From: Dehalobacter restrictus DSM 9455
Lineage (GTDB): Bacteria > Bacillota > Desulfitobacteriia > Desulfitobacteriales > Syntrophobotulaceae
NCBI RefSeq assembly: GCF_000512895.1
Contig: NZ_CP007033.1
Span: forward strand, 712,001 to 776,000
Direction of reading: 5' to 3'
Length of the DNA stretch: 64,000 nucleotides
The position numbers were made by a program, and so were the translations under genes. The notes beneath the pieces are model-generated. The model ran no database searches, was not told where the DNA came from, and worked only from the letters and a program-made list of their open reading frames with translations. Below, one piece after another: positions 1 through 64,000 of this stretch. How positions within the stretch are numbered: the first letter of the stretch is position 1; each line of letters begins with the position of its first letter.

Positions 1-217
1 TGTTTATTTTCTGATTCCGCTTACCCTGGCCTGTATCCATTCCATCGTCGGCATTAAGGTTGCCAACGAGGCCGTCCGGCAGGTTGGCAGTATCAACGCG
101 GTCTCGAACATCGTGATTACTGCTGTGGCCATTCTCCTCATCTACGGTGCCTATTTTCTGGCGACCTATTTTGGCAGCAGAAATATTATCTTGAAGAACG
201 GGATTCACGATGAATGA
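1..217 (+). CDS. ABC transporter permease, FtsX/BceB-like (C-terminal fragment)
   Basis: The reading frame is open from the window edge and ends at the TGA at 215-217, giving about 71 residues. It contains two hydrophobic stretches, around FLIPLTLACIHSIVG and ITAVAILLIYGAYFLATYF, followed by a short polar tail ending GIHDE. The 'IPL.LA.IHSIVG' pattern before the last transmembrane helix is typical of the C-terminus of BceB/FtsX-family permeases, which work with a BceA-type ATPase in peptide-antibiotic sensing and detoxification. The rest of the gene and any partner lie outside the window, so the assignment rests on this tail only. Confidence 0.6.
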   Translation, partial: VYFLIPLTLACIHSIVGIKVANEAVRQVGSINAVSNIVITAVAILLIYGAYFLATYFGSRNIILKNGIHDE

Positions 218-257
218 TTAAAAATGAAGAATAGAAGAGTTATTTCTCGTTGTACGA

Positions 258-345
258 GGGCGGCCTTGCGGCCGCCCATTCCTCGAAATGATGCCTTGAA
301 ACCAGCCATGCTCTCCGGACAGCTTAGCCGGAGTATTTTATTCTT
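258..345 (+). terminator. Two hairpins after the permease; the second is a likely terminator
   Basis: An 8-bp GC stem (GGGCGGCC / GGCCGCCC, loop TTGC) lies at 258-277. A second stem, CTCCGG / CCGGAG at 313-333, is followed by TATTTTATTCTT, which fits a weak intrinsic terminator for the plus-strand permease. The 120-base gap between the permease and the next gene holds nothing else that I can see. Confidence 0.45.
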
Positions 346-577
346 GTGGGGGATCGAAGAGATCGTCCGTGGTAGTATCTACCACTTTAATATCTCTCTT
401 GCTTGCCAGATCCCCACTGGAAGTGGCAAAAATGTTTTTTGCCATGATGAGGTCCATGACCGTCCCGACTTGGGCAAGCGTAAGGCCTGCCTTTGGCTGG
501 GGAAGGGTAATGGTAAACGCCTTACCACCTACGGTCGTAAATACCATTCTTAAAACTTTCTGGCTCGTTATTGCCAT
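338..577 (-). CDS. DUF2922 family small protein
   Basis: This 79-residue protein begins MAITSQKVLRMVFTTVGGK and carries the ITLPQPK...TVMDLIMAKNIF pattern typical of DUF2922 proteins, a small family of unknown function in Bacilli and Clostridia. The ATG at 577 is preceded by GGTGGTGA at suitable spacing. It lies just downstream of the DUF1659 gene on the same strand; these two families are commonly adjacent, so the two probably form one transcript. No catalytic motif, signal peptide or membrane segment is visible. The function is unknown. Confidence 0.75.
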   Translation of the reverse strand: MAITSQKVLRMVFTTVGGKAFTITLPQPKAGLTLAQVGTVMDLIMAKNIFATSSGDLASKRDIKVVDTTTDDLFDPPQE

Positions 578-615
578 GCTCTGTCACCACCCTGGAATTA
601 TTTGCTCCGGCCGGT

Positions 616-840
616 TTACTCATCGGCCAACTCGAAAATATTCAGGCGGCGGATATCTGCCAATGGATAATCCACCAGGCTTGATAAAGCGACAGCCACA
701 TCGTATACGTCCTGATCAGTTGCCGTTGCTTTAACGCCGGTCAGGCTTTTTTGCTTGAGAACCGGGCCGCCGCCGGCAGTAGTCCCTGTCTGATAGCGGG
801 TTGCCAGCACGGAGTCCAATGTGTTTACCACTAATGTCAT
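616..840 (-). CDS. DUF1659 family small protein
   Basis: The protein has 74 residues when started at the ATG at 838-840, which follows an AGAGGTAAGCTT ribosome-binding region; an ATG further upstream at 927 gives an implausible basic N-terminus. The sequence begins MTLVVNTLDSVLATRYQTG and contains the DQDVYDVAVALSSLVDYPL segment characteristic of DUF1659. The gene lies 38 bases upstream of the DUF2922 gene and is probably co-transcribed with it. The family has no established function, and nothing in the sequence suggests one. Confidence 0.75.
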   Translation of the reverse strand: MTLVVNTLDSVLATRYQTGTTAGGGPVLKQKSLTGVKATATDQDVYDVAVALSSLVDYPLADIRRLNIFELADE

Positions 841-932
841 AAGCTTACCTCTTTTCCTGGTTTTCTGCTTGTCCGAAAAGCATGTCCTTTTTAGTATATG
901 CCCCTTGTTTTCCAGGCGTTCAGGCAAAGAGA

Positions 933-1820
933 TTAATCTTTTTCAGGATTTTCCGGAGCTTTCGGAACTGCCATGGTCGTTTTCTCTATGCGCTTTAACT
1001 TGTTCATCGCTTTAGACATTAACTGATTGGCATAAGTGATATATAATTTGCAAGCATCCGGGTCTGCTGCGGCCATTTCTTTGATGGCGATAAAAAGATC
1101 ATCGAGTCCTTTGGCTATCAGCTCAAAGCGGGCATCTGCCTGGCTCATGGAGAGGTTGAGCTTTAAGAGCTTACTTTCGTATTCTATCTCGGCGATGCGT
1201 TTAGCTGCCGTATTTTCATTTTCCAGGACGTCAAGCTTCCGCTGCAGCTTCAAAACATTTCCCTGCTCGGCCCATACGGCTTGCAGGTTATCCGTGGCTT
1301 CTTTTTTCGCCCGATCGCGCTCATCTGATAATTTGGAGATTTTATCTTTTTGCTCAGCAAAGACTTTCTGCAGGTCTTCGTCTTCTTCCCCGGCAAGCTC
1401 CTGGTTCTTCACATATATCGCCTGCTGCAGCTGCCGACTGCTCATGCTGCCTGCATCATTCTCAGCGATAAACGCATCCCGTTCCTCTACCGGGAGCCCA
1501 AGAAGGATGAGGGCCTGGGTGTAGGTTAAATTCGCCATCGGCGGCGAATTTGAACTACCGTCATCTTCGGATGAGACGAGCAGTTTAATCCCATATTCAT
1601 CGAAGACTTGCATCAGTTTTTCTGCAGTTCTTTGAGAATAACTTACCGATTCCTCCAGCCATTTGCCCCACTCCCCATGAGGCAGCAGCGCTTTGGCTTC
1701 CTTCAGACGTTTTCCTACTTCGACGGCGCTGGCCAGCAGAATTTTATTGGTTTGTTGTTTGATTATATTGATTTCAGCCGCTATCACAGGCGGTGTACGC
1801 TCTGTCAGCAAATCACTCAT
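933..1820 (-). CDS. DUF3102 family coiled-coil protein
   Basis: This 295-residue protein starts MSDLLTERTPPVIAAEINII. Its N-terminal part contains the EVGKRLKEAKALLPHGEWGKW signature of DUF3102, a family found in phages, plasmids and chromosomes of Firmicutes, often annotated only as conserved hypothetical. Residues of roughly 150-215 are rich in Glu, Lys and Ala in heptad-like order and probably form a coiled coil. The gene is upstream of the DUF1659/DUF2922 pair but separated from it by 92 bases. The N-terminal domain hints at nucleic-acid association (the pattern recalls ParB-like or helix-turn-helix adaptors), but this is inference. Confidence 0.7.
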   Translation of the reverse strand: MSDLLTERTPPVIAAEINIIKQQTNKILLASAVEVGKRLKEAKALLPHGEWGKWLEESVSYSQRTAEKLMQVFDEYGIKLLVSSEDDGSSNSPPMANLTYTQALILLGLPVEERDAFIAENDAGSMSSRQLQQAIYVKNQELAGEEDEDLQKVFAEQKDKISKLSDERDRAKKEATDNLQAVWAEQGNVLKLQRKLDVLENENTAAKRIAEIEYESKLLKLNLSMSQADARFELIAKGLDDLFIAIKEMAAADPDACKLYITYANQLMSKAMNKLKRIEKTTMAVPKAPENPEKD

Positions 1821-2000
1821 ATTGATACCGTCTTTCCTGTACTTTATTCACATCATATGGGATAAGCCTGAGAATCGTGATAAAAGGTTTGTAACCTTAA
1901 AGGCAAAGCGCTTACCCTATGTAAAATTTGAACACTTATGACAGACAAGTCATATAATAATATTGGGTCATATAGGTCATTGGTAGTCGTATCAATCATA

Positions 2001-2039
2001 AGCAGGAATCCGGCTGTGCAGAATAGCTGGATTCCTGCT
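2001..2039. repeat. Long inverted repeat in the DUF3102-hyd intergenic region
   Basis: AGCAGGAATCC at 2001-2011 pairs perfectly with GGATTCCTGCT at 2029-2039 around a 17-base loop. The stem is followed on the plus strand by TATTTTCG, so it could be a terminator, but no plus-strand gene ends just upstream. The 529-base gap 1821-2349 otherwise holds a promoter at 2158-2186 and a terminator at 2307-2330. Confidence 0.5.
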
Positions 2040-2157
2040 TATTTTCGAGTATACGCATTCAACAGCGCCTCGCTGCGGTTCGTGCCCAAAGAAAATATGG
2101 AGCGGGAAGGGTACGGAAATTTAATTGGACTTGTGAAGTAGCGTACGTTGGTGGGGA

Positions 2158-2186
2158 TTGACAAATAAGCGCGGATGGAATACATT
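2158..2186 (+). promoter_or_regulatory. Sigma-A-type promoter ahead of the hydrogenase maturation operon
   Basis: TTGACA at 2158-2163 and TACATT at 2181-2186 are separated by 17 bases. Transcription from here would run through the hairpin terminator at 2307-2330 before reaching the first hyd gene at 2350, so the leader may be conditionally terminated. Confidence 0.5.
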
Positions 2187-2306
2187 AAAAGTGGCTGCGT
2201 CACAAGAATTTCTTTTGACAAAGCAGGAAACCGTATTGTTACTGACGCTAAATACATCGTATAAGGCGAAAGGCACAGCAATATTTATCATTATTTTTTG
2301 ATTAAT

Positions 2307-2330
2307 TGCGCCTTTCCAGGCGCATTTTTT
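2307..2330 (+). terminator. Intrinsic terminator or attenuator before the hyd operon
   Basis: TGCGCCT and AGGCGCA form a 7-bp stem with a TTCC loop, followed directly by six T residues. It ends 19 bases before the first hyd gene. It could end a short transcript from the promoter at 2158-2186 or act as an attenuator of the operon. Confidence 0.75.
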
Positions 2331-2349
2331 GATATGAGGGGGTTAATGT

Positions 2350-2640
2350 ATGGAGTCCAGAGTAGCGATAATCGGAATCATTGTGGAAGATACCGGGTCG
2401 ACCGAGAAACTCAATGCGATTTTGCATGATTATGGGCAGTATATTATTGGCAGAATGGGCCTGCCGTACCGTGAAAAAAGCATTAGCATCATCAGCATTG
2501 CAGTGGATGCCCCGCAGGATGTGATCAGCGCCCTTTCCGGGAAGCTCGGAAAACTGCCGGGGGTTAGTTCCAAAGCGGCATTTTCCAAGGTAACCGTTAA
2601 AAAGGAAAATGAGGCCGCCGATGAAACAGCTGATAGATAA
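2350..2640 (+). CDS. TM1266-type iron-only hydrogenase system regulator
   Basis: This 96-residue protein is preceded by GAGGGGG seven bases before its ATG. It begins MESRVAIIGIIVED and shows the NAILHDYGQYIIGRMGLPYR and VDAPQDVISALSGKLGKLPGV segments of the TM1266 family, ACT-like ferredoxin-fold proteins that are almost always encoded beside HydE, HydF and HydG. The family is presumed regulatory, but I know of no demonstrated ligand. Its 3' end overlaps the start of hydE, which supports translational coupling. No cysteine cluster is present. Confidence 0.85.
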   Translation: MESRVAIIGIIVEDTGSTEKLNAILHDYGQYIIGRMGLPYREKSISIISIAVDAPQDVISALSGKLGKLPGVSSKAAFSKVTVKKENEAADETADR

Positions 2641-3667
2641 ACTTCAGGAAACGTGCGTGCTTGCACCGGAAGAATACAGGGTACTGATAGATCAGCATCG
2701 AGATGCCGGGCTTGCTGAATATCTGTTTGCCAAGGCCAGAACGGTAAAGATGCAAAACTACGGTCACGATGTCTATCTGCGGGGACTGATCGAGTTCACC
2801 AATTATTGCAAAAACGATTGCTACTACTGCGGGATCCGTAAAAGCAACGGGAAGGCGGAGCGCTACCGCTTGTCAAAGAAACAAATACTGGATTGCTGCG
2901 CTGCCGGGTATGCGCTTGGTTATCGCACCTTCGTGCTGCAGGGAGGTGAAGACGGGTATTTTACCGATAAAAAAATAATCGAAATCATCCAATCCATTAA
3001 GAAAAATCATCCTGACTGCGCGCTGACGCTTTCCATCGGGGAAAAAAGCTATGAAACCTATCAAGCGTTTTATGAAGCGGGTGCCGACCGCTACCTGCTT
3101 CGCCATGAAACAGCCGACGCCGAACACTATGGAAGGCTTCATCCGGCTGTCATGTCCCTCAAAAACAGAAAGCAGTGTCTCTATGACTTGAAAGAGATCG
3201 GCTATCAGGTCGGATGCGGAGTGATGGTCGGTTCTCCGTTTCAGACCACGGAAGCGCTGGTGGAGGATTTGTTATTGATCAAGGAACTGAATCCGCATAT
3301 GGTCGGGATCGGCCCCTTTATCCCCCATCACGAAACGCCGTTTGCAGACCAGGAATCTGGAACGCTGGAGCTGACTTTATTTTTGCTTGGCTTGATCCGA
3401 TTGATGCTGCCGAGCGTTTTACTACCGGCGACGACCGCTCTCGGTACGATCCACCCGCAAGGGAGGGAACTTGGTATTCTGGCCGGTGCCAACGTCGTAA
3501 TGCCCAACCTGTCTCCGGTGGAGGTACGGAATAAATATTTGCTCTACGATAACAAGATCTGCACGGGGGACGAAGCTGCGGAATGCCGCTCCTGCCTGCA
3601 AAAAAGGATGGAAAGCATCGGCTGTCAGCTGCCGGTTTCCCGCGGGGACCATCGATCGATGGTTTAA
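2621..3667 (+). CDS. hydE: [FeFe] hydrogenase H-cluster maturation radical SAM enzyme HydE
   Basis: HydE is a radical S-adenosylmethionine enzyme that helps build the two-iron subcluster of [FeFe] hydrogenase. The CxxxCxxC motif is visible in NYCKNDCYYCGIR (near residues 62-70), after the FTNYC lead-in, and the GGED pattern lies shortly after. I place the start at ATG 2621 because GAGG precedes it with six-base spacing; an in-frame ATG at 2609 has its AAGG too close. The gene overlaps the TM1266-type gene and is followed by hydG and hydF in the usual order. About 348 residues is normal for HydE. No hydrogenase structural gene is in the window. Confidence 0.93.
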   Translation: MKQLIDKLQETCVLAPEEYRVLIDQHRDAGLAEYLFAKARTVKMQNYGHDVYLRGLIEFTNYCKNDCYYCGIRKSNGKAERYRLSKKQILDCCAAGYALGYRTFVLQGGEDGYFTDKKIIEIIQSIKKNHPDCALTLSIGEKSYETYQAFYEAGADRYLLRHETADAEHYGRLHPAVMSLKNRKQCLYDLKEIGYQVGCGVMVGSPFQTTEALVEDLLLIKELNPHMVGIGPFIPHHETPFADQESGTLELTLFLLGLIRLMLPSVLLPATTALGTIHPQGRELGILAGANVVMPNLSPVEVRNKYLLYDNKICTGDEAAECRSCLQKRMESIGCQLPVSRGDHRSMV

Positions 3668-3748
3668 GTTAATTTCATAATGTTAATAAGAGGATTCCAT
3701 TACTGAAGGGAAAGAAGTATCTGACCCGATTAAGAAGGGAGTACCCGT

Positions 3749-5167
3749 ATGTACAATGTAGCATCAGCCAAAGCAGAAGAATTTATCTCGCATCAGGAAA
3801 TTCTGGATACCCTGGCGTATGCGGCAAAGAACAAAAACAATGCCGGCCTGATTGACAGCATTATCGAAAAGGCAAAACTTCGCCAGGGACTTTCGCATCG
3901 GGAAGCCGCCGTGCTGCTGGATTGTGAGATTGAGGAAAAAAACCAGGAAATCTATGCCCTCGCCGAGCAGATCAAAAAAGATTTTTACGGGAACCGGATT
4001 GTTTTGTTTGCGCCGCTCTACCTGTCCAATTACTGTGTCAACGGCTGCGTTTATTGTCCGTATCACGCGAAGAACAAACACATCCTCCGCAAGAAAATGA
4101 CCCAGGAGGAAATCCGCCGCGAAGTGACCGCGCTTCAGGACATGGGCCATAAACGGATCGCGATTGAAGCCGGTGAAGATCCGGTCCATAATCCGCTTGA
4201 ATATATTCTGGAATCCATCGCTACCATTTACAGTGTCAAGCATCAAAACGGCGCGATCCGGCGGGCCAATGTCAATATCGCCGCAACCACGGTTGAAAAT
4301 TATAAGAAGCTGAAAGAGGCAGGGATCGGCACCTATATCCTATTCCAGGAAACCTACCATAAGGAAAGTTATGAAAAACTGCATCCCACAGGGCCGAAGC
4401 ATCATTATGCCTATCACACGGAAGCCATGGACAGAGCGATGCTTGGCGGTATCGACGATGTCGGATTGGGCGTATTGTTTGGATTGGAGATGTACCGCTA
4501 TGAATTTGCAGCATTACTGATGCATGCCGAGCACCTTGAAACTGTATTCGGCGTAGGCCCCCATACCATCAGTGTTCCGAGGATATGCCCTGCGGATGAT
4601 ATTGACCCGTCGGCTTTCAGTCATGGCATCGATGACGGCCTGTTTGCCAAATTGGTAGCCTGCATCCGGATTGCCGTGCCCTACACAGGCATGATTGTCT
4701 CAACGCGGGAAAGTAAGGCTTGCCGCGAGCGTGTCCTGCATCTTGGGGTTTCTCAAATCAGCGGCGGTTCCAAGACAAGTGTCGGCGGTTATCACCAACC
4801 TGAAGCAGAAAATGAAAATACCGCTCAATTTGACATAAGCGACAGGAGGACCCTGGATGAAATCGTCAGGTGGCTGATGGAATTGGGATACATTCCAAGC
4901 TTTTGTACCGCCTGCTATAGGGAAGGACGGACCGGCGACAGGTTTATGAGTCTGTGCAAAAGCGGACAGATCCAGAATTGCTGCCACCCCAATGCGCTGA
5001 TGACCTTAAAGGAATATCTGGAGGATTATGCTTCATCTGCCACGAAATCAGCAGGGGAGGCTGTCCTTGCCCAAGGAATCCGGGATATCCCCAGTGAAAG
5101 AGTGAAAGATATTGTCCGGCAGAATCTCCATCATATCGTCAACGGCCGCCGTGATTTCAGATTGTAA
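3749..5167 (+). CDS. hydG: [FeFe] hydrogenase maturase HydG (tyrosine lyase)
   Basis: HydG cleaves tyrosine to make the CO and CN ligands of the H-cluster. The 472-residue protein has the radical SAM motif in NYCVNGCVYCPYH and the second C-terminal cluster site in FCTACYREGRTGD followed by the later Cys in NCCHPNA, matching the CX2CX22C arrangement that sets HydG apart from ThiH. Upstream lies GAAGGGAG before the ATG at 3749. It is 81 bases downstream of hydE and 14 bases upstream of hydF, so the three are probably one operon. All expected cluster ligands are present. Confidence 0.95.
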   Translation: MYNVASAKAEEFISHQEILDTLAYAAKNKNNAGLIDSIIEKAKLRQGLSHREAAVLLDCEIEEKNQEIYALAEQIKKDFYGNRIVLFAPLYLSNYCVNGCVYCPYHAKNKHILRKKMTQEEIRREVTALQDMGHKRIAIEAGEDPVHNPLEYILESIATIYSVKHQNGAIRRANVNIAATTVENYKKLKEAGIGTYILFQETYHKESYEKLHPTGPKHHYAYHTEAMDRAMLGGIDDVGLGVLFGLEMYRYEFAALLMHAEHLETVFGVGPHTISVPRICPADDIDPSAFSHGIDDGLFAKLVACIRIAVPYTGMIVSTRESKACRERVLHLGVSQISGGSKTSVGGYHQPEAENENTAQFDISDRRTLDEIVRWLMELGYIPSFCTACYREGRTGDRFMSLCKSGQIQNCCHPNALMTLKEYLEDYASSATKSAGEAVLAQGIRDIPSERVKDIVRQNLHHIVNGRRDFRL

Positions 5168-5181
5168 GGAGGTAAAAAGCA

Positions 5182-6387
5182 ATGGGACTGAATGACACCC
5201 CCTCCGCCAACCGTGTCCATATTGGGTTCTTCGGAAAAAGAAATGCAGGTAAATCAAGTCTTGTCAATGCCGTCACGGGTCAGGATCTGACCATTGTCTC
5301 GGACGTGAAGGGGACGACCACCGATCCCGTATACAAAGCGATGGAGCTGCTTCCGTTAGGCCCCGTCGTGATCATCGATACGCCCGGGATTGATGATACG
5401 GGTGCTTTGGGAGAACTGCGTGTCAAAAAAAGCCGGCAGGTATTGAATAAAACCGATATCGCCCTATTGGTGATCGATGCGGCGTATGGAAAGAGCGCTG
5501 AAGATGAAGAACTGGTCAGGCTGCTTGGCGAGAAGGGAATCCATTATGTCGTTGTCTACAACAAAGCCGATTTCCTGGGGCAGGTACCGGCCGGAAACGA
5601 CCGTGAAATCTATGTCAGCGCCAAAACCGGCTGGAACATCCAAACCCTGAAGGAGAAAATAGCCGCTTTGGCTGTCACAGAGGAGCCGAAACTTAAAATA
5701 GTGGGCGACCTCATTCATCCTGGGGATTTTGTCGTGCTTGTCACGCCGATTGACAAGGCTGCACCGAAGGGCCGTCTGATCCTGCCGCAGCAGCAAACGA
5801 TCCGGGACATTCTGGAAGCGGATGCAACGGCGATTGTGGTGAAAGAATTTGAATTCCGGGAAACACTGGAGAATCTGGGCAAAAAGCCGAGGCTTGTGAT
5901 CACGGACAGCCAGGTTTTCGCCAAGGCAGCCGCGGATACGCCCAAGGATATTTTTTTGACTTCATTTTCAATCCTTTTCGCCAGATATAAGGGCAGCCTG
6001 GAGATGGCTGTAAAGGGCGCAAAAGTGCTGGATTCGTTGAAGGACGGCGATACCGTTCTCATTTCGGAGGGGTGTTCCCACCACAGGCAGTGTGATGACA
6101 TCGGAACCGTAAAGCTGCCCAGATGGATCAAAAACGACACCCAGAAGCAGATCCGCTTTGCGTTTACATCCGGTTCGGAATTCCCTGACGACTTGTCCGC
6201 CTACCGTTTAATTATCCACTGCGGCGGATGCATGCTGAACAAAAGAGAAATGAAATACCGCCAGAAATGCGCTGAGGACCAGCAGGTGCCTATGACCAAT
6301 TACGGTATCCTGATCGCTTATATGCAGGGAATCCTGAAACGAAGTATTGCCATGTTCCCGCAAATCTTAGCGGAGATTGAGGAGTAA
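5182..6387 (+). CDS. hydF: [FeFe] hydrogenase maturation GTPase HydF
   Basis: HydF is the scaffold and carrier that delivers the assembled diiron subcluster to the hydrogenase. This 401-residue protein has an N-terminal GTPase domain with P-loop GKRNAGKSS, switch region DTPGID and NKAD base-recognition motif, then a dimerisation domain and a C-terminal cluster-binding domain with CSHHRQC and HCGGCMLN, fitting the CxH...HCxxC ligand set. AAGGAGG precedes the ATG at 5182, 14 bases after hydG. The operon ends here; a decayed aspA start follows immediately. Confidence 0.95.
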   Translation: MGLNDTPSANRVHIGFFGKRNAGKSSLVNAVTGQDLTIVSDVKGTTTDPVYKAMELLPLGPVVIIDTPGIDDTGALGELRVKKSRQVLNKTDIALLVIDAAYGKSAEDEELVRLLGEKGIHYVVVYNKADFLGQVPAGNDREIYVSAKTGWNIQTLKEKIAALAVTEEPKLKIVGDLIHPGDFVVLVTPIDKAAPKGRLILPQQQTIRDILEADATAIVVKEFEFRETLENLGKKPRLVITDSQVFAKAAADTPKDIFLTSFSILFARYKGSLEMAVKGAKVLDSLKDGDTVLISEGCSHHRQCDDIGTVKLPRWIKNDTQKQIRFAFTSGSEFPDDLSAYRLIIHCGGCMLNKREMKYRQKCAEDQQVPMTNYGILIAYMQGILKRSIAMFPQILAEIEE

Positions 6388-6390
6388 ACG

Positions 6391-6541
6391 ATGCGTCTGG
6401 AAAAAGATAAAACCGGTGAAATGCAGCTTGCGGCGGAAGAACTGTACGGGATAGAAACACCATAAAAAGACCAACCTGCAGCTGATTTATGCGATCGTAA
6501 CCGTTAAAAAAGCAGCGGTTTGTGCTTTAATGAGCCGTCGG
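6391..6541 (+). pseudogene. aspA: Decayed 5' fragment of aspartate ammonia-lyase (aspA)
   Basis: The first frame reads MRLEKDKTGEMQLAAEELYG then stops at 6465 after 24 codons. A second stretch in a shifted frame, from 6482, reads LIYAIVTVKKAAVCALM. Both match the start of aspartate ammonia-lyases, where a MRIEKDxxGE...YYGI beginning is followed some 20 residues later by an ELIxAxxxVKKAAAxAN helix. The gap between the two pieces is shorter than in the intact enzyme and the frame is broken, so this is a 5' relic whose remaining some 400 codons are gone. The aspA gene often follows hydF in related clostridia, which supports the reading. It begins four bases after hydF. Confidence 0.6.
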
Positions 6542-6552
6542 CACACATCCTC

Positions 6553-6585
6553 GTTTAATCTCCGTTTACATTGATGTGTTACAAT
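6553..6585 (+). promoter_or_regulatory. PhoP-like direct repeats and promoter of the two-component operon
   Basis: TTTAAT at 6554-6559 and TTTACA at 6565-6570 are spaced by five bases, an 11-bp period, and are followed by an extended -10 (TGT then TACAAT at 6580-6585). The same repeat type occurs four times before the ABC exporter at 8639-8677. This is consistent with autoregulation by the response regulator encoded downstream. Confidence 0.55.
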
Positions 6586-6656
6586 GACAAAATGAGAATG
6601 ATTTGATCCAATGGGCAATATATCAAGGGGAAAAATGAGCGGAATTGGTGATAAAT

Positions 6657-7334
6657 ATGAGTAAAATAATGATTGTGGACGACGACCCGAACATCCGTGA
6701 GCTTGTACTGGCCCTGCTTCAAAACAACGGCTTTGAAGCCTGCGCAGCGGCAGACGGGCGTGACGCACTGCAAAAAATCCTAAACGATAACCCGGATCTG
6801 GCCATCGTCGACATCATGATGCCGAACATGGACGGCTTTGAGCTCTGCCGTCATTTGCGGCGCTATTACGAAAATATGCCGGTCTTGATGCTAACGGCGA
6901 AAGGGGAGCTGGCGAGCAAGGTCAAAGGCTTCGGACTTGGCGCTGATGATTATCTGACCAAGCCTTTTGAGGGAGATGAGCTGATCGTTCGGGTTCAGGC
7001 GCTGCTGCGGCGTTATAAAATTGAGGCTTCCCAAGTGATTCAGATTGGCAATGTCCTGATCGACAAGAACAGCTACAGCATCACATTAAACGGCGGGCAC
7101 GAGAATATTCCCATGAAAGAATTTGAACTGCTTTTCAAGTTGGCAAGCTTTCCCGGCAAAACATTTTCCCGCAATCAGCTGATTGAGGATATCTGGGGCG
7201 TTGATTTTGAGGGGAACGAACGGACCCTGGACGTCCATGTGAACCGCCTGCGTGACCGTTTCCCGGAGAACCAGTCCGGCTTTAAGATCACGACCGTGCG
7301 CGGACTTGGCTACAGGCTGGAGGTGATTGGATGA
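6657..7334 (+). CDS. OmpR/PhoP-family response regulator
   Basis: This 225-residue response regulator has a receiver domain with the acidic pair in MIVDDD, the phosphorylation site Asp52 in AIVDIMMPNMDGF, and the conserved Lys in YLTKPF, followed by a C-terminal winged-helix domain ending TTVRGLGYRLE. The ATG at 6657 is used because GGTGAT precedes it at good spacing; a TTG at 6645 lies inside that site. A 9-codon leader ORF (ATG at 6635, with AAGGGG ahead of it) ends by overlapping this start and may couple translation. The gene overlaps the histidine kinase gene by four bases (ATGA). The regulated target is probably the ABC exporter at 8.7 kb. Confidence 0.92.
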   Translation: MSKIMIVDDDPNIRELVLALLQNNGFEACAAADGRDALQKILNDNPDLAIVDIMMPNMDGFELCRHLRRYYENMPVLMLTAKGELASKVKGFGLGADDYLTKPFEGDELIVRVQALLRRYKIEASQVIQIGNVLIDKNSYSITLNGGHENIPMKEFELLFKLASFPGKTFSRNQLIEDIWGVDFEGNERTLDVHVNRLRDRFPENQSGFKITTVRGLGYRLEVIG

Positions 7335-8404
7335 AACAGCCGAAACGCCCGAAACGCCCGCCGGCAGCAATTGCCTTAATCTCGTTCATCCTTGCTTTTG
7401 GCTGCTTTTTTTCTGCAGGGTATGGCCTTGTATCGCTGATTTACCGGTGGACCGGTACGCCGTCGCAATTCTGGGTGTCGCTTATTGCCAGCCTCACGGG
7501 GATGATTTTATTTATCGGTGCGGCCTTTATTTTCAGATGGATCACGATCAGGCGTACCCATAGCATCCGGCAGCATCGAGCTATACATGATCAATTGCTG
7601 AACGCCATGACCCGGATCGCCCAGGGGGATTTTGATGTTTTTATCGATACACAGGATGCATTTATTTACGATGATATTGCGGAGGGGATCAATAAAATTG
7701 CGAAAGAACTTGGTTCGATGGAACAGCTGCGGCAGGACTTCATCTCCAATATCTCCCATGAGATCCAATCGCCACTGACTTCCATCAGTGGATTTGCTGC
7801 CTTATTAAAAAACGACACCCTGACAGATGCCCAGCGGAATCACTATCTGGGCATCATTGAAGCTGAAAGCAAACGGCTGTCCGCCTTAAGCGACAACCTC
7901 TTGAAACTGTCGGTACTGGAAACCGGCGTCGAGCCTTTATCCTTTAAAGAATACCGGCTCGACAAGCAGCTGGCAGATGTCGCCCTGATGCTGGAACCAC
8001 AGTGGTGCGCCAAGAATATCGCCATGGAGGCGGATCTGGAAAAAGTAATGATCCAAGGAGATGAAGGACTCCTGTCCCAGGTTTGGGTGAATCTGCTGCA
8101 CAATGCCGTGAAGTTTACACCGGAGGGCGGTGTGATCCGGGTTGTTTTGCAAGCGGATCAGACAGATGTGTGCTGTCTGATTGCCGATACCGGTATCGGG
8201 ATCGCTTCGGAGGACCAGATCCATATCTTCGAGCGTTTTTATAAGGTAGACAAGGCCCGCGAGCGCGCGCTTGGCGGTAACGGCCTCGGACTTTCGCTCG
8301 CCAAGAAAATCGTGGAACTGCATGGCGGGCATATTACGACGGAAAGCGCGATCGGGAAAGGCACAACGTTTACGATCACGCTGCCACGCCATTTTTCCCA
8401 CTGA
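7331..8404 (+). CDS. Membrane-bound sensor histidine kinase
   Basis: The 357-residue kinase has two transmembrane helices (about residues 13-35 and 45-70) with a very short extracytoplasmic loop, a HAMP linker (AMTRIAQGDFDVFIDTQ), the H-box with phospho-acceptor His143 in SNISHEIQSPLTS, the N-box NLLHNAVKFTP, and G-boxes ADTGIGI and GGNGLGLSLA. The tiny sensor loop resembles intramembrane-sensing kinases that respond to cell-envelope stress or detect signals through a transporter. It overlaps the response regulator gene by four bases. The ABC exporter that follows at 8.7 kb is a plausible partner, as in antibiotic-sensing modules. Confidence 0.92.
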   Translation: MKQPKRPKRPPAAIALISFILAFGCFFSAGYGLVSLIYRWTGTPSQFWVSLIASLTGMILFIGAAFIFRWITIRRTHSIRQHRAIHDQLLNAMTRIAQGDFDVFIDTQDAFIYDDIAEGINKIAKELGSMEQLRQDFISNISHEIQSPLTSISGFAALLKNDTLTDAQRNHYLGIIEAESKRLSALSDNLLKLSVLETGVEPLSFKEYRLDKQLADVALMLEPQWCAKNIAMEADLEKVMIQGDEGLLSQVWVNLLHNAVKFTPEGGVIRVVLQADQTDVCCLIADTGIGIASEDQIHIFERFYKVDKARERALGGNGLGLSLAKKIVELHGGHITTESAIGKGTTFTITLPRHFSH

Positions 8405-8482
8405 TTTTCGGTGAACTTCTATCTAGTAGAACGTATTATCAATAACTACATGACATGCAAAACAGCTCAAAGCTTAAAATTA

Positions 8483-8588
8483 GTCTGTGGGTCACAAGTA
8501 CTGCGGCAAGCGGAGTAGGATTGCGTAGCGCGGCTGTTTGCGTCAGGAGGACGCAATCAGCCGAAAAGCAGTATTGTGACACACAGAC
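8483..8588. repeat. Structured repeat, copy 1 (about 106 nt)
   Basis: The outer arms GTCTGTG...CACAGAC and GTCACAA...TTGTGAC pair, as do GTACTGC and GCAGTAT. An inner hairpin pairs CGGCTGTTTGCGTC with GACGCAATCAGCCG. Almost the same sequence is at 28539-28646, where the inner stem changes from GCGTC/GACGC to GCGCC/GGCGC and so keeps its pairing. Similarity extends left to about 8442. It sits between the histidine kinase and the ABC exporter. It is not a simple terminator, since no T-tract follows. Confidence 0.75.
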
Positions 8589-8637
8589 CTGCCCAAAGCT
8601 TAAACAATATTATATATGTTTGATGTTTGAACATTCA

Positions 8638-8692
8638 GTTTACATTTCGTTTAAATTCCATTTAACCTCCGTTTACTTTACAGCGGTAAACT
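8638..8692 (+). promoter_or_regulatory. Four 11-bp direct repeats (PhoP-box-like) and -10 of the ABC exporter
   Basis: TTTACA (8639), TTTAAA (8650), TTTAAC (8661) and TTTACT (8672) are each separated by exactly five bases. A likely -10, TAAACT, follows at 8687-8692. No good -35 is visible, as expected for an activator-dependent promoter. Arrays of TTHAYA-type hexamers with 11-bp period are the binding pattern of Bacillus PhoP and related OmpR-family regulators. The array occurs in shorter form before the response regulator gene at 6554-6570. Confidence 0.65.
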
Positions 8693-8725
8693 GTCACCGT
8701 AGTAAAAAAACAGGAGGTTATTTTT

Positions 8726-9670
8726 ATGGCTATGATTTATGTAGAAGAACTGGTCAAACAATACGATAAAGCCAAAACGCCCGCAGTGAAAGGTGTGAGC
8801 TTTGCGGTGAACGAGGGGGAATTTTTTGCCTTTCTCGGCCCGAACGGCGCCGGGAAGACAACCACCATTTCCATTCTGACCACCACGCTTTCCAAGACTT
8901 CCGGCATCGTCACGATCGCGGGCTATGACGTGGAGAAGGAGGCGAGGCAGGTGCGCGAGAAGGTCGGAATTATTTTTCAGCAGCCCAGCCTTGACCTGCA
9001 GCTCTCGGCGGAAGAAAATATCCGTTTTCACGCCTGCCTGTACGGGATGTTCAGCTACCGGCCAACGTTTCAACTCATGCCCTCCGCATACAAAGACCGC
9101 GTAATGGGACTGGCTGAAATCGTCGGTATTCAGGATGCTTTGTTTAAGCCTGTCAAAAAGATGTCGGGCGGTATGCAGCGCAAGCTGGAAATTATCCGCA
9201 GCCTGATGCATACGCCGTCGGTGCTGTTTCTGGATGAACCGACGCAGGGACTGGATGCCGTAAGCCGCAGAAGCTTGTGGGAATACATCAACACTGTCCG
9301 CAAGGAACACGGCACCACAGTGTTCCTGACCACGCATTACATCGACGAGGCCGAGAACGTGGACAAAGTATGCATTGTGAATCAGGGACGGGTCGCCAGC
9401 TGCTGTTCGCCGGAAGAAATGAAAAAAAGCCTGTTACGCCAGGAACTCGTCCTGGACGCCGACGATCGGGAGGGCTTGACTGGAGAGCTTTCGGAACTGG
9501 GTTTGTTCCATAAAAAGGACGCGCATATCATCGTCCCTTATCAGGACAAAACGGCACAGGAAATTATCGCCCGGCTGAATACCAAGCTGACGCTGCTGAA
9601 AATCAATGAGCCGACGCTGGAAGACGCTTATGTGGAATATCTGAACAAGACGGGAGGCGCAGCAGCATGA
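8726..9670 (+). CDS. ABC exporter ATP-binding subunit (drug-resistance type)
   Basis: The 314-residue ATPase has Walker A GPNGAGKTT, signature MSGGMQRK, Walker B VLFLDEPTQGLD and the H-loop TTHYIDEAE, the layout of daunorubicin-resistance DrrA-like ATPases, and a C-terminal extension of about 80 residues (LKINEPTLEDAYVEYLN) typical of that group. AGGAGG lies before the ATG at 8726. It shares an ATGA overlap with the permease gene. Repeats upstream suggest activation by the two-component system at 6.6-8.4 kb. The likely role is export of a drug, peptide or lipid-like compound; the substrate cannot be read from sequence. Confidence 0.9.
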   Translation: MAMIYVEELVKQYDKAKTPAVKGVSFAVNEGEFFAFLGPNGAGKTTTISILTTTLSKTSGIVTIAGYDVEKEARQVREKVGIIFQQPSLDLQLSAEENIRFHACLYGMFSYRPTFQLMPSAYKDRVMGLAEIVGIQDALFKPVKKMSGGMQRKLEIIRSLMHTPSVLFLDEPTQGLDAVSRRSLWEYINTVRKEHGTTVFLTTHYIDEAENVDKVCIVNQGRVASCCSPEEMKKSLLRQELVLDADDREGLTGELSELGLFHKKDAHIIVPYQDKTAQEIIARLNTKLTLLKINEPTLEDAYVEYLNKTGGAAA

Positions 9671-10521
9671 GTGAGATTACCATGAATGAAACTGCCATAA
9701 ATGAAACTGCCTGGTCAAGAGGAAAAGAAAAGTCCCGATCCAGACGTGAAATCAATGCCGTGCTTACGATCGCCGCGCGGGACATTACCATCGCGCTCCG
9801 GTCTCCCGGCTCTCTCATCATGAGCTTGGTGATGCCCCTGATGATGATGGGGATGCTGGGCGGCAGCCTTGCCCAGAATATGGCGGGCGGGCTCGGTTTT
9901 GACTACAATAAGTTTATGATGGTCGGGATGCTGGTCAATATGCTCTTTATGGTCACAACTACGGGGATGACGTCGCTGGTCGAAGACCGTACCACGGACT
10001 TTACCCAAGAAATACTGGTCTCTCCCGTTTCCCGGTATGCGATCGTGATCGGTAAGATTTTCGGCTCTTCCTTTGGAGCAATCGTCAGTATGGCCGGCAC
10101 CTTGATCGTTGGGCTGATCATGGGAATTACCCTAAGTCCCGGGCAGCTGCTGCTAATTCTAGCGCTGTCGCCGCTGATGTGCCTTTCGGGGGGCGCGCTG
10201 GCCATGATCATTATCGGGCTTGTCAAAAGCAGTAGGACGGCGAATATTGCCGTGATGCTTATCACCATGCCGCAGATGTTCCTTTCCGGCGCGATTATCC
10301 CGATCAACCACTCCAGTGGTGTCCTCTATGCCTTAAGCCATGCCATGCCAATGACCTACTGCCTTGACCTGGCACGGGCGGTGGTCTACGCAGGAACGCC
10401 GGAATACGGCAGTGTTGTCTTGTTTAATCCGGTGGTGAACTTTATCGCGATTGCAGTGTTGACGGTGGTTTGCCTGATCATTGGTACATTTTTTTTCGCA
10501 CGCTCGGAGAAAAACAGGTAA
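9667..10521 (+). CDS. ABC-2 type transporter permease
   Basis: This 284-residue membrane protein has about six hydrophobic segments, with the ABC-2 family features LVMPLMMMGMLGG near the first helix, VEDRTTDFTQEILVSPVSR in the cytoplasmic loop and SLxP-like MPQMFLSGAIIPI before the last helices. It starts inside the stop of the ATPase gene (ATGA), so the two are translationally coupled and form one exporter. A terminator hairpin follows at 10633-10669. It belongs with the DrrB-type permeases. Confidence 0.88.
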   Translation: MSEITMNETAINETAWSRGKEKSRSRREINAVLTIAARDITIALRSPGSLIMSLVMPLMMMGMLGGSLAQNMAGGLGFDYNKFMMVGMLVNMLFMVTTTGMTSLVEDRTTDFTQEILVSPVSRYAIVIGKIFGSSFGAIVSMAGTLIVGLIMGITLSPGQLLLILALSPLMCLSGGALAMIIIGLVKSSRTANIAVMLITMPQMFLSGAIIPINHSSGVLYALSHAMPMTYCLDLARAVVYAGTPEYGSVVLFNPVVNFIAIAVLTVVCLIIGTFFFARSEKNR

Positions 10522-10632
10522 GATCAGAGTTCCGCTTTCATACTTGGAATCGGTCAGTCTCTGTTTTTTATATGTAACAAAAATCCCGGACAAGGCATAG
10601 GATATGATAGGTTAATGATATTCTTGTTTATA

Positions 10633-10669
10633 AGCAGAAACCCGGTTCGCTTGGCCGGGCTTCTGCTTT
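10633..10669 (+). terminator. Terminator of the ABC exporter operon
   Basis: AGCAGAA at 10633 pairs with TTCTGCT at 10661-10667, enclosing CCGG/CCGG pairing, and is followed by a short T-run. Confidence 0.6.
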
Positions 10670-10755
10670 CAGTTCGATCAAGAGACAGGTAAAGCCGTGA
10701 AACGTGCTTTCCTGGAAATGGACCGGTATGGTGATTGGCTATTTAATGACATAAG

Positions 10756-10806
10756 TTGACAAACACATATTTACTGATATACTAGTTAGTTGAGCTTTTC
10801 AACTAA
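10756..10806 (+). promoter_or_regulatory. marR promoter with overlapping palindromic operator
   Basis: TTGACA at 10756-10761 and TATACT at 10778-10783 are 16 bases apart. Immediately downstream, TTAGTTGA at 10786-10793 and TCAACTAA at 10799-10806 form a perfect 8-bp inverted repeat. A related palindrome (AGTTGAACGTTCAATT) overlaps the promoter of the molybdoenzyme operon at 11558-11573. Both are likely sites for the MarR protein encoded at 10852, giving autorepression and control of the operon. Confidence 0.65.
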
Positions 10807-10851
10807 TTTTGCGTTATAACTAAATAATTTAAAATTATTGAGGTAATGAAA

Positions 10852-11319
10852 ATGGAAGATTGTATATACAAATCAAGCCCATATCGTTCGCCGGGGAGCA
10901 GAATTGCGGTTCTCTACCGCATGGACCGGGATTTTTTTGCTAAAAAATTGAAGGAATATTGCTTAGGGACCAGTGAGATGGCGGTTCTTCTTCAGCTGAG
11001 CTATTACAGAGAATTGAGCCAGGATCAAATATCTACGAATATTGTTATGGATAAAACAACGTTGTCAAAAATAGTAAAGAAACTTTTGCATAAAGGTCAT
11101 ATCTACATGGTACGGGATACCCAGGACAACAGAGTTCACCTCCTGGGTCTCACCCAAAAAGGGCAGGAGATGATACCGGTTTTAAAGGATGCTACTGCGG
11201 AATGGGTGAGTATCATCTCGAAGGGATTCGAACCGGAGGAAATTACCTTGTTCTGTAATATTTTAGACAGAATGATCGTATCTGTCGAAGCATATGAGGC
11301 GGATCAGGTGAATAATTAA
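10852..11319 (+). CDS. MarR family transcriptional regulator
   Basis: This 155-residue protein has a MarR-type winged helix with DQISTNIVMDKTTLSKIVKK as the recognition helix region and the basic wing RDTQDNRVHLLGLTQKG. The ATG at 10852 has GAGG at eight-base spacing; the ATG at 10846 is too close to it. Perfect inverted repeats overlap both its own promoter and that of the TorD/molybdoenzyme operon just downstream, making it the likely repressor of that operon. The inducer is unknown. A terminator follows at 11352-11397. Confidence 0.88.
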   Translation: MEDCIYKSSPYRSPGSRIAVLYRMDRDFFAKKLKEYCLGTSEMAVLLQLSYYRELSQDQISTNIVMDKTTLSKIVKKLLHKGHIYMVRDTQDNRVHLLGLTQKGQEMIPVLKDATAEWVSIISKGFEPEEITLFCNILDRMIVSVEAYEADQVNN

Positions 11320-11351
11320 ATGAAATAAGCCGTAAAACTCAAGATGTTTAA

Positions 11352-11397
11352 AGCAGGAGTGTTGCTAGGCCACAGCCAGGCAACACTCCTGCTTTTA
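11352..11397 (+). terminator. Terminator of the marR gene
   Basis: AGCAGGAGTGTTGC (11352-11365) pairs over 14 bases with GCAACACTCCTGCT (11380-11393) and is followed by TTTTATGTT. Confidence 0.8.
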
Positions 11398-11524
11398 TGT
11401 TAGATAAGTTAATTCGCAAAGCAAAAAAATCAAACACCAAAATATTGTTGAAAGAGAAACTATTATTTATTTAAATACAATAAAGTTGATTTTATCCTTG
11501 TTTAAAGCCATTTTATTAATTGTC

Positions 11525-11574
11525 TTGACAAATGATTGTTGGTTGATATATTAATATAGTTGAACGTTCAATTA
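11525..11574 (+). promoter_or_regulatory. Promoter and operator of the molybdoenzyme operon
   Basis: TTGACA at 11525-11530 and TATATT at 11547-11552 are 16 bases apart. The palindrome TTGAACGTTCAA at 11560-11571, with flanking AG and TTA, resembles the operator at 10786-10806, in the same position relative to the -10. This points to shared control by the MarR protein. Confidence 0.65.
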
Positions 11575-11610
11575 ATCTGTATAAACGTTTTTTTGAGAGG
11601 AGGTGAGAGT

Positions 11611-12303
11611 GTGAATGCGTCAGTTACTTATCAGCAGGAATTAAAATTCTTTACAGAGAGCTGTAATTTTTTATCGTTATTGCTGAATGAAAGACCTACA
11701 GAAGAACTTATTGTCCATTTACGTGAAAGCAGCAGCCGGATCCAGGAAATCATGCCTTTCCCGGACACTGAAGATAGGATTGATGAAGGGGCCGGGTTGA
11801 TGCTTAATTATCTCGAAAATACGAAAACACAAACAGCAGGAGAAGTATCTCAGGATTTAGCAGTGGATTGGACCAGGATTTTTAGGGGTGTGGCACCGGG
11901 GTATAGTCCGCCACCGCCTTATGAAGCTTTATATAGGGGAGATAACAGTCAGGAGAATCACGTCAAAGTATTTCTTGACATGACCAAAGAATATTCCTCA
12001 CTGGGCTTGTGTGCCAAAGGTCAATGCTCCCGGCCGGACTACATCGGTGTTCAAATGGCTTATTTGCATTTTTTGTGTTGTGAAGAACTTAAACGGATAC
12101 AAGAAGGAAATCTCGAAGAAGTCCAAAGATTTAAGGAACGCACGATAAAATTCATTTCAGAACATGTGGGTCAATGGGTTTTATTGTTCAGTCGCGAGGC
12201 TAAAGGTTTTGCCCGGACAGATTTTTATCGGGGACTTCTTAATTATTTGCCAACGTTTATACAGGAGCTTAAAGAGTATGAATGCAGCACATATCTGAAT
12301 TAA
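11611..12303 (+). CDS. TorD/DmsD-family molybdoenzyme maturation chaperone
   Basis: TorD-family proteins bind the Tat signal of a molybdopterin enzyme and help insert the cofactor before export. The protein is all-helical in appearance, with DLAVDWTRIFRGVAPGYSPPPPYEALY matching the conserved 'YARLFxG...PPYESxY' core (quoted here only as a pattern) and a C-terminal helix with HVGQWVLLF. I start at GTG 11611 because AGGAGGTGAG lies seven bases ahead; a TTG at 11560 is inside the operator. The 230-residue length is normal. It is the first gene of the operon and lies 32 bases before its presumed client. Confidence 0.85.
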   Translation: MNASVTYQQELKFFTESCNFLSLLLNERPTEELIVHLRESSSRIQEIMPFPDTEDRIDEGAGLMLNYLENTKTQTAGEVSQDLAVDWTRIFRGVAPGYSPPPPYEALYRGDNSQENHVKVFLDMTKEYSSLGLCAKGQCSRPDYIGVQMAYLHFLCCEELKRIQEGNLEEVQRFKERTIKFISEHVGQWVLLFSREAKGFARTDFYRGLLNYLPTFIQELKEYECSTYLN

Positions 12304-12335
12304 GTCAACAAGTTCCAGGAAGGGGAGAATGAATA

Positions 12336-15005
12336 ATGGATCAGAACAAGACGGGCGGTGGAAAGGGCTTAACGCGCAGAAGTTTTTTAAAAGGGTCTGC
12401 CGGGGTTATGGCGCTTGTTGCCATGGGAGGCGGATTAGCCTATCAATCCGCTGCCGTTTTTGCCGGTACGGATTCAGCTGAGCAAGCCAATGGCACGGAA
12501 TATGTGAATGGGTTCTGTGACGGCTGCCTTTATAAAAAATGCCGGACCAGATATAAAATCAAAGACGGAGTCCTTCTAAATGTTGAAGGACACCCCGAAG
12601 GGCTTTATAACAAAGGAAATTTGTGTTCCAGGGGACAGGCGCAAGTGATGAACCTTTACAATCCCTGGCGGACAAAAACACCGCTTAAGCGGACAAACCC
12701 GAAAAAAGGGCTGGATGTGGATCCGGGTTGGGTGGAAATCACCTGGGAAGAGGCATTAAGCATAACGGCAAGTAAGATTAAGGAAGCAAAAAGTAAGGAT
12801 CCCCGTTTATTTGCCATGTTTTCAGGTTTTGGCGCTTATCACTCTCTTTATATGAGGCCTTTTGCCACGGCGCTTGGTACGCCGAATATCATTTTTTCTC
12901 CGGGTTGCTTTTGCTCGGGACATTCCGGATCAGAGATCCTTCATGGTTCCTTTGTGGAGTGCGCGGACCCCAAATATTGCAAGTTTAAAATTGATATTGG
13001 CCGAGGGCAATTAAACAACGGTTCTGCAGACGGAGAAACTCAGGGGGATGTCGACAGTGTGGTCGACCGGGGAACGCGGATCATTAAGGTTGATCCCCGC
13101 AACTCCACATTGTTCAGCAGCAGCGAATGGGTTCCCATCCGGCCGCAAACCGAACTCGCATTCGTCTTGTCACTCGAATATGTCATCTTACACGAAATTA
13201 AAACGTTTGATGTGGAATTTGTGAAAAACAGGACCAATGCCTCCTATCTTATTGGGAAAGACGGTTTTTATGTACGCCACGCCACGAGCGGCAAACCTTT
13301 GGTTTGGGATGCGGCAGCCAATAAACCCAAAGAGTTTGATGACGAGACAATAGGAGACCTGGCGCTGGAAGGAAGTTTTGAGATTAGCGGTGTCCCGGCT
13401 CAGACGGCCTTTTCTCTGATCAAAGATAAGATTAAAGACTATACGCCGGAATGGCAGGAGAAAATCACCACCATCCCGGCGGCTAAAATCAGGTACCTGG
13501 CCGGCGAGCTGGTTAAAGAAGCGTGTATTGGCAGTACGATTAGCATTGATGGAATTACCCTGCCTTATAGACCTGCCTGCATCAGTATTTACAAAGGGCT
13601 TACCAATCATCAGTTTGGACATGTTGCCTATTATACGGCGATGACGATTAATATCCTTCTGGGGGCCTTTGATGTTCCGGGAGGTAGCCTTGGTTTTAAT
13701 AACTTCAGATATGCCAAGGATGAGGATGGTCAACCGCAGATATATCATCTGGGCGCAGTTGGCAACAAGATTAAGTTCCCCCCTACAACGCTGGATATGT
13801 CCAACTTGATTCCGCTGGCCCATGATGTGGGATACCAGTATACCAATACCATCAAGGATCCAAAGAAATACTGGCTGGACTATGCGCCCAAAGTCGGTTT
13901 GTTTTATGGTGGCAATCTGTTCTCTAAAGGCGGCAGTATAGAAGAAATATCCCAGGGTCTGGCTTCTCTGGAATTTGCGGCGGCGATTGCCACCGTGTTG
14001 GATGAACACGCTCATTTTGCGGATATTATCCTGCCGGAAGCCAACCATTTCGAGACGGTCTTCTGCTATGAACGCATATTTGAAAGGCCCTCCACCCAGC
14101 GGGATATGTATGGGCCCATGGGAGCACGCAAAGCACTGGTGAAGCCTCTTTATAACGGGCGACATGGCGATGAGATCCTGATAGACCTGGCGGCAAGAAT
14201 TGGCACGCTGCCGCCAACCAATGGCATGGCCAAGGGAATGAATGGGATCAAAGGTGATATTCCACCGATGACCAACAAAATCCAGGTTGTTTATGATGCC
14301 TGGATCAAAGGAAAATACGGAGCAGAATGGGATTTCAACAAGGTGGCCGAATTAGGGCAGATTGTGCCCCCGTCTTTGGCGGAGCATGAAATATATCAAT
14401 ATTACTATGCGCCGGATAAGAAGATTAAACTGCCGATCTATAATATCTTCCTGCAGAAAACCCGGGTTCAGATGCTGGAAATGCTTGAAAAAGCAGGCGT
14501 TGAACATCCGGCTGGCAACAATACCATTCGCGAAGTTTATCAACCGATTCCGCATTGGTTTGAGGGTACGGAGTTTCCGCATGGGAAAGATGGCTTCGAT
14601 ATGAACCTTGTCGGCTGGCGAACCCCTCAGTTTCTTCATGATGTGAATAATAGTACGGGTAATCCGGTTTTGCAGGAGGTTGCGAGTCATAATCCATTCT
14701 ATGGAAAACTGATTCTCAATACCGAAACGGCAGTAAAAAAGGGTTTGAATGACGGGGATATGGTTTTTGTTGAGAATCAGCATGGGGTTAAGATTGGTCC
14801 GGTCCCGGTGAAAACATCTGAAAGCATTCATCCGGACGCTGCAGGTGTAGCCGGAGGTCATCACCGGAAGGCCTTTGGCATGGACCCGGTAAACCATACG
14901 ACACCGGTATCATGGAACAGGCTGATCCCGATTGCCTGGAATACGATAGACCCCGTGACAGGCGCCATTGAAATCAGTCCTTTAATCCGAATTAGTAAGG
15001 CGTAG
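12336..15005 (+). CDS. Tat-exported molybdopterin oxidoreductase, DMSO-reductase family catalytic subunit
   Basis: The 889-residue protein starts with a Tat signal (TRRSFLKGSAGVMALVAMGG) and an AxA-like cleavage region near residue 43. The FCDGCLYKKC...NLCSRGQA set gives the four cysteines of an N-terminal [4Fe-4S] cluster. A Cys-rich stretch, SPGCFCSGHSGSEILHG, lies where the family carries its molybdenum ligand, so Mo is probably Cys-ligated. C-terminal cofactor-binding pattern is present around LNTETAVKKGLNDGDMV. It probably acts outside the membrane with the following iron-sulfur and NrfD-type subunits. The substrate is unclear: the sequence fits neither a textbook tetrathionate, arsenate nor polysulfide reductase by eye. 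Confidence 0.88.
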   Translation: MDQNKTGGGKGLTRRSFLKGSAGVMALVAMGGGLAYQSAAVFAGTDSAEQANGTEYVNGFCDGCLYKKCRTRYKIKDGVLLNVEGHPEGLYNKGNLCSRGQAQVMNLYNPWRTKTPLKRTNPKKGLDVDPGWVEITWEEALSITASKIKEAKSKDPRLFAMFSGFGAYHSLYMRPFATALGTPNIIFSPGCFCSGHSGSEILHGSFVECADPKYCKFKIDIGRGQLNNGSADGETQGDVDSVVDRGTRIIKVDPRNSTLFSSSEWVPIRPQTELAFVLSLEYVILHEIKTFDVEFVKNRTNASYLIGKDGFYVRHATSGKPLVWDAAANKPKEFDDETIGDLALEGSFEISGVPAQTAFSLIKDKIKDYTPEWQEKITTIPAAKIRYLAGELVKEACIGSTISIDGITLPYRPACISIYKGLTNHQFGHVAYYTAMTINILLGAFDVPGGSLGFNNFRYAKDEDGQPQIYHLGAVGNKIKFPPTTLDMSNLIPLAHDVGYQYTNTIKDPKKYWLDYAPKVGLFYGGNLFSKGGSIEEISQGLASLEFAAAIATVLDEHAHFADIILPEANHFETVFCYERIFERPSTQRDMYGPMGARKALVKPLYNGRHGDEILIDLAARIGTLPPTNGMAKGMNGIKGDIPPMTNKIQVVYDAWIKGKYGAEWDFNKVAELGQIVPPSLAEHEIYQYYYAPDKKIKLPIYNIFLQKTRVQMLEMLEKAGVEHPAGNNTIREVYQPIPHWFEGTEFPHGKDGFDMNLVGWRTPQFLHDVNNSTGNPVLQEVASHNPFYGKLILNTETAVKKGLNDGDMVFVENQHGVKIGPVPVKTSESIHPDAAGVAGGHHRKAFGMDPVNHTTPVSWNRLIPIAWNTIDPVTGAIEISPLIRISKA

Positions 15006-15019
15006 GGAGGAGGAGCAGT

Positions 15020-15628
15020 ATGCACTACGGAATGGTTATTGATTTAGCGAGATGTATTGGCTGTACGGCGTGTACAGTAGCTTGTAAGACCCATAATGTT
15101 ACGCCCAAAGACATTGCCTGGGCCCAGGTACTTGTAGAAGAAAAGGGGAAATACCCAAATTCAAATATCGAATCGACCCCAGTTTTATGTATGCATTGCC
15201 AAAACGCCCCTTGTATATCAGCCTGTCCGACTGGCGCTTCCTACCGGGACGATAGTGGAATTGTACACATTAAAAAGGATAAATGCATCGGCTGCCGGGC
15301 CTGTATGGTCTCCTGCCCCTATAACGCCAGAAAATTTTCGTTTGGCGATGCACAGTCATACTACCCAGGGAAAGAGACCACCCCGCTGGAAAAAGTACAA
15401 CAAACCAAATTCCCCAAAGGCGTCGTATCCAAGTGTGAATTTTGCTATGAACGTCTGGCCGAAGGATTGCTTCCCGCCTGTGTGGCGACATGCCCAGCGC
15501 ATGCTCGGATTTTCGGCGATTTGGATAATCCGGTCAGCCAGGTCAGTATTCTGATCGCTCAGAAAAGCGGGCAGCCGCTGCACCCGCAAGTTGGTACAAA
15601 ACCTTCGGTCTATTATTTGCCGAGATAG
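15020..15628 (+). CDS. DmsB/PsrB-type iron-sulfur subunit
   Basis: The 202-residue electron-transfer subunit has four cysteine groups: CIGCTACTVACKTHN, CMHCQNAPCISACPTGA, CIGCRACMVSCPYNAR and CEFCYERLAEGLLPAC followed by CPAHAR, enough for four [4Fe-4S] clusters. It links the quinone-facing membrane subunit to the catalytic subunit. It begins 14 bases after the catalytic gene with GGAGGAG ahead. There is no signal peptide, so it is probably exported with the Tat-targeted partner, as is usual for the family. Confidence 0.92.
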   Translation: MHYGMVIDLARCIGCTACTVACKTHNVTPKDIAWAQVLVEEKGKYPNSNIESTPVLCMHCQNAPCISACPTGASYRDDSGIVHIKKDKCIGCRACMVSCPYNARKFSFGDAQSYYPGKETTPLEKVQQTKFPKGVVSKCEFCYERLAEGLLPACVATCPAHARIFGDLDNPVSQVSILIAQKSGQPLHPQVGTKPSVYYLPR

Positions 15629-15638
15629 GAGGGACAGC

Positions 15639-16742
15639 ATGAAAACGAATTCGCGTTTTATTCAGGGCGCTTCTAAACCTGTTTTAAGCCTGGGGGTGAT
15701 TTTGACCCTTCTGGGGATGGGTTTATGGATCTTACAATTAATCCGGGGACTGGGCGTTACAGGCCTGACCCAGGATGCCGTTTGGGGAATGTATATTGCC
15801 GGATTCTTTACCGCCGCCGGAGCGGGAGCCGGAGCCTTAGCCCTGGCTGGGCTCATGGCGCTGAACAGAGATGATACGGTTGATAACAGGGAGCAGTATA
15901 AACTTTTTAGTGTTGCACTGGCCAGCTTTGTAAGCGCCGGCGTTCTGATCGTTATCGATATCGGCAATGTAAGCCATATTTTCAGCATGATCTTCAGTTT
16001 TGAATACACCTCATCAATGGCACAGGATTTTTGGGCCTTAATGATATGCCTGGTTGTCGCCGTCATTGGCTTGCTGAAAGCGAAATCGGGGAAAACGGGC
16101 TTGGTCTTTAATGTCATCTGTATTTTGGCTTCATTGACTCTCATCATCACTGAGGGGTTGATGCTATCCAGAGTCAGCGCGCATGCTTTTTGGGGAAGCG
16201 GTACGGTGGCGGCATTTATTATCAGTATGATCGTTGCGGGATGTGCTGTTTCCCTGTTTGTACTGAAAGAGGAGAAAAATGTTTTCCAGGTTCGCAAATA
16301 TCTGATAATCGGGCTGCTGGCGTCCGCCTTATTGACGCTAAGCGAATTGCTTACCTTGACAGCCGCTTCTGAAGCTTCTACGGGTATGGAATTACAAAGT
16401 CTCCTTTCCGGTTCAGCAAGTCTTGCTTTTTGGGCCTATATCCTGGCCGGGCTGGTTATTCCGCTGGCGCTGCTTTTCAAGGTTCAGACTCCGATTGGCT
16501 TGAAGGTCAGCGCATTTTTAGCAGTTTTTGGCGTTCTTGCCGAAAAACTCTGGATCCTGATCGCCGGGATGGAGCATCCGCTGGTCGTTATACCGGGCAG
16601 AGGGGCTTACCATATTTCAGCGGTGGAGTTTTTTACAGTAGTGGGGATATCCGGTCTGGGCGTGTTAGCCTATGTAATTATTTCCGGGCTTTTTGATAGT
16701 CCCAGCCTGCACCAACAGGAGAAAGTTCACTTTACGCCATAA
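15639..16742 (+). CDS. NrfD/PsrC-type membrane subunit
   Basis: The 367-residue membrane protein has about ten hydrophobic helices and begins MKTNSRFIQGASKPVLSLG. The start at 15639 follows AGGAGGGACAGC; the upstream in-frame start overlaps the iron-sulfur gene. The pattern YIAGFFTAAGAGAGALALAG and the later VEFFTVVGISGLG are usual for NrfD-type quinol-oxidising anchors. It completes a TorD-A-B-C set and should couple the menaquinol pool to the catalytic subunit. A terminator lies 29 bases after its stop. Confidence 0.88.
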   Translation: MKTNSRFIQGASKPVLSLGVILTLLGMGLWILQLIRGLGVTGLTQDAVWGMYIAGFFTAAGAGAGALALAGLMALNRDDTVDNREQYKLFSVALASFVSAGVLIVIDIGNVSHIFSMIFSFEYTSSMAQDFWALMICLVVAVIGLLKAKSGKTGLVFNVICILASLTLIITEGLMLSRVSAHAFWGSGTVAAFIISMIVAGCAVSLFVLKEEKNVFQVRKYLIIGLLASALLTLSELLTLTAASEASTGMELQSLLSGSASLAFWAYILAGLVIPLALLFKVQTPIGLKVSAFLAVFGVLAEKLWILIAGMEHPLVVIPGRGAYHISAVEFFTVVGISGLGVLAYVIISGLFDSPSLHQQEKVHFTP

Positions 16743-16770
16743 TAAGATCACTCCCAATGAGAATTCACCA

Positions 16771-16799
16771 AAGGATCCAGCAAACAGCCGGATCCTTTT
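16771..16799 (+). terminator. Terminator of the molybdoenzyme operon
   Basis: AAGGATCC (16771-16778) pairs with GGATCCTT (16790-16797), followed by TTC. Confidence 0.7.
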
Positions 16800-16859
16800 C
16801 AATGTATGGTGATGTAGGTATAATTATGATAAACTATCAAGTAGAAATATATGGAATGT
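16799..16859 (+). repeat. 61-bp exact direct repeat carrying a promoter, copy 1 (relic)
   Basis: The 61 bases are identical to 30640-30700, where the copy is the promoter region of a radical SAM gene. Both contain TATAAT (-10) in the same place, with TTTTCA 17 bases upstream in this copy. In copy 2 the radical SAM coding sequence contains TTGCCTTAGC 43 bases downstream of the repeat; in this copy the same ten bases follow almost at once (16859-16868), as if the intervening part had been deleted. The region 16870-17009 contains only a GCCGCC/GGCGGC hairpin and no gene. Confidence 0.75.
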
Positions 16860-17009
16860 TGCCTTAGCTAAGGGCTGACGTCCTGTCGGCTCTGAATCTG
16901 GGGGCGCGCGACTTTACGCTTCGGCAGCTCTCGAAACGTTCTACGCAATGCAATGCAAAAGGCCGCCATTCATGGCGGCAGTTTGATTGTGAATGTAATC
17001 TATTGGGAT

Positions 17010-17219
17010 GTGATTATTTTGAGCAGATTTACATTTGTTGCATCTGACTATGAGTTACCGGAAATTGATTTATCAGGAATTATTAAACTTGAGGTTAAGG
17101 ATCTAAAAGAAATGAATCCAAGACCAGAATCATTCTGGAATCTTGATGAACTTCCAGATGATTGTGAAGCGTTATATATCCCCGCGGGTAGTGAGCAGAG
17201 AGGGGGAGGTTACCCTTGA
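17010..17219 (+). CDS. Small hypothetical protein
   Basis: From GTG 17010 the frame gives about 69 residues; TTG at 17019 (with GGGATGTGA upstream) is an alternative. The sequence SRFTFVASDYELPEIDLSG and WNLDELPDDCEALYIPAGSE has the look of a real acidic protein, but I do not recognise the family. Its stop overlaps the TTG start of the following gene, so the two may be co-translated. It might be the end of a longer gene cut off by the rearrangement that left the promoter relic upstream. Confidence 0.4.
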   Translation: MIILSRFTFVASDYELPEIDLSGIIKLEVKDLKEMNPRPESFWNLDELPDDCEALYIPAGSEQRGGGYP

Positions 17220-17899
17220 AAAGGAGTATTGTCATCTTATTAGTTGGACTATTCTTATTAGCAGGTGTTCTGGCTAAAGAGGCTAACGCATCTTGGGCTG
17301 CATTAAGTACAGAAGAAATAATTGAGAAATCTGATGTTGTATTAATTGGTGAAATAATTGGTCCTGATAGAGAAGAAAAAATTTCTACAAAGGGTTTGCC
17401 TGACTCATGGGCTACTCATTGGAAGGTTAAGGTCTATTATTACCTTAAAGGGAATCAGAAAGCAGAAGTGTTTACAGTTACTACTCCTGGTGCTAAAAAC
17501 AAATCTCCTCAAAGTTCTATTGATTATCGTCTTGATCAATTTGGTAAAACCGTATTAATTTTTCTACAAAATAGAGAAGGGATATTCGAGCCACTTTCTC
17601 CACAAGGTATTGTTGTCTTGAAAGTAAATTACTATTCCCCGAAACAAGGTGAACAAATAAATGGGCAAACAGTGTTAAATGAATTTACAATCGTAAACCC
17701 GCAGATTAATGACCGTTCTATATTGGAGAAATATATTTCTGACAATCAGACAATTCTAATCCCGGAACACGGAATGTCAGATTCATACTCAAACTCAGGA
17801 AATTCCAATAAATTAAAGATAATTACAATAGTAATTTTGATCATTGCGTTAATATCAACCGGTTCATGGTTTATAGTAAAACAATTTCAGAAGGGTTAA
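17216..17899 (+). CDS. Hypothetical secreted protein with C-terminal membrane anchor
   Basis: The 227-residue protein begins with a signal peptide (IVILLVGLFLLAGVLAKEANA) and ends with a hydrophobic helix (IITIVILIIALISTGSWFIV) followed by a short basic tail, so it is probably anchored with its body outside the cell. The central part, EEIIEKSDVVLIGEIIGPD and KVKVYYYLKGN, resembles small extracellular beta domains found in uncharacterised Firmicute proteins. TTG at 17216 is used, with GGGGGAGGT five bases ahead. This gene and its upstream neighbour are AT-richer than the flanking operons, which suggests separate acquisition. Function unknown. Confidence 0.65.
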   Translation: MKRSIVILLVGLFLLAGVLAKEANASWAALSTEEIIEKSDVVLIGEIIGPDREEKISTKGLPDSWATHWKVKVYYYLKGNQKAEVFTVTTPGAKNKSPQSSIDYRLDQFGKTVLIFLQNREGIFEPLSPQGIVVLKVNYYSPKQGEQINGQTVLNEFTIVNPQINDRSILEKYISDNQTILIPEHGMSDSYSNSGNSNKLKIITIVILIIALISTGSWFIVKQFQKG

Positions 17900-17934
17900 G
17901 TAAACATTTGGGGAGGCCGAACATCATATAACAC

Positions 17935-17987
17935 AGCATTCCCACAACTTTGCTAATATGAAAGCGGTATGACGCTGCGGGAATGCT
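17935..17987. terminator. Inverted repeat between converging genes
   Basis: AGCATTCCC (17935-17943) and GGGAATGCT (17979-17987) form a 9-bp stem with a long loop between a plus-strand gene ending at 17899 and a minus-strand gene ending at 18009. It could serve as a bidirectional terminator. Confidence 0.4.
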
Positions 17988-18008
17988 TAAACGTTATCAG
18001 ACATTGGC

Positions 18009-19132
18009 CTATTTTAGTAGATATCGGTATCTTTCTGGTTCTAAGCGGATTTCTTGAGCCAAAGACTGATATTCTTGGGCTAAAACTATAGAACGAATAC
18101 GCTGGCCATCACTATCTCGTGGCATAACGAAACCGCTGTCAATCCATTTCTTAACCTTATCTCTAATTGTTCTATCAGAGAGATTTAACCACTTCCTCAA
18201 ATCAGAAGTACTCGCCCAATTGTTTTGAAAAGCAAGCTTTGTAAAAACGATTCTTTGATTTGGGTCTAGTATTCTAATAAGTTCTGGTTCAACCGTAGTA
18301 TATTCTCGACTTTTTTCTTCAACCAGATTAGCTGCTTCAACAAAGACTTCAGATAAACCGGAAATGAAAAACTCAAGCCACTGAGTAATGTCACAATCGT
18401 TTCTACCGTAATAATAATTGTGCTGTAAACCCATTTGTAAATTCTTGTAGTATTCCTTTAAATTGCGGTCATAAAAAGATTCTAGAACAAAAAGTCCTTT
18501 TAAACCCAAACCACCAAGCTTAAGAATATAGGTTGCAATCATTCTAGCGGTTCTTCCGTTTCCATCCATATAAGGATGTATAGTCAGAAATTGCCACATG
18601 AATATACCGGTTTTAATAGGCGAAGGAATTGATTGAGTATTAGGCGAATTGATCCAAGCTACAAGATCTTCTATTAGGATCGGAACATCTTGTGGCTCAG
18701 GGGGAAGATACCAGTTAGTTTGATTACGTTTGCCGACCTGATTTTGTTCAGTTCTGTATTCACTTAGTCGAGGCCTACGACCGTGGTTAATAACTCTGAT
18801 GATTGCTGGAGCTTTTTAATAAATTCTTCAGTAATGGGCAATTGTCTTTCTTCGCACTCATCTAAATAGTCAATCGCTTTCATCAAGTTGTAAACTTCTT
18901 GTTGTTCCCCCGATGTATTCTGAAGATAGAGGGCTTCCCGTTTAGCTTGCTCATCAAGGGTATTACCCTCAAGCTTAGTTGATAAAATAACTGTTTCTTC
19001 TCTGGACTCCTTTTTTAAGGTGTCAAGGATTGAAGAAGGAAGCGGTAGGTTTTCAACAAGAATACTCGCTTTTTGAATTTCCATTAGATTTTGAGCTATT
19101 GTATTTGTAATTGTAAAACGTGGTTTATACAT
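18009..19132 (-). pseudogene. Fic family protein, interrupted by a frameshift
   Basis: Fic proteins transfer AMP or other groups to target hydroxyls. The N-terminal part (start ATG 19132, GGGGAGGT ahead) carries the inhibitory-helix motif STKLEGN, and the C-terminal part has the catalytic HPYMDGNGRTAR. The first frame stops at about 18764 after LLTTVVGLD; reading the next frame from about 18775 continues RPRLSEYRTEQNQVGK... straight into the Fic core, exactly the usual Fic linker. A single-base indel near 18770-18778 therefore splits one roughly 373-residue gene. A winged-helix domain follows the Fic core at the C-terminus. Either a real pseudogene or a sequencing error. Confidence 0.8.
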
Positions 19133-19311
19133 ATAACTTACCTCCCCATGCATAATATAATTATATCATTGCCGCTAAATTGCCGCAATATTTATTCTGG
19201 TTATAATTTGATAAGGTCCCACTGCCATGGGTCAACATCGAACCGCACGGAATGTCATGAAACATAGTGTAATTTCCTTTATCATGGACTCATACGGAAA
19301 GGAGCGAGGCG

Positions 19312-20190
19312 ATGGATTGGATCACAGGTATACAGAGAGCTGTGGATTATGTGGAAGCCCATATTACGGAATCAATAGACTATGAAGAAGCAGCGAAACA
19401 GGCCTATTCGTCCAGCTTTCATTTTCAGCGGGTTTTCAGCATACTTTGTGGCTTCACGTTAGGTGACTACATTCGGATGCGGCGCCTCTCTCTGGCAGGA
19501 AACGAGCTTGCGTCATCAGGCATCCGGGTAATCGACGCCGCGTTCAAGTACGGGTATGATACGCCTGAGAGTTTCAGCCGTGCTTTCACCCGATTCCACG
19601 GGGTATCACCCTCGCAGGCGAAACAGGGCGGCGCTGCGCTCAAATCCTTTTCTCCGCTTTCCGTAAAACTGATTTTAGACGGAGGAAACACGATGAATTA
19701 CAGAATCGAGACCAAGGACGCATTTCAGATCATCTGCAAAAAAAAGCAGGTCTCCTGCAAGGCGGAACTAACGACGGAGGAAATCTCCCGTTTCTGGCAG
19801 GCTAGCAGCACGGACGGCACCATTCCTGCGCTGTGCAAGTACATCCCAGAGGATAATATCTTTCCGAACTGCATCGTAGGCGCCAGCTTTGGCAAGGATG
19901 CCAGTGACACGGAGTTTCCCTACGCCATCGGCGTCCATTATAACGGAATGCCTGTCAGCGATACCGGCTTGACTGTGGAGAATATTCCTGCTCACACTTA
20001 TGTGGTGTTTCCCTGCATCGGCAAGATGCCGGAGGCGTTTCAGAAGCTTTATCAGCAGATCTACAGCGAGTTTTTCCCCACCAGTGAGTATCAGCCCTGC
20101 GGCGGTACGGATTTTGAGGCTTACCCCTCGGACAATGTGACGGACCCCGGCTACACCTGCGAAATCTGGGTCGCGGTGGAAAAGAAATAA
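19312..20190 (+). CDS. AraC-family regulator with GyrI-like effector-binding domain
   Basis: The 292-residue protein has an N-terminal AraC DNA-binding domain: two helix-turn-helix units in EAAKQAYSSSFHFQRVFSI and DAAFKYGYDTPESFSRAFTRF. The C-terminal half (from MNYRIETKDAFQIICKKK) is a GyrI-like/Rob-type effector-binding domain ending GYTCEIWVAVEKK. Such proteins respond to small hydrophobic ligands or drugs. AAGGAGCGAGGCG precedes the ATG at 19312. It stands alone, with a terminator 135 bases downstream, so its target cannot be told from position. Confidence 0.88.
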   Translation: MDWITGIQRAVDYVEAHITESIDYEEAAKQAYSSSFHFQRVFSILCGFTLGDYIRMRRLSLAGNELASSGIRVIDAAFKYGYDTPESFSRAFTRFHGVSPSQAKQGGAALKSFSPLSVKLILDGGNTMNYRIETKDAFQIICKKKQVSCKAELTTEEISRFWQASSTDGTIPALCKYIPEDNIFPNCIVGASFGKDASDTEFPYAIGVHYNGMPVSDTGLTVENIPAHTYVVFPCIGKMPEAFQKLYQQIYSEFFPTSEYQPCGGTDFEAYPSDNVTDPGYTCEIWVAVEKK

Positions 20191-20324
20191 TCCAGCGGGA
20201 GAAGTGCCGAAAGGTGCTTCTCCAATTTCTGTTTTCAAGACGCATCGGTGCACTGATTCCGACAAAGTTCGAATTGGCTGATCTTCGTATTCCGATTTGC
20301 CTTGGAGGCTTTTATTCAATAAGA

Positions 20325-20365
20325 AGAAATCCAGCTGCACCGGACAGTTGGATTTCTTTTTTTTT
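20325..20365 (+). terminator. Intrinsic terminator
   Basis: AGAAATCCA (20325-20333) pairs with TGGATTTCT (20349-20357), followed by a run of T residues. The next operon's -35 begins only six bases later. Confidence 0.8.
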
Positions 20366-20370
20366 CTCTA

Positions 20371-20436
20371 TTGACAAAAAATGGAGGATCAGATAATATA
20401 ATCACTGTATTAACTGTACTATATAAAATAATACAG
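20371..20436 (+). promoter_or_regulatory. Promoter and operator of the first GntR-ABC operon
   Basis: TTGACA (20371) and TAATAT (20394) are 17 bases apart. Downstream, CTGTATTA (20405-20412) and TAATACAG (20429-20436) form a perfect inverted repeat around the predicted transcription start, a plausible site for the GntR protein encoded at 20449. Confidence 0.6.
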
Positions 20437-20448
20437 TTGGAGGTAACG

Positions 20449-20835
20449 ATGTTTCAATTGGATTATTTGGATCATAGGCCTTTATATGAACAGATTAAGG
20501 AAAAATTAAAAGCACTTATCATCAGCGGCGTCTTAAAACCCAATGAAAGGGTTCCGTCTGTTCGTGAAATGGCCCAGTCTCTCACCATAAACCCCAATAC
20601 CATTCAGAAAGCTTACAAAGATCTGGAGCTGGAAGGATATATATACGCCATCCGTGCCAAAGGAAGCTTTGTTACACCCTTTAATGACAAAGTCAATCAA
20701 GCAAGAAGGGGTGACTTGATGCTGGAGATAGATAAACTTGTCTCAGAGCTTGCCTATATGAATATACCCAAAGAACAGCTTATTTCCAGGATTGAAGCAA
20801 TATATTCAAAGAAGGAGGGCGAAAAAATTGATTGA
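20449..20835 (+). CDS. GntR family regulator, YtrA type
   Basis: The 128-residue protein has an N-terminal winged helix with PLYEQIKEKLKALIISG and VPSVREMAQSLTINPNTIQK, and a short C-terminal helical dimerisation tail, the compact YtrA layout. YtrA regulators usually repress the ABC transporter encoded downstream. The start at 20449 is chosen because TTGGAGG lies six bases ahead; longer frames run into the promoter. It overlaps the ATPase gene by eight bases. An inverted repeat over the transcription start suggests autorepression. Confidence 0.88.
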   Translation: MFQLDYLDHRPLYEQIKEKLKALIISGVLKPNERVPSVREMAQSLTINPNTIQKAYKDLELEGYIYAIRAKGSFVTPFNDKVNQARRGDLMLEIDKLVSELAYMNIPKEQLISRIEAIYSKKEGEKID

Positions 20836-21727
20836 GGTTAAAAATCTGACGAAAGGTTTTGGCAAAAATAAAGTTTTGCATGACTTAAGTATTAATGTCA
20901 GGAAAGCATCGGTATATGGCCTGCTTGGGCCGAATGGTGCCGGAAAAACTACGCTGATTAAGCATTTAACCGGATTATACCGCCAAGATCAAGGAACAGT
21001 GACAATTGACCATAAGCCGGTCTACGAAAATCCTGAGGTTAAGGCTCAAATAGTCTACATACCTGACGATTTATACTTCTTTTCTCAATACAGCATCGAT
21101 GAAACAGCAAAGTTTTACGCAAAAATATATCCCCAATGGAATTGGAACAGGTATGAGCAATTAAAGCAGGTATTTCCTATCGACAGCAAGAGAAGGGTTG
21201 TCAAACTCTCGAAAGGGATGCAGAAACAGGTGGCCTTCTGGCTGGGGATTTGCGCAATGCCCAGGGTGATGGTCCTTGATGAACCCGTCGACGGTCTTGA
21301 CCCTGTCATGCGAAAAAAAGTATGGAGTCTTGTACTTCAGGATGTCGCCGAAAGAGAGGTAACCGTATTGGTGTCATCCCACAATTTGAGAGAACTGGAA
21401 GATGTCTGTGATCACGTCGGAATACTTCACAATGGAAAAATCGTTGTGGAGAGAGAACTTGATGACATGAAATCGGATATCCACAAATTTCAGATTGCAT
21501 TCTCTGATGGCATTCCGGAGGGATTCCTCGAAGATACACATATTTTGCACAAGACCCAGACAGGAAGCATACTGCTGCTTATTGCCAGAGGAGATAAGGA
21601 CGAATTAATGCAAAAAGTAAAATCAGCGAATCCGGTTATTTTGGATGTACTTCCCCTGACGCTGGAAGAAATTTTTATTTATGAATTGGGAGGAATGGGC
21701 TATGACATTCAAAATATCCTTATTTAA
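20828..21727 (+). CDS. ABC transporter ATP-binding protein (YtrB-like)
   Basis: The 299-residue ATPase begins at TTG 20828 (LIEVKNLTKGFGKN), with AAGGAGGGCG ahead; this is the only start that is in register with the family. It has Walker A GPNGAGKTT, a signature written LSKGMQKQ instead of LSGGQ, Walker B VMVLDEPVDGLD and H-loop SSHNLRE. The degenerate signature is common in YtrB-type transporters. It overlaps both the regulator and the permease genes. Probably works with the large permease downstream in envelope-stress or antibiotic tolerance. Confidence 0.88.
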   Translation: MIEVKNLTKGFGKNKVLHDLSINVRKASVYGLLGPNGAGKTTLIKHLTGLYRQDQGTVTIDHKPVYENPEVKAQIVYIPDDLYFFSQYSIDETAKFYAKIYPQWNWNRYEQLKQVFPIDSKRRVVKLSKGMQKQVAFWLGICAMPRVMVLDEPVDGLDPVMRKKVWSLVLQDVAEREVTVLVSSHNLRELEDVCDHVGILHNGKIVVERELDDMKSDIHKFQIAFSDGIPEGFLEDTHILHKTQTGSILLLIARGDKDELMQKVKSANPVILDVLPLTLEEIFIYELGGMGYDIQNILI

Positions 21728-23750
21728 AAAAGCGTTGATCTTAAGTGATTTTAAACGTTACTGGTGGCTAAGCGTCCTGTATGCCCTGGCTCTTTTTATT
21801 GATATGCCTTTCAGGCACCTGATGGACACGCTGAAAATAGAAATCTTCAATACACAATGGCTCCAAGATACGGTAGACAGGACGTTAAGCCTTTCAGAAA
21901 ACGGGCTTCAGAATATTTTACTCTGTACGGTGCCGGTTTTATTGGCAGTGCTCATATTCAGATACTTGCAGGCAGACAAGTCATCCGTTATGATGCACAG
22001 CTTGCCATATAACAGGAGTTCTCATTATGCCAGCCGCTGTTTTTCAGGCCTCGTTCTTTTACTGCTGCCTGCAGTGCTGAATTGTTTCATTCTCATACTG
22101 TTAAAATACGTTACGGTACTCGGAAGTTATTATACGCTGCCTAAGATATTAATGTGGCTGGGATTACACGTATTGTTCAGTGTCTTGTTTTATAGTGTAA
22201 CTGTATTTGTTGGCATGTTCACCGGATCTTCCATTGCCCAAATCGTGTTTACTTATATCTTTCATGTACTGCCGGTGGGAATTTATGCTTTGATTACCTA
22301 CAGCTTAGGGCAATTATTGCACGGATTCGCCAACACCTACTCACTGTTTTTCGAGGATACTTATCCGATATTCTTGCTTTTAAATGGGAGGCTGATGGGA
22401 ACAACGTATACGGTGCATACTGTCGGCTACTTTATTGTATACCTGATAGCGGCAGTGCTATTTTTGGGCTTGGGATGGTTGGTTTACAAATACAGAAAAC
22501 TCGAAACGGCCGGAGACATTATTGCTTTTCCCGCCTTATACCCGGTATTCAAATATGGGGTAACCTTCTGTTTGATGCTTGTTGGAGGGTCCTATTTTAG
22601 CAGTCTTGCCGGACAGTCTTTGCCTTTGCTGATGATTGGCTATTTTTTAGGTTCGGTCCTGGGGTACTTTATTGCCGAAATTTTGATTCATAAATCTTTT
22701 AAGGTTTTGCATTCCTATAAGGGCTATTTATGCTATTCCGCTGTGATTCTGATCCTTTTTGGAGCAATCTCTCTGGATGTTGGTGGCTTTGTTAACCGTG
22801 TACCAAACCCGGAGGAAGTGGACAAAGTTTATATTGGGTATAACATCGAAGAGTGGACTTATTATGAAAAAGAAAAAAAGCCGGAATACCTGGAATATCG
22901 GTACGGGAAGTATTACTTCGAAAATAACAATCCTGTATTCTTTGTAAGCAAGGAAAATATTGCAAGAATGACGGAGCTTCACAACTATTTGATAAAAGAA
23001 AGGAATAAGGCTGAAGGCCAACCCCGTTATCTTATTTATACACTGAAAAGCGGGGGCTATATCATCAGGCAATACAACGTTAATGAAGCCGATCAGGAAG
23101 ATGCTGCTTTGTTAAAACCGATTTATGAATCCGGTGAGTATAAAAGCTTGAGATACCCGGTAATGAGCCTAAAGCCGGAAGATATCAAACTGATCACACT
23201 CAGCGATCATCGCAGCAGCAAAAAGCCGCTCATTCTCACAGGCAGCACGGACCTTAAGGAATTTACAGAAATCCTGAAAGATGAAATAAGTAAAATGTCC
23301 TATCAGGAAATGACGTCAAATAAGAAGGAAAATATCAACATCTCCGTGCTGGACAATGAAGATAAAACAACAAACATCATGCTTCAAAGCAGTTTTACTT
23401 TGCTGATAAAGTGGCTTGAAGAAAAGGGATATTACGACCAATTTGCCCTGCTCTTGGAGGACATCGAATCTGTCGAGCTGGAAAACTATGAAGAAAGGAT
23501 GATAGCAAATAGTGCAAGAAATTCAGGTGAAGCAGTAATCCCCAAGAAGGTGGAAATTAAAGAGCCTGAAGTGATTGCGGAGTTATTCAATATGGATGAT
23601 TCGAGAACAAGCTATAACACCAATACTGTTATCGTGCACTTCAATGTCCAAAATGGTATGAGTAGTAGTTCCTGGGAAAGGTATATCAACATGGATACGG
23701 AAGTTTCGGAAAAATTAAAGGGATATTTTAGGCAGTTGGAAAATAATTAA
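21702..23750 (+). CDS. Large ABC permease with C-terminal soluble domain
   Basis: The 682-residue protein has about ten hydrophobic helices in the first 370 residues, then a long soluble domain (from about residue 375) with no recognised motif. The ATG at 21702 is preceded by GGGAGG, inside the end of the ATPase gene. The first part resembles ABC permeases of GntR-regulated YtrC/DUF-type transporters (VPVLLAVLIFRYLQADKSS, with the HSLPYNRS motif after it). The soluble part contains DKVYIGYNIEEWTYYEK and DIKLITLSDHRSS. Substrate unknown. Confidence 0.75.
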   Translation: MTFKISLFKKALILSDFKRYWWLSVLYALALFIDMPFRHLMDTLKIEIFNTQWLQDTVDRTLSLSENGLQNILLCTVPVLLAVLIFRYLQADKSSVMMHSLPYNRSSHYASRCFSGLVLLLLPAVLNCFILILLKYVTVLGSYYTLPKILMWLGLHVLFSVLFYSVTVFVGMFTGSSIAQIVFTYIFHVLPVGIYALITYSLGQLLHGFANTYSLFFEDTYPIFLLLNGRLMGTTYTVHTVGYFIVYLIAAVLFLGLGWLVYKYRKLETAGDIIAFPALYPVFKYGVTFCLMLVGGSYFSSLAGQSLPLLMIGYFLGSVLGYFIAEILIHKSFKVLHSYKGYLCYSAVILILFGAISLDVGGFVNRVPNPEEVDKVYIGYNIEEWTYYEKEKKPEYLEYRYGKYYFENNNPVFFVSKENIARMTELHNYLIKERNKAEGQPRYLIYTLKSGGYIIRQYNVNEADQEDAALLKPIYESGEYKSLRYPVMSLKPEDIKLITLSDHRSSKKPLILTGSTDLKEFTEILKDEISKMSYQEMTSNKKENINISVLDNEDKTTNIMLQSSFTLLIKWLEEKGYYDQFALLLEDIESVELENYEERMIANSARNSGEAVIPKKVEIKEPEVIAELFNMDDSRTSYNTNTVIVHFNVQNGMSSSSWERYINMDTEVSEKLKGYFRQLENN

Positions 23751-23881
23751 ATTCAGTACGAGTTTCACATACTCAGTTTCCCGAGTCGGGGCAGGAAGTT
23801 CTATTAAATGGGAAAGCTGCCTTCATCGGTAAAGAATTTGATAAGGTGCTTCATTTGAGGCGTCTTTTCTTTTTTGGGTGA

Positions 23882-23919
23882 TGCATCCTTGCACGAAATA
23901 CATTCTGTGCAAGGATGCA
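23882..23919. repeat. 13-bp inverted repeat in the 23.75-24.08 kb gap
   Basis: TGCATCCTTGCAC (23882-23894) and GTGCAAGGATGCA (23907-23919) pair perfectly with a 12-base loop. No T-tract follows, so a regulatory or repeat function is as likely as termination. The rest of the 333-base gap has a T-rich stretch at 23862-23876 and two near-repeats of GAGAAATCAT near 23930-23960, and no convincing gene. Confidence 0.5.
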
Positions 23920-24083
23920 ATAGTTGGAGAAATCATAAGAAATATAGAGAAATCATGATAAAATGTAAAAGGAGATAATTATTGCCATATTTGGAGGTGT
24001 TTAAATGTAGAGGAAGAACAGAAAGTACATATCAAGAAGATATTTAACCCTTAAATTTAATGAAAATATTTGAGGTAATAATA

Positions 24084-25244
24084 ATGACGCTTGCAAGTAA
24101 ATCAGATACCAATAACAGTTCAGCCCGACTGGAATGCATTGATATTTTCAGGGGGCTGACCATGGCGCTGATGCTGATGGTGAATAATCCGGGTAATCCG
24201 AATACGATTCCTGTCCAATTGGAGCATGCCTCTTGGAATGGATTTACGCTGGCAGACCTGGTATTCCCTTTCTTTTTATTTATCATGGGCGTTGTCGTAC
24301 CGGTTTCCATTAATAACAGATTGGCAAAAGGCACCGGCAAAATAACCATCATCGTTCATATTTTTCTCCGCAGCATTCAGATCTTTTTACTTGGTTTGGT
24401 GTTGAACGGTTTCCCACTTTTTGATCTGAATACGATCAGGATCCCGGGCGTCCTGCAGAGGATTGCCGTAGTCTATTTATTCTCGGCTCTCTTATACCTG
24501 CTTTGCAAGTCCATATTCAAAAAAGAAACGGTTCAGATGGGTGTCCAGCTTCTGACGTCGGTTTTTCTCCTGCTTTTGTATGGTGTATTGCTAAAGGTTG
24601 TACATGTTCCCGGATATGGGCAAGGGGTCATGGAACTTCAAGGGAATCTTGTCCAGTACATTGATCTGAAACTCCTGCCCGGACATCTTTATAAACCCGA
24701 CTGGGACCCCGAAGGGATTCTTAGCACCCTGCCGGCTCTCGCTTCGGGAATCATAGGGGTTCTAGCAGGCATGATCCTGATAAAGCCAAATAAATGGATC
24801 ATAAAAATGGCTGTCTTTATAGGCAGCGGGGGATTGCTGCTTCTAGCTGCGGCATTGTTGAATACTGTCTTTCCGTATAATAAAAACCTCTGGTCGAGTT
24901 CCTATGTTCTGCTGACATCCGGCCTTGGCATCCTGCTTTTGGCTTTTTTCTACTTGCTTACGGACCGGATGAAAAGCGGGAAAATCTTTAAGCCTTTTAA
25001 AGCCATAGGGGCCAGCGCTATTTTCGTCTATTTTGTGTCAGAGCTGATTCGGAGAACGCTTTGGTTAATTCCGGTGCAGGACGCTACGGGCAGCACAATG
25101 ACGCTTAAAATTTGGCTTACGACAAGGCTTATCAGCCCATGGGCACATGGGCTGGATTCCTTGTATTTCTCCATTTTTTACGTAATGGTCTGGCTGGTGA
25201 TTATGGGTGTTCTTTATCACCGTAAGATCTATATTCGGCTTTAA
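24084..25244 (+). CDS. NagX/HGSNAT-like membrane acyltransferase (DUF5009)
   Basis: The 386-residue integral membrane protein contains the signature RLECIDIFRGLTMALMLMVN near its start and DLVFPFFLFIMGVVVPVSI, the pattern of the heparan-alpha-glucosaminide N-acetyltransferase/NagX family, with about ten to eleven helices. Bacterial NagX-type proteins lie in amino-sugar catabolism or envelope-sugar acetylation. ATG 24084 follows GAGGT; an in-frame ATG at 24060 has no ribosome site. The gene is alone, and nothing nearby points to a sugar substrate. Confidence 0.8.
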   Translation: MTLASKSDTNNSSARLECIDIFRGLTMALMLMVNNPGNPNTIPVQLEHASWNGFTLADLVFPFFLFIMGVVVPVSINNRLAKGTGKITIIVHIFLRSIQIFLLGLVLNGFPLFDLNTIRIPGVLQRIAVVYLFSALLYLLCKSIFKKETVQMGVQLLTSVFLLLLYGVLLKVVHVPGYGQGVMELQGNLVQYIDLKLLPGHLYKPDWDPEGILSTLPALASGIIGVLAGMILIKPNKWIIKMAVFIGSGGLLLLAAALLNTVFPYNKNLWSSSYVLLTSGLGILLLAFFYLLTDRMKSGKIFKPFKAIGASAIFVYFVSELIRRTLWLIPVQDATGSTMTLKIWLTTRLISPWAHGLDSLYFSIFYVMVWLVIMGVLYHRKIYIRL

Positions 25245-25473
25245 GCTTAACAGAAGATTGGTGCCGTCCGAGTTTATGTTAGGCGGGAGGCGCATGATGA
25301 ACCGCATTTTAATTGGATGCTTGGACAGCGTGTTTTGACAAAACTTTGCCCAATTCAGGTTATACTCCTAATGGCAATAAAGGGGCGTGCCAGTTATGGA
25401 CACCGGTAATAAAGAGGTGCTAAACGATACACCCCATTAACGTTTCTAATGTTCGGCATAGGAGGAGAAATAG

Positions 25474-26259
25474 GTGAGAAAGTTTTTCATTGGCTTCACA
25501 GCTTGTCTTCTGTCTCTAACCTTGTTGGGCTGCCAGCCAAGCACCAAGACAGATAACGCGCCGTCTAAGTCTGATAACAATACGCCTGCTGTTATTGAAA
25601 GCGGCGTAAACAGTGAACTAAGCAATAAACAAAAACCGAATAGCGAAGCAAACAATCAAGCAAATGAACCTAAGAAAGAAGCGACAGCCTTTACAGACAA
25701 CCAAGCTGAGGTTATCGCCATGAAAACGGCAGCGGCAGTTTTGAAATCCGTGCAAGCGGAGCTTTGGCCGGAAGCGAAATTCGATACGATATTACTGAGT
25801 AGACCAATGATACACAAAGACAATGATTTTTATCCCTGGAATACGGGGTACAGCAAAGATTTGGAAGTAGAAGCTTTCGCCATTGGCAATCAGGGCGATT
25901 ACTCCAAAATGCAGGTCATCTATGTGGATGCCTTCGGCAAGGTGATAAATAACCAATTCTTTGAGGCCAAGATAACCGCCAAGGTGGCGGAAGAAATAGC
26001 TCTTGAAGCCGCAAAAAAGGCCAGGGAAACCGTGCCTTATTGGAAAGATGCGAAAATAGAGCACCGAGAAACCAGTTTGGCGTTATGTACACCTAATTAT
26101 GTGTTTTCTTTGGATAACTTCAACAAAGAAACGAAACCGGTAGCAGCAGTAATGTATGAAGTTTGCTTCAGGGATTCAAGCGCCACGAGCAGCTTCTTAT
26201 TTATTTACGTTGATGCCGCAACAGGAAATATCCTTGGTGCCAAGTATGGATCTGATTAG
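25474..26259 (+). CDS. Putative lipoprotein
   Basis: The 261-residue protein starts at GTG 25474 after GGAGGAG and has a lipoprotein signal (FFIGFTACLLSLTLLGC) with lipobox LLGC. A low-complexity Asn/Lys/Ser linker follows (about residues 25-75), then a globular part with PepSY-like patterns (VIYVDAFGKVINNQFFEAK, FLFIYVDAATGNILGA). This suggests two PepSY-type repeats, found in envelope proteins that inhibit proteases or respond to stress. It is expected on the outer face of the membrane. Upstream, TTGACA at 25362 and TATACT 20 bases later suggest a promoter. Confidence 0.65.
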   Translation: MRKFFIGFTACLLSLTLLGCQPSTKTDNAPSKSDNNTPAVIESGVNSELSNKQKPNSEANNQANEPKKEATAFTDNQAEVIAMKTAAAVLKSVQAELWPEAKFDTILLSRPMIHKDNDFYPWNTGYSKDLEVEAFAIGNQGDYSKMQVIYVDAFGKVINNQFFEAKITAKVAEEIALEAAKKARETVPYWKDAKIEHRETSLALCTPNYVFSLDNFNKETKPVAAVMYEVCFRDSSATSSFLFIYVDAATGNILGAKYGSD

Positions 26260-26474
26260 GAGCTTTGCAAGAATCTGATATGTTTTTTATTGGAGAGGTT
26301 ACTGCCACTTGGTCAATATGCATGTAGTATAACGCAGCGGTAATCCGCAACCATTCTACGACATATCGGTCAAGGCCGCGCCATCTTGGCGCGGACAAAA
26401 AGAATTAGTTAGTGTCACAAAACTCCCGGCAGCGGTTTCTAGAGAATGGAACCGCAAAGGGGGGATAGACGGAA

Positions 26475-27017
26475 ATGGAGGGTACAACCTTGATCAAGAA
26501 ACTGCCCGATCCTGATTTTCAAACGATCTTCAGGACGCACTATCCGAAGGTTGTCCGCCAAATCTCCGGGTTCACCGGAAGCATCACCACAGCCGAAGAT
26601 CTAGCTCAGGAAGTATTTCTCCGTTTATACCATTTGGATTGGACCCAAATCCATCATCTGGATGCCTGGCTCGCAAAATGCTGTTTTCGTGCCGCCTGCA
26701 ATTATTTCCGGGGAGAAAACAGAAGAGCTGCCCGGGAAGCCTTGGAATACCAGATGAGTTATCCAACAATGAAATCGAGTGAAGAAAACCTGATCGAAGA
26801 TTTGTTGATCCGGGAAGAAACCAAACGTTTTGTTTTTGAGGTGCTGTCAGGCCTTGAAGAGCGGGACCGGCTGCTCCTTCTGCTGAAGTACCAGGATTAC
26901 AGCTATCGGGAAATCGCTGAAGCCCTAGAACTTAACCCCGCTTCCGTCGGCACGTTTCTGGCGCGGGCCAGAAAGCAGTTTAAAAATCTTTATCAGAAAG
27001 GGAGGGAAAAGGCATGA
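26475..27017 (+). CDS. ECF-type RNA polymerase sigma factor
   Basis: The 180-residue protein has region 2 (FRTHYPKVVRQISGF, AEDLAQEVFLRLYHL) and region 4 (YREIAEALELNPASVGTFLAR). GGGGGGATAGACGG lies just before the ATG. It shares an ATGA overlap with the anti-sigma gene and probably controls its own operon and the ABC exporter further down. An inverted repeat of CCGCGCC and GGCGCGG upstream at about 26383-26396 may end the preceding transcript. Confidence 0.88.
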   Translation: MEGTTLIKKLPDPDFQTIFRTHYPKVVRQISGFTGSITTAEDLAQEVFLRLYHLDWTQIHHLDAWLAKCCFRAACNYFRGENRRAAREALEYQMSYPTMKSSEENLIEDLLIREETKRFVFEVLSGLEERDRLLLLLKYQDYSYREIAEALELNPASVGTFLARARKQFKNLYQKGREKA

Positions 27018-28276
27018 TCTGTTCGTTCGAAAACGATCTGCAAGCGTATCTGGACGGAGAACTGAATAAAGAAGCGCGCAAAGCTTTGATGATTCATCTT
27101 GAACAATGCCCTTCCTGCCGTGATCAGCTCGCAGAATTGGACAGCCTTGGAAAATGGTCCGATCAAGTCTTCAGCCAGGCTTTTTTTCCCGATGCATGCG
27201 TATCTTCTCCTGAACAAGCCAATCCTGAATCAGCCTGGGCAAGATTCAGCCGAGCAGTCAGCGCTGACAGCCCCGCTGCGGATACGCCGGAGTCGGAGTC
27301 CACACGTTTACCAATCAACCCTTCCTCACCGCTGATCCCTTCCTTAACGAACGGTTCCCCCGCATATTTTGAAAGGAGTTGGAAAACTCTCATGAAAAAA
27401 TACCGTAAACTGACGACAGGTCTCGTTGCAGCCGTTTTGTTGGTTGCTTTTCTAATGGTCCCTCAGGTACGGACATACGCCGGAGAGCTATTGGCTTTAT
27501 TCCGAGCGGATAAGATTCAAATGGTAACCATTACGCCTCAGGACATTCAGCAAATCGAAAACTTTTTTGAATCAGGTAAAAACACCCCGATTGATATCAA
27601 GGATATTGGCAAAATAGCGATTGCCGAAGGTGACTTCGAGCAGAAGGTCTATGCTTCCGCCGCCGAAGCAAAAGCAGGCGGCGTCAGTCTACCCGCCTCG
27701 CCTGAAGGTTACACCGTAAGCAACGTCTGTGTGCAATCGGCAGCCAAAGTGGATATGACGCTGAATACGGACACCATTAATGCCGCCATGAAAAATTTAG
27801 GTTCGGAGGCCTTCTTCGACAACAGTCTCAACGGCAAGACATTCAGTGTCATGTGGCCCGGCTTTACTGATATCAATTATCAGGGAAGTTCAGCCCAACC
27901 TTTTGCCAACTTCGCTTACACCGTCATGAACTCCCCCGAGATTCAGGCTCCATCGCTGACCGACATTGATAAGCTCAGAACAACCTTGCTTCAGCTTCCG
28001 TTTATCCCGGAAAATATCCGCAGCCAGCTTGCCGGTATCGACGACTGGCAGAATACCCTTCCTATCCCGGCGATTCAAGGGACTACGGAAATTGACCGCA
28101 CCGAGAAGGTCATGGTGAACGGCGGGGATGGCGTCTTTATCCTGGCCAAAGATCATTCCGCCCTTCTCCTTTGGGAGAACGCCGGTCAGCTTCATTCTCT
28201 ACGGGCAAACCTCACCGCGGGAGCAGATGGGAACTCCGTAAAAGCGGATTTACTGAAACTTGCTGAAAATTTCTAA
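27014..28276 (+). CDS. Zinc-finger anti-sigma factor with extracytoplasmic domain
   Basis: The 420-residue protein has an N-terminal zf-HC2 anti-sigma domain (LMIHLEQCPSCRDQL, the H-x3-C-x2-C zinc site), a cytoplasmic linker, one transmembrane helix around residues 135-155 (LTTGLVAAVLLVAFLMVPQV), and a long outer domain of about 260 residues. It overlaps the sigma gene by four bases. The topology fits a membrane-held anti-sigma factor that senses an envelope signal. Confidence 0.85.
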   Translation: MICSFENDLQAYLDGELNKEARKALMIHLEQCPSCRDQLAELDSLGKWSDQVFSQAFFPDACVSSPEQANPESAWARFSRAVSADSPAADTPESESTRLPINPSSPLIPSLTNGSPAYFERSWKTLMKKYRKLTTGLVAAVLLVAFLMVPQVRTYAGELLALFRADKIQMVTITPQDIQQIENFFESGKNTPIDIKDIGKIAIAEGDFEQKVYASAAEAKAGGVSLPASPEGYTVSNVCVQSAAKVDMTLNTDTINAAMKNLGSEAFFDNSLNGKTFSVMWPGFTDINYQGSSAQPFANFAYTVMNSPEIQAPSLTDIDKLRTTLLQLPFIPENIRSQLAGIDDWQNTLPIPAIQGTTEIDRTEKVMVNGGDGVFILAKDHSALLLWENAGQLHSLRANLTAGADGNSVKADLLKLAENF

Positions 28277-28355
28277 TTTCTCTTACGATCATCTTACCGT
28301 CAGCAGGAACAAGTATACCGTTCTCTAAATAACTAGATATTTAAACCTTCATAGC

Positions 28356-28469
28356 TGGGTCTGTGTGCCACAGCTCCAGCGTAAGCGGAGCATAGATGCG
28401 GAGCGCGGCAGATAGCGCCATAGATGGCGCTATCTGCCAAGAGCGGAATGTGGGGCGCAACCAGACCCA
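28356..28469. repeat. Structured repeat, copy 3 (diverged, about 114 nt)
   Basis: TGGGTCTG (28356) pairs with CAGACCCA (28462-28469). The perfect 13-bp inner hairpin GGCAGATAGCGCC / GGCGCTATCTGCC has an ATAGAT loop. Between the two lies an AGCGTAAGCGGAG...GCGGAGCGC segment that resembles the GCGGCAAGCGNAG...GCGTAGCGC segment of copies 1 and 2. The architecture is shared although the stem sequences differ, which supports a conserved RNA or cruciform fold. Confidence 0.6.
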
Positions 28470-28538
28470 AATGAATATTTTTGTATTTGGATAACTACGC
28501 AAAACACGACATGCATACCGGCTCAAAGCTTAAAATCA

Positions 28539-28646
28539 GTCTGTGGGTCACAAGTACTGCGGCAAGCGTAGTATGGAGTGCGTAGCGCGGCTGTTTGCGC
28601 CATGGAGGGCGCAATCAGCCGAAAAGCAGTATTGTGACACACAGAC
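28539..28646. repeat. Structured repeat, copy 2 (about 108 nt)
   Basis: Nearly identical to 8483-8588, including the outer arms GTCTGTG / CACAGAC and the inner hairpin CGGCTGTTTGCGCC / GGCGCAATCAGCCG. Compared with copy 1, both arms of the inner stem have changed together. Similarity extends left to about 28491 (ATAACTAC). Like copy 1, it lies just upstream of an ABC ATPase gene. Confidence 0.75.
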
Positions 28647-28711
28647 TAACCCAGATTATATATCATGCTGTTTATGGTTACCCACTTGTTGTTTTGGAAA
28701 GGAGACCTTTA

Positions 28712-29674
28712 ATGACGGATTTGGCAATCCAAACCGAGGCTTTAAGCAAGCAATACAACGGCAAAGGGGGATGCCAAAATATTACCCTCCAGGTCCCTAA
28801 AGGCGTGGTGTATGGATTTATCGGGCCAAACGGAGCGGGCAAAAGCACATTTGTCCGCACGCTTTTAGGTTTACTGAGGCCGACAGGCGGCAAGGCCGAA
28901 CTTTTAGGAAAGCCGCTCGGCGATCTTGAAGCACGCCGGAAAATAGGCTATCTGCCGGAACTTTTCCGTTATCCGGACTGGTTAACCGGACTCCAGCTTT
29001 TACATACGCATGCCGATCTGCTCGGTCTTAAATCTTCTTTACGGCCACAGCACTTTACGGCTTTACTGGAAAAGGTGTGCCTCAGCGGCAGAGAAAAAGA
29101 AAAGATCGCCAAATACAGCAAAGGCATGCAGCAAAGAATCGGTTTGGCCTGTGCCTTGCTGGGTGACCCGGAATTAATCTTTCTGGACGAACCGACTTCC
29201 GCCTTAGATCCGTTGGGCCGGATGGAGGTCCGCAGCCTGCTGGCGCAATTAAAGCAAGAAGGCAGGACGGTCTTTTTAAACAGCCATTTGCTGCAGGAAA
29301 TCGAAACGGTCTGTGACCAGGTCGCGATCATCGACCAGGGCAAACTGATCACCCAAGGAGATTGGCGCAAACTTTGCCGTTTCCAAAACCGTTATAAGCT
29401 GATCGCTTCCGGTCTTGACCAGGAAGTCCTAAGCGACCTTCCTTATGTCATTGGCTCAGAGCTACGCCAAAATTTCGAACCTGAAGCTGGCACAGCCTTG
29501 AAAGCTGAATGGCAAATTGAGATTGAAAACACCGAAGAACTTCCGTCTTTGGTCAGAATACTGAGTGATCACGGGATAGGGGTCTACGAGCTCACGCCTC
29601 TGGAACCTCATCTGGAAGAAATATTCCTCTATTGGATGAACCGAAAGGAGCCGGAAAATGTGGACCATCGCTAA
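28712..29674 (+). CDS. ABC transporter ATP-binding protein
   Basis: The 320-residue ATPase starts at ATG 28712, with AAAGGAG eight bases ahead; longer frames run through the repeat. It has Walker A GPNGAGKST, a degenerate signature YSKGMQQRIG, Walker B LIFLDEPTSALD and H-loop NSHLLQE. The C-terminal 90 residues are typical of CcmA/NatA-like exporters. It overlaps the permease gene. Its position downstream of the ECF sigma/anti-sigma pair suggests the sigma factor may control it. Confidence 0.88.
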   Translation: MTDLAIQTEALSKQYNGKGGCQNITLQVPKGVVYGFIGPNGAGKSTFVRTLLGLLRPTGGKAELLGKPLGDLEARRKIGYLPELFRYPDWLTGLQLLHTHADLLGLKSSLRPQHFTALLEKVCLSGREKEKIAKYSKGMQQRIGLACALLGDPELIFLDEPTSALDPLGRMEVRSLLAQLKQEGRTVFLNSHLLQEIETVCDQVAIIDQGKLITQGDWRKLCRFQNRYKLIASGLDQEVLSDLPYVIGSELRQNFEPEAGTALKAEWQIEIENTEELPSLVRILSDHGIGVYELTPLEPHLEEIFLYWMNRKEPENVDHR

Positions 29675-30527
29675 ACTTTCTTTCAAAGAAATCCTCTATA
29701 AACGCATCTTCCTGATTGCTCTGATCATGACGTTGGCCTATTTGCTGCTGTATGGAATCGCGACCCATTATGCAGGCGCATCATCTTTAAAAACACTATA
29801 CGAAATAGATCCTGCCCAGAAAGCAGCAATGAGTGTACAATTTAAAATCGTTGGTTCGCAGCTCTTAAGCATGGGCCTCTATTTTGCCAACTTTATTATT
29901 GGCCTGCTGACCATTCTGGCAACCGTCGGCAGTATTGCCGGCAATATTGAGAGTCATCAAATCGATCCGATCCTGACGAGGCCCATCCGGCGTCTGGATT
30001 TTCTTCTTGGAAGATTCCTGGGGTACGGAATCCTTTTAATGGTTTATACGTTATTTTTCTTTCTCTCCATCATCTTGGTGAATCATCTGTTTGGAGGCCC
30101 GCTGCAAGCGGATCTTTCTACCATCAACATCTTCAAAGCCAGCTTGGTTTTCGCTTGTGTTCCATTTATCGTGATTTCACCGGCGTTGTTTTTCAGCTCC
30201 ATTGTAAGTACCATCAACAGCGGGATTATTCTCATCGTCCTCTATGGCATGAGCTTTATTGGCGGTTTTGTTGAACAACTGGGAAATATTCTTCATAATA
30301 TCGCCTTGATTAATATTGGGATTGTCTCCAGCTTGCTGTTTCCCGCCGATAACCTGTTCCGCTATATGAACACACTCCTCGCCGGCAGCAGTGCAACGCC
30401 TTTCGATCCCGCATCCCTCTTCTATGGCAGCGGTTCACCGAGTGCCCTGATGCTCGTTTACTGTGCCGTCTACGTACTCCTGATTCTTCTGCTGGGAGTT
30501 CGGACATTTGCCCGCAGGGACATATAA
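29658..30527 (+). CDS. ABC-2 type transporter permease
   Basis: The 289-residue protein has about six hydrophobic helices (IALIMTLAYLLLYGI, FANFIIGLLTILATVG, and four others), and the loop ESHQIDPILTRPIRRLDFLLGR that marks NosY/ABC-2 permeases. It starts inside the end of the ATPase gene with AAAGGAG ahead. Together they form one exporter. The substrate is not evident. Confidence 0.82.
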   Translation: MWTIAKLSFKEILYKRIFLIALIMTLAYLLLYGIATHYAGASSLKTLYEIDPAQKAAMSVQFKIVGSQLLSMGLYFANFIIGLLTILATVGSIAGNIESHQIDPILTRPIRRLDFLLGRFLGYGILLMVYTLFFFLSIILVNHLFGGPLQADLSTINIFKASLVFACVPFIVISPALFFSSIVSTINSGIILIVLYGMSFIGGFVEQLGNILHNIALINIGIVSSLLFPADNLFRYMNTLLAGSSATPFDPASLFYGSGSPSALMLVYCAVYVLLILLLGVRTFARRDI

Positions 30528-30563
30528 GGCAGCCTACACCATTTGCGGCCCATATTAAATAAA

Positions 30564-30591
30564 AAATCCACATCTATCACGGCGTGGATTT
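30564..30591 (-). terminator. Hairpin with U-tract on the minus strand
   Basis: AAATCCAC (30564-30571) pairs with GTGGATTT (30584-30591). Six A residues precede the stem on the plus strand, so the T-tract favours termination of minus-strand transcription; on the plus strand it could still end the ABC operon weakly. Confidence 0.45.
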
Positions 30592-30639
30592 ACCGTCTTC
30601 TCACTGGCCGCCTCATCGCCATTATAAATTACAAGCAGG

Positions 30640-30700
30640 TCAATGTATGGTGATGTAGGTATAATTATGATAAACTATCAAGTAGAAATATATGGAATGT
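30640..30700 (+). promoter_or_regulatory. 61-bp repeat copy 2: promoter of the radical SAM cluster
   Basis: The 61 bases are identical to 16799-16859. The TATAAT -10 (30660-30665) has a weak -35 (AGGTCA) 17 bases upstream. The radical SAM gene starts 15 bases after the repeat ends. An AT-rich stretch follows the -10, up to TATGGAATGT. Confidence 0.6.
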
Positions 30701-30714
30701 AAGGGGCGCCGGCC

Positions 30715-31908
30715 ATGTCCGAATTCAAGAATAAGATTGCCTTAGCCAGATCGCTATGGGCAAACAAACAAATCATCAGGGTCAAACCTTCAATCAATTG
30801 GTTCCTGATGAAATACATGGGGAAGTTCCGTTTACTGAATGTCGGCGGGCAGCTGGTCCTTCATTCCCATTTGCCCCCGGTAAACAGTAAAGCCTTTACC
30901 CGCTTTATCAACGAGCACCTTCTGGCAAGGACGGAGGGGCCTTCCCACGCTCAAATCAGCCTGACCGATGCCTGTCCTCAGCATTGTGCCTATTGTTACA
31001 ATAAGAATCGAAGCGGGGAACTTCTCAATACGGCAGAAATCAAACAGCTCATTCAGGATCTTAAGAAAATGGGTGTTTTCTGGCTGGGTTTTACCGGCGG
31101 GGAGCCGCTTATGAACAAAGATCTCGTAGAGATCGTCCAAAGCGCCAGAGATGATTGCGCCATTAAGCTGTTTACCACAGGCATGGGTATTACAAAAGAG
31201 CTGGCGGCGGAGTTAAAGCGGGCGGGCCTTTGCTATGTCTCGATCAGCCTGGATCATTGGCAGGAGGAAGAACATGACGGGATCAGAGGATGCCGTGGGG
31301 CTTTCCAGGCAGCGCTTCAAGCGATCGAGATATTTAAAGGCACAGGCGTTCATGTCAGTGTATCGACGGTCATCTCCAGGAGGATGCTTCGGGAAAATCA
31401 GGTTGAGAAATTTCTGGCGTTCCTGATCAGCCTTGGAATCGATGAAGCCTGGTTGAGTGAAACCAAGCCAACGGTGGAAGCTTTTTGGAATGAGGCCGCA
31501 GTCCTTACCGAAGAAGAGCGTTTAAGCCTTGTGCACTTGCAGGATAAATACAATCAAGAGAGAAAAATCACGGTGAATTATCTTGGGCATTTTGAAGGTG
31601 GAGAGCATTTTGGCTGCAATGCAGGCCATAAAATGGTCTATATTGATGCCTTTGGCGAGGTAAGCCCGTGTGTGTTTACACCGATAACCTTCGGCAATGT
31701 CCGGGATAAATCGGCGCAAGCCGTTTTTTTGGAGATGAAAGCGCATTTTCCGTCGGAAAGCTGCTGCTTTATGAACAAAAATTATGCGTTACTGAAAAAA
31801 CATTATAAAGGGCAGTCACCCCTTAGCAAAGAAGATACATTGGAGATGATGAAGGAAGTCCGGTTCAGTCCGTTGTCCGAATTTTCCCGGCTGTATTATA
31901 AGGGGTAA
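30715..31908 (+). CDS. Radical SAM enzyme, SPASM-like C-terminus
   Basis: The 397-residue protein has the cluster motif CPQHCAYCYNKN (near residue 85-93) and FTGGEPLMNKD. The C-terminal part has extra cysteines (HFGCNAGHK, GEVSPCVFTP and SESCCFMNK) as in SPASM/twitch domains that hold auxiliary [4Fe-4S] clusters, used in peptide or cofactor modification. An N-terminal extension of about 80 residues precedes the barrel. The gene opens a four-gene cluster. No short precursor peptide was found nearby, so a peptide-modifying role is only one option; it could also act on a small molecule or lipid. Confidence 0.85.
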   Translation: MSEFKNKIALARSLWANKQIIRVKPSINWFLMKYMGKFRLLNVGGQLVLHSHLPPVNSKAFTRFINEHLLARTEGPSHAQISLTDACPQHCAYCYNKNRSGELLNTAEIKQLIQDLKKMGVFWLGFTGGEPLMNKDLVEIVQSARDDCAIKLFTTGMGITKELAAELKRAGLCYVSISLDHWQEEEHDGIRGCRGAFQAALQAIEIFKGTGVHVSVSTVISRRMLRENQVEKFLAFLISLGIDEAWLSETKPTVEAFWNEAAVLTEEERLSLVHLQDKYNQERKITVNYLGHFEGGEHFGCNAGHKMVYIDAFGEVSPCVFTPITFGNVRDKSAQAVFLEMKAHFPSESCCFMNKNYALLKKHYKGQSPLSKEDTLEMMKEVRFSPLSEFSRLYYKG

Positions 31909-32025
31909 GGCTATCGGAATAAAGCCGTGGAAGTGAAATGATTGGAGTGAAGCAATAGGGATGAAATCATTGGGATGAACAGGTAGGAAAGAAGTAATGG
32001 GGATAGGATTATGGGGGTATAGGTT

Positions 32026-32442
32026 ATGAGCTTGTATAAACTGTTCAGCTTGTTTGCAGCAGGGATATTTGCCGTTGTAGGCCTGATTTTTCTGTTCTTT
32101 CCTGATGCGGCCCTGGTATTCTTTAACCGTATTTCCGGTTATTTTGGATTACCCGAAGCTTCGTTTGAAGGCGCCGGGTTTTATCTGACACTGGCAGTTG
32201 CTTATATGTATCTTGTTACTTTGCTTGCCATCCTGATGTATCGAAATCCGGCGCAGCACATCTATCCGTTTTTATTGACCCATGCCAAACTGGCATCTTC
32301 CATCCTTTCTCTGCTTTTATTTTTCATTTACCAGCCCTACCTGATTTTTTTTGCCAACTTCGTTGTTGATGGGTTGATTGGTTTAGCGGCACTGTATTTT
32401 TACCTGAAAATAAGGAAAACCGGACTTAGCGGTAATGCTTAG
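32026..32442 (+). CDS. Small polytopic membrane protein
   Basis: The 138-residue protein is highly hydrophobic with four predicted helices (LFAAGIFAVVGLIFLFF, LTLAVAYMYLVTLLAILMY, LASSILSLLLFFIY, FANFVVDGLIGLAALYFYL). No motif is recognised. It lies between the radical SAM gene and the cysteine-conserved gene; the preceding 115 bases are repetitive (AGTGAAATGATTGG-like units) and contain no gene. It may anchor or supply the cluster's enzymes at the membrane. Confidence 0.65.
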   Translation: MSLYKLFSLFAAGIFAVVGLIFLFFPDAALVFFNRISGYFGLPEASFEGAGFYLTLAVAYMYLVTLLAILMYRNPAQHIYPFLLTHAKLASSILSLLLFFIYQPYLIFFANFVVDGLIGLAALYFYLKIRKTGLSGNA

Positions 32443-32476
32443 CGCTTTTGGCGAAGACTGAAAAAACAGGGAGTCA

Positions 32477-33040
32477 ATGATGCTTCTGAAAATCATCCAG
32501 CGCTGCCTGCCTGAATGGATCAAGAGGAAAAAACTGAAGGAATTATTCCGCTTGACGGCGGATGCTTTCCAAAGTGAGCTGCCGGAGCTAAAGGGGCTTT
32601 CTTCGGCTGCGCTTCTCCCGCAATACACCTTATTTACCAAGGAACAAGCGGAAAATCATTTGCAGAGCGGACGCCCCCTTGAACAAGTCAAACAGCGGCT
32701 GTACCAAAATGCTTATCGATTCGGACGGAACTTGAGAAAAACCCTGCATATCGGAACCTGGGAAGAGGCTGTTACGGCCCTGAAGGTGATCTATCAGTTG
32801 ATCGGCATTGATTTTCAATGTGACCGGCAGGGGGAAATCATCATCCGGCAGTGCTATTTCAGCAGTTATTATTCCGGGGAAGTCTGCAAACTGATTTCCG
32901 CGCTGGATGAAGGGCTGGCTGCGGGGCTTTCAGGTGGCGGCAGGCTGTGTTTCCAGCACAGGATTACGGAAGGCAATGAATGCTGTAAAGGATATTTTCA
33001 AAGGGAACTTCAGGTAAAAAGTAAGGACGGTTCAACATGA
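32477..33040 (+). CDS. Cysteine-conserved protein of unknown family
   Basis: The 187-residue protein is helical in its N-terminal half, then shows a conserved-looking core with IGIDFQCDRQGEIIIRQCYF, YYSGEVCKLISALDEGL and GLSGGGRLCFQHRITEG before a Cys pair. The pattern resembles L-2-amino-thiazoline-4-carboxylic acid hydrolase-like or V4R-type small-molecule domains, where spaced cysteines bind a metal or substrate; I would not go further. It overlaps the GMC oxidoreductase gene by four bases (ATGA), which suggests that the two products work together. Confidence 0.55.
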   Translation: MMLLKIIQRCLPEWIKRKKLKELFRLTADAFQSELPELKGLSSAALLPQYTLFTKEQAENHLQSGRPLEQVKQRLYQNAYRFGRNLRKTLHIGTWEEAVTALKVIYQLIGIDFQCDRQGEIIIRQCYFSSYYSGEVCKLISALDEGLAAGLSGGGRLCFQHRITEGNECCKGYFQRELQVKSKDGST

Positions 33041-34329
33041 AAAGGGTAATCGTCGTCGGCAGCGGTGCGGGAGGGGCTGCCTCGGCCAAGAAACTGCAGG
33101 GGAAGTTTCAGGTGACAGTCCTGGAGGCAGGCCGGGAATTCAAGCCGTTTTCTATCAATTTATCTATTCTGGAAAAGTTAAGAAAAACCGGACTGTTCTT
33201 CGATGAGAGGGAAATACAACTGCTGTTTCCGTCGATGAGCGTCAGGAAAACCTCGGATAGTATGGTAATGGTCAGCGGCAGGGGCTTAGGCGGGACGACC
33301 ACGCTTTCGGCAGGAAATGCGCTGCGTATGGACAAGGGGCTTAAGGATCTTGGCATTGATCTGGATGATGAATTTGAGGAGCTTTACAGGGAAATCCCTG
33401 TCACCGATGACCATCGGCCTAAATGGCAGAATTCCACCAAAAGGCTGTTTGAAATATGCACGGAAATGGACCTGAATCCTGTGCCTTTGCCTAAGCTGGG
33501 TAATTATCAGCGCTGTACCGGCTGTGGGAGGTGTGTCCTGGGCTGCCGGTATCATGTCAAATGGGACAGCCGTCAATTTCTGAACGCTGCACAGGATTTG
33601 GGTGCGGAGCTCATCACAGGCTGTCAGGTAGTGAAGCTTGTAACGGAAAAGGGTCTCGTAAAAGGGGTCCAGGCCCAAAAAGGCTTCAACTCCGTATTTT
33701 ACCCGGCGGATATTGTAATCCTGGCGGCAGGCGGATTTTCAACCCCCGTCATTCTTCAAAACTCGGGGATCGAATGCGAAAGCAGATTATTCGTTGATCC
33801 GGTTCTCTGCGTGGCTGCCCGGCAAAAAGGAAGTCTTCAGAACAAAGAGCTTTCGATGCCCTTTGCCGTACAGAGGGAGCATGCTATTTTATCCCCTTAC
33901 TTTGATTATCTGAGCTTTTTCTTTCATCCTAGCTGGCGGTATCCTGCCCAGGATATTGTATCCCTGATGATCAAGCTGGCGGATTCAAGCGCCGGAACGG
34001 TTGATAACAAAAACATCAGGAAAACGCTGAGCGATATAGATCAGGAAAGATTGCGGGAGGAAGTCGAACTCTGCATGGAGATCCTTTCCACGTATGGGAT
34101 AAAAAAAGATACTATTTTCCTGGGAACGATCAATGCCGGACACCCCGGTGGCATGCTGCCGCTTACCGCAGACGAAGCCGTGACCTTTCATAACCCCAGG
34201 CTGCCCGAGAACCTGTATGTAGCTGATGCAACGCTTTTCCCTGAGTCTTTGGGGAATCCGCCGATTTTAACGATCATGGCGATGGCGAAGAGGGTCAGTA
34301 AAATCATCATTGACAAAAATAGCCTGTAA
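33037..34329 (+). CDS. GMC-type flavin oxidoreductase with ferredoxin-like cysteine motif
   Basis: The 430-residue protein begins with the FAD-binding fold VIVVGSGAGGAASAKKL and has the GMC signatures SGRGLGGTTTLSAGN and, near the end, DATLFPESLGNPP with TIMAMAKRVS. A ferredoxin-like motif, CTGCGRCVLGC, lies near residue 165-175, suggesting an iron-sulfur cluster that passes electrons to or from the flavin. Short GMC proteins with this insert occur in anaerobes and archaea. It overlaps the preceding cysteine-conserved gene and ends the cluster. Confidence 0.82.
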   Translation: MKRVIVVGSGAGGAASAKKLQGKFQVTVLEAGREFKPFSINLSILEKLRKTGLFFDEREIQLLFPSMSVRKTSDSMVMVSGRGLGGTTTLSAGNALRMDKGLKDLGIDLDDEFEELYREIPVTDDHRPKWQNSTKRLFEICTEMDLNPVPLPKLGNYQRCTGCGRCVLGCRYHVKWDSRQFLNAAQDLGAELITGCQVVKLVTEKGLVKGVQAQKGFNSVFYPADIVILAAGGFSTPVILQNSGIECESRLFVDPVLCVAARQKGSLQNKELSMPFAVQREHAILSPYFDYLSFFFHPSWRYPAQDIVSLMIKLADSSAGTVDNKNIRKTLSDIDQERLREEVELCMEILSTYGIKKDTIFLGTINAGHPGGMLPLTADEAVTFHNPRLPENLYVADATLFPESLGNPPILTIMAMAKRVSKIIIDKNSL

Positions 34330-34418
34330 AACAGGCTATTTTTGATATCCATTCCATTCAATTTCCATCTCCTTCGCGGAGCCGATTTTATCCCCAGGAA
34401 GATTGAGGACGTACTTAC

Positions 34419-34475
34419 TTGACAGATAAAGGAAAATAAACTATAGTGCATTATAGTAGTAATGTACTATAGTTT
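34419..34475 (+). promoter_or_regulatory. Promoter and operator of the second GntR-ABC operon
   Basis: TTGACA (34419) and TATAGT (34442) are 17 bases apart. The -10 lies inside AAACTATAGT (34438-34447), which pairs perfectly with ACTATAGTTT (34466-34475). A GntR dimer bound there would block transcription. Confidence 0.7.
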
Positions 34476-34494
34476 TATTTAGGATGAGGCAGGC

Positions 34495-34890
34495 ATGAAA
34501 TTGAAAATTGAAGGAATGAAACCGATTTATCTGCAAATTGCGGAATGGCTGGAAACCGAAATATTAAATGGGGCCATCGGTGTCAATGAAAAGATATATT
34601 CGCAGTATCAGCTTGCTGAAATGTATAATATCAACCCTGCTACCGCGGCAAAAGGGCTGACGATTTTGGCGGAGGCAAATATCCTGTACAAAAAAAGAGG
34701 GTTGGGTATGTTTGTTTCGGCCGATGCCGCCAAGCTAATCCTCAACCGGCGCAAAAACGATACGCTTAAGAACATGGTAATCGAGGTTATCGGAGAAGCC
34801 CATCGACTGGGGATAAATACAGAAGAACTTATAACGCTGATTAAAGAATTGACGGAGAAGGGGAGTGGGCTGAGTGACGTCTGTGATTGA
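34495..34890 (+). CDS. GntR family regulator, YtrA type
   Basis: This 131-residue regulator has the winged-helix segments PIYLQIAEWLETEILNG and QYQLAEMYNINPATAAKGL, and a short helical tail. It resembles the one at 20449 in size and context but differs in sequence. A near-perfect inverted repeat overlapping its own -10 suggests autorepression. It overlaps the ATPase gene by 17 bases. It should control the three downstream genes. Confidence 0.88.
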   Translation: MKLKIEGMKPIYLQIAEWLETEILNGAIGVNEKIYSQYQLAEMYNINPATAAKGLTILAEANILYKKRGLGMFVSADAAKLILNRRKNDTLKNMVIEVIGEAHRLGINTEELITLIKELTEKGSGLSDVCD

Positions 34891-35779
34891 ATGTATAGAG
34901 CTGACCAAAGCTTATGGCCATGTAAAGGCGGTTGATCAACTGTCCATGCACGTTGAGGAAAATACGATAACGGGACTCATCGGACGCAATGGGGCTGGAA
35001 AAACAACACTCTTAAAGCTGATAGCCGGGTATTACCATCCAACATCCGGTGAAATACGTGTGTTTGGTGAAAATCCATTTAACAGCCTCAAGGTATCATC
35101 CAATCTGATTTTTATCGATGATCAAATGAGCTGGCCGGTGAGCTTATCCTTGGAAGATATTTTAAAGGCTGAAAGCAAGTTTTATCCGGATTGGGACAGG
35201 GGATTAGCTGAACGTTTACTTGAGTACTTTTTCCCAAACCCCAAACAAAACTATCATAAACTCTCCAAGGGAATGCGGAGTACGTTCAATATGATCATCG
35301 GCTTGTCAAGCCGGGCGGCGCTGACCATCCTGGATGAACCGACGACCGGGATGGATTCGGCTGTCCGTAAGGATTTTTACCGGGCCCTTCTTAAAGACTA
35401 TCTGCAATTTCCGCGCACAATGATCCTCTCCAGCCACTTACTGAATGAAACGGAAGACATCTTGGAAAATATTGTGCTGATCAAAAACGGGGAACTGGTA
35501 CTGCAGCAGCCTGTGGACGATCTAAAGGAAATGGCGGTCGGACTTCAGGGCAAGGCAGAAATCGTCACGGATTTTGGTCAGGGCAGGACACTTTATCACC
35601 GGGAAACATTCGGTAATGATACCGTCTATGCTGTTGTTAAGAACGATTTATCCGAAGACGATCGGCACAGAGCCATAAAGCTGGGTATTGCTGTTTCAGC
35701 AGTATCGACCGATGATCTGTGTATTTACTTAACCGATCAGAAGAAGGGAGGAATCGATGATGTCCTTAGCGGAAACTAG
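34874..35779 (+). CDS. ABC transporter ATP-binding protein
   Basis: The 301-residue ATPase starts at GTG 34874 and has Walker A GRNGAGKTT, a degenerate signature LSKGMRST, Walker B ALTILDEPTTGMD and H-loop SSHLLNE. Q-loop and stalk regions follow YtrB-type ATPases. The gene overlaps those on both sides. Role probably in envelope stress or export, by analogy with ytr operons. Confidence 0.88.
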   Translation: MTSVIECIELTKAYGHVKAVDQLSMHVEENTITGLIGRNGAGKTTLLKLIAGYYHPTSGEIRVFGENPFNSLKVSSNLIFIDDQMSWPVSLSLEDILKAESKFYPDWDRGLAERLLEYFFPNPKQNYHKLSKGMRSTFNMIIGLSSRAALTILDEPTTGMDSAVRKDFYRALLKDYLQFPRTMILSSHLLNETEDILENIVLIKNGELVLQQPVDDLKEMAVGLQGKAEIVTDFGQGRTLYHRETFGNDTVYAVVKNDLSEDDRHRAIKLGIAVSAVSTDDLCIYLTDQKKGGIDDVLSGN

Positions 35780-36533
35780 ATTCTTAAGCCTCGTTAAGAA
35801 ACAGTTTATTTATAAATGGAAAACGAATACCGGTTTTTTTATCAGCATGATCATCGTGCAAATACTTGCCCTTTGCCTGTCATTTAATGGCGTTATGAAT
35901 TCCTACACTGGAAACCAGTGGCTGAGTTTTAGTTATAGTACATTGACAGGGGATATGATCATTATTTTCACCATGATCTGGTGCCTTATCATTGCCGGGA
36001 CCTTAGCCACGGCCAATCGTCGCAACAGCGATTTTTACCATGTATCCAACCGTCTGACCAGCAATCTGGCGAATACATTATTTCTACTGACGACCAGCAT
36101 CGTCAGCGGCATTTCCGCTGTTTTGGGAAGTGTCCTGTTGCGCGTCCTGTTCTATGCTATCCATGGCACACAGTTTCTAAGCGAAGGTGAAGCTTTTCGC
36201 TTGCCCCCGCGTTATCTTTTGCTGGGAATCATCGTCACGGTTACTTACTTATGGCTGCTGAGTGCCATTGGATATCTTTTTGGGGCGATCATTCAATTTT
36301 ATCGGATTTTTGCCATCATTATTCCGGCCGTTATCATCGGGAGTTTGTTTTATTTCAACACCGTTGGCATTACTGTTGCCGGTGACGAGCATGTTAGCTT
36401 TATCAGGCAGCTCTGGAATTTCTACACGAGTGAAAGTACCCTGTGGCTTTTTATGCTTAAATCACTTCTGACAACAGGTTTGCTGTTCGCCGTCACAGCC
36501 CTGATGACCAACCGTATGGAGGTGAGAAAATGA
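35757..36533 (+). CDS. ABC transporter permease
   Basis: The 258-residue membrane protein has six hydrophobic helices, with the cytoplasmic motif RNSDFYHVSNRLTSNLANT after the second, which is usual for permeases of GntR-regulated transporters. GGGAGG precedes the ATG at 35757 inside the ATPase gene. It overlaps the following gene by four bases (ATGA). Confidence 0.8.
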   Translation: MMSLAETRFLSLVKKQFIYKWKTNTGFFISMIIVQILALCLSFNGVMNSYTGNQWLSFSYSTLTGDMIIIFTMIWCLIIAGTLATANRRNSDFYHVSNRLTSNLANTLFLLTTSIVSGISAVLGSVLLRVLFYAIHGTQFLSEGEAFRLPPRYLLLGIIVTVTYLWLLSAIGYLFGAIIQFYRIFAIIIPAVIIGSLFYFNTVGITVAGDEHVSFIRQLWNFYTSESTLWLFMLKSLLTTGLLFAVTALMTNRMEVRK

Positions 36534-37204
36534 CAGTTCTGTTGATTCTTATTGTTGTTTTGGCAGCGATTATTGTTGCGATTGCCAGGTACAGCGGCCA
36601 TAAAGTATCTGTACACTTATTTAAGTGGGTAGCCGGCGTGTACGGGTTCATTTTGATCGCCGGCCTTTTTGCCCTATATTTACTGCCTGCGGATCAACTC
36701 CTTCAAGGCAGTGTAACTCAGCCACAAATCATTAGTGGATCAAATTTCTATGAATTAGGCGGACAAGGCAAATTCGACCAGACAGAAGGAATTCATAGAC
36801 TGGATCTGCAGACTTTTGATTATAGCGGTGAGAAATTGGTGGTTGATTCTGATGGGGGAATCTTTGTGTTTGCTCAACGAAAAAATACGGATGACGGGAT
36901 AATTGCAGTTAAATTTTATACAAGTATTTCTACATTTAACGGATTGGATGTTTCGGACAAGGTTAAACCCCCTTATGTCACGCTACAAAGTGGGATTTTG
37001 AAGGTTCGTTTGCAAGAGCTTGCGGATTTTAAATACTACAGTTTCCGCTATGAACTGCCTATCCGGCAATTCTTAGGCGTAGCTGAAAAGAAGTATGATA
37101 ACCCTCATGAAATGAATTTTGCTCTGTATCTGGAGATCCCCAAAAATGTGCAGGTCGAAGGACTCGATTATGGGGTGATAATCGTGGACGAAGAGGGAAA
37201 GTAA
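36530..37204 (+). CDS. Membrane protein of the GntR-ABC operon
   Basis: The 224-residue protein has two N-terminal transmembrane helices (TVLLILIVVLAAIIVAIA; YGFILIAGLFALYLLPA) and an extracytoplasmic domain rich in beta-strand patterns (LVVDSDGGIFVFAQRK, IPKNVQVEGLDYGVIIVD). It is the last gene of the operon, so it may be an accessory outer domain of the transporter. I do not recognise a family. No terminator is obvious after it. Confidence 0.65.
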   Translation: MTVLLILIVVLAAIIVAIARYSGHKVSVHLFKWVAGVYGFILIAGLFALYLLPADQLLQGSVTQPQIISGSNFYELGGQGKFDQTEGIHRLDLQTFDYSGEKLVVDSDGGIFVFAQRKNTDDGIIAVKFYTSISTFNGLDVSDKVKPPYVTLQSGILKVRLQELADFKYYSFRYELPIRQFLGVAEKKYDNPHEMNFALYLEIPKNVQVEGLDYGVIIVDEEGK

Positions 37205-37240
37205 CTGCCGCTTGCTATCTGTCGTGTGGCTAAAAGTATC

Positions 37241-37393
37241 ATGCATTATTTTGTGGTCACCCCGCCTCTTCCCGATGATGTCAGTCATATTCCGTTTCGG
37301 TTAACGGTCAAACCTTTTCAGGATTTTCCCGAAACCAAACACATCCCAACAGAAGAAGTGACGGTGACTTTTGCGCCCAATAAAAGGGTATAA
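37241..37393 (+). CDS. Possible 50-residue ORF or gene remnant
   Basis: An ATG at 37241 opens a 50-codon frame ending at TAA 37393, reading MHYFVVTPPLPDDVSHIPF and VKPFQDFPETKHIPTEEVTV. The composition looks like a real beta-rich protein tail, but no ribosome site precedes it. It may be the 3' remnant of a longer gene. Confidence 0.3.
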   Translation: MHYFVVTPPLPDDVSHIPFRLTVKPFQDFPETKHIPTEEVTVTFAPNKRV

Positions 37394-37439
37394 TCAATGC
37401 GCTGTAAACTTCTTGAGGTGAAAAACATAAAAATAAAGG

Positions 37440-37685
37440 CTATAAAGCCTTCACCTTGTTATCAATGATTTTAATTTGGGCACTGTTTTCCGTCAAATCA
37501 TCCCGTATCTCTTGTATTGCCTGCCAGGACATATCTTGCTTTTCGCTGACTTTATCAACTTTGTTCTCGAGTTTTTCAACTTTGTTCTCAAGTCTATCTA
37601 TTTTGTCACTAAGCGTTTTATTTTCTGCTCGCAAAGATTTTTCCATTGAATTTAATTTATCCAGGATTATATCCGATTTATCCAT
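37440..37685 (-). CDS. Small coiled-coil protein
   Basis: This 81-residue protein is almost wholly coiled coil, with repeats around DKIDRLENKVEKLENKVDKV and a polar C-terminus (NSAQIKIIDNKVKAL). GGAGGG lies seven bases before the ATG at 37685. Small coiled-coil proteins with this D-K-L-E-N pattern recur in Firmicutes as conserved hypotheticals, sometimes linked to phage. Function unknown. Confidence 0.65.
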   Translation of the reverse strand: MDKSDIILDKLNSMEKSLRAENKTLSDKIDRLENKVEKLENKVDKVSEKQDMSWQAIQEIRDDLTENSAQIKIIDNKVKAL

Positions 37686-37916
37686 AGGCTCGCCCTCCTG
37701 ACCTTTAGCAATATCATATCACTTTCCAGTTGTTTGGACAAGAATAGTTATTTCCATAAATATTCATTTTCTGCAATCAGATCGTAATGGCTATTGTCTT
37801 CGCTTATCGAGGCAATAGCCTAATTAAGGTTTCACTCATTTCGTGTCTTTCAGGCAGGCTTGTCACGTAGTCTTTAACAGAATAACTGAAATTTACCATT
37901 CTGAGCGTATATAATA

Positions 37917-38057
37917 GCGTGATTTTACCAAAATTAAAAAACCGGCATCACAGCCGTGTTGACAAGGTTGGATTGTTATAAAATTATACCATTTCGTCCA
38001 TATACGCTATTATTTCGTTTATATATAATGAGCACATATAACGAAGTAATAGGTTAA
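37917..38057 (+). promoter_or_regulatory. Regulatory region of the methyl-transfer cluster
   Basis: TTGACA at 37959-37964 and TTATAC at 37984-37989 (19-base spacing) suggest a promoter. Around it are repeated and inverted AT-rich motifs: AATAGCG units at about 37910-37920 and CGCTATT at 38008-38014, and TTTCGTTTATAT / ATATAACGAA flanking 38015-38045. These could be sites for the PocR/AraC-type regulator encoded at 41981. The rest of the gap 37686-38094 has no gene. Confidence 0.4.
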
Positions 38058-38094
38058 ATTCTTAAATAATCTGTGAGACTGGGGGGGACTTGCA

Positions 38095-38694
38095 ATCAAA
38101 ATAATTATTCTAGGCGGGTTTTTGGGTTCAGGGAAAACCAGTGTCCTCTTGCAGTTGGCGCATTCTATTGTTAACAGTTCTGAAAGAATAAAAGAAACAA
38201 CTGTTGCAATTATAGAAAATGAAATTGGTCAGGTTGGGATTGACGATAAAGTATTACGAAGAAATGGTTATGAAGTAAGAGATATTTTCTCAGGTTGCAT
38301 CTGTTGTAGTTTAAACAACGATCTCATCACAGGCATTCAAGACATCGCGCGTAAAAATGACCCCGAATGGCTGATCATTGAGGCAACAGGCGTTGCATAT
38401 CCAAGCAGCATCTCAGATTCAATTTACAATAATCTTAGGATGACAGCCCGAATCGTGACAATAGTTGATGCTAGCCGCTGGCAACGGATCCGCATTCCTT
38501 TAGAGAGACTGATTGAAGGACAACTGAGTAATGCACAGATCATTCTTATCAATAAAACAGATCTTGTAGATGAAGAAACACTGAATAAAATCGAAAATGA
38601 CGTTCGAAACCTAAATGACAAAGCCGCATTATACCGCATCAGTGGGATGAGTGAAATTGATGAGACGATATTGCAGGTGATAAGAAGTGGTTGA
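38095..38694 (+). CDS. G3E-family (CobW/HypB/UreG-like) P-loop GTPase
   Basis: G3E GTPases deliver or insert metals into enzymes. The 200-residue frame has Walker A GGFLGSGKTS, the Cys metal motif SGCICCSLNND and the NKTD base motif. Every in-frame ATG, GTG or TTG falls inside or after the P-loop, so translation must begin upstream; ATC at 38095, eight bases after a run of seven G residues, would give MKIIILGGFLGSGKT, the usual start of the family. Hence a non-canonical ATC start is proposed. It overlaps the next gene by eight bases. It may load zinc or corrinoid-related metal in the cluster that follows. Confidence 0.75.
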   Translation: MKIIILGGFLGSGKTSVLLQLAHSIVNSSERIKETTVAIIENEIGQVGIDDKVLRRNGYEVRDIFSGCICCSLNNDLITGIQDIARKNDPEWLIIEATGVAYPSSISDSIYNNLRMTARIVTIVDASRWQRIRIPLERLIEGQLSNAQIILINKTDLVDEETLNKIENDVRNLNDKAALYRISGMSEIDETILQVIRSG

Positions 38695-39157
38695 ATTCAG
38701 CAGCGATACAGAATTGTCAAAACGGGGAAAATATCGAATTAAAACGACAATACAGGAAGGCGCATTTGCAGTCTCAGGTGAAAATACGATTCAGCATGAG
38801 GATTGTAATAAGATAAAAAACATCATAGAAAATGAAATCAAGGCGCTGAATTCCTGGGTCTTGGACCGAGGCGGTATTATCGGACATGTCAAAGGATTTC
38901 TTTCTGCCAACAATCATTCGGTTATGATTTCTTCAACAGGGGATGAAGTATACTGCCACACCCATGAATCAGCAGGTTCGATAAATGAAGATGTACAAGT
39001 CAGTTTAGTATTGATCGTATTTAATGTTTCACAATTAGGACTGGAAGAACAACTGATCGCAATATTTGACAGACTTGAAGATGATCAAGAAAGCCCTAGA
39101 CGGATCGGAGGTGACACAGAAAGGAGAAGCGACTGGAAATTTGAACTACACAGGTGA
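38687..39157 (+). CDS. Hypothetical protein coupled to the G3E GTPase
   Basis: The 156-residue protein starts at GTG 38687 inside the GTPase gene. It contains a GGIIGHVKGFLSANNHSVMIS segment and a putative metal-binding YCHTHES. The arrangement looks like the C-terminal partner domain of a COG0523-type metallochaperone encoded as a separate protein, but this is inference. No signal peptide is present. It precedes the methyltransferase genes by 70 bases. Confidence 0.55.
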   Translation: MVEFSSDTELSKRGKYRIKTTIQEGAFAVSGENTIQHEDCNKIKNIIENEIKALNSWVLDRGGIIGHVKGFLSANNHSVMISSTGDEVYCHTHESAGSINEDVQVSLVLIVFNVSQLGLEEQLIAIFDRLEDDQESPRRIGGDTERRSDWKFELHR

Positions 39158-39226
39158 AGAAGGCGTTCAATAGTATAAGAAGTATTATAAGAAGTATTAT
39201 AACAAGTAGATAGGAGATTCTTAAGC

Positions 39227-40030
39227 ATGATTATTATTGGTGAAAAAATTAATGGTGCAATTCCTTCTGTAGCAAGAGCAATCGCTGAAAAGGATGCAGG
39301 CTTTATTGACAATCTAGCTAAAACTCAGGCTGATGCAGGAGCAAACTTCATTGATGTATGTGCATCAGTGGAAGATAGCCTTGAACTCGAAACAATGAAA
39401 TGGCTTATCGACTTGGTTCAGGAAGTTACCGATACGCCGATAGCGATAGACAGTCCCCATGCCCATATCTGCGTTGAAGCCATGAAGTTCTGCAAAAAGC
39501 CAGGGATTATCAATTCAGTCTCCGGCGAAGGGAACAAGATCGAACTCGTGTTTCCTGTCATCGCGGATACGAAATGGGAATGCGTGGCCCTCTTGTGCGA
39601 TGACACCGGAATTCCTAAGACAGCCGAAAAAAGGATGGAAGTGTTTAGGAAGATCATGGAAAAAGCCAAAGCACACAATATTGCTCCATCACGCTTGCAC
39701 ATCGATCCGTTGGTAGAAATGCTCTGTACGTCTGAAGATGGTATTAATATGGTGGTTGACGTTATTAAAGACATTAAAGCTCAGTATCCAGCTATCCATG
39801 TAACCGGGGGTTTAAGCAATATTTCCTTTAATCTTCCGGCTAGAAGACTGGTGAATCAGGCATTTATCGTACTGGCGATGAACGCGGGAATGGATAGTGG
39901 GATTATCGCTCCAACTAACCAAGATTTAATGGGGATGATCTATGCAACAGAAGCACTCTTAGGGAAAGACGACTACTGCATGGAATACATTGGTGCATAT
40001 CGAGAAGAATTATTTGGTCAAAAAAAATAA
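39227..40030 (+). CDS. Methyltetrahydrofolate:corrinoid methyltransferase (MtvA/AcsE-like)
   Basis: The 267-residue pterin-binding TIM-barrel protein begins MIIIGEKINGAIPSVARAI and has the DAGANFIDVCASV, PIAIDSPHAHICVEA, HIDPLVEMLC and VTGGLSNISF segments of the DHPS-like methyltransferase family. In O-demethylase systems the corresponding protein (methyltransferase II) moves the methyl group from the corrinoid protein to tetrahydrofolate. The cluster order GTPase, MT-II, corrinoid protein, MT-I supports that. It is 50 bases upstream of the corrinoid protein gene. Confidence 0.88.
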   Translation: MIIIGEKINGAIPSVARAIAEKDAGFIDNLAKTQADAGANFIDVCASVEDSLELETMKWLIDLVQEVTDTPIAIDSPHAHICVEAMKFCKKPGIINSVSGEGNKIELVFPVIADTKWECVALLCDDTGIPKTAEKRMEVFRKIMEKAKAHNIAPSRLHIDPLVEMLCTSEDGINMVVDVIKDIKAQYPAIHVTGGLSNISFNLPARRLVNQAFIVLAMNAGMDSGIIAPTNQDLMGMIYATEALLGKDDYCMEYIGAYREELFGQKK

Positions 40031-40080
40031 TTTTAAATAACTCTCTCGAAATTAAATCAACTAAAGAGGAGGACGTAGAA

Positions 40081-40710
40081 ATGCCTAAGATGGAAGAATT
40101 AAAAGCAAAGGTTGAGGCAGGAAAAGCGAAACTTGTTCCAGGGTTAGTACAAGAAGCGTTAGACGCGGGAAATGATGCTCAAAGTATACTCAAGGCGATG
40201 ATAGAATCCATGGGAGTTGTGGGAGACAAATTTTCTTCAGGAGAAGTATTTATTCCTGAAATGTTGATGGCTGCTAAAGGGATGGCGAAGGGTGTCGAGG
40301 TGCTAAAACCGCTTCTAGCTGGAGGAAGCTCCACTTCCTTAGGTACCTGCATTATTGGTACGGTTGAAGGGGATCTTCATGACATCGGCAAAAATCTGGT
40401 AGCTATGATGATTGAAAGCGCTGGATTTGAAGTAGTCGACCTTGGTGTAGACGTACCGATCGCTAAATTTATTGAGGCTATCAAAGAAACTAAAAACGTT
40501 ACCTTAGTGGCCTTGTCAGGACTTCTAACAACCACCATGCCCGCATTGAAAGCTACTGTTGAAGCAATCAAAGCTAGCGGAATGACTGGTTTCAAGATCA
40601 TTGTCGGTGGAGCACCTGTTACACCAGAATTCGCGGCTTCAATCGGTTCCGATGCTTATGCTCCTGATGCAGGCGGTGCTGCTGTAAAGGCGAAGGAGTT
40701 AGTTTCCTAA
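40081..40710 (+). CDS. Corrinoid-binding methyl carrier protein
   Basis: The 209-residue protein has the N-terminal helical cap and the B12-binding domain with EGDLHDIGKN, in which His100 would be the lower ligand to cobalt, SGLLTTTMPALK and VGGAPVTPEFAASIG. It carries the methyl group between methyltransferases I and II. GAGGAGG lies before the ATG at 40081. A second, different corrinoid protein is at 43283. Confidence 0.93.
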   Translation: MPKMEELKAKVEAGKAKLVPGLVQEALDAGNDAQSILKAMIESMGVVGDKFSSGEVFIPEMLMAAKGMAKGVEVLKPLLAGGSSTSLGTCIIGTVEGDLHDIGKNLVAMMIESAGFEVVDLGVDVPIAKFIEAIKETKNVTLVALSGLLTTTMPALKATVEAIKASGMTGFKIIVGGAPVTPEFAASIGSDAYAPDAGGAAVKAKELVS

Positions 40711-40803
40711 GATAAATGATCAGGATAACCTTGTATCCACAAAGATTTAGAGATTATAAGGATTTTATAAACTCTAAACTTATTAATGAAAGGATGGGTT
40801 CAA

Positions 40804-41769
40804 ATGAATCAGAGAGAAAATTTTCAAGTAATGTTGGATGGAGGAAAGCCTGAGTTTATTCCATTGTACATGGAGTTATATAAAGTGTGTTTATTAGGAG
40901 CAAATCAAATTGATCAACCTTGGAACGGAGGACTTGATCCCTTTGGCGTCAATTGGATAGCAACCAAAGAAGGTGTGATTCCAGAACCGAATAAATTTTT
41001 GTTTGATGATATTGCTGATTGGAAAAAATATGTTCATTTCCCCAATATAGACACATTAGGCATTGAAGGGGTCGCTCAATTTGAATTGGCTGGCTGCAAT
41101 CGTGACGAGCAGATTGTCAATGTTTTTAGTACTACTGGTTTGTTTGAAAGACTGGCAGCTTTCATGGGATTTGAAAATGCCCTCTGTTCGTTAATTGAAG
41201 ATCCGGAGTCATGTCAGGAATTTTTTGAAGCCATGGCTGATTACAAGATTGCATGTCACAACCGCTTTATTGAAGTATATCAGCCGGGTATCATCACCTA
41301 TTTTGATGATCTGGCCACAGCCAATGGGCTGTTTATGTCGCCAGCTGTGTATCGATCATTAATCAAACCTTCACATAAGCGAATCATCGAAGCGGTGACA
41401 TCCCGAGGTGTCATCTTTGCACAACATACCTGCGGACGATGTGAAGAAATTATTGAAGATTATGTGGAAATGGGTGTAAAAATATGGAATGCTGCACAGA
41501 TCAGCAATGATCTCGAAGGAATTATGGATAAATATAAAGGCCGCCTTATTGTAGAAGGGGGTTGGGATTCATCCGGACCGGTGAGCTATCTTGGTGCTTC
41601 TACTGAGGACGTCATTGCCGAAGCTTTAAGATGTGCTAAGCAATATGGGCCGAAAGGTAATTACATTCTAGTACCGGTACTTATGAATGAAAAAGGCAAT
41701 TCTGTAATGGTAGGTGATGATCGCCTGGGGCCAATGATTGAAGCATGGCATAAGGTAAATAAACTATAG
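40804..41769 (+). CDS. UroD-family corrinoid methyltransferase (MtaA/MtbA/MtvB-like)
   Basis: The 321-residue protein belongs to the uroporphyrinogen decarboxylase-like methyltransferases. The zinc site is visible in FAQHTCGRCEEI (His208, Cys210 and a further Cys213). It probably demethylates a methylated substrate, such as a methoxylated aromatic, onto the corrinoid protein. ATG 40804 is used, since AAAGGATGG precedes it; the frame opens 18 bases earlier. The substrate cannot be told from sequence. A terminator lies 49 bases downstream. Confidence 0.86.
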   Translation: MNQRENFQVMLDGGKPEFIPLYMELYKVCLLGANQIDQPWNGGLDPFGVNWIATKEGVIPEPNKFLFDDIADWKKYVHFPNIDTLGIEGVAQFELAGCNRDEQIVNVFSTTGLFERLAAFMGFENALCSLIEDPESCQEFFEAMADYKIACHNRFIEVYQPGIITYFDDLATANGLFMSPAVYRSLIKPSHKRIIEAVTSRGVIFAQHTCGRCEEIIEDYVEMGVKIWNAAQISNDLEGIMDKYKGRLIVEGGWDSSGPVSYLGASTEDVIAEALRCAKQYGPKGNYILVPVLMNEKGNSVMVGDDRLGPMIEAWHKVNKL

Positions 41770-41817
41770 GCGTTGACTGATATATATTTGAACAAAACAA
41801 AACATGGTAAAAACGGT

Positions 41818-41859
41818 AACCTCCTGGATGATGGAAAAAACATTATGCAGGAGGTTTTT
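41818..41859 (+). terminator. Terminator of the methyltransferase operon
   Basis: AACCTCCTG (41818-41826) pairs with CAGGAGGTT (41848-41856), followed by TTTA. Confidence 0.75.
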
Positions 41860-41980
41860 AGAATATATAAGACATTGTCCACTAGGAGTTCTATAATTGT
41901 TTATCCTTCATATTTAATTCTGAAAATTGATGATATAATAATACCTGAAGGTAAGATATTTGTTTTTATAGGCGGTCAGA

Positions 41981-43273
41981 ATGAAAGATCAAACAAGTCA
42001 AAACAGAATCATTGACTTTGTGGATATCGGAACCTTGAAAGAAATATTGGACTCATTTACAACGACCACCAGTTTGATGGCCGATATTGTTGATGTTGAG
42101 GGCATATCTATTTTCCCAAGAAGCGGTATTAAAAAATGCTGTAGATTCTGCCGTATTATATATGGACTGAAAGATGGAAACAATAGGTGCCAGAGTGCCT
42201 ATAAAAGGGCAGGGAAACAGGCAGCCATGTTTGGTGAACCATACATTTTCCGCTGTCCGTCAGGTCTGATTGAATGGGCGGCACCGATCATACTGAACGG
42301 AGAGCATGTGGGAACGATTATCTGTGGTCAAGTGCTGATGTGGAAGCCGGAAGAGTTCTTTTGGATTGAACTCAGAGAAATGAACAAGTCGCTTACCACA
42401 GACTTTCAGGATCTATTTGAAGCGGTGCGCGAACTTCCAATTATATCTGGTCATCAGGTTCAGGCGGCAGCTTATCTGCTCTATGTGGTTGCCAATTATA
42501 TCACGAAAGCTGGGTGGGAGAATTATGAACAGATTAAGGAATTCGCCAGCCAGCAGTCAATGTATTATGCTGAAATTGAAAACAGAAAAATCCTGGAAAA
42601 ACAGCTCGGCAGCAGTTCAGGCGGTTCGCTGGTTGACGAAAACGAAATAATGATAGAGTTGTACAAAAACGAAAAATCAGCAAAAGCCTATCTTCAGACT
42701 GTCATATTTGGGCTGAGGTATGAATCACACAACAATTTATCTGTGGTACGTGCCAAAATGACCGAATTGTTGGTAATTCTGTTACGGGTTACAAACCAGA
42801 TGGGCTTGGAAATGTCACAGTTTCTGGATATCAATAACAACTATATCGGTAAGATTTATGAAACAAATTCTGTTGAAAACCTCTGTGTTCTTGCTTCAAT
42901 AGCTGTGGACGCGTACTTAGAACGCATCAAGGAAACACAAAATAAACCCTTAAACGCAAATATAAAAATGATGATCGAATATATTGAAAATGAATATATG
43001 AAAAATCTTTCATTGAAAGCTATCTCAGATTCGGTTTGCCTGAGCCCTGGTTACGCCAGTAGAATGTTTAAAGACCATATGGGCATGTCAATTAATGATT
43101 ATGTGTTAAAGGTACGCATCCAAAAAGCGAAAAAACTTCTTTTGAATCCCCACTATCAAATTCAGACTATTGCTGAAAATGTCGGTTTTTCGGACTCTGG
43201 TTATTTTACCAAGGTGTTCAAAACATCTGAAGGGATTACGCCAACTCAATTCCGAAAATACCATAAAAGATAG
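41981..43273 (+). CDS. PocR-domain AraC-family regulator
   Basis: The 430-residue protein has an N-terminal PocR sensory domain with the cysteine-rich pattern CCRFCRIIYGLKDGNNRC followed by EPYIFRCPSGLIEW, and a C-terminal AraC DNA-binding domain (LKAISDSVCLSPGYASRMF, IAENVGFSDSGYFTKVF). PocR-type sensors control corrinoid-dependent pathways and probably bind a small hydrocarbon-like or methylated ligand. It lies between the two corrinoid genes and presumably activates both. GGCGG lies before the ATG at 41981. The middle 150 residues are a helical linker. Confidence 0.88.
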   Translation: MKDQTSQNRIIDFVDIGTLKEILDSFTTTTSLMADIVDVEGISIFPRSGIKKCCRFCRIIYGLKDGNNRCQSAYKRAGKQAAMFGEPYIFRCPSGLIEWAAPIILNGEHVGTIICGQVLMWKPEEFFWIELREMNKSLTTDFQDLFEAVRELPIISGHQVQAAAYLLYVVANYITKAGWENYEQIKEFASQQSMYYAEIENRKILEKQLGSSSGGSLVDENEIMIELYKNEKSAKAYLQTVIFGLRYESHNNLSVVRAKMTELLVILLRVTNQMGLEMSQFLDINNNYIGKIYETNSVENLCVLASIAVDAYLERIKETQNKPLNANIKMMIEYIENEYMKNLSLKAISDSVCLSPGYASRMFKDHMGMSINDYVLKVRIQKAKKLLLNPHYQIQTIAENVGFSDSGYFTKVFKTSEGITPTQFRKYHKR

Positions 43274-43282
43274 GGATGAAAA

Positions 43283-43942
43283 ATGGAAAAAGTACTTGTT
43301 GAACTTCAGGAAGCCATTGAAAAAGGCCAGACCCAGATGGCGATGGATAAGACAAAAGAAGCTCTCAATAACGGGCTTCGAACAGATAAGATTATTGACA
43401 CTGCCATCAACCCGGCGTTTAAAGATCTTGGATTAAGAATGTTTAATGGGGAAATTTATGTGACAGATGTGCTGATGTCCTCCAGAGCGGCACATGCGTC
43501 GATGTATGTAATGGAACCGATAATATCACGACACAGTGGTTCGAAAAAGGGGATTGTGGCAATTGGCACAGTTGCAGGAGATTTACATGATATCGGAAAG
43601 TCCTTAATCGTTATGGTGCTTCAGGGCAGCGGGTACACGGTTATTGACTTGGGCATTGATGTCACGGTGAAATCATTTATCGAGGCTGTCCGAAGGTATA
43701 AACCGGACGTTCTGGCGTTGTCTTCGCTTTTGACTACAACGCTGCCGGAATTAGGCTATATCATTAACGCATTAACCGAACAGGGGCTGCGTTCACAGGT
43801 TAAAGTCATCGTCGGTGGTGCACCGGTAACGGTTAAATATGCAGCTAGTATAAAAGCGGATGCCTATGCAGCTAATTTATTTGAAGCGAGCGAAGCGGTC
43901 GATGATTTAGTCAACAACCGAATCGGAAGATTCCTTGTATAG
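43283..43942 (+). CDS. Second corrinoid-binding methyl carrier protein
   Basis: The 219-residue protein has AGDLHDIGKSL, SSLLTTTLPELG and VGGAPVTVKYAASI, as in the first corrinoid carrier, but its N-terminal cap (EKGQTQMAMDKTKEALNNG) differs. It starts nine bases after the PocR regulator gene, on the same strand. Perhaps it serves a second methyltransferase I encoded elsewhere. No second methyltransferase is beside it. Confidence 0.9.
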   Translation: MEKVLVELQEAIEKGQTQMAMDKTKEALNNGLRTDKIIDTAINPAFKDLGLRMFNGEIYVTDVLMSSRAAHASMYVMEPIISRHSGSKKGIVAIGTVAGDLHDIGKSLIVMVLQGSGYTVIDLGIDVTVKSFIEAVRRYKPDVLALSSLLTTTLPELGYIINALTEQGLRSQVKVIVGGAPVTVKYAASIKADAYAANLFEASEAVDDLVNNRIGRFLV

Positions 43943-43952
43943 CAATTTTAAT

Positions 43953-44101
43953 AGCCGCTTTAAGGGCGGTCGGCATTGAGAGTAAGGAAATAAACCGCTA
44001 CTCCCTTGACTGATATGCTCCCTTCGTAGTAGACAGTTAAAATAATAAAACTGTTTCTATGAAGGGAGCATATCACCTTGACAGGGGCGGTTTATTTCCT
44101 T
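43953..44101 (+). pseudogene. Relic of a type I toxin-antitoxin locus with an inserted palindrome
   Basis: AGCCGC at 43953 followed by AGGGCGGTCGGCATT matches the start of the antitoxin RNA at 45171-45195. The terminator arms AAGGAAATAAACCGC (43984-43998) and GCGGTTTATTTCCTT (44087-44101) match those of the intact locus. On the minus strand, the end of the toxin frame (SFKRK then stop) can be read at about 44091-44107, but the rest of the toxin is gone. A 61-bp palindromic insertion lies in the loop at 44013-44073. Confidence 0.65.
44013..44073. mobile_element. MITE-like or IS-end remnant (61 bp)
   Basis: ATATGCTCCCTTC (44013-44025) and GAAGGGAGCATAT (44061-44073) are perfect terminal inverted repeats, with imperfect pairing further in (TAGACAGTT / AACTGTTTCTA). 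CTTGAC occurs close to both sides (44005-44010 and 44077-44082) and could be a target duplication. No transposase is present. Confidence 0.5.
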
Positions 44102-44231
44102 TTAAAGGATGGGAGGCGTCTGCTCAGCACTGCCGGTATCCTTTCTGACAATCACTTTTTCATAATAGCCTCCGTATCTGTGGTATAATTTTATTATAAT
44201 ACAAATAAATGGAAGAGTCAGAGGAAAAGCC

Positions 44232-45062
44232 ATGTCGATGCGCGATAAGTTCTACGATCAATTCAAACCGGTCCACCGCGTCATTGGGATAGTATTGATC
44301 CCCATCATCCTGGATCTGGCGAACTATCTGCTCTATGAGAAAATTTTCCGGACAGAATACCTGCCTGCTCATAAGCTGCTAAACCTGAAGATCGGGCTTG
44401 TATCGGCGCCGCCGAGTGTGCGGTCTATCCTTGAGGACTTTCCGTCGCCTCTCTTTCAGGCTAACAATGGCAGCGTGTCCGGAATCGTAAACCAGTTGAC
44501 CCTGTTTAATATCTTGCTGCTTCTCAGTGCGACGCTGATCCTTAGTTTCCTTCACAGCGGCTATTTGGGTGTATTGGCCGAGTCCGGACGCAGGCCCATG
44601 GGCTGGAAGGACTTCTTTGTGCTTGGCAATCAGTTCTGGTTGCGGTTTTTAGTCTTACAAGTCCTGGGCCTTTGGCCGCTGATCCTGATGCTGATTAACC
44701 CCGAACTGGTTTTTCTGGGGTTGATTAACGTCGTGTTTGTTTACGTCCAGTATGCGATTGTCGTCGATGAAGGGTCGATCAAAGAAAATTTTCAACGAGG
44801 AATTGGTTTTCTTCTGCAAAATTTGAAGCTGACCCTGATCATGGCCATCTACTTCGGCCTGATCTTCTCTTTTCTGGGAATTTTCATTCATGTCCTTGCG
44901 GGTCTGGGAAGGACAGGAATCATCATCGCCATTGTTTTGATCGCTTACCTGGGAGCGGTGGCCAATAAAACCGTGCTGGAAATCTACCGGGAGAAAAGCC
45001 AGGGGGAGCAAATGAATCCGGAAATTGAGAATATGGGCGGTCTTGATAGCGATGATCTTTGA
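44232..45062 (+). CDS. Hypothetical polytopic membrane protein
   Basis: The 276-residue protein has about six hydrophobic helices (VHRVIGIVLIPIILDLANYL, LTLFNILLLLSATLILSFL, LRFLVLQVLGLWPLILML, and three more) and an acidic C-terminal tail ending GGLDSDDL. AGGAAAAGCC lies ahead of the start at ATG 44232. The layout resembles small 'glycerophosphoryl diester phosphodiesterase membrane domain'-like proteins, but I cannot assign a function. It is flanked on both sides by toxin-antitoxin sequence. Confidence 0.6.
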   Translation: MSMRDKFYDQFKPVHRVIGIVLIPIILDLANYLLYEKIFRTEYLPAHKLLNLKIGLVSAPPSVRSILEDFPSPLFQANNGSVSGIVNQLTLFNILLLLSATLILSFLHSGYLGVLAESGRRPMGWKDFFVLGNQFWLRFLVLQVLGLWPLILMLINPELVFLGLINVVFVYVQYAIVVDEGSIKENFQRGIGFLLQNLKLTLIMAIYFGLIFSFLGIFIHVLAGLGRTGIIIAIVLIAYLGAVANKTVLEIYREKSQGEQMNPEIENMGGLDSDDL

Positions 45063-45121
45063 GCAACGTTCTAGACTTCAAAAATTTTACAATTAATATG
45101 TATTTTATATCGGATTTGTTA

Positions 45122-45245
45122 TATACTATAAGAAAAGAGGAACCATGCTCTATACATGATTCCTCACAACAGCCGCTTTGAGGGCGGTCGGCATTAGTAA
45201 ACGGAATAGACCGTTATCATTTGCAGGTTGGCGGTCTATTTCCTT
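45122..45245 (+). ncRNA. Antitoxin RNA of a type I toxin-antitoxin locus
   Basis: TATACT at 45122-45127 provides a -10. The predicted RNA begins with a hairpin, GAGGAACCATG...CATGATTCCTC (45138-45165), then AGCCGCTTTGAGGGCGGTCGG, and ends at a strong terminator, GGAATAGACCG / CGGTCTATTTCC (45203-45243), followed by TTTT. It converges on the toxin gene, overlapping its last codons and terminator, as in par/Fst-type loci. The AGGGCGGTCGGCATT motif also occurs at the 5' end of the toxin mRNA, in the same sense, so pairing must mainly use the shared 3' terminator. Confidence 0.65.
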
Positions 45246-45319
45246 TTATGAAATGATAGTATCAAAACGACCAAAGTCGCAAATGAAACCATCAACATCA
45301 AAGCTTGAAATACTTCCAT
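45236..45319 (-). CDS. Holin-like type I toxin (27 residues)
   Basis: The peptide has one transmembrane segment, MEVFQALMLMVSFATLVVL, and a basic tail HKRK, the pattern of the putative holin-like toxin family (BsrH/Fst-like in style). It was too short to be called as a normal gene. GGAGGTGAT lies just ahead of the ATG at 45319. CCTCC and AGGAGG form a tight hairpin (loop GGAA) over this ribosome site, which would keep translation low. A -10 (TATGAT) lies at about 45383-45388 on the minus strand. The stop codon is in the shared terminator stem. Confidence 0.75.
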   Translation of the reverse strand: MEVFQALMLMVSFATLVVLILSFHKRK

Positions 45320-45569
45320 GGGCATCACCTCCTTTCCGGAGGGAATGCCGACCGCCCTGCACGCCATCTGTTGCAGGGCTATCATAACATATATTTACAA
45401 AATATTCCATATATTTAGAGCGTATAAAAAACAAGTGAATGATTTTTTAATCAAAGCGATGCAGGAGAGAATGTAGTTTTTTTCGATAACCTTCTATTTT
45501 GGGACAACCAATAGGATGTCTACATAAGATAGTATTGGGAGACGAAAACAGAATGTAGGAGATGATTAT

Positions 45570-45776
45570 ATGTATCTTTCCGGTCTAGCGTTTCTCCCTT
45601 TTCTGGCCAAATATATTATACGAAAACCTGTAGTCGCGCCGATTAATAATACGGTGGGGATAGTATCGCCCATATTAGCAGGAACGCGTCATTGGCCGCC
45701 AAGCCATAGGCCGCCTGCTTATCATCATCCGCCATGTCATCCACCTGTAAGACGGAGGCGTGGTTGCTGCTGCTAG
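45570..45776 (+). CDS. Small Pro/His/Cys-rich protein
   Basis: The 68-residue protein has a hydrophobic N-terminus (MYLSGLAFLPFLAKYIIRK), a middle with NNTVGIVSPILAG, and a tail rich in Pro, His and Arg ending RRRRGCCC. GTAGGAGATG lies ahead of the ATG at 45570 and a good terminator follows 14 bases after its stop, so the gene is probably real even though no family was recognised. The His/Cys-rich tail could bind metal, or the CCC end could be a lipid or thiol attachment site; both are guesses. Confidence 0.6.
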   Translation: MYLSGLAFLPFLAKYIIRKPVVAPINNTVGIVSPILAGTRHWPPSHRPPAYHHPPCHPPVRRRRGCCC

Positions 45777-45790
45777 ATTTTTTAAAGAAA

Positions 45791-45820
45791 CCCGAGGGAG
45801 AATTCCCTCGGGTGTTTTAA
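45791..45820. terminator. Bidirectional terminator
   Basis: CCCGAGGG (45791-45798) pairs with CCCTCGGG (45805-45812). TGTTTT follows on the plus strand and TTTCTTTAAA on the minus strand, so it can end both the small gene at 45570 and the ATPase operon at 45863. Confidence 0.8.
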
Positions 45821-45862
45821 TACATCGATATGCTTGTTGACATATCCAGTGGTGGGAAGTGA

Positions 45863-47032
45863 TCAAGCATGATGATGATTAAACCGGATCTGCAATTTCC
45901 CCTCATCAAGCTTGGCGGAAGTAATCTGTTTATTTAATAAATGCGGTGGCAGCATCATGCACCGCTTTTCATTTTTTATGGTGATTTGAATCTCGCCGCC
46001 GGCCTGAGAAAGCGCCATTTCCGATTTGTCGGCAAAGGGCAGGTGGAAAATCAGGACATCCTGATCGTTATCCCGGAAGGTCTCCATTAGCCGTGTCCGG
46101 CATAAAACGGCCTCCGGATTCATTTTACCGTAGAGATCCCCGATCTGGGCCAGTACGGGAACCGATTTGAGTTCGTGTTTCAGCAGATTCAGGTAAAAGA
46201 CGGGAAGATCAGCAAAGCTTTCCCTGATTTCGTTCAAGCCTTCATTTTGAAGTTCGACCCAGCGGTTGAAATAGCCGGATAGCGCTTCCTGCGGAAATAC
46301 TTTATTGACGATGATGCCGTCTACCTGGTAATCAAACAGGCTCAGCCAAGTGAAGCTGCGTTTTGTTTCCTTGATGACGATTTTTTCAGGCGTCGTCACG
46401 AGGCGCACGGTGAGGACTTCTTTGTTGAGCATCAGGGCCTGAAGACGTTCGAGCTTAGCCATCAGCTTCGTCAGGTCTTCAAAGACATTATCTTTGGGCA
46501 TCGGCACCTTAAGGACTTTTTCGACGACCGGTCCGGCAATCTTGACGGCCTGACGCTTCATGGGAAGAATTTTGCTGACGATTTCCCCGAGCATTTCCGG
46601 GTATTTCAGCAGGTTCAGCGTTTCACCCGTTGGGGCACAATCGACGATGATCACGTCATACTTTTTCTTTTCGTAATAATCCAACACCGTAAATAAGGAG
46701 AACAGCTCTTCAAGGCCGGGAAAAATGAGGAGTTCTTCCGCTTCAATCCCGCCCTCGGCCCGTGACAGGATCATTTGCTTGATATAGGATTTTAAGCTTC
46801 CCCAAGCTTTTTCGCTTTCCTTGACGACGTCGATTTCCAGGGCATCCAGGTTGGGGATGACTGCGGTTGGTTCACTGCCAAGCTTCATGGCGAGTGAATC
46901 AGACAAGCTGTGGGCTTGATCGGTGCTCATTAGGAGTACGCGGTGGCCTTCATTGGCCAGCCTAATGGCGGTTGCAGCGGCGACACAGGTCTTGCCGACA
47001 CCGCCTTTTCCGGTATATAAAATGATACGCAT
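45863..47032 (-). CDS. ArsA/Get3-family ATPase with C-terminal Hsp20-like domain (1)
   Basis: The 389-residue ATPase has the deviant P-loop YTGKGGVGKTC, the switch-I-like STDQAHSLSDSL and switch-II-like VDCAPTGETLNLL. The last 75 residues (VLIFHLPFADKSEMALSQAG, then IKNEKRCMM) look like an alpha-crystallin/Hsp20-type beta domain as in ArsA_HSP20 and in Get3d. The paired metalloid cysteines of ArsA and the CxxC of yeast Get3 are not visible, so arsenite extrusion is unlikely. It is the last gene of a three-gene minus-strand operon with a second, similar ATPase. Confidence 0.85.
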   Translation of the reverse strand: MRIILYTGKGGVGKTCVAAATAIRLANEGHRVLLMSTDQAHSLSDSLAMKLGSEPTAVIPNLDALEIDVVKESEKAWGSLKSYIKQMILSRAEGGIEAEELLIFPGLEELFSLFTVLDYYEKKKYDVIIVDCAPTGETLNLLKYPEMLGEIVSKILPMKRQAVKIAGPVVEKVLKVPMPKDNVFEDLTKLMAKLERLQALMLNKEVLTVRLVTTPEKIVIKETKRSFTWLSLFDYQVDGIIVNKVFPQEALSGYFNRWVELQNEGLNEIRESFADLPVFYLNLLKHELKSVPVLAQIGDLYGKMNPEAVLCRTRLMETFRDNDQDVLIFHLPFADKSEMALSQAGGEIQITIKNEKRCMMLPPHLLNKQITSAKLDEGKLQIRFNHHHA

Positions 47033-47044
47033 GCTGTTTTCCTC

Positions 47045-47275
47045 CTAATTGATGGTTACCGAGTGAACGTTGCTGTGAGTTTCAGGTTGGTCTGTGTTTT
47101 TTGAGGTTTCGGAGCCGTCCATCAGGTATTCCAGCAGCAAATCTTTAACTTCTTTTTCAATGACGGACAGATGGTGTCTGACGTTCTCAGGCATCAAGGT
47201 TTCCAAGGCTTCCTTTTGCAGCCGTTTCGCTTCGAGCATTTTTTGGATGAATTCCGGATTAATGGCGGTATTCAT
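47045..47275 (-). CDS. Small helical protein between two ArsA-like ATPases
   Basis: Starting at ATG 47275 (AAAGGAGGTCATATC ahead) the protein has 76 residues and appears fully helical (EFIQKMLEAKRLQKEALETL, HHLSVIEKEVKDLLLEYLM) with a short polar tail ending VHSVTIN. It lies between the two ATPase genes, 12 bases before the first one and 13 bases after the second, so all three are surely co-transcribed. I know no family for it; it could be an adaptor or client-handing subunit. Confidence 0.7.
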   Translation of the reverse strand: MNTAINPEFIQKMLEAKRLQKEALETLMPENVRHHLSVIEKEVKDLLLEYLMDGSETSKNTDQPETHSNVHSVTIN

Positions 47276-47288
47276 GATATGACCTCCT

Positions 47289-48458
47289 TTATTTTGGTTC
47301 GAACCGTACAGTGAGCTTGCCATCGGTTAACTTGGCGGAGTTGACCAGGTAGTGGCGAAGGGTTGCGGGTTTTGGAATGCTGCGTTTGAAGTTCCCGATT
47401 TTCAAAATCAGATCGGTTGCGGACTCGTTGAAACGGATGTCGCCTTTTTCCACAAATGGCAGATCCAGGACTAAGGCATAGCCTGTTTCTGTCTTTTCAT
47501 AATGCTCACCCGCTGATGGCGGCTGCAGCTCAAACAGAGGACTGCTCTCAGCAAGGATTTCCGCCAGGCGTCCGATGCCGCCGACACCGTTTAAATCGCT
47601 GTCAAACCAGGGGATGCGGCGGATAGTCCTGCCGGTAAATAAACTTTCAAGTTCCTCGGTGTATCGCGTCTGGATGGCGATCCATTCATCAAAAAACGGA
47701 TTATTCAGATCCTGCGGTAAGATCCGGTTGATGAAAAGACAGTCCACATTGAAGCCGTAAAGATTCAAATACATGAAGTTGCGCTTCGTTTCTTCCACAA
47801 CCATCTTTTCAGGTATGGTGACTAGGCGGATGGCCGTTGTTGCGGGATCTTTCAGAAGGGTCTGAAATTCAAGGAGTGTTACGTAGAGTCTCTCGATATC
47901 CGTCATGGCCTGCCGGTCAGGCAGCTGTACTTTGAAGACTGTTTTGGATATCGGGGAAAGGATCCTTAGCGCTGCCTTGCCGATCGGGAACATTTTCTCC
48001 ATGTACCAGGACAGCAGTTCGGGAAACTTAAGCAGCGCCAGTGTTTCGCCTGTGGGCGCGCAGTCGACGATGATGCGGTCATAATGGCCGCTTTGATGAA
48101 GCGATAAGATTTTAAGCAAGGAAAACAGTTCATCCATACCCGGAAAAACAGCAATCTGTTCCAATTGTTCACTGGCCATGCCGCTGGAAGCAACCAGGCG
48201 GAGGAAGGCTTGTTTCATATCCTTGAAGTCGTTTTCCATAACGTCATGCGGATTGATCTCCAGCAAATGAAGGCCGTTATCCAGGGCCGTGATCTCACTG
48301 CCGAGTGTCAATTCAAATAAGTCGCCCAGATTATGGGCCATGTCGGTGCTGACAAGAAGCGTTTTCCGGCCATCACCCACGGAAAGCATGGCATGGGCTG
48401 CAGCGACACTTGTTTTACCGACGCCGCCTTTGCCTGTAAAGATCAAAATCGTACCCAT
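47289..48458 (-). CDS. ArsA/Get3-family ATPase with C-terminal Hsp20-like domain (2)
   Basis: The 389-residue paralogue of the downstream ATPase, with FTGKGGVGKTS, STDMAHNLGDLF and VDCAPTGETLALL and an Hsp20-like tail (LVLDLPFVEKGDIRFNES, LKIGNFKRSIPKP). Equal length to its partner suggests tandem duplication and possibly a heterodimer, with one subunit replacing the fused double ATPase of classical ArsA. A MarR gene is encoded upstream on the same strand. No ArsB, ArsR or ArsD is present. Confidence 0.85.
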   Translation of the reverse strand: MGTILIFTGKGGVGKTSVAAAHAMLSVGDGRKTLLVSTDMAHNLGDLFELTLGSEITALDNGLHLLEINPHDVMENDFKDMKQAFLRLVASSGMASEQLEQIAVFPGMDELFSLLKILSLHQSGHYDRIIVDCAPTGETLALLKFPELLSWYMEKMFPIGKAALRILSPISKTVFKVQLPDRQAMTDIERLYVTLLEFQTLLKDPATTAIRLVTIPEKMVVEETKRNFMYLNLYGFNVDCLFINRILPQDLNNPFFDEWIAIQTRYTEELESLFTGRTIRRIPWFDSDLNGVGGIGRLAEILAESSPLFELQPPSAGEHYEKTETGYALVLDLPFVEKGDIRFNESATDLILKIGNFKRSIPKPATLRHYLVNSAKLTDGKLTVRFEPK

Positions 48459-48609
48459 CTCAAAAACTCCTTTCTTAGATTCGACAGACGAATAGTTCCA
48501 TGATGGAAGTATTCGTTCTAAAGCAGACTGCCCGTCCGGCAGCCTGAGTCACAATCGTTAATCGTAATCAATCACTCATTGATCATTCAGTTGATGTTCA
48601 CTTGAAGAC

Positions 48610-49101
48610 TCACTCGATGATGATTTTTCGTATCGTCTGCGCGGGACTGTTCATCGCTTGGAACTGCTCCTTTTGCATAACAGAGATGACTTTCTCGATG
48701 ATCGTGAAGATCAGGGCTGTTTCCTCGGAGGTCAGCTCGGAAAGAACCTTTTGTCCGTATTGCCTGAAGGTCGTAAGAATCTGTCGGATCTGATTCCTGC
48801 CGGACGCACTGAGACGAATGGTTACGACACGCTTGTCATCTTCATTCCGCTCGCGGCTGAGCAATGTTTGCTTCTCCATGCGGGAGATAATGCCGGTTGC
48901 CGTGTTTAGTGGAACACGCAGATACTGGGCGACCTGCGACATGGTGACATCCTCTTGGCGATATAAAAGCAGGAGGACGAGTAATTCATTTTTGGTGACG
49001 TTCAGCAGAATATTCGCCCATAACTCATTGGAGATCAGCGGTCTGATCCGGTCGATGAACTGAAATAGGGTATCTTCCATTAAGAGTTTTTCAGCATCCA
49101 A
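48610..49101 (-). CDS. MarR family transcriptional regulator
   Basis: The 163-residue protein has a MarR winged helix with TMSQVAQYLRVPLNTATGIIS and the wing RNEDDKRVVTIRLSASG. It starts at TTG 49101 with GGAGG at good spacing; ATG 49080 is a weaker option. An inverted repeat TTAGTTCC / GGAACTAA lies over the 5' region, a likely operator. It is 150 bases upstream of the ATPase operon and reads the same way, so it probably controls the ATPase genes. Confidence 0.86.
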   Translation of the reverse strand: MDAEKLLMEDTLFQFIDRIRPLISNELWANILLNVTKNELLVLLLLYRQEDVTMSQVAQYLRVPLNTATGIISRMEKQTLLSRERNEDDKRVVTIRLSASGRNQIRQILTTFRQYGQKVLSELTSEETALIFTIIEKVISVMQKEQFQAMNSPAQTIRKIIIE

Positions 49102-49103
49102 AC

Positions 49104-49146
49104 TTAGTTCCTCCTTCGAAGTAATTTAATTCTACTCCGGAACTAA
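49104..49146 (-). promoter_or_regulatory. Inverted repeat over the marR leader
   Basis: TTAGTTCC (49104-49111) and GGAACTAA (49139-49146) are perfect inverted repeats, one of them overlapping the ribosome site of the MarR gene. Likely operator for autorepression. Confidence 0.5.
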
Positions 49147-49216
49147 ATGGACGTCAAGAGGAAAATTGTCGTTCAAAAATCTTACAATTAGTATGTGATT
49201 TAACTTAGGTATGGTA

Positions 49217-49292
49217 TATACTATAAGCAAAGAGGAACCATGCTGATACCTGATTCCTCGTAACAGCCGCTTTTGGGCGGTCTATTTCTTTT
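49217..49292 (+). pseudogene. Second relic of the type I antitoxin RNA
   Basis: From TATACT (49217-49222) on, the sequence matches the antitoxin at 45122-45245: GAGGAACCATG...GATTCCTCG, then AGCCGCTTTTGGGCGGTC. It then goes directly to the end of the terminator (CTATTTCTTTTT), so the middle is deleted. On the minus strand only a KKK-stop remnant of the toxin is left. Confidence 0.65.
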
Positions 49293-49397
49293 TAGTGAAG
49301 GATATTGTTGATTAGGAGAATCCTATGGAAACAAATGATGCACTTACTCGGTTAATAAATCCCAGAATAACATTCTGTTGATGAAAGGGATAACGAT

Positions 49398-50084
49398 ATG
49401 AGCAGCAAAGAAGAGATACTGCGCCGGCTATTCGAGCTGCAGGATCTGAAATACAAAGAGTTTGCGTGCAAACTTATGCCGACGGTGAACCCGGAAAACG
49501 TGATCGGCGTCCGCACGCCGGATCTGCGGAAGCTCGCCAGGGAGTTTTCCAAAACGCCGGAGGCTTCGGAGTTCCTCAAAATCCTGCCGCATGCGTATTA
49601 TGAAGAAAATAACCTGCACGGTTTCCTGATTGAAACGATCAGGGATTATGATACTGCTGTTGCCGCCGTTGACGAGTTTCTGCCGTACATAGACAACTGG
49701 GCAACCTGTGACCTCATTTCACCGAAGATATTCAAAAAGCACCTGCCCGAACTCTACGAAAAAATCAAAGTATGGCTGGTATCCGGCCGGACTTATACGG
49801 TGCGGTTTGGGATCGGAATGCTGATGCGCTTCTATCTCGATGACGATTTCCAGCCGGAGATGCTTGAGCTTGTGGCGGTTATCCGGTCAGACGAATACTA
49901 TGTCAACATGATGATCGCCTGGTATTTCGCAACGGCATTGGCCAAGCAGTACGAAGCGGTCTTGCCGTACATACAGGAACAGCGTTTGGAGAAGTGGACG
50001 CACAACAAAGCTATCCAGAAAGCGATTGAGAGTTACCGGATCGGCGACGAAGCAAAGGCGTACCTGCGGACGCTTAAAACGTAA
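49398..50084 (+). CDS. DNA alkylation repair protein (AlkD-like HEAT-repeat)
   Basis: The 228-residue protein has the AlkD-family features NVIGVRTPDLRKLAREF, the pair YEENNLHGFLIETI and DNWATCDLISPK, and WYFATALAKQYEAVLPY, which form the HEAT-like repeats around the DNA and the catalytic Asp/Trp pocket of these base glycosylases. AAAGGGATAACG precedes the ATG at 49398. It stands alone. The function would be to remove alkylated bases such as 7-alkylguanine. Confidence 0.88.
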   Translation: MSSKEEILRRLFELQDLKYKEFACKLMPTVNPENVIGVRTPDLRKLAREFSKTPEASEFLKILPHAYYEENNLHGFLIETIRDYDTAVAAVDEFLPYIDNWATCDLISPKIFKKHLPELYEKIKVWLVSGRTYTVRFGIGMLMRFYLDDDFQPEMLELVAVIRSDEYYVNMMIAWYFATALAKQYEAVLPYIQEQRLEKWTHNKAIQKAIESYRIGDEAKAYLRTLKT

Positions 50085-50126
50085 GTCTCTATGTATCCAT
50101 GTGCCGGGCGGCCGAGTCACTGCTCT

Positions 50127-50648
50127 TTATAGTACGCCATTTTGGAGGAAAGCCTTAGCCCTATGGTGTACAATCAATTTTCGGATGAAATACAGGATGA
50201 TGATAAACCCCGTAATCTCCGGCACATAAGATGCCGGATCGGTCATTAGGCTGGTCAAATCTGCTTGAAGCCATGACCCTTCTGTTGACGCATAAAATTT
50301 CATGCCGTAAAGCGGCCAATAAAATGTCTCCGGAATCATCCACATGGCGTCAAATATGTCATGGAAAAGACAGCTTCCGGTCAACACCAACCAACCACTT
50401 TTTTGATATCTATGCCAACGATAGTATCCAATCCCCAATAAGAGAAAGATAAACAATAACGTGTGTGCAAATACTCTACCGGTATGGAAGGTTTCGGCAA
50501 ACAAAAAACGGCCGATAGGTTTATCAATCAAGTCGGGCAAAATGGACCCGACGAAGACTACTCTGTAATCAATTTTGATGTCTCCTAAGGATTTTTCGGC
50601 TGCTTTTGCAGCTAATCCTGTCAATCCTAAATGTCCGAAGAAAATCAT
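50127..50648 (-). CDS. Membrane-bound metal-dependent hydrolase-like protein (DUF457/YdjM type)
   Basis: The 173-residue protein begins MIFFGHLGLTGLAAKAAE and has GSILPDLIDKPIGRFLF and RVFAHTLLFIFLLLG, the His/Asp pattern of YdjM-like inner membrane hydrolases, and a later LFHDIFDAMWMIPETFYW. There are four likely helices. The start has no strong ribosome site (GGGAGCAAGAT before the ATG at 50648). The real substrate of the family is unknown. Confidence 0.7.
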   Translation of the reverse strand: MIFFGHLGLTGLAAKAAEKSLGDIKIDYRVVFVGSILPDLIDKPIGRFLFAETFHTGRVFAHTLLFIFLLLGIGYYRWHRYQKSGWLVLTGSCLFHDIFDAMWMIPETFYWPLYGMKFYASTEGSWLQADLTSLMTDPASYVPEITGFIIILYFIRKLIVHHRAKAFLQNGVL

Positions 50649-50887
50649 ATCTTGCTCCCTGATTGCAAATCACAGTTTATCGCTGGTATGGTCAGCGGTA
50701 AGGCTTCTTATTGTCAGTTACATCCTAATCGCCGGATATATTGTACCACGAAATAAAGGATCATTGCCAAAATCCATGCCGATGAAATCATTTGACAAAA
50801 AAAATAAGTGCTCAAAGGGATCAGTATTGAGGTGAATAGTAAAGGAAAGGGCAAGAATAATCATGTTGTCAGCAGGGTGTCTATCCG

Positions 50888-51289
50888 CTACTGAAGAGCT
50901 TTTTCCTTGTTGCTATGGTGTTCTTCTATCCTCTGCTTTAGCTCTTCAACCGTTATGCCTTTTTTTTCAGCTATTTCCTTAAGTTTCGCTTCATCCATTT
51001 TTCCGTGGCCTTTGCAGCATTTACCTTCCGCCATCCGCTTTTTCAGTTCTTCGACCGTAATACCTTTTTTCTGGGCGATCTCCTTGAGCTTTGCCTCTAA
51101 TCGAACTTTAGCTTCTTCCTTAGAAATTCCCTTTTCTTGCGATATTCTGTCGATCATTTTGTCATAGCAGGACGGGGATTGTACGTTCGGGCTATTCTGC
51201 TCCGTAGCAGCAATTGCCACGAAAGACAATGACAAAGTAAAAATTAAAGCAACGGTTAGGGATAATGCAATTAACTTTGTTTTGTTAAT
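50888..51289 (-). CDS. Secreted repeat protein; probable ATT start
   Basis: The protein (about 133 residues) has a signal peptide (KLIALSLTVALIFTLSLSFV then AIAA) and three repeats of a helical KLKEIAxKKGITVEELKxRM type unit, the last two almost identical and separated by a cysteine-histidine link (GKCCKGHGKM). Only ATT at 51289 or ATA just before it lies at the right distance from the strong GGAGGGC; the next TTG start falls inside the signal sequence. The ATT at 51287-51289, seven bases from the GGAGG, is preferred. The CCKGH piece could bind metal. Function unknown. Confidence 0.7.
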   Translation of the reverse strand: MNKTKLIALSLTVALIFTLSLSFVAIAATEQNSPNVQSPSCYDKMIDRISQEKGISKEEAKVRLEAKLKEIAQKKGITVEELKKRMAEGKCCKGHGKMDEAKLKEIAEKKGITVEELKQRIEEHHSNKEKALQ

Positions 51290-51360
51290 TATAAGCCCTC
51301 CTTTATTTTAACTTGCCCTTTCCAGTCTTTATTTTAAGCAGCTTAGAAGGAATCATACTT

Positions 51361-52725
51361 CTACTTCAAAAAACGCTTGATTAGTTTGAACTTTCCATCT
51401 GTATAAGGGTGATATCTCATGGACAGATCAAGCCAAGTGGACTTTTTGACAATGCTGCGATAATGGGTGAAAGTATCAAAGCTGAGTTTGCCATGATATT
51501 GACCCATGCCGGAATATCCCACACCGCCGAAGCCCATGTGCGGTGTGGCTAGATGGATGATCGTATCGTTGATACAGCCGCCGCCAAAGGAACAGGTCTC
51601 CAGGATTTTATCCTCCATCGCTTTGCTTGAAGTGAACAAATAGAGCGCCAGAGGCTTGGGATGACTCCGGATATATTCAATAACCGTTTCGATATCTGTA
51701 TAGGTCATCACGGGTAAAATGGGACCGAAGATTTCTTCCTGCATGATGGGAGATTCGGGCTTAACGTCGATCAATACGGTTGGCTCAATAAAACGCCTTG
51801 GCTCGGCATATCCGCCGCCTATAGCCTTGCTTTCGCCGTCCATCAGCCCGACAAGGCGCTTAAAATGCTTTTCATTTACAATCACCGGCATGTCGGACAT
51901 ATCTGACGAAGGGAAAAAATCCTTCAGGGCATTGGCGTATTCGGTTAGAAAGCGATCCCTGACGGATTCATGGATCATCAGATAATCTGGTTCGACACAG
52001 GTTTGCCCGGCATTAAGCACTTTGCCGAAGGCGATACGCTTTGCTGCCAGACGCAAATTAGCTGTCTCGGTCACAATAACAGGGCTTTTTCCTCCCAGCT
52101 CCAACGTCACAGGTGTGAGGTTTTTGGATGCGGCCTCCATGACGGTTTTTCCTACGGCCACGCTTCCGGTGAAAAAGATGGAATCGAATTTTTCATCCAG
52201 CAGCACCTGATTTTCATTTCTGCCGCCCTCGACGACTGTGATATACGCAGGGTCAAAAATATCCGAAATTATTTTAGCTAAAACGCGGCTGGTACTCGGA
52301 GTATAAGCGGAAGGCTTGAGGACTGCACAGTTCCCGCCGGATATTGCACCGATTAACGGTTCAAGGCAAAGATGTATCGGGTAATTCCACGGTGCTATAA
52401 TCAGCACTACGCCATAAGGCTCTGGTGATAGGAAGCTCTTGGCGTGGAACTGGGAGAGGGGCGTTCTGACCTTGCGTTCTCTTGACCATCTGGGCAGATG
52501 GCGAATATGGAATCTGATTTCATCCAGTACAATACCGATTTCCGTCATATAGGTTTCGAAGGGTGGCTTATTGAAGTCCTGCATCATTGCAGTACATAGA
52601 CCATCCTCATTTTCGCGCAAGGCACGTTGTAATTTTCGGAGTGCCGAGATTCTGAATTCTACAGGGCGGGTCTTGCCGCTGAAAAAATAGCGGTGTTGGT
52701 TTTCGGTGATTTCATGTATTCCCAT
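51361..52725 (-). CDS. Aldehyde dehydrogenase (class 3-like)
   Basis: The 454-residue protein has the glutamate motif LELGGKSPVIV and the catalytic cysteine in LNAGQTCVEPDYL, FFTGSVAVGKTVMEAA in the nucleotide site, and EEIFGPILPV. The short length and lack of an N-terminal extension put it with class-3 fatty or aromatic aldehyde dehydrogenases (YwdH-like). The C-terminal part is hydrophobic and basic, which could touch the membrane. It stands alone, with no regulator. Confidence 0.92.
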   Translation of the reverse strand: MGIHEITENQHRYFFSGKTRPVEFRISALRKLQRALRENEDGLCTAMMQDFNKPPFETYMTEIGIVLDEIRFHIRHLPRWSRERKVRTPLSQFHAKSFLSPEPYGVVLIIAPWNYPIHLCLEPLIGAISGGNCAVLKPSAYTPSTSRVLAKIISDIFDPAYITVVEGGRNENQVLLDEKFDSIFFTGSVAVGKTVMEAASKNLTPVTLELGGKSPVIVTETANLRLAAKRIAFGKVLNAGQTCVEPDYLMIHESVRDRFLTEYANALKDFFPSSDMSDMPVIVNEKHFKRLVGLMDGESKAIGGGYAEPRRFIEPTVLIDVKPESPIMQEEIFGPILPVMTYTDIETVIEYIRSHPKPLALYLFTSSKAMEDKILETCSFGGGCINDTIIHLATPHMGFGGVGYSGMGQYHGKLSFDTFTHYRSIVKKSTWLDLSMRYHPYTDGKFKLIKRFLK

Positions 52726-52873
52726 TGAACGACTCCTTTCTCGGAAGAAAGCGAGATCATTCTCGCTTTATAAAAATGTGAGAAAAGAACATTAGCTAAT
52801 AATAAATTGACGTAGTAGCTAATATTTTTTATAATAATACCTAAGTTAGTAAATCCAGGATGAAGGTGATCTT

Positions 52874-53608
52874 ATGCGTATCAATACCACAGATATGCAA
52901 AATGCTTTTGGAAAATATCTTTCTCTGGTAGAGAAGGAAGATATTATTATTACCAAGAACGGCAAGAGTGTTGCCAAACTCATCCGTTATAACGAACCGA
53001 ACTATTTCCTTGTCCACGAAGAAGCAAATACATATCGATCGACAAAAACGGTGAGCTATGAAGAATATATGGAGCTGGTTGATTCCTCTGATCAAAGGTA
53101 CGAACTGATCGACGGTGAGATTTATCTGTTAGCTTCATCTTCCTTTACCCACCAGGTGGTTGTTAACGAAATATCCGGTCATTTTTATAACTATTTTAGG
53201 GGAAAACCTTGTCGATCCTTAACCGCTCCGTTGGATATACGGCTTTTCGGTTATGCGACCAAGTTTGAAGAAGATCCGAATGTTGTCCAGCCGGATGTCA
53301 TCGTGATCTGTGATGAAGACAAGGTTAATGAAAAGAACAAGTATGAAGGCATACCGACTCTGGTGGTCGAAGTCTTGTCTCCTTCGACCAAAGGCAAAGA
53401 TCTGGTTGCCAAATTAAATCTCTATATGAAAAGCGGTGTTTTAGAATACTGGGTTGTAAGTCTGGAAAACAAAAGCATTCTTCAATACGCTTTTTCTAAA
53501 GAAAGAGATATAGACAATCTAAGGAGTTTCCAGCAGGGAGATACGATTCAATCGACTGTCTTTCCGGATTTGGAAATACTTTTATCTGATATTTTCTCTG
53601 AGATTTAG
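52874..53608 (+). CDS. Fusion of a Phd/YefM-like antitoxin domain and a Uma2 nuclease-like domain
   Basis: The 244-residue protein has an N-terminal Phd/YefM-type segment (MRINTTDMQNAFGKYLSLVE, then KNGKSVAKLIRY), some 45 residues long, followed by a Uma2/DUF820 domain of the PD-(D/E)xK type: YELIDGEIYLLASSSFTHQ, PDVIVICDED, and TLVVEVLSPSTKGKDL with the ExxSPSxxxxD signature and the Lys of DLVAKLNLY. The fusion could tie DNA binding to nuclease activity. A toxin gene in the usual position next to an antitoxin is missing. Confidence 0.82.
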   Translation: MRINTTDMQNAFGKYLSLVEKEDIIITKNGKSVAKLIRYNEPNYFLVHEEANTYRSTKTVSYEEYMELVDSSDQRYELIDGEIYLLASSSFTHQVVVNEISGHFYNYFRGKPCRSLTAPLDIRLFGYATKFEEDPNVVQPDVIVICDEDKVNEKNKYEGIPTLVVEVLSPSTKGKDLVAKLNLYMKSGVLEYWVVSLENKSILQYAFSKERDIDNLRSFQQGDTIQSTVFPDLEILLSDIFSEI

Positions 53609-53645
53609 CTGCCAGAAAATTAGCAATAAGTAGGTGTTCATATTG

Positions 53646-53840
53646 ATGGATGGAAATAATCGTGCAAATATTAAGCCCGGCACACACGTTTTTATCGTAC
53701 AAAAACAAGATCAGCGAACAGAAAAATTGACCGAAGGAATCGTTAAAGATATTCTAACGAATTCATCGAATCATCCTCATGGAATTAAAGTCCGGCTAAG
53801 TAATGGCATTGTAGGTCGAGTAAAGCAAATCATTCCTTAG
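53646..53840 (+). CDS. YwbE-family small protein (DUF2196)
   Basis: The 64-residue protein reads MDGNNRANIKPGTHVFIVQK, then TEGIVKDILTNSSNHPHGIK and VRLSNGIVGRVK, the YwbE family. The ATG at 53646 is a better start than the one at 53634. The family is small and widely spread in Firmicutes; its role is unknown. It converges with the RluA gene, leaving two bases between their stops. Confidence 0.82.
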   Translation: MDGNNRANIKPGTHVFIVQKQDQRTEKLTEGIVKDILTNSSNHPHGIKVRLSNGIVGRVKQIIP

Positions 53841-53842
53841 GA

Positions 53843-54766
53843 TTACTTATTTTGTTTTTTATGAAAAAAACTCAAGAACTCTTTAGGAATCGGACTTTCA
53901 AAATGCATAATTTCATTGGTTACCGGATGCTTGAAAGCCAGGATGTGAGCATGAAGTCCTAACCGGTTGATGCTGCTCTTTATTCCTCCATATTTTATAT
54001 CCCCGATAACACTGTGCCCGATATCTTGCATATGAATACGTATTTGATTTTTGCGGCCGGTCTCCAGTTTTACCTCCAATAAAGAATAGGAATTGTTTTT
54101 TTCCAATACCTTGTAATGGGTCACGGCTTTTTGCCCCCCATTGGGAGTCTTGCTAGAGTACATTCGAAGCGCTTTATTTTCCGTTAACCAAGAGGTGATG
54201 GTCCCTTGATCGTCGGTTAGGGGACCATGAACAACCACGGCATAACTTCTTTCCAGAACAACTTCCTTCCAGGCGTTTTGGAGTTTTTCCTTTATCTCTT
54301 CGCTTTTGGCAAACATCATGACCCCGGAGGTTTCTCTATCCAGTCGATGTACAACAAAAACCCGACTCTGATTATCTCTTTTTTTGATATGTGTACTTAA
54401 AACATTATAAGCTGTTAATTCCTTTTCTCTGTCGGTCGCGATTGAAAGCATTCCGGCAGGTTTTTCTATGATGATAAGATATTCATCTTCAAAGAAAATC
54501 TTTAGCCCCAGGGGCTTGAGCTCTCTTCTTTCTTGATAGACTTTGCTCCGATTAATGTTAACCTTTTGACCAGCAACCAACGGATAGTTAAACAAAGTTG
54601 TTACTTCGCCGTCTACAGAAATCTGGCGATGGGCGAGAAGTGACTTAATAGAGTTTCTCCCTTGTTGTGGCAACTGAGCGATAAGGAACTTTAACAATTC
54701 ATTTTCTTTATCAACGATAAGGGAAGCTTGTTTCTCTGGACGATGTTTGGTATTTGCTTTTTTCAT
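53843..54766 (-). CDS. RluA-family pseudouridine synthase
   Basis: The 307-residue enzyme has an N-terminal S4-like RNA-binding part (LLAHRQISVDGEVTTLFNYP) and the catalytic motif HRLDRETSGVMMFAKS, with Asp as the nucleophile. IEKPAGML is present before it, and GRKNQIRIHMQDIGHSVIGD after. It converts uridine to pseudouridine in a stable RNA. It converges with the ywbE-like gene. Confidence 0.92.
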   Translation of the reverse strand: MKKANTKHRPEKQASLIVDKENELLKFLIAQLPQQGRNSIKSLLAHRQISVDGEVTTLFNYPLVAGQKVNINRSKVYQERRELKPLGLKIFFEDEYLIIIEKPAGMLSIATDREKELTAYNVLSTHIKKRDNQSRVFVVHRLDRETSGVMMFAKSEEIKEKLQNAWKEVVLERSYAVVVHGPLTDDQGTITSWLTENKALRMYSSKTPNGGQKAVTHYKVLEKNNSYSLLEVKLETGRKNQIRIHMQDIGHSVIGDIKYGGIKSSINRLGLHAHILAFKHPVTNEIMHFESPIPKEFLSFFHKKQNK

Positions 54767-54968
54767 CTGTTAACCCCTTCATGATCATATTATTTTGAGT
54801 AAGCGAGAATCTTTCCATAAGATAATTGCCATTATGATAAAAAAACTCTGACATTTTAGTATTAGCTATTATTGAATAAATAGCAATAGGCGAGATTTTC
54901 TATCAGCCATTTGGCCTCCTATATATTTAATTATTGCATTTAATCTGTTGATGGTATAAAATAACAAT

Positions 54969-54982
54969 AGAACATATGTTCT
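54969..54982 (+). promoter_or_regulatory. LexA-box-like palindrome before the WYL regulator
   Basis: AGAACATATGTTCT is a perfect palindrome containing GAAC-N4-GTTC, the core of the Gram-positive SOS box, with TATAAA 15 bases before it. It lies 13 bases before the start codon. It may be a LexA site or the regulator's own operator. Confidence 0.45.
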
Positions 54983-54995
54983 AAGAGGTGAAACG

Positions 54996-55909
54996 ATGAA
55001 GATCAACCGGCTTTTGGAAATGATTATTCTTTTATTGAATAAAGGGACCATCACTGCCGGTGAGCTCTCCGACCGGTTTCAGGTATCTGTGCGGACGATT
55101 TACCGGGATATTGATATTCTATCCACGTCCGGGGTTCCGGTGGTGATGACCAGAGGCAACGGCGGGGGAATATCGCTGCTGGAGGAGTATTCTCTGAGCA
55201 AGGTCATGATCAGTGAGCAGGAGAGGGACGGTTTGCTGCTTGCTTTGCAGACCCTGCAAGCTACCGGATATCCGCAAAGCGAGGATATCCTGACAAAACT
55301 TGGAGCGGTGTTTAAGGAGCCCTCCCGCAAAGATCGGATCGAGATTGATTTCTCTTATTGGAGCACACGCCCAATGAAAAGAATAAATTCAACGATATTA
55401 AAGAAGCGATTTGGCAGCGCAGGGTAATTTCCTTTGATTACGTAAATTCCAATGGCCTAAAAAGCAGCCGTTCGGCTGAACCGGAGAGGCTGCTGTACAA
55501 AGGCCATACCTGGTATTTAATTGCTTACTGCCGCAAGCGGGAAGGGCACCGCATTTTTCGTCTGACCAGAGTTAAAAATGTTATGGTCTTGGAAGAAACA
55601 TTTACCCCGAGGCTTTGTCCGGAATGGGAAGAAGAGGCAAGCGGCCTACCGGATTCTGTCCATCTTAAACTAAAGTTTCAGCCCAGGATCTTAAACCGGA
55701 TTTACGATGATTTTGCCGAAGAACTCATTACAAAAAATGAGGACGGCACTTTGGTCGTCGAGGTGGACTTTCCGGAAGATGAGTGGGTCTATGGCTATAT
55801 CCTTTCTTTCGGCAGCTATGTTGAAGTATTGGAGCCCGTACATATCCGGCGAATCGTTACCGAACGGTTAAAACAGGCTTTAGAAAAATACGAAGCTCCT
55901 CAAATATGA
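54996..55909 (+). pseudogene. YafY-like HTH-WYL regulator, interrupted by a frameshift
   Basis: The first frame (54996-55427) has the DeoR-like winged helix MKINRLLEMIILLLNKGTIT, TIYRDIDILSTSGVPV, then the linker up to IEIDFSYWS. A second frame resumes with NEKNKFNDIKEAIWQRR and continues through the WYL domain (GHTWYLIAYCRKREGHRIF) to 55909. At 55363-55368 the DNA reads CACAC; removal of two bases would restore WSTPNEKNKF, so a dinucleotide slippage probably broke the gene. Intact length would be about 303 residues. Pseudogene or sequencing error. Confidence 0.82.
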
Positions 55910-56009
55910 CATCCTATTGTCAATGCATTCCAGTAAGATAGAGGTAGTGAAAACTTAGAGATAGTGAAAACTCAATGGAACAAAAATATTTGAAAGGGAG
56001 AAAAGTGTC

Positions 56010-56471
56010 ATGTTTCAAATTGAACTTTCGGAGCGTAAAGCTCAGCCTGCCCTGGTGGTCACAGCGAAAACGACCGTGGCCGAACTGCCGAAAGTGATCG
56101 GCGAAAGCTATGGGAAAATCATGGGGTATCTGAATGAACTCGGTGTCCAGCCGGTCGATGCTCCGTATACTGCCTACTACAACCTGGATATGGAAAACCT
56201 GGATGTAGAAATGGGGTTTCCCGTTGCTAAGCTTTTCCCGGATAAGGAGGAGATTCATGCTCGGGAGATTCCAGCCGGCAAATCTGCCAGCTGCATTTAC
56301 AAGGGACCCTATAGCGGGATGGAGCAGCCTTATAACGAAATGTTCCGCTGGATCGAAGAAAATGGCTGCAAACCGGCTGGCGTGTATTACGAATACTACT
56401 GTAATGCGCCCAGCGATGTTCCGGAGAGTGAGCTTCTGACCAGAATTGTAATGCCCATTATTGAAAAATAA
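56010..56471 (+). CDS. GyrI-like effector-binding domain protein
   Basis: The 153-residue single-domain protein (MFQIELSERKAQPALVVTAK and YLNELGVQPVDAPYTAYY, ending RIVMPIIEK) has the SOUL/GyrI-like fold of Rob/GyrI proteins, without a DNA-binding domain. Single-domain members may sequester or hydrolyse small molecules. GGGAGAAAAG precedes the ATG at 56010. It may once have worked with the broken WYL regulator just upstream. A terminator follows. Confidence 0.82.
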   Translation: MFQIELSERKAQPALVVTAKTTVAELPKVIGESYGKIMGYLNELGVQPVDAPYTAYYNLDMENLDVEMGFPVAKLFPDKEEIHAREIPAGKSASCIYKGPYSGMEQPYNEMFRWIEENGCKPAGVYYEYYCNAPSDVPESELLTRIVMPIIEK

Positions 56472-56485
56472 AATCCTGGGTTCAT

Positions 56486-56518
56486 AAAACCTCCTTACAA
56501 TTTCTGTTTGGAGGTTTT
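56486..56518 (+). terminator. Terminator of the GyrI-like gene
   Basis: AAAACCTCC (56486-56494) pairs with GGAGGTTTT (56510-56518). It argues against starting the next gene at 56508, within the stem. Confidence 0.75.
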
Positions 56519-56636
56519 ACATCTATTTCTAGAAGAGGAAAACATATCAACTGGTGGTGAAAGGAATAAATATAGTACAATTCTCTTATGGAAACATCAT
56601 GATTTGACAAGAAATAAAACAAAAGAGGAAAGCAGA

Positions 56637-58553
56637 TTGTACATAAAATTATTAAGACACCTTCGATCCAGTGGATTACTTATATTTTGTTTTCTTTTTT
56701 TCACCGGATGGATGACAAGCTCAGCGAATGCAGATACGACTCAAATCGATCGAATCTATGGTTCAGACCGTTATGCGACAGCGGCAGCCATTTCCCAGAA
56801 AGGATGGGAATCGTCGGAGTATGCTGTCTTGGCCCGCGGCGATGACTTTGCAGACGCTCTCTGCGCCGGGCCACTGGCGGCGAAGTATCATGCTCCAATC
56901 CTGCTGACGGAGTCTGAATCCCTGAATGCTGATGCACAGAGTGAGATTCAACGGCTTGGTGTCAAGCGCGTATTTATTACAGGCGGGACTTCGAGCATCT
57001 CTGCGGAGATTGAGATAACACTGCGTGAAGCCGGTGTGATCGAGATCATTCGTCTCGCCGGTAATGACCGCTATGAAACATCGGTAAAAATCGCCAGAGA
57101 GTTAAACAGCAACAAGATGATTCTGGCGACAGGGAAGAATTATCCGGATGCACTCTCCATTGCGGTGGTGGCAGCTCAAGCGGAAATACCGATCTTACTC
57201 GCCGGTAAAGACAGGCTGCCGCAAAGCGTCAAGGAATATGTGCAAAAACAGACCATTGAGCAAGCCTATATTGTTGGAGGTACAGGCGTAATCAGCGAGG
57301 GGGTAGCCCAACAAGTGCCGGAAGCTTTCCGGTTAGCTGGTTCTGACCGTTATGCCACCAATGTAGCGGTTTTAGCGTACTTTTCCGGCCAATTGGATTT
57401 TTCCCGCTTGTTTGTTGCTGTGGGTGAGGGGCCCAAAGGAACAGAGTTCGCCGATGCTTTAACTGGTGCTGTACTGGCTGCTAAATCATCATCCCCGCTT
57501 ATTCTCGTGCGTGACACCCTGCCGGAGGTTACGCAAAAATATCTTAAAGGGAAGATCACACCTTTTACGGTGGTGACGGGACTTGGCGGAGAGAATGCAG
57601 TTAAATTTCCGGTCCTGCAGCGGATCATTAATTTAGCCAATACCAACGATGGCGAACTTTCAGTATCTCCGGCGAGTACAATCGCGGGAGCCACCAAGAA
57701 TATTTACCTGGTCTATCTTCCTGGGGAAAACATGAACAACGGAACCGTGGAGTTCTTCCTTCCGGATAAGTACTTGGCGATAGCCGGGCAGGATAAAATC
57801 ACGATAAACGGAGCCATGAATGCATTAACCCCTGAACAGATTTTCGATGCTGGACAAAGGGTCAAGATATCGGGCCTGAACGTTACGACCGGTCAAAAAA
57901 TAATCCTGACACTCAATGACAAAAGCGTTCAGGACATTGGCAACTATAATTTTAAGGTTATTGCGGATGCAGATGGTTCAGGAATTCTCAGACCAAGCAC
58001 AGGAAGTCTCACGGAGTCAAGGACGCTTCCGGTCCGTTTCCCGAGTCTTAAAGTGGGGATACAGCTGCTCTCTTACAACCGGCCGACTACGCCTTTATCC
58101 CCCCAAGGATTTGTCATTCATTCCACAGCGGATCCTGGGGCCACCGCACAGAAAATAGTTCAATATTTTAATTACCCCAACCGTTATTCCTCTACCCATT
58201 ATGTTGCGGATTGGACTGAAACCGTGCAAATGATTCCGGAAGACGAAATGGCCTGGCATGCTGCCCGAACAGCCAACCAAAGGTACCTTTCCGTAGAAAT
58301 GTGTGAACCGGAAGGAAATCAGCCCGAGCAATTTAAAAAAGTTTGGGATCAGACCGTTCTTTTGGTTGCAGACGCTTGTATCCGATATGGTTGGGACCCC
58401 CAAAAAGATATCTTCAGTCATATGGATATCTCTTATGCCTATCGGGAAACAGATCATATTGATCCAATCCCGTTCCTTAAAAAATATAACAAGACCTGGC
58501 AGGATTTATTGAATGCAATTCAAGCTAAGATGGTTGAACTGCAAACGAATTAA
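56637..58553 (+). CDS. Cell-wall-binding (CWB2) protein with N-acetylmuramoyl-L-alanine amidase domain
   Basis: Starting at TTG 56637 (AGAGGAAAGCAGA ahead), the protein has about 638 residues and a signal peptide (LRSSGLLIFCFLFFTGWM, then SSANA). Three CWB2 repeats follow, each opening with RIYGSDRYATA, RLAGNDRYETS or RLAGSDRYATN. A linker domain with cohesin-like features (LSVSPASTIAGATKNIYLVY) precedes a C-terminal Amidase_2 domain with zinc-ligand patterns FVIHSTADPG and WHAARTANQRYLSVEMCEPEG. It probably cuts peptidoglycan between the sugar and the peptide while bound to wall polymers. Confidence 0.88.
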   Translation: MYIKLLRHLRSSGLLIFCFLFFTGWMTSSANADTTQIDRIYGSDRYATAAAISQKGWESSEYAVLARGDDFADALCAGPLAAKYHAPILLTESESLNADAQSEIQRLGVKRVFITGGTSSISAEIEITLREAGVIEIIRLAGNDRYETSVKIARELNSNKMILATGKNYPDALSIAVVAAQAEIPILLAGKDRLPQSVKEYVQKQTIEQAYIVGGTGVISEGVAQQVPEAFRLAGSDRYATNVAVLAYFSGQLDFSRLFVAVGEGPKGTEFADALTGAVLAAKSSSPLILVRDTLPEVTQKYLKGKITPFTVVTGLGGENAVKFPVLQRIINLANTNDGELSVSPASTIAGATKNIYLVYLPGENMNNGTVEFFLPDKYLAIAGQDKITINGAMNALTPEQIFDAGQRVKISGLNVTTGQKIILTLNDKSVQDIGNYNFKVIADADGSGILRPSTGSLTESRTLPVRFPSLKVGIQLLSYNRPTTPLSPQGFVIHSTADPGATAQKIVQYFNYPNRYSSTHYVADWTETVQMIPEDEMAWHAARTANQRYLSVEMCEPEGNQPEQFKKVWDQTVLLVADACIRYGWDPQKDIFSHMDISYAYRETDHIDPIPFLKKYNKTWQDLLNAIQAKMVELQTN

Positions 58554-58555
58554 TC

Positions 58556-59674
58556 CTATTCCGAGAGAGCTGCGGCATCCTTTAACGTGTCAATAATATG
58601 GATTTGCTGAGGACAGACGTCTTCACAGTTGCCGCAGGCAATACACGCGGAAGGCTTTGTGCTGCCCAGCATCAAGGCAATTTGATAAGTCCTTTTGGCA
58701 CCTTGTAAATCACCGAAGATCATATTCCGGTTCAAGGCATCTAAAAAAACCGGTATGTGAATTTGCTGTGGGCATCCTTTAACGCAATACGCACACGAGG
58801 TACAAGGAATAGAGGGAATCGCACGGAGAGCCTCCCGTGCCCGTACGATCACGGCCTTTTCTTCCAGACTCAAAGGCCGGAAATCCTCCATATAGGAAAG
58901 ATTATCTTTCATCTGCTGGGAAGTAGACATCCCGCTGAGCACAGTGATGACATTGTCCAAAGAAGCGGCAAAGCGAATGGCCCAAGATGCCAAAGAGGCC
59001 TTAGGATCAGCTTCTTCAAATATCTTCCGGACACTGTCGGCAGGGTTTGACAGTACGCCGCCCTTGACGGGTTCCATGATAATGATCGGTTTATTATGAT
59101 TAAGTGCCACTTCATAGCATTGGCGTGACTGAACGGATTCGCTTTCCCAATCAGCATAGTTGATCTGAAGTTGGACAAATTCTGTCTCCGGGTGTTCAGT
59201 CAGGATACGGTCGAGTAAATCAGCCTTGTCATGGTAAGAAAAACCGATATGACGGGCAAGTCCCTTCTCTTTCAGCTCCAGCATATAATCCCAGATACCG
59301 AAGTCGTCAAAGACTTTCTTGCGGCTTTCACTCACATTATGCATCAGATAGTAATCAAAATATCCGGCTCCTGTGCGCCGAAGCGAGGTATGGAGCATTT
59401 CTTTCGCATCTTTGGCAGTGGCAGCCGCCCAGGCCGGAAGCTTGGTCGCAAGTTGAAAGCTCTCGCGGGGATAGCGGTCAACAAGGGCTGTCTTGATGGC
59501 CTCTTCCGATTTCCCATTGATGTAGCCGTACGCCGTATCAAAGTAAGTGGAACCCTTGGCCATGAACAGATCAACCATTTCTTTGGTCTGCGCAAGGTCA
59601 ATTTCTTTTTCGATTATCGGAAGCCGCATCAGTCCAAAACCGAGCTTCCGTATATTTTTGCCTAAATAGTCCAT
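58556..59674 (-). CDS. Aldo/keto reductase with C-terminal ferredoxin-type clusters
   Basis: The 372-residue protein has the AKR barrel (MDYLGKNIRKLGFGLMRLPI, FDTAYGYINGKSEE with catalytic Asp/Tyr, LMHNVSESRKKVFDDFG) and two ferredoxin-type cysteine groups at the end, CTSCAYCVKGCPQQIH and CIACGNCEDVCPQQIH, for two [4Fe-4S] clusters. It stands alone. It probably reduces a carbonyl with electrons that come through the clusters, or moves electrons between ferredoxin and NADPH. Confidence 0.92.
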   Translation of the reverse strand: MDYLGKNIRKLGFGLMRLPIIEKEIDLAQTKEMVDLFMAKGSTYFDTAYGYINGKSEEAIKTALVDRYPRESFQLATKLPAWAAATAKDAKEMLHTSLRRTGAGYFDYYLMHNVSESRKKVFDDFGIWDYMLELKEKGLARHIGFSYHDKADLLDRILTEHPETEFVQLQINYADWESESVQSRQCYEVALNHNKPIIIMEPVKGGVLSNPADSVRKIFEEADPKASLASWAIRFAASLDNVITVLSGMSTSQQMKDNLSYMEDFRPLSLEEKAVIVRAREALRAIPSIPCTSCAYCVKGCPQQIHIPVFLDALNRNMIFGDLQGAKRTYQIALMLGSTKPSACIACGNCEDVCPQQIHIIDTLKDAAALSE

Positions 59675-59943
59675 GATTTATCTCCTGGCACCGTTCACGT
59701 GCAATAAAAATTTTCAATAAATAGAGAATAAAGTAGATTTGCCATTCCGTCAAGCATACGGCAGGGGAGGTATGTATAGCTCTAAGTCAGGCTCTCTGTG
59801 TCGGGGAGTATTGGATAATTGATTCCAAAATTGTTCCATGTTGAATCTTATTTTGCTTCTGCTAGAAATATCTTATAATGGTATTGACCTGATTAAGGAA
59901 ATACTGACGGAATAAAAATAAGTAATTGGGTAAGGAGGCCTAT

Positions 59944-60243
59944 ATGAAAAAGAAATATATTATCTTCATGATTATGGCAATCTTAATTTCATTCACATTG
60001 ACAGGATGTATACCTGGAGATGGTACGTATACATCTGAAAGACCGGCGGGTTTTTTATGGGGCGTTTGGCATGGGTGGGTTGCGCCAATTTCACTGATTG
60101 TCGGGTTATTTAAGGACAATATCAGAATCTATGAGACCGTAAATACAGGCTGGTGGTATGATTTTGGCTTCTATATTGCTGTGATCAGCGGCTTCGGTGG
60201 GGCGTCCTTATCCCGAAAGAAAAAGAAAGAGAAAAAGGAGTAA
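59944..60243 (+). CDS. Small lipoprotein-like membrane protein
   Basis: The 99-residue protein starts at ATG 59944 (TAAGGAGG six bases ahead) and has a lipoprotein signal with lipobox LTGC near residue 23. The GFLWGVWHGWVAPISLIVGLF stretch and the later FGFYIAVISGFGGASL are hydrophobic; the C-terminus is Lys-rich (KKKKEKKE). This pattern is found in a small family of uncharacterised membrane proteins of Bacilli and Clostridia. Function unknown. Confidence 0.68.
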   Translation: MKKKYIIFMIMAILISFTLTGCIPGDGTYTSERPAGFLWGVWHGWVAPISLIVGLFKDNIRIYETVNTGWWYDFGFYIAVISGFGGASLSRKKKKEKKE

Positions 60244-60248
60244 TGGCC

Positions 60249-60280
60249 TTGACTTTCCCCCGTAGTGGAGGGTCTATACT
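60249..60280 (+). promoter_or_regulatory. MerR-type promoter with a 20-bp spacer
   Basis: TTGACT (60249-60254) and TATACT (60275-60280) are 20 bases apart, and the spacer holds the dyad CCCCCGTAGTGGAGGG. This is the classical geometry of MerR-family activated promoters (BmrR/Mta-like sequence). A ribosome site (GGGAGGTGAGG) follows at 60288-60298, yet the terminator comes at 60334-60357 with no gene between. No MerR gene is in the window. Confidence 0.7.
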
Positions 60281-60333
60281 GCTTGCAGGGAGGTGAGGTA
60301 TTAAGGACATCCTAATAGGCTATAATTTTTTAG

Positions 60334-60360
60334 GCACCGAAATCTCGGTGCTTTTTCTTC
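60334..60360 (+). terminator. Terminator of the short MerR-driven transcript
   Basis: GCACCGA (60334-60340) pairs with TCGGTGC (60345-60351), loop AATC, followed by TTTTTCTTC. Confidence 0.85.
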
Positions 60361-60416
60361 ATGATGATGTAACGGACTGTTCATTTTTTGGATATATGTT
60401 CGGAGGAGGTGAATGG

Positions 60417-60899
60417 ATGCAGGAGTTCGAGCAACTATATAAGGAGTATGCACGCCAGGTTTATAAATACTTATTGAGTCTTTGCCACGAAGAACAAATC
60501 GCAGAAGAGCTGATGCAGGAGACTTTTTACCGTGCCCTTAAATCGCTGAAAAGTTATGATGGGACCTGTAAAATCTATGTCTGGCTTTGTCAGATTGCCA
60601 AACATATTTGGTATCAGACGCTGGCCGGGAATAAAAGAACACAAACGACAGAGCTCTCCCCGGAAATTCCTTCGGCAGATCATTCTGTGGAAGATCATAT
60701 CGTACTGCGTGACGGGAAAATGAGCTTATTTAAAGAATTGCATCTGTTGGCTGAACCAATGCGGGAAGTGATGTACCTGAGACTCACAGGAGAATTCAGT
60801 TTTCGCGAGATTGGGGAGATTCTGAGCAGAGATGAGACCTGGGCCAGGGTAACTTTCTATAGGGGGAAACAAAAAATGATGAAGGGGAGAGTTCAATGA
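60417..60899 (+). CDS. ECF-type sigma factor
   Basis: The 160-residue protein has region 2 with LYKEYARQVYKYLLSLCHEE and AEELMQETFYRALKSL, and region 4 with GEFSFREIGEILSRDETWAR. ATG 60417 follows GGAGGAGGTG; the frame reads back to the terminator region at 60348, which cannot be coding. It overlaps the anti-sigma gene by four bases (ATGA). It should control an envelope-stress set, including its own operon. Confidence 0.87.
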   Translation: MQEFEQLYKEYARQVYKYLLSLCHEEQIAEELMQETFYRALKSLKSYDGTCKIYVWLCQIAKHIWYQTLAGNKRTQTTELSPEIPSADHSVEDHIVLRDGKMSLFKELHLLAEPMREVMYLRLTGEFSFREIGEILSRDETWARVTFYRGKQKMMKGRVQ

Positions 60900-61507
60900 A
60901 GTGTGATATAATCAAGGACCTATTACCATCTCATATTGAAGGTCTTACCAGTGAAGCCAGTAATAAAGAAATACAAGAACATCTGGCTGGTTGTGAAGAC
61001 TGCCGGACTTTCTATCAGGAGATGACGGATGAAATCAAGGAAGAGGTGCCGGTAACGGAGGTCAGGGAACTTGACTATCTGAAGAAGGTACGGAAGGGTT
61101 ATATCCGAAAGGCAGCCATTACAGTAGGGGCCGTAGCCGTCATCCTCCTTATTTTTGTAAGTCTTTTTGCTGTTGGATTTCCCGTATCCTCTGAAGATAT
61201 GGAGTTGACGCATGAGATCAAAGACAATTATTTGAAAATCAACTTTCAGCTGAAAAACGGACACGACTTAATCCGGCATTCGACCGAACCTGAGTTTATC
61301 TTTGGTGATAACCGTCAGGTCATCGGGATTGAACAGCATTACAAATTTGCCTGGGTATTCCATAATCCATTCGATGATGTAGGCTCCAGTTTTTCTTTAG
61401 GAACCGTAGTGCCGGACCCGGACACAATAGACAACTCTACGAATACGATCGTGATCGAATTTGCGGATAAAACCGTTAAGTTTGTGAACGGTAAATTGGT
61501 GGAATAG
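60896..61507 (+). CDS. Zinc-finger anti-sigma factor
   Basis: The 203-residue protein has MKCDIIKDLLPSHIEGLTS and the zinc motif EHLAGCEDCRTF at the N-terminus, one transmembrane helix (ITVGAVAVILLIFVSLFAVG) and an outer domain of about 95 residues ending FADKTVKFVNGKLVE. It overlaps the sigma gene. It probably holds the sigma factor at the membrane until an envelope signal arrives. Confidence 0.85.
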   Translation: MKCDIIKDLLPSHIEGLTSEASNKEIQEHLAGCEDCRTFYQEMTDEIKEEVPVTEVRELDYLKKVRKGYIRKAAITVGAVAVILLIFVSLFAVGFPVSSEDMELTHEIKDNYLKINFQLKNGHDLIRHSTEPEFIFGDNRQVIGIEQHYKFAWVFHNPFDDVGSSFSLGTVVPDPDTIDNSTNTIVIEFADKTVKFVNGKLVE

Positions 61508-61525
61508 CAGTTAGATTGATCCTTT

Positions 61526-62236
61526 TTAACATTCCTTCCACTTACTCATAATAAATAAATTAGGGCATAAATGCTCTTTGCGAATAATGTAAGTCTTACC
61601 TTTTCTATCAATGAATCCTTCATCAACAAGTTCGCTAATTAATTGACAGGCTACCGGCCGGGAAATTCCAATCAAATCTGCAATTTCTTGCTGAGTTAAT
61701 TTTATATTGATTCTGATTCCGCCTTCAATTTCTACACCATGATCTTGGCCTAAAGATAAAAAAGTGCTTTTTAATTTTTCTTTGGCAGGCATAATCTTAT
61801 TACCCAATATATTTTGATTTAAATTAGCTAAATAATTGCTCATTTCAGATAATGTAGTTTGCATTAAAGTGGGTTCATCCATCAAAAGTCTTTCAAAATT
61901 GGCCCGATCTATACAACATATTCTAGATTCTATTACAGCAACACAAGAAGTATAATTATAAACATTTTGCTGGAAGAAAGTATCGTATCCGACGACTTCG
62001 CCTGGAGATACATAATCAAGAATGGTTTCTGTACCGCACTCATTTACTCTAAAAAGTTTCAAGACGCCATACAACAATATACGAATGGTATCAGCCGCCT
62101 CATCCTGTTTAAAAATATATTCGTTAACTTTGTATAATCTCTGGCTGGCAAAAGAGCACATCTTGCCACGTATTCTTTGGTCCAGAGAGGAAAAAGTCGG
62201 TATACTTTTTAGGCAAAAATGAACGTTACTATTCAT
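61526..62236 (-). CDS. Crp/Fnr family transcriptional regulator
   Basis: The 236-residue protein has an N-terminal cyclic-nucleotide-like effector domain (DTIRILLYGVLKLFRVNECG, VVGYDTFFQQN) and a C-terminal helix-turn-helix LTQQEIADLIGISRPVACQLI. No clear Fnr-type N-terminal cysteine cluster is present, so direct [4Fe-4S] oxygen sensing is doubtful; Cys residues in CCIDRANF and elsewhere could still act as redox switches. It lies downstream of a divergent GroEL gene on the same strand. ATG 62236 is used, with GGGTGGG ahead; a GTG at 62245 is in frame. Confidence 0.86.
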   Translation of the reverse strand: MNSNVHFCLKSIPTFSSLDQRIRGKMCSFASQRLYKVNEYIFKQDEAADTIRILLYGVLKLFRVNECGTETILDYVSPGEVVGYDTFFQQNVYNYTSCVAVIESRICCIDRANFERLLMDEPTLMQTTLSEMSNYLANLNQNILGNKIMPAKEKLKSTFLSLGQDHGVEIEGGIRINIKLTQQEIADLIGISRPVACQLISELVDEGFIDRKGKTYIIRKEHLCPNLFIMSKWKEC

Positions 62237-62367
62237 CACATACACCCACCCATTTTAATTTTTAACATATACTTACCCAAACAAAATGTTTTTACAAATC
62301 TTTATCCTCTATTTATTAATCAAGTATATATTTAAATAATTTTTGGATTTGTATGGTCATTTTTATT

Positions 62368-63942
62368 TCAGACCTCATACGTGATTAAACCCTCAGAATT
62401 AATGACCAAAGCTGCAACAGAATAAGCATTTTGCAATGCCTGAATAGTCACTTCTGCTGCGTCAAAAATTCCTTGCTCCACAAGGTCCACATAACAGTCT
62501 GTTAGCGCATCATACCCATATCCTTGAGGTAAAGTCATGATTTCTGAGATAACCTCCAAGGAGTTACGTCCATTATTTTCGGCGAGAATTTTTACTGGTA
62601 GTTTTAAGACTTCGGATACAATCTTGTTTCCTGCCATTTCACCCTTATTAGCACTTTGAACAGTTTCCAAAATTTTTGCTGCTTCCAGTAAAGCAACTCC
62701 GCCTCCGGGTAAAACACCATGCTCGATCCCTGCTCTTGTAGAGTTCAAAGCATCTTCTACTAAATATTGTTTTCTGATCGCTTCTGCTTCTGTAGCCCCC
62801 CCTACTTTAACAGTACAGATCTTTCCATTCAGCCATCCTAATCTCTCCAGAAGCTTACCTTTGGTCCAATCGTCCTCAGCATCCGCAATTCGCGCTTTAA
62901 CTTGTTGGGCTCTTTCCTCTATCTCGGTCTTAGAACCATACCCGCCAATTATGGAAGTGCTTTCTTTTTGGACAATTACTTTTTTAGCGCCGCCCAGATG
63001 TTGGCTGAGTACTTCCTCCAAGGTAATCCCGTTTTCCTCAGAGATTACCATTCCCCCTGTAAGTGTGGCAATATCCTCCAGATAAGCTTTCCGCCTCTCC
63101 CCGTAACCAGGGGATGTAACGGCAGCGATCTCCATGGTTTTATTTATTTTGTTGGACACTAACAACTTCAATAGTTCTATTGAGATGTCCTCGGAAATAA
63201 TAAGCAAGGGCCTTTGACTGGAAACAACACTTTCCAGAACGCTCATGATTTGATAGATATACGTAATCCTCTCATCAACAATCAGAATCAATGGATTCTC
63301 CAACTCTACACAGGCCTTTTCCTGCTTATTGATCATGAGAGGAGAAAGATATCCTTTGGCAAATTTAATGCCATCCACAATATCTAAGATTGTTTCTTGT
63401 TTTTTACCCAGTTCAAACTGGATAATTCCATTCATTCCTACTTTTTGATAGGCCTGGGCAATGATTCTTCCAATTTCCTCCTCACCGGATGAAACGGTCG
63501 CCAGTTGTTGGATTTGTTCTATTGTTTTTACTTCAGTGGCATTTTCTCTAAGCTTGGTTATTACTAAGTCAATTGCCTTACTCATACCCTGTAATATATC
63601 CAAAGAATTCTCGCCGGCTGCAACGTTCTTTATTCCCTCCTGTACAAACCCCTGTGCCAGAATAATCGAAGTAGTCGTTCCGTCTCCAGCCATTTTATTC
63701 GTCTGTCCAGCGGCTTGCTGGAGAATTCTGCAACCAAGATTTTCAAAGGAATCTCGGAGATCGATACGCTCTACGATGGTGACTCCATCGTTTGTAGTCG
63801 TAGGAAAACGGGGCCTTCTTTCTTCAAAAACGACATTATGTCCGTTTGGTCCTAGTGTTGCCTTCACACAATCGGTAACCAGGTTGATCCCACGAACCAA
63901 AGCATTCCTGGCCTTTTCACCTTTTAGAATCATAGACTCCAT
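62368..63942 (-). CDS. groEL: GroEL-type chaperonin, divergent, without GGM tail
   Basis: The 524-residue protein has KATLGPNGHNVVFEE, NDGVTIVERIDLRD, the ATP site AGDGTTTSIILAQ, and GGATEAEAIRKQYLVEDAL then PGGGVALLEA, the usual GroEL landmarks including the catalytic Asp in VEDALNSTRAG. The C-terminus ends LITYEV, with no GGM repeat. No groES lies beside it. The C-terminal third also differs from housekeeping GroEL. It is followed by a Crp/Fnr regulator. Some organohalide-respiring relatives (cpr cluster) encode an extra GroEL-like protein (CprD) and a Crp/Fnr regulator (CprK) close together; that context is suggestive but no dehalogenase is in the window. Confidence 0.88.
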   Translation of the reverse strand: MESMILKGEKARNALVRGINLVTDCVKATLGPNGHNVVFEERRPRFPTTTNDGVTIVERIDLRDSFENLGCRILQQAAGQTNKMAGDGTTTSIILAQGFVQEGIKNVAAGENSLDILQGMSKAIDLVITKLRENATEVKTIEQIQQLATVSSGEEEIGRIIAQAYQKVGMNGIIQFELGKKQETILDIVDGIKFAKGYLSPLMINKQEKACVELENPLILIVDERITYIYQIMSVLESVVSSQRPLLIISEDISIELLKLLVSNKINKTMEIAAVTSPGYGERRKAYLEDIATLTGGMVISEENGITLEEVLSQHLGGAKKVIVQKESTSIIGGYGSKTEIEERAQQVKARIADAEDDWTKGKLLERLGWLNGKICTVKVGGATEAEAIRKQYLVEDALNSTRAGIEHGVLPGGGVALLEAAKILETVQSANKGEMAGNKIVSEVLKLPVKILAENNGRNSLEVISEIMTLPQGYGYDALTDCYVDLVEQGIFDAAEVTIQALQNAYSVAALVINSEGLITYEV

Positions 63943-64000
63943 GCAATTAACCCCTTTTTGCTTTTAATTGTGAATAATTATTTAAAAATTGCTTTTTCTG

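Follow-up and report, generated by a model that had tools for sequence, protein, structure and literature searches.

What a radical SAM enzyme, a small hydrophobic protein, a protein with conserved cysteines and an FAD-dependent GMC oxidoreductase might accomplish together is the question raised by four adjacent genes of Dehalobacter restrictus DSM 9455. The four ORFs (rSAM, MEM, CYS, and GMC) all lie on the + strand and span positions 30715-34329 of the window, by which we mean the whole 64,000-nucleotide stretch of contig NZ_CP007033.1 that was analyzed (Table 1). The first-pass annotation had described a same-strand cluster with tight or overlapping spacing, in which every ORF was recovered at its position, and had proposed that its products make or modify an unknown cofactor, lipid or small molecule, which is probably correct. 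Our literature search found no paper describing the operon, and for radical SAM together with GMC proteins it returned nothing beyond the mycofactocin paper and passing mentions.

Table 1. Features of the four-gene locus (positions within the window).
Feature	Position	Strand	Description
rSAM	30715..31908	+	397-aa radical SAM protein
MEM	32026..32442	+	138-aa hydrophobic protein (from sequence and alignment)
CYS	32477..33040	+	187-aa cysteine-conserved protein; predicted Bet3/V4R fold
GMC	33037..34329	+	430-aa FAD GMC oxidoreductase with predicted 4Fe-4S motif
GMC motif RCTGCGRCVLGC, C160-x2-C163-x2-C166-x3-C170	33514..33546	+	predicted [4Fe-4S] ligands
Hairpin	34314..34344	+	at the GMC stop codon; probable operon terminator

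Operon Structure and Conservation

The CYS and GMC reading frames share 4 bases, and gaps of 117 and 34 bases separate rSAM from MEM and MEM from CYS, respectively; most relatives have ~12-30 bases between rSAM and MEM and none between MEM and CYS, which abut or overlap. The hairpin at the end of GMC comprises 14 pairs (fold -18.5 kcal/mol, z = -7.55) and is followed by a gene for a GntR regulator. A consensus promoter scan gave no more matches than were found in shuffles. The order rSAM-MEM-CYS-GMC is constant across distant bacterial groups, in 21 genomes that belong to Bacillota, KSB1, and, in a single case, Bacteroidota, as expected of the single functional unit suggested earlier, and dN/dS is 0.09-0.22 across all four genes; because of this constraint and retained order, the block is beyond chance, and from sequence the four genes form one operon. 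Neighborhoods of the block are not random, in that the only widely recurrent neighbors are the four genes themselves. The earlier remark that such enzymes are not usually found together thus holds for the families at large but not for these orthologues, which are almost always together. A transfer to Calditrichota, considered for one genome (L014), was dropped, as the genome is apparently assigned to Bacillota in GTDB. The operon and the folds described below are drawn from sequence and prediction, and from them we infer the chemistry.

Radical SAM and Membrane Proteins

The rSAM protein matches Pfam Radical_SAM (1.3e-23) and SPASM (1.4e-5), the latter across 43 of 67 positions. The radical SAM motif CX3CX2C (C87, C91, and C94) is invariant among orthologues, as are three C-terminal cysteines (C301, C319, and C351); the additional SPASM-like cysteines of the first-pass annotation are therefore genuine, but the conserved residues of the orthologue alignment do not include the full seven-cysteine SPASM motif. 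Instead, the SPASM part is truncated to the first half (C301-x12-G314-x4-C319) plus C351. A conserved N-terminal extension of ~75 residues carries an HSHLP motif. The closest NCBIfam models are NirJ2, PqqE, TIGR04053, and AhbD, all far below cut-off. Distant rSAM relatives (L051 and L052) adjoin methyltransferases or B12-type radical SAM-like genes, with neither GMC nor CYS, and therefore give no clue to the substrate.

MEM probably has four membrane helices, judging from its sequence, and the polar residues K88, N111, and D115 are invariant in the orthologue alignment. The MEM protein of the window matched no Pfam family, and there was no match to PDB sequences; one orthologue (L017) has a TLC-domain match below threshold (21.8 vs 24.6 bits).

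Cysteine-Conserved Protein

CYS has four invariant residues (C126, C137, C170, and D144), and a search for a pathway assigned to this 187-residue protein found none. Structure prediction and comparison, which had been proposed for it, gave an AlphaFold2 model (pLDDT 89.6) that matches Bet3, the MopR/DmpR sensor domains and MJ1460 (Foldseek, VIA). The model aligns to palmitoyl-bound TRAPPC3 (6aq3) with Z 11.4 over 144 residues at 3.2 A, and to phenol-binding MopR and DmpR with Z 10.3-10.5. CYS is thereby modeled as adopting the Bet3/V4R fold, which is typical of proteins that bind hydrophobic ligands; V4R domains are thought to do so (PMC2253512). This likeness to V4R/Bet3 proteins (Z 10-11) is one of predicted fold, and CYS differs in its own cysteine pattern (C126, C137, and C170); no Pfam V4R or TRAPP sequence match was found in the 18 CYS members. 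The PF14196 (ATC hydrolase) profile matched weakly in nine of 18 CYS orthologues (best 8.6e-4), with scores below the 28.1-bit gathering cut-off (14.9 bits for CYS of the window, 18.7 bits for L009), and there is no sign of cysteine metabolism around CYS. A search of the viral structure library with CYS returned nothing, and the gamma-subunit fold of Burkholderia glucose dehydrogenase (BcGDH) was not among the structural matches listed for CYS. No secretion signal was seen by eye.

GMC Oxidoreductase

The GMC protein matches Pfam GMC_oxred_N (PF00732; 1.1e-18), and its catalytic H369 is invariant in orthologues. Structure matches (VIA) were led, at Z 29-30, by the Fe-S-bearing fructose dehydrogenase (FDH) and FAD glucose dehydrogenase (GDH), with other GMC enzymes trailing by about 1-2 Z units. 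A 3Fe-4S cluster is present in both of these FAD enzymes, and a ferredoxin-like cluster within a GMC enzyme is already known from them. The internal cysteine motif picked out in the first-pass annotation is real: C160, C163, C166, and C170 do not vary among 30 sequences, and this segment scores against PDB proteins of the ferredoxin type. In the Burkholderia glucose dehydrogenase BcGDH, the 3Fe-4S ligands are C212-x5-C218-x3-C222 (PMC6719666); compared by spacing, C160-x5-C166-x3-C170 is identical, with C163 in addition, and because of this extra cysteine a 4Fe-4S cluster is predicted instead of 3Fe-4S. The locus thus resembles BcGDH alpha and the FDH large subunit in GMC fold, C-x5-C-x3-C spacing and the small protein encoded alongside, but GMC has 430 residues here vs about 540, and the small protein (CYS) is of another fold. 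No multiheme cytochrome c subunit gene lies beside GMC, where the GntR gene is downstream and the block has no other recurrent companion. A search for plasmid-borne GMC genes gave just a distantly related one, on a Photobacterium replicon, and none of CYS, MEM, or rSAM adjoins it.

Two Front Ends

In 12 other genomes, mostly of rumen Bacteroidales and one of KSB1, CYS and GMC occur in a second arrangement (type II, as opposed to the four-gene type I), preceded by a pyruvyl-transferase-like (PvT-like) protein and a fatty-acyl-reductase/acyl-CoA-ligase fusion (FAR-ACS); in most of the 12, the type II genes abut or overlap one another. CYS immediately precedes GMC in every operon. The first-pass annotation had suggested that the radical SAM and GMC proteins may exchange electrons through iron-sulfur clusters; such exchange between the two would be hypothetical, and the 12 type II operons have the CYS-GMC core but lack that radical SAM enzyme. 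Among 395 Bacteroidota genomes, none had the type II FAR-ACS in the absence of the operon, nor was the fusion detected in the type I genomes searched, which argues that rSAM with MEM and the PvT-like protein with FAR-ACS are alternatives. Read from gene order, CYS and GMC are therefore a core that takes its input from one or the other of two front ends, and the FAR-ACS front end ties this core to acyl-chain chemistry. In type II GMC proteins, L replaces N407, and catalysis may therefore differ between the types. The KSB1 type II operon (L079) forms a long branch in the CYS+GMC tree. Phytoene-desaturase/retinol-saturase-like genes lie just upstream of the block in three genomes (L015, L072, and L073), with a PEMT/ICMT-type methyltransferase also present at the L073 locus.

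Like ElbD of the Myxococcus ether-lipid operon, type II operons (and only these) combine FAR with ACS in a single protein, but the type II fusion consists of FAR and ACS only, without an ACP or acyltransferase domain, and it was not detected in the type I genomes searched. The elb operon as described lacks GMC, radical SAM, and CYS genes (PMC9131029), and correspondence to it was rejected beyond the FAR-ACS domains.

Proposed Function and Alternatives

We tentatively favor, at somewhat short of an even chance, a role for the operon in altering, by an anaerobic route not described before, a membrane-associated molecule that has a long chain or is hydrophobic in some other way; an acyl chain or lipid is the likeliest candidate. 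CYS would serve as the carrier, and GMC would act as an Fe-S-wired alcohol/carbonyl oxidoreductase. The hydrophobic character of MEM, with its invariant polar residues, and the desaturase-like genes upstream of three blocks, one of them also with the PEMT/ICMT-type methyltransferase, fit such a substrate. At the membrane with MEM, rSAM would make or activate a functional group on the substrate; CYS would hold the hydrophobic chain and pass it on, possibly as a thioester on a cysteine or at a metal site formed by the conserved cysteines. GMC, using H369 and FAD, would convert alcohol to carbonyl, or the reverse, with electrons exchanged between FAD and an external carrier by way of the putative [4Fe-4S] cluster rather than given to O2. 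In type II operons, the PvT-like protein and FAR-ACS would stand in for rSAM and MEM and supply the shared CYS-GMC core. Several points count against this reading: the rSAM core is nearest, weakly, to tetrapyrrole (NirJ and AhbD) and PQQ enzymes; a Z of 10-11 is moderate for CYS, given that it is mostly helical; the Bet3/V4R fold is also found in sensors and tetrapyrrole-related proteins; and FAR/ACS domains can use carboxylic acids other than fatty acids.

Dehalobacter depends on corrinoids, and the nearest radical SAM models include NirJ2, AhbD, NirJ1, and AhbC, both of which would suit a pathway that modifies a tetrapyrrole or other ring cofactor, with rSAM acting on a side chain as a NirJ/AhbD-like enzyme, CYS as a BchJ/V4R-like carrier and GMC performing a final oxidation. 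V4R proteins are likewise present in bilin-associated gene clusters (PMC10151467). We consider this unlikely: rSAM scores far under the family cut-offs, no tetrapyrrole gene recurs near the block, and the enzyme that feeds the core in type II is an acyl-CoA-ligase/thioester-reductase fusion rather than one of tetrapyrrole metabolism. It is rather improbable that a respiratory quinone or other isoprenoid lipid is modified at the membrane; many of the host organisms use menaquinone, and the membrane protein, the V4R fold and the desaturase-like genes adjoining three blocks would agree with this, but those genes are of two types with a mutual identity of only 24% and are absent from other loci, and type II chemistry is of the fatty-acyl type.

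The likeness to FDH and GDH, which head the GMC structural matches, allows a further reading, in which CYS is a small partner subunit of GMC comparable to BcGDH gamma, rSAM and MEM only mature or anchor the enzyme, and the substrate is an ordinary small alcohol. The invariable position of CYS immediately upstream of GMC would accord with this, yet BcGDH gamma is a secreted hitchhiker protein, whereas CYS lacks a visible secretion signal and has a Bet3/V4R fold; no cytochrome gene follows GMC, and a maturation role leaves the type II FAR-ACS unexplained. The BcGDH small subunit does place a cysteine beside the Fe-S cluster (PMC6719666), but on balance we regard a partner-subunit role as improbable.

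A peptide-derived redox cofactor pathway like that of mycofactocin or PQQ was already disfavored and is very improbable. The clustering of a radical SAM/SPASM enzyme with a GMC oxidoreductase of similar length recalls MftC and MftG, and both models matched weakly, but scores are far below the family cut-offs (rSAM 90.8 of 265 bits against MftC; GMC 45.7 of 400 and 35.7 of 387 bits against MftG models). The operon differs in the 4Fe-4S motif of GMC and in having CYS and a membrane protein. A comparison of 10 divergent blocks showed no small ORF conserved up to 500 bp away, which leaves no local MftA-like precursor, and the only PqqD-like genes of the genome (PF05402, at 1.95-2.15 Mb) are >1.2 Mb from the block at 0.743 Mb, so that no MftB/PqqD-type chaperone is in the cluster. 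The first-pass annotation had already set the locus apart from mycofactocin on the lack of a precursor and a local MftB-like gene. A mycofactocin-like RiPP was rejected.

Significance

The modification of an acyl chain or lipid may extend to an undescribed anaerobic lipid-modifying pathway in which a fixed core (a V4R-fold carrier and an Fe-S GMC enzyme) had two chemically different front ends plugged into it by evolution, a possibility that we put below an even chance. The module swap makes the question of the substrate testable, because a culturable species, Prevotella ruminicola, has the type II operon, whose acyl enzymes are familiar. If correct, the favored reading would add a pathway of membrane chemistry to organohalide-respiring Dehalobacter, KSB1, and rumen Prevotella, provide a GMC enzyme that avoids O2 through an Fe-S exit, and give a Bet3/V4R-fold protein a metabolic job.

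Distribution and Conservation of the Four-Gene Block

The genome that contains the window is a Bacillota genome of one contig (2,943,336 bases). Its block encodes a radical SAM protein (rSAM), a predicted membrane protein (MEM), a 187-residue cysteine-conserved protein (CYS) and a GMC flavoenzyme (GMC), the CYS and GMC genes overlapping by 4 bases. As a hairpin lies on the GMC stop codon, the four-gene unit probably ends there; a consensus scan for promoters performed no better than on shuffles.

Genes for rSAM, MEM, CYS and GMC occur in this order on a single strand in 21 genomes: that of the window, three others of its genus, and those represented by loci L012-L017, L020, L031, L032 (where GMC is truncated at a contig end), L046 and L072-L078. 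Bacillota copies were located with the GMC protein as query, and one Bacteroidota copy and the KSB1 copies with a CYS profile. The L014 genome (G462; recorded as "Calditrichales bacterium MX18-03") is probably a mislabelled Bacillota genome. The block is missing from one of the five genomes of the window's genus, and is thus accessory. It is also rare, with CYS profile matches in 1 of 215 sampled Bacillota genera, 2 of 247 Bacteroidota genomes and 10 of 82 KSB1 genomes.

The first-pass annotation had treated the four genes as one cluster, and this is upheld: their neighbourhoods are not random, since gene order is kept in 21 genomes, only the core genes recur widely after clustering of all neighbours, and dN/dS is 0.09-0.22 across all comparisons. 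The ABC-transporter and GntR genes flanking the window block do not accompany it at other loci, the exception being ABC ATPases of a generic kind close to two of these. The flavoproteins upstream of three other copies are of two types (24% identity between them), and the L073 locus also has a PEMT/ICMT-type methyltransferase.

Features of the window and of compared loci
Locus	Feature	Coordinates	Strand	Remark
Window	rSAM, MEM, CYS, GMC	30715-34329	+	four genes, one strand
Window	hairpin over GMC stop codon	34314-34344		14 pairs; z -7.55
Window	CobW-type GTPase-like and pterin-binding methyltransferase-like genes	38122-40030		downstream of block; judged on sequence only
L015	phytoene-desaturase/retinol-saturase-like flavoprotein	4226-5770		directly upstream of block
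L072	same	4305-5798		directly upstream of block
L073	same	5375-6457		directly upstream of block
L031	joint rSAM-MEM frame	5850-7544		565 residues
L052	rSAM relative, two B12-type radical SAM-like, acetyltransferase-like and GH3-like genes	269-6614		clustered; names by eye
L077	sulfatase genes	1268-6541		directly adjoin block (KSB1)
L078	sulfatase genes	3268-5040		directly adjoin block (KSB1)
L079	pyruvyl-transferase-like, FAR-ACS, CYS, GMC	158-6391		Bacteroidales-type operon (KSB1)

An Alternative Front End

In 12 genomes, the place of rSAM and MEM upstream of CYS-GMC is taken by a pyruvyl-transferase-like gene (PF04230) and a fatty-acyl reductase/acyl-CoA ligase fusion (FAR-ACS; PF07993, PF00501 and PF23562). 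These type II operons comprise eleven Bacteroidales loci, mostly from the rumen, and L079, whereas other KSB1 genomes have the radical SAM type (type I). At L026 the contig starts inside the fusion gene; for L025, CYS was detected by the CYS profile search. A search of 395 Bacteroidota genomes with a profile of the fusion gave no orthologue that lay outside the operon, and no such fusion was detectable in the four-gene genomes searched; CYS-GMC is thus a shared core to which either of two front ends is joined.

Mycofactocin was rejected as the identity of the block, which fails three defining features of that system (precursor peptide, MftB/PqqD chaperone in the cluster, MftC/MftG family cut-offs). 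FAR-ACS domains are all that type II has in common with the Elb ether-lipid operon. Our literature search found no paper linking the rSAM, MEM, CYS and GMC genes; the enzyme superfamilies are already known, and their combination and swap are, as far as we found, undescribed.

Predicted Properties of the Proteins

In 17 rSAM sequences, the core C87/C91/C94, a C-terminal C301-x12-G-x4-C319 and C351 are invariant. The C-terminal cysteines constitute half a SPASM motif, from which we infer a single auxiliary cluster that leaves a site open, of the sort that MoaA-like enzymes carry. The top NCBIfam models (NirJ2, PqqE, TIGR04053 and AhbD) all score far under cut-off. MEM probably has about four membrane helices, and its K88, N111 and D115 are invariant. 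In one orthologue, a TLC-domain match falls below threshold. The joint frame of L031, seen in a single metagenome contig and either a gene fusion or a sequencing error, hints at rSAM-MEM contact.

Closest to the predicted CYS fold (AlphaFold2, pLDDT 89.6) are Bet3/TRAPPC3 (including a palmitoyl-bound structure), three sensors of phenol (MopR, DmpR, PoxR) and MJ1460, a V4R protein. C126, C137, S141, D144 and C170 are among the residues of CYS that do not vary.

GMC residues C160, C163, C166, C170 and H369 are invariant in 30 sequences. Three of the four cysteines have spacing identical to the 3Fe-4S ligands C212, C218 and C222 of Burkholderia FAD glucose dehydrogenase (BcGDH), and the fourth should complete a 4Fe-4S cluster. 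The predicted fold, from a model of only moderate quality (pLDDT 76.6), best matches fructose dehydrogenase (Z 29.8) and BcGDH (Z 29.3); pyridoxine and choline oxidase trail by only about 1-2 Z units, so this ranking is not decisive by itself.

Proposed Role

Alongside the operon, its conservation, the module swap and the motifs, all of which are observed, we tentatively propose a scheme to which we give somewhat less than an even chance. In type I, rSAM and MEM would functionalise a hydrophobic substrate at the membrane; in type II, the same CYS-GMC core would be supplied with an activated, reduced acyl chain. CYS would carry the hydrophobic substrate and GMC would oxidise or reduce it at an alcohol or carbonyl, with electrons exiting or entering via the Fe-S cluster, such that O2 would not be required. 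Tetrapyrrole, quinone/isoprenoid and plain-dehydrogenase readings jointly hold most of the remaining weight. For the hydrophobic-substrate scheme, the module swap is the main pointer, albeit an indirect one, to acyl-chain chemistry.
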